Part shown: positions 1-13,553 of the stretch, one piece after another
Layout of the letters: every line of letters starts with the position of its first letter
Numbering within the stretch: position 1 is the first letter of the stretch
DNA from: an uncultured Eubacteriales bacterium
GTDB lineage: Bacteria; Bacillota; Clostridia; Lachnospirales; Lachnospiraceae
Length of the DNA stretch: 13,553 bases
Direction of reading: 5' to 3'
Assembly (NCBI GenBank): GCA_900313765.1
Contig: OMSN01000018.1
Span: 1 to 13,553 of the forward strand
Program-made: the position numbers and the translations under genes
Notes under the pieces: generated by a model
Databases searched by the model: none
What the model saw: only the letters and a program-made list of their open reading frames with translations
What the model was told of the DNA's origin: nothing

Positions 1-1169
1 ATATCGCATACGGGGAGTCCCTTGGCCGTACGGCGAAGACACCCCGTAACGCTCTGGCGTTCAAATGGCAGGATGAGCAGGCGGTAACGCACCTTCGGGA
101 GATCGAATGGAGCCCGTCCCGGACAGGCCTGATCAATCCGGTTGCGATCTTTGATCCGGTGGAGCTGGAAGGGACCACAGTCTCCAGGGCAAGCGTTCAC
201 AACATCAGCATCCTGCGCTCCCTGAAGCTGGGGATCGGGGATGAGATCACCGTCTACAAGGCCAATATGATCATCCCGCAGATCGCGGAGAATCTGACCG
301 GTTCTGATTCGGTGATTCTTCCTGACAGGTGTCCTGTGTGCGGGGAGCCGACATCCATCCATGAGTCGCTGGGAACACAGACTCTGTTCTGCGACAACCC
401 GGAATGCGCGGCGAAGAAGATCAAGTCCTTTACCCAGTTCGTGTCCAGAGATGCCATGAACATAGAAGGGCTCTCGGAGATGACGCTGGAGAAGTTCATC
501 GCAAGAGGTTTCATTCATACCGTGGGAGATATCTTCCGCCTGAAGGAACACCGGGATGACATTGTCCAGATGGAAGGCTTCGGGCAGAAGAGCGCGGATA
601 ACCTCGAAGAGAGCCTGAACAGAGCCAGGCAGACAACATTGCCCAGAGTCCTGTTTGCGCTGGGGATACCGAATATCGGAGTTGCGAATGCAAGGATGAT
701 CAGCCGCGCATTTGACGAGGACCTGGACCGTGTCAGGAATGCAACAGAGGAAGAACTGAGCGCAATCGACGGAGTGGGACCTGTCATGGCACAGGCGTTC
801 GCCCTCTGGTTTGCAGATGAGAAGAACCGGTTGATCGTGGATGATCTGCTCACACAGATCCACATCGAGAAGACGGTTCAGCCTACCCTGCAGGGTGCAG
901 ATTCTTCAGACGAAACGCCCAGCCTGATCGCAGGCAGGACCTTCGTGGTGACGGGGGCGGTGAACCATTACAAGAGCCGCAGGGAACTGGCGGCCGACAT
1001 AGAGGCTGCGGGAGGCAAGGTGACAGGTTCGGTGTCAAAGAAGACCGATTACCTGATCAACAACGATGCCGCTTCGTCGTCCAGTAAAAATGTGACAGCA
1101 AAGAAACTGGGAATCCCGATCATAACGGAAGAGGAATTCCTGCGTATGTTAAACAGAAAGGAAGACTAG
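1..1169 (+). CDS. ligA: NAD-dependent DNA ligase LigA, 5'-truncated by window edge
   Basis: C-terminal part of the ligase that seals nicks in replication and repair using NAD+. The gene is open from base 3 in this frame, so the start and the catalytic KxDG lysine lie outside the window. Visible in order: the nucleotidyltransferase end motif TAKTPRNALAFKW (bases about 36-74); the OB-fold with RTGLINPVAIFDPVEL and VSRASVHN; a four-cysteine zinc finger (CPVC, then FCDNPEC, bases about 330-410); helix-hairpin-helix repeats (EGFGQKSADNL, IDGVGPVMAQAF); and a C-terminal BRCT domain (FVVTGAVNHYKSRRELAADI through SVSKKTDYLINND). The BRCT carries the long LINND-AASSSSKN version of the loop. The TAG stop is two bases before the metA start, so the two are probably co-transcribed. 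Identification is secure; only the N-terminal half is missing. Confidence 0.96.
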   Translation, partial: IAYGESLGRTAKTPRNALAFKWQDEQAVTHLREIEWSPSRTGLINPVAIFDPVELEGTTVSRASVHNISILRSLKLGIGDEITVYKANMIIPQIAENLTGSDSVILPDRCPVCGEPTSIHESLGTQTLFCDNPECAAKKIKSFTQFVSRDAMNIEGLSEMTLEKFIARGFIHTVGDIFRLKEHRDDIVQMEGFGQKSADNLEESLNRARQTTLPRVLFALGIPNIGVANARMISRAFDEDLDRVRNATEEELSAIDGVGPVMAQAFALWFADEKNRLIVDDLLTQIHIEKTVQPTLQGADSSDETPSLIAGRTFVVTGAVNHYKSRRELAADIEAAGGKVTGSVSKKTDYLINNDAASSSSKNVTAKKLGIPIITEEEFLRMLNRKED

Positions 1170-1171
1170 AG

Positions 1172-2110
1172 ATGCCGATTCGAATTCAATCTGACCTGCC
1201 CGCAAGAGAGATCCTGGACCAGGAGAACATATTTGTCATGGATGAGGGACAGGCGGACCTGCAGGATATCAGACCGCTTGAGATCGTGATCCTGAATCTC
1301 ATGCCGCTCAAGCAGGACACGGAGCTTCAGCTTCTGCGCTCCCTCTCCAACACGCCGCTCCAGCTGAATATCACATTCATAGCGGCGAGCAGCCATGAGG
1401 CGAAGAATACCGGGGTAAACCACCTGAATAAGTTCTACCAGACCTTTGAGGATATCCGGGACAATGACTATGACGGCATGATCATCACCGGCGCACCTGT
1501 GGAACAGATTGAATATGAGCAGGTGGATTACTGGGAGGAACTGAAGGAGATCTTCGAGTGGACCAATGACCATGTCACATCCACGATCCATCTGTGCTGG
1601 GGTGCGCAGGCTGCCATGTATTATCATTACGGGATCCGGAAGAGAGAACTGGGATACAAACTGTTCGGGCTCTACCGGCATAAGGTGATGAACCGGAAGA
1701 TCCCGCTCGTCAGAGGATTCGACGATTATTTCTATGCGCCGCACAGCCGCTGGACAGAGGTGGCCAAGGAAGAGATCGTCCGGTGTGAAGACCTGATCAT
1801 CCTGGCAGAGTCCAGAGAAGCAGGCGTGTTCCTGGCGATGTCCAGAAACGGACGCCGCATCTTTGTGATGGGACACCCGGAGTATGACCGCAGGACGCTC
1901 GGTGCAGAGTATACCCGCGATGTTGAGAAAGGAATCGGGATCCAGCTTCCGAAGAACTATTTCCCGGATGATGACCCGGATAACAAGCCGAGGCTCCTGT
2001 GGAGGGCACATGCCAATACGCTGTATGCCAACTGGATCAATTATTATTGCTATCAGCTGACTCCGTATTCACTGGGGACCCGGGTGTACACATACGAGAA
2101 TCTTCACTGA
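1172..2110 (+). CDS. metAA: Homoserine O-acetyltransferase (MetA family)
   Basis: Acylates the hydroxyl of L-homoserine from acyl-CoA, the first committed step of methionine synthesis, in the cytoplasm. The 312-residue product is full length for the MetA (HTS) family and collinear with it: nucleophile Cys142 in HLCWGAQA, His234 and Glu236 in VMGHPEYD, and Lys47 in LMPLKQDTE. Residue 111 (GAPVEQI) is Glu. In this family Glu111 goes with acetyl-CoA and Gly111 with succinyl-CoA, so I call it an acetyltransferase despite the common 'succinyltransferase' label. The ribosome binding site GAAAGGAAG sits inside the end of ligA, about 9 bases before ATG. The gap to ligA is two bases, leaving no room for a SAM riboswitch directly upstream. 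The last 74 bases overlap the antisense SGNH hydrolase gene, and a perfect hairpin follows the stop. Confidence 0.95.
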   Translation: MPIRIQSDLPAREILDQENIFVMDEGQADLQDIRPLEIVILNLMPLKQDTELQLLRSLSNTPLQLNITFIAASSHEAKNTGVNHLNKFYQTFEDIRDNDYDGMIITGAPVEQIEYEQVDYWEELKEIFEWTNDHVTSTIHLCWGAQAAMYYHYGIRKRELGYKLFGLYRHKVMNRKIPLVRGFDDYFYAPHSRWTEVAKEEIVRCEDLIILAESREAGVFLAMSRNGRRIFVMGHPEYDRRTLGAEYTRDVEKGIGIQLPKNYFPDDDPDNKPRLLWRAHANTLYANWINYYCYQLTPYSLGTRVYTYENLH

Positions 2111-2681
2111 GAACCTGCTTCAGGTTCCGGGCAAAGACCTGATGTCCGATGGCTGTGAGATGAACACCGTCCCGGCAGGTCGGAAGACCCCACTCGGACG
2201 CGTCGATAAACCGCAGCTGGTAGTATTCGGCGACATACCGGTAATAAGCACCCAGACGCTGTGATTCTTCCACGGTCCGCGCATCGGTCCACAGACCCGG
2301 ATCCATGGCTGGCGGAGCGATCAGAAGGAGCAGATCGGCGATGCGCCGGTCCGTCCTAAGACAGACTTCCAGGAAGGAGGCCATCCGCTCGGCAACGGTC
2401 TGTGCGGAGGGGACATTCATGTTCAGAAGATCATTGGTCCCCAGCATGAGTGTGATAACGTCACATTTCCATCTGTCGATCTGAGAGGACAGCCAGGCTG
2501 CGGCATGTTCCGGTGACCGGGGAATGGAGACTCCGTTCTCGCCTGCATTGTATACGGTGAAGCTGCTCTCTGCATCGAGGATGCCGGTCCAGCGCTTCAT
2601 GCGGGCATAGCGGCTTCCTCCCACAGACTCGGGATCGTATCCATATGTGTTGCTGTCACCAACTGCCAGTATGCGGATCAT
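2037..2681 (-). CDS. SGNH/GDSL-family hydrolase (arylesterase-like)
   Basis: A 214-residue cytoplasmic esterase or acylhydrolase; no signal peptide is visible. All four SGNH blocks are present: nucleophile Ser10 in AVGDSNTYGYDP, block II glycine in NAGENG (45-50), LGTND (80-84, oxyanion Asn83), and the Asp171/His174 pair in DGVHLTAIGH. The GDSNTxGYDP start with a following RWTG resembles the arylesterase/acyltransferase subgroup that includes the mycobacterial acyltransferase MsAcT; the natural substrate is unknown. The ATG at 2681 was chosen because GGAGG precedes it by 9 bases and the SGNH fold begins there. The same frame is open for 181 more codons upstream, but that stretch is antisense to the next gene and has no domain. 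The hydrophilic tail after about residue 193 (many Ser, Asn) is encoded opposite the metA 3' end. Confidence 0.85.
   Translation of the reverse strand: MIRILAVGDSNTYGYDPESVGGSRYARMKRWTGILDAESSFTVYNAGENGVSIPRSPEHAAAWLSSQIDRWKCDVITLMLGTNDLLNMNVPSAQTVAERMASFLEVCLRTDRRIADLLLLIAPPAMDPGLWTDARTVEESQRLGAYYRYVAEYYQLRFIDASEWGLPTCRDGVHLTAIGHQVFARNLKQVLSEDSRMCTPGSPVNTESADSNNN
2111..2127. terminator. Perfect 7-bp hairpin directly after the metA stop
   Basis: GAACCTG-CTT-CAGGTTC begins at the base after the metA TGA. It is a perfect inverted repeat with a 3-base loop. No T-run follows on the plus strand, so it is not a classic intrinsic terminator; it may be a 3'-end stabiliser or weak terminator for ligA-metA. 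It lies inside the coding region of the convergent SGNH hydrolase (about residues 186-191), so it must also be read as codons on the other strand. Confidence 0.4.
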
Positions 2682-2735
2682 GGGCGGTTTCCTCCGTGGA
2701 TCAGGATTGATGGTAAGATCTATCTCTGCAGGTTC

Positions 2736-2741
2736 ATTATA
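2736..2741 (-). promoter_or_regulatory. Candidate -10 box for the SGNH hydrolase
   Basis: Read on the minus strand, the 90-base gap between the divergent genes contains a perfect TATAAT about 55 bases before the hydrolase ATG. No convincing -35 box is found 16-18 bases further upstream, so this is tentative. The plus-strand gene at 2772 must also start transcription near here; only a weak TTGATG (2707-2712) is seen, without a well-placed -10. Confidence 0.35.
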
Positions 2742-2771
2742 CCGCAGATTGGAAAGGAGCGTGCGTCCGAT

Positions 2772-3149
2772 ATGAAGTTTAAGGCGCTGACACATGAGCT
2801 CCCCGACGTGGAGGAGGATTACGTGAAGGCGGGTCGCTATGACCGCTGGAGAGTCGGAACACAGGCCTTCTATCTTCCCGGCGGATTCAACACTATAGCG
2901 TATCTTCCGCTGAATGAGATCACATCGGCCTATCCGCATGATTTCCGGGTGAAGGGCGGATGCAGCTGCGCCGGAACGATCGTGACCGGCGGTGTGGTGG
3001 TGAAGTATGGTGACAATGAGATCATCAAGGTGGTTCCCGGGAGTGAGAAATATGCTCCGAAACTGTTGAATGCACTGAAGGAACAGATCCCGGATCTGAA
3101 CACGGAGATCCCGGATATCTACAGGGACAGCACCCGGATACTGGGATGA
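2772..3149 (+). CDS. Conserved-looking hypothetical protein, 125 residues
   Basis: I do not recognise the family. The protein is soluble, with no signal peptide or membrane segment. It has alternating strand-like segments (RVGTQAFYLPGGFNTIAYLP, GTIVTGGVVVKYG) and a helical C-terminal part. A Cys-Ser-Cys pair (C64, C66) in KGGCSCAG is the most distinctive motif and could be redox-active or metal-binding, but nothing else supports this. AAGGAG lies 12 bases before the ATG. Its last codon overlaps the next gene (ATGA at 3146-3149), so it is probably translationally coupled to the corrinoid adenosyltransferase. The strand pattern could suit a small PH-like or beta-barrel fold; this is a guess. 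Confidence 0.75.
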   Translation: MKFKALTHELPDVEEDYVKAGRYDRWRVGTQAFYLPGGFNTIAYLPLNEITSAYPHDFRVKGGCSCAGTIVTGGVVVKYGDNEIIKVVPGSEKYAPKLLNALKEQIPDLNTEIPDIYRDSTRILG

Positions 3150-3700
3150 TTCACATGAATAAAGAGAGCAGGAAAGGCACCGGTCTGGTGCATATCTACA
3201 GCGGAGACGGAAAAGGAAAGACAACAGCCGGGATGGGACTGTGCGTCCGGGCAGCAGGCGCAGGATACAGGGTGCTGATCTGCCAGTTCATGAAGGACAA
3301 CTCCTCCTCGGAGCGAAGAGCCATGGAATCGATCGAAGGGATCACATTGGTCCGGGGAAGGGATCAGGTTTCCTTCAGTTTCTGCATGAGCGATGAGGAG
3401 AAGAAACAGGAGAGAGCATTCTGTGAACGCCTCTTTGAGGATACGGTTGAGCGTGCTGCAGCGGAACATTATGACGTGCTGTTTCTGGATGAAGTGCTCT
3501 ATGCCATTCGCGCAGGGTTCCTGAAGGAAGACCGGGTCGTCTCATTTCTAGAGAACAAGCCGGACCGTCTGGAAGTCATACTGACGGGACAAGGCCCTGG
3601 CAGCAGGCTTCTTGCCCTGTGTGATTACCACTCGGAGATCTGTAAGAGAAAGCATCCCTATGACAGGCAGCAGGAGGCAAGAGACGGGATCGAACGATAG
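3146..3700 (+). CDS. cobO: Corrinoid (cob(I)alamin) adenosyltransferase, CobO/BtuR type
   Basis: Transfers the 5'-deoxyadenosyl group of ATP to reduced cobalt of a corrinoid, giving the adenosylcobalamin coenzyme form. The 184-residue product has the family P-loop GDGKGKTTAGMG (from residue 20), the VLICQFMKDN strand (43-52), a Walker-B-like VLFLDEVLYAI (D115, E116), EVILTGQG (143-150), and the ending KRKHPYDRQQEARDGIE matching the family KHP motif. Family members usually read LTGR where this one reads LTGQ. The start at 3146 overlaps the previous stop as ATGA; an ATG at 3155 is a possible alternative. No other cobalamin-synthesis gene or B12 riboswitch is in the window, so a salvage role is likely. 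Confidence 0.93.
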   Translation: MIHMNKESRKGTGLVHIYSGDGKGKTTAGMGLCVRAAGAGYRVLICQFMKDNSSSERRAMESIEGITLVRGRDQVSFSFCMSDEEKKQERAFCERLFEDTVERAAAEHYDVLFLDEVLYAIRAGFLKEDRVVSFLENKPDRLEVILTGQGPGSRLLALCDYHSEICKRKHPYDRQQEARDGIER

Positions 3701-3756
3701 GGAACATGACCGCGGCCAGGCGTGCGAAGCGCGAAGGCGCAGAAAGGACGGACCAT

Positions 3757-4035
3757 ATGAATATCGGTGAGATGCTGGATGAACTGAAGAAGAGGGCGAG
3801 GAAGGATCCGCAGATCCGGGAGAAACTCCTTGCTTCCAGGGAAGCGGCCAGTCCGCTTGGCGCGTTCTGCGCAGTATGCCGTGAGTATGGATATGAGATC
3901 TATGACATGGACCTGCTCCAGGCCGGCGAGGAAGCATATGCCGCCATGCGCAGGAGTACCAACGGCGGTGGTGAGAATTCTCCGCTGCTGTCAGGGGAAG
4001 ACGATTATTATGAGATGTTTTTTGCGGATCTGTAA
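3757..4035 (+). CDS. Small acidic protein of unknown function (weak Nif11-like resemblance)
   Basis: A 92-residue soluble protein. The N-terminal half is helical (MLDELKKRARKDPQIREKLL), followed by a two-cysteine segment (AFCAVCREYGYEIYDMDLLQ). The C-terminal tail is glycine-rich and then acidic-aromatic (NGGGENSP, then DDYYEMFFADL). The early 'K-D-P-x-x-x-E-K-L-L ... YGYEI' pattern faintly recalls Nif11-type domains, but I would not assign it. ATG 3757 was chosen because AAAGGA lies 8-9 bases upstream; a longer frame from ATG 3706 would add 17 basic residues and sits only 5 bases after the cobO stop. It lies between cobO and the reductase, in an apparent plus-strand operon. Confidence 0.7.
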   Translation: MNIGEMLDELKKRARKDPQIREKLLASREAASPLGAFCAVCREYGYEIYDMDLLQAGEEAYAAMRRSTNGGGENSPLLSGEDDYYEMFFADL

Positions 4036-4066
4036 AATGAATAGGGGACAGGAGTGATTCTGAATT

Positions 4067-5002
4067 ATGATCAGGTCAGTACATGTGATAGGACTTGGTG
4101 CGCTGGGGCTGCTCTTTGGAGATATCATTGCTGAGAACATCGGCAGTGTGGAAGGCGGGAGCATTCATTTTGTGATGGATCCGCAGCGGTATCAGCGGCA
4201 CAGACAGGATCGCTATACCATCAATAAAGAAGAGAAGACCTATCCGCTGCAGTCCAGCGAGGATGCTGAGAGAGCGGACCTTGTGATCGTGGCGGTCAAA
4301 TACAATGCACTGGAGAGTGCTCTGGATACCATGGCATCCTCCGTCGATGAACACACGATCGTCCTCTCCGTAATGAACGGGATCACCAGCGAAGACATTA
4401 TAGCCCGGCGATATCCGCAATGCCGCATTATCGACTGTGTGGCGCAGGGGATGGATGCCATGCGGTTTGGGACAGACCTTGTCTATACGAAGACGGGCGC
4501 CCTTCACGTAGGAATCCGGAAGAGGGACGATGCGCGGATGCAGGATGCCCTTGCGCAGGTGGAGGAACTGTTTGACAGGGTTTCTCTTCCTTATATCCAT
4601 GAAGAGGATATCCTGTACCGTATGTGGTTCAAGTTCATGCTGAATGTGGGGATCAACCAGTCCTGCATGGTATTCGGGGTCGGATACGGCAAGGCACTGG
4701 AGGACCAGACAGCGGCGTGCATGGCAAATATATCAGCCATGCGTGAAGTGGTCGTACTCTCAGAGAAAGAAGGAGCAAAACTGACGGATGAGGACGTGAA
4801 CAAAGCGGTCGCAGTCCTCAGGACGCTGGATCCGCAGGCAACTCCGTCCATGGGGCAGGACCGTCTGGCGAAGCGCCTCTCGGAGGCGGATATGTTCGCA
4901 GGGACCGTGATCGAGCTGGGAAAGAAGCACGGTGTGCTGACTCCGGTCAATTCTTATCTGTACCGGCGCGTGCATGAGATTGAAGCAGAGTATGGCGAAT
5001 GA
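4067..5002 (+). CDS. Ketopantoate reductase family protein (2-dehydropantoate 2-reductase)
   Basis: NADPH-dependent reductase of the ApbA/PanE family. The classic member reduces ketopantoate to pantoate for coenzyme A synthesis. At 311 residues it is normal length. Seen: dinucleotide motif GLGALG (9-14), VAVKYNALESAL with conserved Lys78, NGI at 104-106, the catalytic segment MWFKFMLNVGIN with Lys189, Asn193 and Asn197, and the C-terminal PSMGQDRLAKRLSEADMFAG, where Glu273 matches the substrate-binding glutamate. AGGAG lies about 11 bases before the ATG. No other pantothenate gene (panB, panC, panD) is nearby. Family paralogues act on other 2-keto acids, so the substrate is probable rather than certain and I give no gene symbol. 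Confidence 0.88.
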   Translation: MIRSVHVIGLGALGLLFGDIIAENIGSVEGGSIHFVMDPQRYQRHRQDRYTINKEEKTYPLQSSEDAERADLVIVAVKYNALESALDTMASSVDEHTIVLSVMNGITSEDIIARRYPQCRIIDCVAQGMDAMRFGTDLVYTKTGALHVGIRKRDDARMQDALAQVEELFDRVSLPYIHEEDILYRMWFKFMLNVGINQSCMVFGVGYGKALEDQTAACMANISAMREVVVLSEKEGAKLTDEDVNKAVAVLRTLDPQATPSMGQDRLAKRLSEADMFAGTVIELGKKHGVLTPVNSYLYRRVHEIEAEYGE

Positions 5003-5021
5003 CTGCTGCGGGCAACAGACA

Positions 5022-5049
5022 TTTGCAAAAATGATCAACATGCTATAGT
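5022..5049 (+). promoter_or_regulatory. Candidate promoter of the five-gene aminoacylation operon
   Basis: In the 101-base gap after the reductase, TGC-TATAGT (5041-5049) forms an extended -10, with TTTGCA/TTGCAA at 5022-5028 as -35 (spacer 15-16). Expected transcription start is near 5056. The 5' leader contains a short CGGC/GCCG hairpin (5058-5072). No terminator is visible after the reductase, so read-through from upstream is also possible. Confidence 0.5.
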
Positions 5050-5103
5050 ATATGTCTCGGCTTTATATGCCGGTAAATAAAACATGTGAGTAAGGACAGT
5101 GAC

Positions 5104-6618
5104 ATGACGAATGTACTGGAATATCTTGAACATACAGCAGCTGAAGCTCCTGACAGAATTGCCGTGACGGACGGTGAGAAGGAGTATACCCGCGCGCGTT
5201 TCCTTGATCTGTGCCGCCGCGCAGGGAGTGCCCTTGCCGGCAGTGTCGCAAGACGCAGGCCGGTGATTGTCTTTATGGAGAAAGGCGCGGATACACTGAC
5301 AGCCTTCTTCGGGATTGTTTATGCCGGAGGATTCTATACACTGATCGATCCGCAGCTTCCCGCGCAGAGGCAGAGACAGATCCAGGACAGCCTGCATGCG
5401 GAAGTGGTCATCACAGACTGCGCGCATCTGGATCAGGCGAAGGAACTGTTTGCGGAGTGCAGGATCTGTGAGATCAGCGCACTTCATGAATGCAGCGAAG
5501 ACGCAGATGCCCTGAAGAAGATTCGTGAGAGGCATCTGGACACGGATCCGCTCTATGTCAACTTCACATCCGGATCCACAGGTGTGCCGAAGGGGGTTCT
5601 GATCTGTCACCGCTCAGTGATTGACTTTATCGGATTCTTCACGAAACAGTTCGGCATCCGGGAAGACGATGTGATCGCCAACCAGGCGCCGCTGGACTTC
5701 GATGTCTCGGTGAAGGATATCTACAGCGCCATGCTGACAGGAGCAAAACTGGTCCTGGTCCCGCGGCCTCTGTTCACAACGCCGGCTCCGCTCCTGGACT
5801 TCCTGTGCGAGCATGAAACCACGGTGATGATCTGGGCGGTCTCTGCACTGTGCCTGGTCAGCGCGTTCCACGGCCTGGAGTACAGAGTGCCGGATAAAGT
5901 CCGCATGGTGATGTTCAGCGGAGAGGTGATGCCGCTGAAGCGTCTGAAGAACTGGATGGAACATCTTCCGGATGCCGTATTCATCAATCTGTACGGTCCG
6001 ACTGAGATCACCTGTAACTGCACCTGGCATCAGATCGAGCGAGACAGAGATTATTCTGACGGGATCCCGATCGGACATTCATTTCCCAACGAAGAGACCT
6101 TCCTTCTGGATGAGAAGGACCACGAGATCACGCAGCCCGGCGTCACGGGCGAGATCTGTGTGCGCGGCACTGCGGTGGGGCTTGGTTACTGGAACATGCA
6201 GGAGCAGACCCGGGAGCGCTTCCGGGACGATCCGCGAACTCCGGAATACTCCTCCGTCATCTACTGCACAGGGGATCTGGGCAGGTACAATGAGCATGGG
6301 GAGATGATGTTCTGCGGCAGGCGGGATGACCAGGTGAAATATATGGGCCACCGCATAGAGCTTGCCGAAGTGGAACTGGCCATGAACCAGGTTCCCGGAG
6401 TGGAGAGAAGCTGCTGTATATTTGACGAGGCAAAGAGCAGACTGCACGGATTCTACTGCGGCAGCATTGACCGTGGAGAACTGGCGCAGACTCTGAAGGA
6501 AAAGCTCCCTGTGTTCATGATCCCGGGGCACCTTCACCAGGTGGAGAGCATGCCGGTCACGGGGCGCGGCAAGATCGACAGAAAGGCACTGATGCAGAGT
6601 CTGTCAAAAAGAAGATGA
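5104..6618 (+). CDS. DltA-like stand-alone amino acid adenylation enzyme
   Basis: Activates an amino acid as the acyl-AMP and loads it on the phosphopantetheine arm of a carrier protein, presumably the one at 7859. The 504 residues match DltA/NRPS A-domain length. Core motifs: FTSGSTGVPKG (154-164), amine-binding Asp200 in LDFDVSVKDIY, NLYGPTE (295-301), YCTGD (387-391), GRRDDQVKYMGHRIEL (405-420) and catalytic Lys490 in GRGKIDRK. Pocket residues by alignment to GrsA/DltA from memory: D200, V201, K204, M270, S272, L296, C304, N305. Bacillus DltA has Cys where S272 sits, a residue tied to D-Ala choice, and K204 is a charged residue where DltA has Met, so D-alanine is doubtful and an acidic amino acid is plausible. 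ATG 5104 has AAGGA 7 bases upstream; a GTG at 5086 is a less likely start. First gene of the operon. Confidence 0.9.
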   Translation: MTNVLEYLEHTAAEAPDRIAVTDGEKEYTRARFLDLCRRAGSALAGSVARRRPVIVFMEKGADTLTAFFGIVYAGGFYTLIDPQLPAQRQRQIQDSLHAEVVITDCAHLDQAKELFAECRICEISALHECSEDADALKKIRERHLDTDPLYVNFTSGSTGVPKGVLICHRSVIDFIGFFTKQFGIREDDVIANQAPLDFDVSVKDIYSAMLTGAKLVLVPRPLFTTPAPLLDFLCEHETTVMIWAVSALCLVSAFHGLEYRVPDKVRMVMFSGEVMPLKRLKNWMEHLPDAVFINLYGPTEITCNCTWHQIERDRDYSDGIPIGHSFPNEETFLLDEKDHEITQPGVTGEICVRGTAVGLGYWNMQEQTRERFRDDPRTPEYSSVIYCTGDLGRYNEHGEMMFCGRRDDQVKYMGHRIELAEVELAMNQVPGVERSCCIFDEAKSRLHGFYCGSIDRGELAQTLKEKLPVFMIPGHLHQVESMPVTGRGKIDRKALMQSLSKRR

Positions 6619-6634
6619 TTCAGAAAGGTTGATC

Positions 6635-7834
6635 ATGGATCAGTTGATGGTACAAAATATCCTGGACCGGTACCAGGCTCCCCTGTATGTATTTGAGGAG
6701 CGCCTGTTAAATGAGAGAGTGCGTCTGCTTCGCGATGCGCTTCCGAAGACAGTGAAGATGTGCTTCGCCGTTAAGGCGAACCCGTTCATCGGACAGTTCC
6801 TGACAGGCCGTGTGGACCGGTTTGAGATCTGTTCTCCCGGGGAGATGTATATCTGTGAGAAGCAGGGAATCCCTGCGAAGGATTACGTACTGTCCGGTGT
6901 CCACAAGGACGAGACGTCCATGCGGTATGCCTTTGAACATGGACTGTGCGAGGGGATTCTCACGGTGGAATCAGTCTCGCAGTTTGAACTGCTCAAAGCC
7001 CTCAGTGCGCAGTACCGGCAGCCTGTCCGACTGCTGCTGCGTCTGACCAGCGGGAACCAGTTCGGATTGGAGACGCAGGAAGTCATGGAGATCCTGAGAG
7101 ACTATGGATGCCCTGCGGAGGATGCCCAGAGTCTGCTCACGATCGCAGGAATCCAGTTTTTCTCCGGCACGCAGAAGACTTCGCTGAAGAAGCACCGCCG
7201 GGAACTGGCCATGCTGGATGATCTGATCGACACAATCCGCGAAGAACTGGGATATGAAGTGCCGGAGCTGGAGTACGGTCCTGGATTCCCGGCTGCTTAT
7301 TTTGTAGGGGAAGAGTTCGACGAGACTTCGTATCTGGCAGAGTTCTCACAGCTTCTGGAAGGCATGCGCAACCGCCTTCCCATCACGCTGGAACTGGGGC
7401 GCGGGATAGCAGCCTCCTGCGGCAGTTTCCTCAGCCGGGTGGCGGATGTGAAATGTAACCACAAGGAGCATTACGCGATCCTGGATTCGGGCATACACCA
7501 CCTGACTTACTATGGACAGTTCATGGCAATGAAGCATCCGGTCTGTGAAGTGTGGCCGCCAAGGCAGCAGGAGGAAGGGGACACGGTATGGAATCTGTGC
7601 GGTTCCCTGTGTACGACCAACGATCTGCTGGTCAAGAAACTGCCGGTCCATGATCTGAAGATCGGGGATGTACTGGTCTTTCACAATACAGGAGCATACA
7701 GCATGACGGAAGGCATATCGCTGTTTCTGAGCAGGGATCTGCCGGCTGTTGTATGGATGAAGGAAAATGGAGAAATGCAGCTCCTTCGGCAGGCGCAGCC
7801 TGTCTGGGAACTGAATTCGGGGATACTACAATAA
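6635..7834 (+). CDS. Fold-type III PLP-dependent decarboxylase, likely acting on a carrier-bound amino acid
   Basis: A 399-residue enzyme of the ornithine/diaminopimelate decarboxylase family: N-terminal alanine-racemase-like barrel, then a beta domain. PLP Lys47 lies in CFAVKANP, LELGRGIAASCG (252-263) replaces the usual E-P-G-R, and the second-domain motif is LCGSLCTTND (321-330) followed by GAYSMTEG. It departs from lysine-making LysA at key places: C-T-T-N-D instead of C-E-S-x-D, GIQFFSGTQ (172-180) instead of GxHxHIGSQ, and EYGPGF instead of GGGF. Similar F-x-G-x-Q and C-T-x-x-D variants are, as I recall, found in decarboxylases that sit with an AMP ligase and an acyl carrier protein, such as the exosortase-A-associated set. 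AGAAAGG lies 6 bases before ATG 6635. It sits between the adenylation and carrier genes, with a 16-base gap before it, so it probably acts on the loaded substrate. It could instead make a free amine or amino acid. Confidence 0.85.
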   Translation: MDQLMVQNILDRYQAPLYVFEERLLNERVRLLRDALPKTVKMCFAVKANPFIGQFLTGRVDRFEICSPGEMYICEKQGIPAKDYVLSGVHKDETSMRYAFEHGLCEGILTVESVSQFELLKALSAQYRQPVRLLLRLTSGNQFGLETQEVMEILRDYGCPAEDAQSLLTIAGIQFFSGTQKTSLKKHRRELAMLDDLIDTIREELGYEVPELEYGPGFPAAYFVGEEFDETSYLAEFSQLLEGMRNRLPITLELGRGIAASCGSFLSRVADVKCNHKEHYAILDSGIHHLTYYGQFMAMKHPVCEVWPPRQQEEGDTVWNLCGSLCTTNDLLVKKLPVHDLKIGDVLVFHNTGAYSMTEGISLFLSRDLPAVVWMKENGEMQLLRQAQPVWELNSGILQ

Positions 7835-7858
7835 ACAATATACAAGGAGACAGACATT

Positions 7859-8086
7859 ATGGAACGACTTTATGAGATTCTTGAAGAAATGCAGCCGGAG
7901 TTCGATTATCACAAGGAAACAGCCCTGATTGATGATCATCTTCTCGACTCCCTTACAGTGCTGGCACTGATCTCGGAGCTGGAGGACGAATTCGACATCA
8001 CGATCCCTGCAGTGGAGATCGTTCCGGAGAACTTCAATTCCGCAGAGGCTATGTGGGCACTGATCACACGCCTTATGGAAGAGTGA
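7859..8086 (+). CDS. Acyl/aminoacyl carrier protein (DltC-like)
   Basis: A 75-residue acidic four-helix carrier. Ser31 in LLDSLTVLALISELEDEF is the expected phosphopantetheine attachment site, and FDITIPAVEIVPENFNSAEA matches the helix II-III region of DltC and ACPs. It should carry the amino acid activated by the DltA-like enzyme as a thioester and present it to the decarboxylase and then to the MBOAT. AAGGAGA lies 9 bases before the ATG. Spacing is 24 bases from the decarboxylase and 8 to the MBOAT gene. The length equals DltC. No phosphopantetheinyl transferase is in the window, so one must be supplied elsewhere. Confidence 0.9.
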   Translation: MERLYEILEEMQPEFDYHKETALIDDHLLDSLTVLALISELEDEFDITIPAVEIVPENFNSAEAMWALITRLMEE

Positions 8087-8094
8087 GCTGATTC

Positions 8095-9687
8095 ATGCTG
8101 AGTTATTGTTCCATTGAATACCTGCTGGTATTCCTTCCCGTCGTATTCCTGGGATACCAGATCCTGCCGCAGACTGCGCGAAGATATTTTCTTCTGGCCG
8201 CAAGCTACGGCTTTTTCTGGTATCTGAGCGGACCGCTTGTGGTCTGGCATGTGGCGGTATGCCTGTGCGTGTGGCTTGTCGGCCTTCGCCTGCAGCATCT
8301 GCTGGATGCGCGCGGCCTGCAGCTGAAGGAGGCCGAGCGCAGTGCGCGCAAGGGGATCCGGGCCGCTTATGCCAGACGGATGAGCCGGTGGGTCATAGTT
8401 GCCGGAGTGGTCTGCTTCGGCATCCTTCTTTCCCTGAAATACACACCGTTCTTTACGGAGAATCTGAATTCTCTCTTCCGGCATCTTGGCCTGCATCTGC
8501 AGCTGAGGGTGCCTTCCTTTGCTGTTCCCATCGGGATCTCCTTCTATACGCTGCAGGCCATGTCCTATGTGTTTGACGTGCAGAAGGAAAAGCTTCAGGC
8601 GGAGCGTAATTTACTGCGCCTCACACTGTGGCTGTCCTTCTTCCCGCTGCTGATGGAAGGTCCGATCGCACGCTTCGGAGCGACTGCGGAACAGATCTGG
8701 AATGTCCCGCGCATCAAAGGTGAGAACTTCCAGAAGGGACTGTGGCGGATCCTCTACGGTGTAATGAAGAAAATGATCGTTGCGGACCGTGTCAATACGG
8801 CTGTGGAGCTGCTCTATACCGAGTATGCCTCCTATGACGGAGGCATGGTCTTCCTGGCGGCGGTTCTGTTTACCGTGCAGGAATACCTGGAATTCTCCGG
8901 GACGATCGATATCGTGATCGGAACGGGAGAGTGCCTGGGCATCTTTCTTCCGGAGAACTTCAACCAGCCCTTCTTCTCGAAGACGATCTCTGAGTTCTGG
9001 ACCAGGTGGCACATTTCCCTTGGCGCGTGGCTCAAGGACTATCTGTTCTATCCGCTGTCGATGTCAGAGCCGCTCAAGAAACTGACGAAGAAGTGCCGCA
9101 CACGCTTCGGCAACCATTACGGACCGCTGGTAACCAGCTCTATAGCGCTGTTTGCGGTCTGGCTGTTCAACGGACTGTGGCACGGCGCGGGCTGGAGTTA
9201 TATCTTCTTCGGCATGTATCATTTTGCCCTGATCGTGACCGGCAATCTTCTGGCTCCGGTTGTGATCGGATTCTGCGAGAAGCATAAGATCAACCGCAGA
9301 GTATTCCCGTATCAGCTGTTCCAGATGATTCGGACCGCCATACTGGTCGCGATCGGTGAGATGTTCTTCCGTGCGCTCAGCCTGAAGCATGGTCTGGAGA
9401 TGTTCATGATCATGATCCGGCATGCGTCGGTTCGCTCCTTTGCGGACGGCACATGGCTGAAACTTGGAATGGACCTGCAGGATTATCTCATCGTCGCAGC
9501 GATGATCGTGTTTGTGTTTGTGATCAGCCTTCTGAAGGAAAGAGGGTGTCAGGTGAGAGAGCAGCTGTACCGCAGGCCTGTGATCGTGCGTGCTCTGGTG
9601 ACGGCCATGCTGATCAGCCTGGTGCTGCTGTTTGGCGCATACGGAACCGGCTATGTACCCGTAGACCCGATCTACGCGAACTTCTGA
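8095..9687 (+). CDS. MBOAT family membrane O-acyltransferase (AlgI/DltB/PatA type)
   Basis: A polytopic membrane enzyme that takes an acyl or aminoacyl group from a cytoplasmic donor and passes it across the membrane to an extracellular acceptor. Seen: many hydrophobic segments, FFPLLMEGPIARFG (182-195), FWTRWHISLGAWLKDYLFYP (301-320, His306), and the catalytic FNGLWHGAGWSYIFFGMYH with His363 as the invariant MBOAT histidine. At 530 residues it is clearly longer than DltB (about 400) and closer to AlgI/PatA. A cytoplasmic-looking basic loop lies near 72-98. Eight bases separate it from the carrier gene; its own ribosome binding site is weak, so coupling is likely. The neighbouring carrier suggests its donor is aminoacyl-carrier protein, as in the Dlt system. 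The acceptor polymer is unknown. Confidence 0.92.
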   Translation: MLSYCSIEYLLVFLPVVFLGYQILPQTARRYFLLAASYGFFWYLSGPLVVWHVAVCLCVWLVGLRLQHLLDARGLQLKEAERSARKGIRAAYARRMSRWVIVAGVVCFGILLSLKYTPFFTENLNSLFRHLGLHLQLRVPSFAVPIGISFYTLQAMSYVFDVQKEKLQAERNLLRLTLWLSFFPLLMEGPIARFGATAEQIWNVPRIKGENFQKGLWRILYGVMKKMIVADRVNTAVELLYTEYASYDGGMVFLAAVLFTVQEYLEFSGTIDIVIGTGECLGIFLPENFNQPFFSKTISEFWTRWHISLGAWLKDYLFYPLSMSEPLKKLTKKCRTRFGNHYGPLVTSSIALFAVWLFNGLWHGAGWSYIFFGMYHFALIVTGNLLAPVVIGFCEKHKINRRVFPYQLFQMIRTAILVAIGEMFFRALSLKHGLEMFMIMIRHASVRSFADGTWLKLGMDLQDYLIVAAMIVFVFVISLLKERGCQVREQLYRRPVIVRALVTAMLISLVLLFGAYGTGYVPVDPIYANF

Positions 9688-9697
9688 GGAGGCGGAA

Positions 9698-10657
9698 ATG
9701 AAATATCTGAAACAGATCCTTCCGTGGTTTCTGACGCTCCTCCTGCTTGCCGGAATGCTGTATCTTCTGTCCATCCTGACCGGACCGAAGAACAATACAC
9801 AGGAAGCCGGGCATGATGCCTGGGCAGCGTACGGATTCGAGGCGGAAGCGCCGGACAGTATCGATATGTTTATGCTGGGAGACAGCGAGTCCAGAACCTC
9901 GATCTCCCCGATGGAACTGTTCCACAATGAAGGGATCACTTCCTACTGCTGCGGCATCAATTCCAATATCCTGTGCGAAGTGGATGACATGCTCCATCTC
10001 GTTCTGAAGGAGCAGCATCCGAAACTGATCATACTGGAATGCAATGTCATCTTCTCGCCGTTTGACTGGAAAGACGCACTGGAGACAACCACAGCCCGTA
10101 TATTCCCCGTAATCCGCTGGCACAATCGCTGGAAGACACTTACACCGGAAGATTTCACCAGCATCCCCGACTACACCAGCGTAGAAGTCAGGAAAGGATA
10201 CTATCATTCAACATATGCAGATCCCGCGCCGCCCTTCCTGCTGGACCGGTATATGGAGGCGAGCGAGGACAGAGAACCGCTGGATGGGATCAACCGCTGG
10301 TATCTGAAGAAGATCGCCGCCACCTGCAGAAAGCAGGGGATCTCGCTGGTGCTGATGAGCATGCCCAGCGTGAAGAACTGGACGAGTCTGAAGCACAATA
10401 CCTGTGCGGATCTGGCCGCGGAGCTGGACATCCCGTTTGTGGACCTGAATGAAATGAGAGAGGAGATCCCCATTGACTGGAACCTGGACACCAGAGACCG
10501 GGGGGACCATCTGAATAATGACGGTATGAAGAAGGTCTGTACATGGCTCGGACCATGGCTGAAAGAGCAGTATGCCCTGGAAGATCACAGAGGGGACCCG
10601 GCTTACGATGCGACCTGGACAGATATGTATGAAGAGTATGTGGAGTGGATCTCGTAA
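9698..10657 (+). CDS. Membrane-anchored SGNH-fold protein, partner of the MBOAT (DltD/AlgJ-like role)
   Basis: A 319-residue protein with one N-terminal membrane helix (ILPWFLTLLLLAGMLYLL, 7-24) and an extracellular SGNH-like domain. Nucleophile Ser63 lies in MLGDSESRTSI; the C-terminal Asp/His motif is DTRDRGDHLNNDG, with His271 and Asp267 or Asp270. A GINSN segment (86-90) fits block II. In Dlt, alginate and peptidoglycan acetylation systems an SGNH protein next to the MBOAT completes transfer to the polymer, and this gene occupies that place. It is shorter than typical DltD and does not read as a clear orthologue. AGGAGG lies 5 bases before the ATG, with 10 bases after the MBOAT stop. It is the last gene of the operon; a strong terminator follows. 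Confidence 0.82.
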   Translation: MKYLKQILPWFLTLLLLAGMLYLLSILTGPKNNTQEAGHDAWAAYGFEAEAPDSIDMFMLGDSESRTSISPMELFHNEGITSYCCGINSNILCEVDDMLHLVLKEQHPKLIILECNVIFSPFDWKDALETTTARIFPVIRWHNRWKTLTPEDFTSIPDYTSVEVRKGYYHSTYADPAPPFLLDRYMEASEDREPLDGINRWYLKKIAATCRKQGISLVLMSMPSVKNWTSLKHNTCADLAAELDIPFVDLNEMREEIPIDWNLDTRDRGDHLNNDGMKKVCTWLGPWLKEQYALEDHRGDPAYDATWTDMYEEYVEWIS

Positions 10658-10669
10658 TAGGGATACAGA

Positions 10670-10731
10670 ATAACAAAAACTCCTGCAGGACGGTTCACAG
10701 GGAACCGGACATGCAGGAGTTTTCTGTTATC
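10670..10731. terminator. Bidirectional intrinsic terminator between convergent genes
   Basis: A long inverted repeat has AAAACTCCTGCA (10676-10687) pairing with TGCAGGAGTTTT (10712-10723). It extends outward through ATAACA/TGTTAT and contains an inner CGGTTC/GAACCG stem. A T-run on each strand after the GC-rich stem fits termination both of the five-gene operon and of the minus-strand transglutaminase gene. Confidence 0.85.
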
Positions 10732-10770
10732 GGTTTTCAGGAATTATACAGAGGCATTCATACACGAGAG

Positions 10771-12000
10771 TTACCAGATACTGACCTTCTGGCCGAACGC
10801 ATTGGTATAACTGGTAAGTCCTTTCTTGTCATACTTGGTGCTGGTGCATTTCGGATACTTCTTCTCATTGAACTTGTGGGAATGTTGCTGCATATATTTC
10901 GTGGATTTCAGGAAATATCTGTAATCCGGGATCGTATTGTGATTGCTCTCTCCAATGAGCGGATCGTCCCAGGTGACATCCACGTGATACCATTTATTAC
11001 CGATCCGGACCATATTCCAGGTATGCGTCTCGCCGCCTGCTGAACCTTCCACGATCCTGCAGGGAATGTGCAGGGATTTCATGACCACCTGGAATCCGTA
11101 TGCATATCCATCGCATACACACAACTTACGGATCAGGGAACCCTGGGAAGTATGAGCGACCCCCGGGATCTTCCCCTTCTGATGACTGTCATAGTCATAC
11201 CGGACGTTCCGGATCATCCAGTCGTGAACTGCCTTGATCCTGGCGACAGTATCCAGCTTGTCGGAAGAGAGCTTCTCTGATTTGCGGATCTGCTTGACTC
11301 TCTGTGATTCGGTCTTGCTGTATACGGTGACCTTATACTGGTATTCCACATCGCCGCACACGGCGGTGATGACAGCAGTGCCTTGCTTCTTCCCCTGTAC
11401 TTTTCCATTCTTTGTGACCGACGCAATCTTCTTATTGCTGGATGAATATGTCACGTTCTCAACTGCGTTGAACAGCGGCATCATCTGTGTGTCTTTCGGA
11501 AGGAGATAGACTTTCTTTCTGGAAAAGCACGTTTTTCGCGACGTCGTGACGGGAATATGATCTGTTACACACATGTTGTAGACAGCGGAATCCTTCGGCG
11601 CTGATATATTCGTCAGAGAAGGGACGCTCTGAATGAAACGGTTCTTCACTCTTGTGCTGCCTGAGAGGAAGCACACATACCGAAGATTGCGGCAGTCTGC
11701 GATCGCCTGATCCGAGACATAGGCGACTGTGGCAGGCACGACGATGGCACGCACAGCATTGTTGTTGTAGAACATGTGGCGGTTCATCTCCGTGATCTCC
11801 GCAGGGATCGTGACGATCGTGGCCACACCGGTATACTGGTAGCCGTACGCGTTCTCTTCATAGCCGGGAATTACCTTTGTTTCTTCATAATCTGCATCAG
11901 GAGGCTCCTCCGCATATGCACTGAGCGGCAGCAGAAGCATGGTCAGTGCCGCCAGGAATAGCAGGAGTCTGCGTGCAGAACAGCTTCCTTTATGGAACAT
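10771..12000 (-). CDS. Secreted transglutaminase-like protein with BspA-type repeat and Big2-like domain
   Basis: A 409-residue exported protein. The signal peptide is clear (RRLLLFLAALTMLLLPLSAYA, probable cut after residue 30). Residues about 58-145 look like BspA-type leucine-rich repeats (VTIPAEITEMNRHMFYNN, then IVVPATVAYVSDQAIADC). Residues about 165-226 resemble a bacterial Ig-like (Big2) domain (SSSNKKIASVTKNGKVQGKK). The C-terminal half is a transglutaminase/protease-like core with a full triad: Cys296 in CVCDGYAYGF, His326 in GETHTWNM and Asp341 in YHVDVTWDD. It may crosslink or cleave extracellular protein or peptide; the substrate cannot be read from sequence. No LPxTG sorting motif or membrane anchor is seen at the C-terminus. 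AGGAG lies 9 bases before the ATG. Confidence 0.9.
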   Translation of the reverse strand: MFHKGSCSARRLLLFLAALTMLLLPLSAYAEEPPDADYEETKVIPGYEENAYGYQYTGVATIVTIPAEITEMNRHMFYNNNAVRAIVVPATVAYVSDQAIADCRNLRYVCFLSGSTRVKNRFIQSVPSLTNISAPKDSAVYNMCVTDHIPVTTSRKTCFSRKKVYLLPKDTQMMPLFNAVENVTYSSSNKKIASVTKNGKVQGKKQGTAVITAVCGDVEYQYKVTVYSKTESQRVKQIRKSEKLSSDKLDTVARIKAVHDWMIRNVRYDYDSHQKGKIPGVAHTSQGSLIRKLCVCDGYAYGFQVVMKSLHIPCRIVEGSAGGETHTWNMVRIGNKWYHVDVTWDDPLIGESNHNTIPDYRYFLKSTKYMQQHSHKFNEKKYPKCTSTKYDKKGLTSYTNAFGQKVSIW

Positions 12001-12071
12001 GTATTATCTCCTGTATATAGACCGGATAATCTCTGGGTCCGGGATTTGATGGACATATTGTTACAGCATCC

Positions 12072-12100
12072 ATAATAATTGAAATCTTCCTCAGGCGCAA
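12072..12100 (-). promoter_or_regulatory. Candidate promoter of the transglutaminase-like gene
   Basis: On the minus strand TTGCGC (12100-12095) and TATTAT (12077-12072) are separated by 17 bases, about 72 bases before the ATG at 12000. The -10 is good; the -35 matches only its TTG half. Confidence 0.5.
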
Positions 12101-12110
12101 CCGACAAACT

Positions 12111-12158
12111 GTGAACTCATTGTGACATTGTATGTTCATTTTACATGACATCTGTATG
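12111..12158 (+). repeat. Direct and inverted repeats around the -35 box, candidate operator
   Basis: GACATTGTATG (12124-12134) recurs as GACATCTGTATG (12147-12158), 23 bases apart, about two helical turns. GTGAAC (12111) and GTGACA (12122) are 11 bases apart. TGTTCAT/ATGACA (12133-12150) forms an imperfect inverted repeat over the -35. This pattern could be a binding site for a response regulator or similar protein; no regulator gene is in the window. Confidence 0.35.
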
Positions 12159-12173
12159 CGAATTGGCTATAAT
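12145..12173 (+). promoter_or_regulatory. Strong sigma-A-type promoter for the 12244 gene and ABC transporter
   Basis: ATGACA (12145-12150) and a perfect TATAAT (12168-12173) are separated by 17 bases. The predicted start is near 12180, giving a leader of about 64 bases. This is the best promoter in the window, and it overlaps the repeats listed separately. Confidence 0.75.
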
Positions 12174-12243
12174 TAATCCATACTGATTGTAAAGTTCGAC
12201 ATAAGTCTTACGGAAACAGATCATGCTAAGGAGGTTACAGGCT

Positions 12244-12615
12244 ATGAAGGTGTTTTTTGCATGGATTCTCTCGCTGATTCTTTCATTTGGCGCAGGCGCG
12301 ACCGTCGGGCGGGAATATGAGCCGGATACAGAGCTTGAGCAGAAGGTCCAGAATCACATGGATGTGATCGTAGATGAAGCTGCCGGTATCGTAGATGATG
12401 TGTCTGAGTCTGCCAGAAAGAGAAGAGAGACCTTCGAATCTGAGATGAAGGAAAGTGATGAATACAAGCAAGCCGAACAGTTTGTCAACGATGTGAAAGA
12501 GATCGCGGACAACACCAAGGCTGACATCGATGCGCATTTCGGCACCGGCGAGACCGAAGCCGAGACTGAAGCGGAGACAGAAGTCGATACAGAAGTACAG
12601 CTGACCATCCGATAA
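12244..12615 (+). CDS. Small membrane-anchored or secreted helical protein, unknown function
   Basis: A 123-residue protein. The N-terminal 20 residues (VFFAWILSLILSFGAGATVG) form a signal peptide or single membrane anchor; there is no lipobox cysteine. The remainder is very acidic and strongly helical, coiled-coil-like (about 28-98), ending in an ETEAETEAETEVDTE repeat. ATG 12244 was chosen over ATG 12223 because AAGGAGG (12228-12234) lies 9 bases upstream and would fall inside the longer frame. It has its own strong promoter and is 16 bases from the ABC transporter gene, suggesting an accessory extracytoplasmic part of that transporter. I do not recognise the family. Confidence 0.8.
   Translation: MKVFFAWILSLILSFGAGATVGREYEPDTELEQKVQNHMDVIVDEAAGIVDDVSESARKRRETFESEMKESDEYKQAEQFVNDVKEIADNTKADIDAHFGTGETEAETEAETEVDTEVQLTIR
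12550..12594 (+). repeat. Tandem Glu-Thr-Glu-Ala/Val repeat in the small helical protein
   Basis: Imperfect 12-base units (GAGACCGAAGCC, GAGACTGAAGCG, GAGACAGAAGTC, then GATACAGAA) encode E-T-E-A, E-T-E-A, E-T-E-V, D-T-E at residues 103-117. Synonymous differences between units suggest selection on the acidic peptide rather than a very recent expansion. Confidence 0.8.
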
Positions 12616-12631
12616 GTAACCATTTTGCCGT

Positions 12632-13553
12632 ATGCTTCAGATTAAAGAGATCTATAAAGAATACAGGACCGGTACGCTTGTCCAGAAGGCTCTGGACGGC
12701 GTATCGCTGTCTTTCAGGGAAAATGAATTTGTTGCGATCCTGGGACCGAGCGGTTCCGGGAAAACAACGCTGCTCAATATTATCGGCGGGCTTGACCACT
12801 GTGACAAGGGACAGATGCTGATCGACTCAGTGCCAACGGACCAGTTTAAGAGCCGCGACTGGGATGCGTACCGGAACCATTCCGTCGGATTCATTTTCCA
12901 GAGCTATAATCTGATCCCTCATCAGACACTGCTTCGCAACGTTGAGCTGGCACTGACGCTGGCAGGGGTTGACAGTAAGGAGCGCAGGGAGCGTGCGGCG
13001 GAAGAACTGGACAAGGTCGGTCTGAAGGAACAGATGCACAAGAAACCGGACCAGCTGTCCGGCGGACAGATGCAGAGAGTGGCGATCGCCAGGGCGCTGG
13101 TGAACCATCCGACCGTCGTGCTGGCGGACGAGCCTACCGGAGCGCTGGACAGCGACACCGGGGAACAGGTCATGCAGCTTCTCAAGGAAGTTGCCAGAGA
13201 CCACCTGGTAGTGATGGTCACTCACAATCCGGAACTTGCCGAGCGCTATGCGACCCGCATCATCAAGCTGCGTGACGGGCGGGTGAAGAGCGACAGTGAT
13301 CCGTATGATCCGGATGCGCCTGCCGACTGCCCGGAAACTGCTTCCCCGGAGCTGTCAGAGGCTGCGCAGGAGACTCTGACACAGGAGACCGGCATGAGGA
13401 AGCCGTCCATGTCGTTCCTGACAGCCCTCTCATTGTCGGTGTCAAACCTTCTGTCCAAGAAGACGAGGACGCTGCTGGTCGCATTTGCAGCTTCCATCGG
13501 TATCACGGGTATTGCGCTGATCCTGTCCCTGTCGACCGGAGCGCACAGCTACA
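12632..13553 (+). CDS. ABC transporter, ATP-binding domain fused to a MacB-like permease, 3'-truncated
   Basis: The frame is open from ATG 12632 to the window end (307 residues seen). The ATPase is complete: Walker A GPSGSGKT (38-45), Q-loop Gln90 in FIFQSYNLIP, signature LSGGQMQRVAIARAL (142-156), Walker B VVLADEPTGALD (162-173) and His198 in VMVTHNP. This is the LolD/MacB/FtsE-type subgroup. An acidic linker (about 220-255) leads to a permease start, LLSKKTRTLLVAFAASIGIT, the first membrane segment typical of MacB/FtsX-like permeases. ATPase-then-permease fusions of this kind in Firmicutes often export or sense peptides; the substrate here is unknown. The next upstream in-frame codons reach a stop at 12617, so this ATG is the only nearby start, yet no clear Shine-Dalgarno precedes it. 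Translation may be coupled to the upstream gene, whose stop is 16 bases away. Confidence 0.92.
   Translation, partial: MLQIKEIYKEYRTGTLVQKALDGVSLSFRENEFVAILGPSGSGKTTLLNIIGGLDHCDKGQMLIDSVPTDQFKSRDWDAYRNHSVGFIFQSYNLIPHQTLLRNVELALTLAGVDSKERRERAAEELDKVGLKEQMHKKPDQLSGGQMQRVAIARALVNHPTVVLADEPTGALDSDTGEQVMQLLKEVARDHLVVMVTHNPELAERYATRIIKLRDGRVKSDSDPYDPDAPADCPETASPELSEAAQETLTQETGMRKPSMSFLTALSLSVSNLLSKKTRTLLVAFAASIGITGIALILSLSTGAHSY

Follow-up and report, generated by a model that had tools for sequence, protein, structure and literature searches.

A Dlt-like operon carrying a PLP decarboxylase, probably an undescribed relative of the wall D-alanylation system

The five-gene operon that we analyzed within a 13,553-nucleotide stretch of DNA from an uncultured Lachnospiraceae bacterium (contig OMSN01000018.1; hereafter, the window) is probably an undescribed relative of the wall D-alanylation system. 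The reading that we favor, with moderate confidence, is that of a carrier-fed surface-aminoacylation system running from a ligase to a carrier, a decarboxylase, Tyr527 of an MBOAT acyltransferase, an SGNH protein and finally a surface polymer, with a substrate, a product and an acceptor that we infer. The amino acid activated by the ligase would be an acidic one, L-Asp (at the side-chain carboxyl) being the likeliest and Glu the second choice, and would be loaded onto the phosphopantetheine arm of the carrier; the PLP enzyme, judging from its family and from precedent, would then strip the alpha-carboxyl on the carrier, leaving a beta-alanyl- (or 4-aminobutyryl-) carrier. The MBOAT protein, whose C-terminus bears the corresponding motif, would move the aminoacyl group across the membrane to its own Tyr527, as PatA does with acetyl, and the membrane-anchored SGNH protein, in which both fold and triad are recognizable, would accept the group from the Tyr and esterify a surface polymer. 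As a net effect, the envelope of bacteria mostly devoid of canonical dlt would be decorated with simple primary amines.

Operon layout and comparison with Dlt and PatA-PatB

An ORF survey of the window, conducted with ORF and E-value thresholds of our own choice, recovered five ORFs, all on the + strand. The five clustered genes and the gaps of 16, 24, 8 and 10 bases described in the earlier note were borne out with starts at ATG 5104 and at 6635, and the features are as follows:

5092..5096, + strand, likely ribosome-binding site (AAGGA) for ATG 5104
5104..6618, + strand, adenylation protein (ligase), Pfam AMP-binding 1.1e-64; alternative in-frame GTG at 5086
6635..7834, + strand, fold-III PLP decarboxylase, by Pfam match; TTG 6629 is another possible start
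7859..8086, + strand, carrier protein of 75 aa, Pfam PP-binding 2.7e-5
8095..9687, + strand, MBOAT acyltransferase of 530 aa, Pfam MBOAT 2.5e-10
9667..9684, + strand, MBOAT C-terminal hexapeptide PIYANF including Tyr527, a PatA-type acyl-shuttle motif
9698..10657, + strand, membrane-anchored SGNH-type protein, by predicted structure and conserved residues
10771..12000, - strand, secreted transglutaminase-like protein with LRR_5 and Big_2 domains, Pfam Transglut_core 3.1e-13

The ligase passes the NCBIfam model TIGR01733 (335.4 bits for a cut-off of 317.4) and falls below the DltA model TIGR01734 (260 of 559.85 bits). The carrier is below both DltC models (33 of 68 and 17.5 of 52.35 bits), and its Ser31 (7949-7951), found in 80 of 80 aligned carriers, is likely the phosphopantetheine site. 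The MBOAT protein, in which His363 is kept in 71 of 71 ungapped rows, reaches 146.7 of 375 bits with the DltB model TIGR04091; DltB is the only solved MBOAT relative found by profile search (6.3e-37), and DltB structures are the closest solved ones to its predicted model (pLDDT 93.5). The fifth protein had no Pfam match at 0.01, the DltD domain PF04914 included, and its predicted model (pLDDT 95) displays an N-terminal helix (residues 2-28) and an SGNH-type fold, with which Foldseek retrieved DltD at rank 24 (E = 5.3e-5); across 71 sequences, G61, D267 and H271 are invariant and S63 is at least 90% conserved.

The operon is thus comparable to Dlt (DltA, DltB, DltC, DltD and DltX) in that an adenylation protein, a carrier, an MBOAT and an SGNH protein are united in one operon, but it differs by the additional decarboxylase, by an SGNH protein lying outside the DltD family, by the missed DltA, DltB and DltC models, and by a Tyr motif located on the MBOAT itself, whereas DltX is a separate protein in Dlt. 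No DltX microprotein candidate was found among the 20-90 aa ORFs at the operon ends and in the gaps. The operon is Dlt-like, not Dlt: the earlier note had described a Dlt-like operon with an inserted decarboxylase, and the likeness stands, but the notion of a dlt operon with an insert has to be given up in view of the missed models, the lack of any DltD domain detected in this 75%-complete genome and the PatA-type Tyr motif.

A Tyr hexapeptide pattern is found near the C-terminus of 99 of 101 MBOATs (two of unusual form), with Y..F within the final 16 residues in 92 of the 101. The window's PIYANF fits the FxYxxF-like hexapeptide of PatA type, albeit with Pro instead of Phe as first residue, and resembles the FIYANF of NgPatA, which likewise has an SGNH partner; such a C-terminal Tyr hexapeptide is presented as an acyl-shuttle mechanism in the available text of PMC12148441. 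According to the same text, PatA-PatB uses acyl-CoA and no carrier, whereas the window has a linked carrier and ligase, and the presence of a carrier in the operon suggests a donor other than acyl-CoA for its MBOAT.

The decarboxylase, the ligase pocket and on-carrier precedents

The decarboxylase matches the Pfam domains Orn_Arg_deC_N (1.7e-15), Orn_DAP_Arg_deC (1.1e-13) and, less strongly, the alanine-racemase N-domain (7.8e-7). Its PLP lysine K49, its Cys-x3-Asp motif (C328 and D332) and Y357, which it has in common with the fold-III enzymes BtrK, VinO and AfcP, are kept in 82-83 of 83 rows, gaps aside. It falls below the LysA model TIGR01048 (162.9 of 297.9 bits), and a separate LysA-like gene lies elsewhere in the same genome. 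In DAP decarboxylases, the Glu after the Cys binds the far end of DAP. Where the LysA of the same genome has this Glu, 93 of 100 decarboxylases have Thr and 7 have Ser; BtrK also has Thr and hence, as the window decarboxylase, is without the LysA-type Glu. The best solved relative is nonetheless a DAP decarboxylase (100.7 bits), which counts against our preferred reading; BtrK is the second-best distinct one (93.7 bits) and has the CT and GxHH stretches in common with the window decarboxylase. Action on a carrier thioester is what we infer from the operon linkage of the decarboxylase with a carrier.

Such chemistry has precedents. As far as the available text of the sources goes, AfcQ-AfcK-AfcP (AFC-BC11), VinN-VinL-VinO (vicenistatin), BolO-BolC-BolN (bolagladin, as proposed) and BtrK (butirosin) resemble the window trio in that an amino acid is decarboxylated by a PLP enzyme on a stand-alone carrier, but they supply natural products, whereas in 73 of 100 loci the window-type trio has an MBOAT and an SGNH gene linked to it. 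Decarboxylation of Asp on a carrier has already been shown elsewhere, AfcQ/AfcK/AfcP converting L-Asp into carrier-bound beta-Ala (PMC12186527, in its available part). The exosortase-A-associated system has related ligase and decarboxylase types, and its models TIGR03098 and TIGR03099 were both missed (205.2 of 592.35 and 153.2 of 478.45 bits).

The ligase pocket code reads DVKSMSLCNK, its positions in GrsA numbering being assigned from motifs rather than from an alignment with GrsA. It departs from two DltA proteins at positions 239 and 301, where these have Met239 and Cys301. Asp235, the counterpart of VinN Asp230, and Lys239 occur together in 88 of 95 decarboxylase-linked ligases; Asp235 is missing in six and Lys239 in one further, which speaks against the favored reading. 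So, tentatively, do two more comparisons, in which the positions are our own assignment rather than taken from an alignment with VinN: by this assignment, Phe231, Lys330 and Arg331 of VinN would correspond to Val, Cys and Asn and so have no match, and the loop at the site where that of VinN is shortened is no shorter than in DltA.

Recurrence of the cassette and its sister operon

Of 100 decarboxylase loci in Lachnospiraceae-type genomes, 73 have all five genes clustered on one strand, with several arrangements of the genes, and the cluster is more than chance because so many loci have the full set. The decarboxylase served as seed for these loci (E <= 1e-40), except for L159 (reached via its MBOAT) and L005 (via genome contigs), L001-L004 being left out of the counts as repeats; species share ancestry, so that locus counts are not independent events. 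The five genes are not all visible in the other 27 loci, 7 of which are cut by an end, and this weighs against the preferred reading. Approached from the 40 MBOATs closest to that of the window, a cut set after the list was seen and with counts made by eye from coordinates, the decarboxylase is present in 28 of 32 ligase-carrier-MBOAT loci: homologous operons usually keep it, as the earlier note had expected, and the joined logic proposed there (on-carrier decarboxylation followed by MBOAT/SGNH transfer) remains the best reading once detached from its dlt-plus-insert framing. The lone MBOAT-SGNH pairs in the same top 40 all belong to decarboxylase-bearing genomes (8 of 8, vs. 85 of the 396 sampled genomes overall). 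At 1e-40, as many as 332 of 396 genomes have an MBOAT of the window's type, so that one encoded away from the locus lends little support.

A sister operon was also found, in which an Asp/Glu-type racemase replaces the decarboxylase; neither this operon nor the link to transglutaminases figured in the earlier note. A transglutaminase-like protein, detected with a profile built from four of the proteins later counted with it, accompanies this replacement in 17 of 21 loci, and its gene is found in seven decarboxylase loci, four of them from one genus. The racemase precedes the ligase in 19 of the 21 sister loci, and all 21 sister ligases have both Asp235 and Lys239; pocket residues around 237-240 differ between decarboxylase-linked and racemase-linked ligases.

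Competing readings and envelope chemistry

Within the same architecture, the transferred group could be GABA, a reading that we regard as unlikely: as in butirosin biosynthesis, the ligase would activate the gamma-carboxyl of Glu, and decarboxylation would follow on the carrier. The closeness of BtrK to the window decarboxylase would fit, BtrK acting on an iso-glutamyl carrier thioester (PMC7756342, available part), and the family to which the sister racemase belongs does not tell Asp from Glu; the adenylation-type ligase precedents, however, take Asp or methyl-Asp in the source text available. It is quite improbable that the PLP enzyme functions in practice as a racemase, of either free or carrier-bound amino acid, in one-for-one replacement of the sister racemase, so that a D-acidic amino acid would be put on the surface. 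The decarboxylase does occupy the sister racemase's slot in L086 and L092, next to a ligase of the sister clade, which suits our favored reading as well, and alanine racemase appears both in its N-domain match and in some database names, but its best NCBIfam matches are decarboxylases, it retains the decarboxylase C-terminal domain along with Cys-x3-Asp, and the pocket difference around 237-240 is at odds with a simple exchange.

More improbable still is that the beta-aminoacyl group made by the trio serves as starter of a small natural product that is secreted, or as N-acyl group on a sugar, with the MBOAT-SGNH pair acylating this product rather than a wall polymer. In the available text of their sources, the characterized trios do serve natural products; a thioesterase and an asparagine-synthase-like gene lie close by in L121, and the trio of L077 sits amid sugar and polysaccharide genes beside a hexapeptide-repeat protein, in a genome with only a weak MBOAT, which also tells against our own reading. 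Yet none of the 10 Pfam-scanned window proteins is a synthase or condensation enzyme, and, besides two neighbor clusters present in 28 and in 16 of 82 loci, none recurs in more than 6 loci; the systems covered by the available part of PMC12148441, moreover, have MBOAT-SGNH pairs that modify polymers of the envelope. Among these neighbor clusters, there was no polymer-synthesis gene pointing to the acceptor of the aminoacylation system that we favor, which is a point against it.

D-alanylation is a major means of setting envelope charge in Gram-positive bacteria. Of 100 genomes sampled from the window organism's family, Lachnospiraceae, only 2 have a canonical DltA above cut-off, and a complete dltABCD is found in none of the eight gut commensals, mostly Lachnospiraceae, tabulated in the available part of PMC10877564. 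Of 396 sampled genomes, 85 have the decarboxylase of what would be a separate aminoacylation route, which could supply the envelope chemistry otherwise missing from this abundant gut group. If true, the favored reading would join in one system two enzyme logics so far known apart, provide a carrier-linked MBOAT with a built-in Tyr shuttle and offer a testable substrate for transglutaminase-like surface proteins.

In this regard, the transglutaminase-like gene of the window adjoins the operon in convergent orientation, as it does in three loci of the same genus (L045, L046 and L052), and its product is a possible partner of the operon although it lies outside it. We tentatively entertain, while holding it rather doubtful, a two-branch envelope system on acidic amino acids, in which either the racemase or the decarboxylase would feed a carrier, a self-shuttling MBOAT, an SGNH protein and a surface polymer, the displayed group then serving as the handle by which a transglutaminase-like protein of the surface would attach or cross-link proteins or polymers. 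Were this so, decarboxylation would change a hindered alpha-amine into an open primary amine, of the kind accepted by transglutaminases; 20 proteins are fusions of the decarboxylase with a transglutaminase-like domain.

A five-gene set and its recurrence

Positions 5104 to 10657 of the plus strand hold five genes whose tight spacing, already pointed out in the earlier note, is reproduced with the starts ATG 5104 and ATG 6635 (gaps of 16, 24, 8 and 10 bases), and AAGGA lies seven bases upstream of the first ATG (5104). In Pfam and NCBIfam the first product matches AMP-binding ligases, the second fold-III PLP decarboxylases, the third phosphopantetheine carriers and the fourth MBOAT proteins, while the fifth protein matches neither Pfam (0.01) nor NCBIfam. 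In a model of the latter, built from 71 sequences (pLDDT 95, pTM 0.92), the fold is of the SGNH type and the N-terminus forms a helix; across these sequences G61, D267 and H271 never vary, and at least 90% keep S63. Elsewhere in the window, the minus-strand ORF at 2037-3224, which adjoins the 1172-2110 ORF, encodes a GDSL-like acylhydrolase domain (8e-18), and its long N-terminal extension is probably not coding.

Of 396 genomes sampled from the bacterial family, 85 have a member of the decarboxylase family (E <= 1e-40), against 4 of 398 across the phylum. All five genes are clustered on one strand at 73 of the 100 decarboxylase loci examined (12 of these lie close to an end and 61 do not); ligase, decarboxylase and carrier co-occur at 90, MBOAT and SGNH protein at 76, and gene order is variable. 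Twelve untruncated loci have only the ligase-decarboxylase-carrier trio on the operon strand. For eight of them an MBOAT is found elsewhere in the genome at E below 1e-90, and the sole genome read among these eight, G223, has an MBOAT-SGNH pair (locus L164). As for the other four, MBOAT and SGNH genes adjoin on the opposite strand at L142, the genome of L077 yields only a weak MBOAT (3.6e-45), and L049 and L050 lie outside the genome sample used for the MBOAT search. The L077 trio (5988-12162) sits amid sugar-modifying genes and adjoins a hexapeptide-repeat protein; its product is perhaps an N-acyl sugar rather than a surface ester. Around loci L045-L124, one cluster of neighbours recurs at 28 of 82 loci; 20 of its ORFs lie at most 500 bases from operon genes, and its representative bears response-regulator, GGDEF and HD domains.

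Seeding the same question from the MBOAT, 28 of the 40 homologs most similar to that of the window adjoin the decarboxylase set, 4 adjoin a ligase and carrier without decarboxylase (L154, L156, L157, L158), and 8 form lone MBOAT-SGNH pairs (L147-L153, L155), in genomes (8, from 5 genera) that all encode the decarboxylase as well. In a set of 20 MBOAT loci, 11 are lone pairs, 6 have ligase and carrier while lacking the decarboxylase, 2 are MBOATs without any partner gene, and one, L159, has a decarboxylase that the 1e-40 search had overlooked. Two lone pairs from same-genus genomes are followed by large proteins that are Arg/Ser-rich at the start and match a beta-propeller in part (L147:3038-5038, L148:10786-12966).

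Ligase and decarboxylase signatures

Asp235 and Lys239 occur together in 88 of 95 decarboxylase-linked ligases, 80 of which carry the code DVKSMSLCNK, DVKSLSLCNK or DVKSISVCNK. According to PMC11253843, known enzymes bind the substrate amine through Asp235. We propose that Lys239 binds an acid group. In two proteins that score above the DltA cut-off, position 239 is Met and position 301 Cys. The seven ligases outside the 88 read IARSCSQASK (six, with Arg at 239 and no Asp235) and DYYSCTM--K (one). The IARSCSQASK ligases belong to decarboxylase operons whose genes stand in a different order (L110, L117, L123, L132, L133, L134). Among the six ligases without decarboxylase, that of L157 reads DAKSAGLGMK and five read SM(L/S/T)(S/T)LALDIK, lacking Asp235. 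The corresponding ligase-carrier-MBOAT-SGNH operons (L154, L156, L158, L160, L161; SM.(S/T)LALDIK) perhaps use a hydroxy acid or a beta-amino acid.

In the aligned decarboxylases, the PLP lysine is kept in 82 of 83, Cys328 in 82 of 82 ungapped rows, Asp332 in 83 of 83 and Tyr357 in 82 of 83. At the position after the Cys that is Glu in the genome's own LysA-like protein, 93 of 100 members of the decarboxylase family have Thr and 7 have Ser. BtrK resembles the family in this Thr and in a similar GxHH stretch; however, the best solved match is a diaminopimelate decarboxylase, which outscores BtrK (100.7 versus 93.7 bits).

Acyl transfer and the proposed route

His363 is present in all 71 ungapped MBOAT rows, and DltB provides the closest solved structures to the MBOAT model. 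The window MBOAT ends in PIYANF; a tyrosine hexapeptide pattern is found in 99 of 101 MBOATs (two of them unusual, GTYNPF and ASYNPF), with Y..F within the last 16 residues in 92 of 101. As described in PMC12148441, PatA is acetylated on the tyrosine of a C-terminal hexapeptide motif, which PatB uses, whereas Dlt has a separate DltX in place of such a motif. According to the same paper, other MBOAT/SGNH pathways have no carrier. The MBOAT/SGNH pair of the window type is carrier-linked, so that the two designs meet here.

Taking together the gene set, residues, folds, motif and linkage, which sequence or model establishes, we propose that the ligase would use an acidic amino acid, that the PLP enzyme would decarboxylate this residue on the carrier, and that the MBOAT tyrosine would shuttle the group, which may end as an ester on a surface polymer. 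There are precedents: L-Asp is loaded on AfcK by AfcQ and decarboxylated on the carrier by AfcP (PMC12186527), VinN, VinL and VinO do the same with methyl-Asp (PMC11284099), and BolO/BolC/BolN is a proposed case of on-carrier decarboxylation (PMC7756342). Two of 100 family genomes have a protein above the cut-off for canonical DltA; none was found in the window's own genome (2.2 Mb, 75% complete), in which the window is contig 136. In the open-access literature searched, preprints aside, no paper on this gene set came up; the set would represent a form of carrier-fed MBOAT-SGNH surface aminoacylation.

Racemase-bearing sister operons and transglutaminase fusions

At L157, one locus of a sister operon, an amino-acid racemase of the Asp/Glu type, in place of the decarboxylase, lies 5' of the ligase (TIGR00035, 210.9 bits; cut-off 93.1). 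Ligases at least 55% identical to that of L157 over their full length occur in 38 of 396 genomes, a count that takes in the query's own genome and two fusion genomes. We read 21 sister loci, L157 and 20 loci of its ligase relatives (L173-L192): a racemase is present in 19, a transglutaminase-core protein in 19, and both together with ligase, carrier, MBOAT and SGNH protein in 17, one of the loci short of the full set (L175) being a 4.2-kb contig. Asp235 and Lys239 are kept in all 21 ligases. Among further proteins submitted, Pfam confirmed five of five racemases and five of five transglutaminase cores. Since four of four racemases pass TIGR00035, and three of these along with that of L157 pass the cysteate racemase model, the substrate is predicted to be acidic by family, without being fixed to Asp. 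Eight genomes have both operon types (G118, G166, G241, G313, G320, G338, G372, G385).

At two loci a single membrane segment and Ig-like domains join the decarboxylase to the transglutaminase core that follows it:

Decarboxylase-transglutaminase fusions
L086:5741-8560, decarboxylase-transglutaminase fusion
L092:6313-9657, decarboxylase-transglutaminase fusion

Both loci have a sister-type ligase (59 and 61% identity with that of L157), and the decarboxylase occupies the place of the racemase in a sister-type operon. Twenty proteins combine decarboxylase, Ig-like and transglutaminase-core domains (P0121-P0140), and one more has a partial decarboxylase; the PLP-Lys and Cys-Asp motifs are intact in all 20, each of which shows one membrane segment, and 19 match a self-made Cys-His-Asp pattern. 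The transglutaminase superfamily also counts proteases among its members. Transglutaminase-like genes are found at 7 of 100 decarboxylase loci, namely convergent at the window and three same-genus loci, inside the operon at L065, and in the two fusions; three are encoded in the 2.2 Mb of the window's genome.
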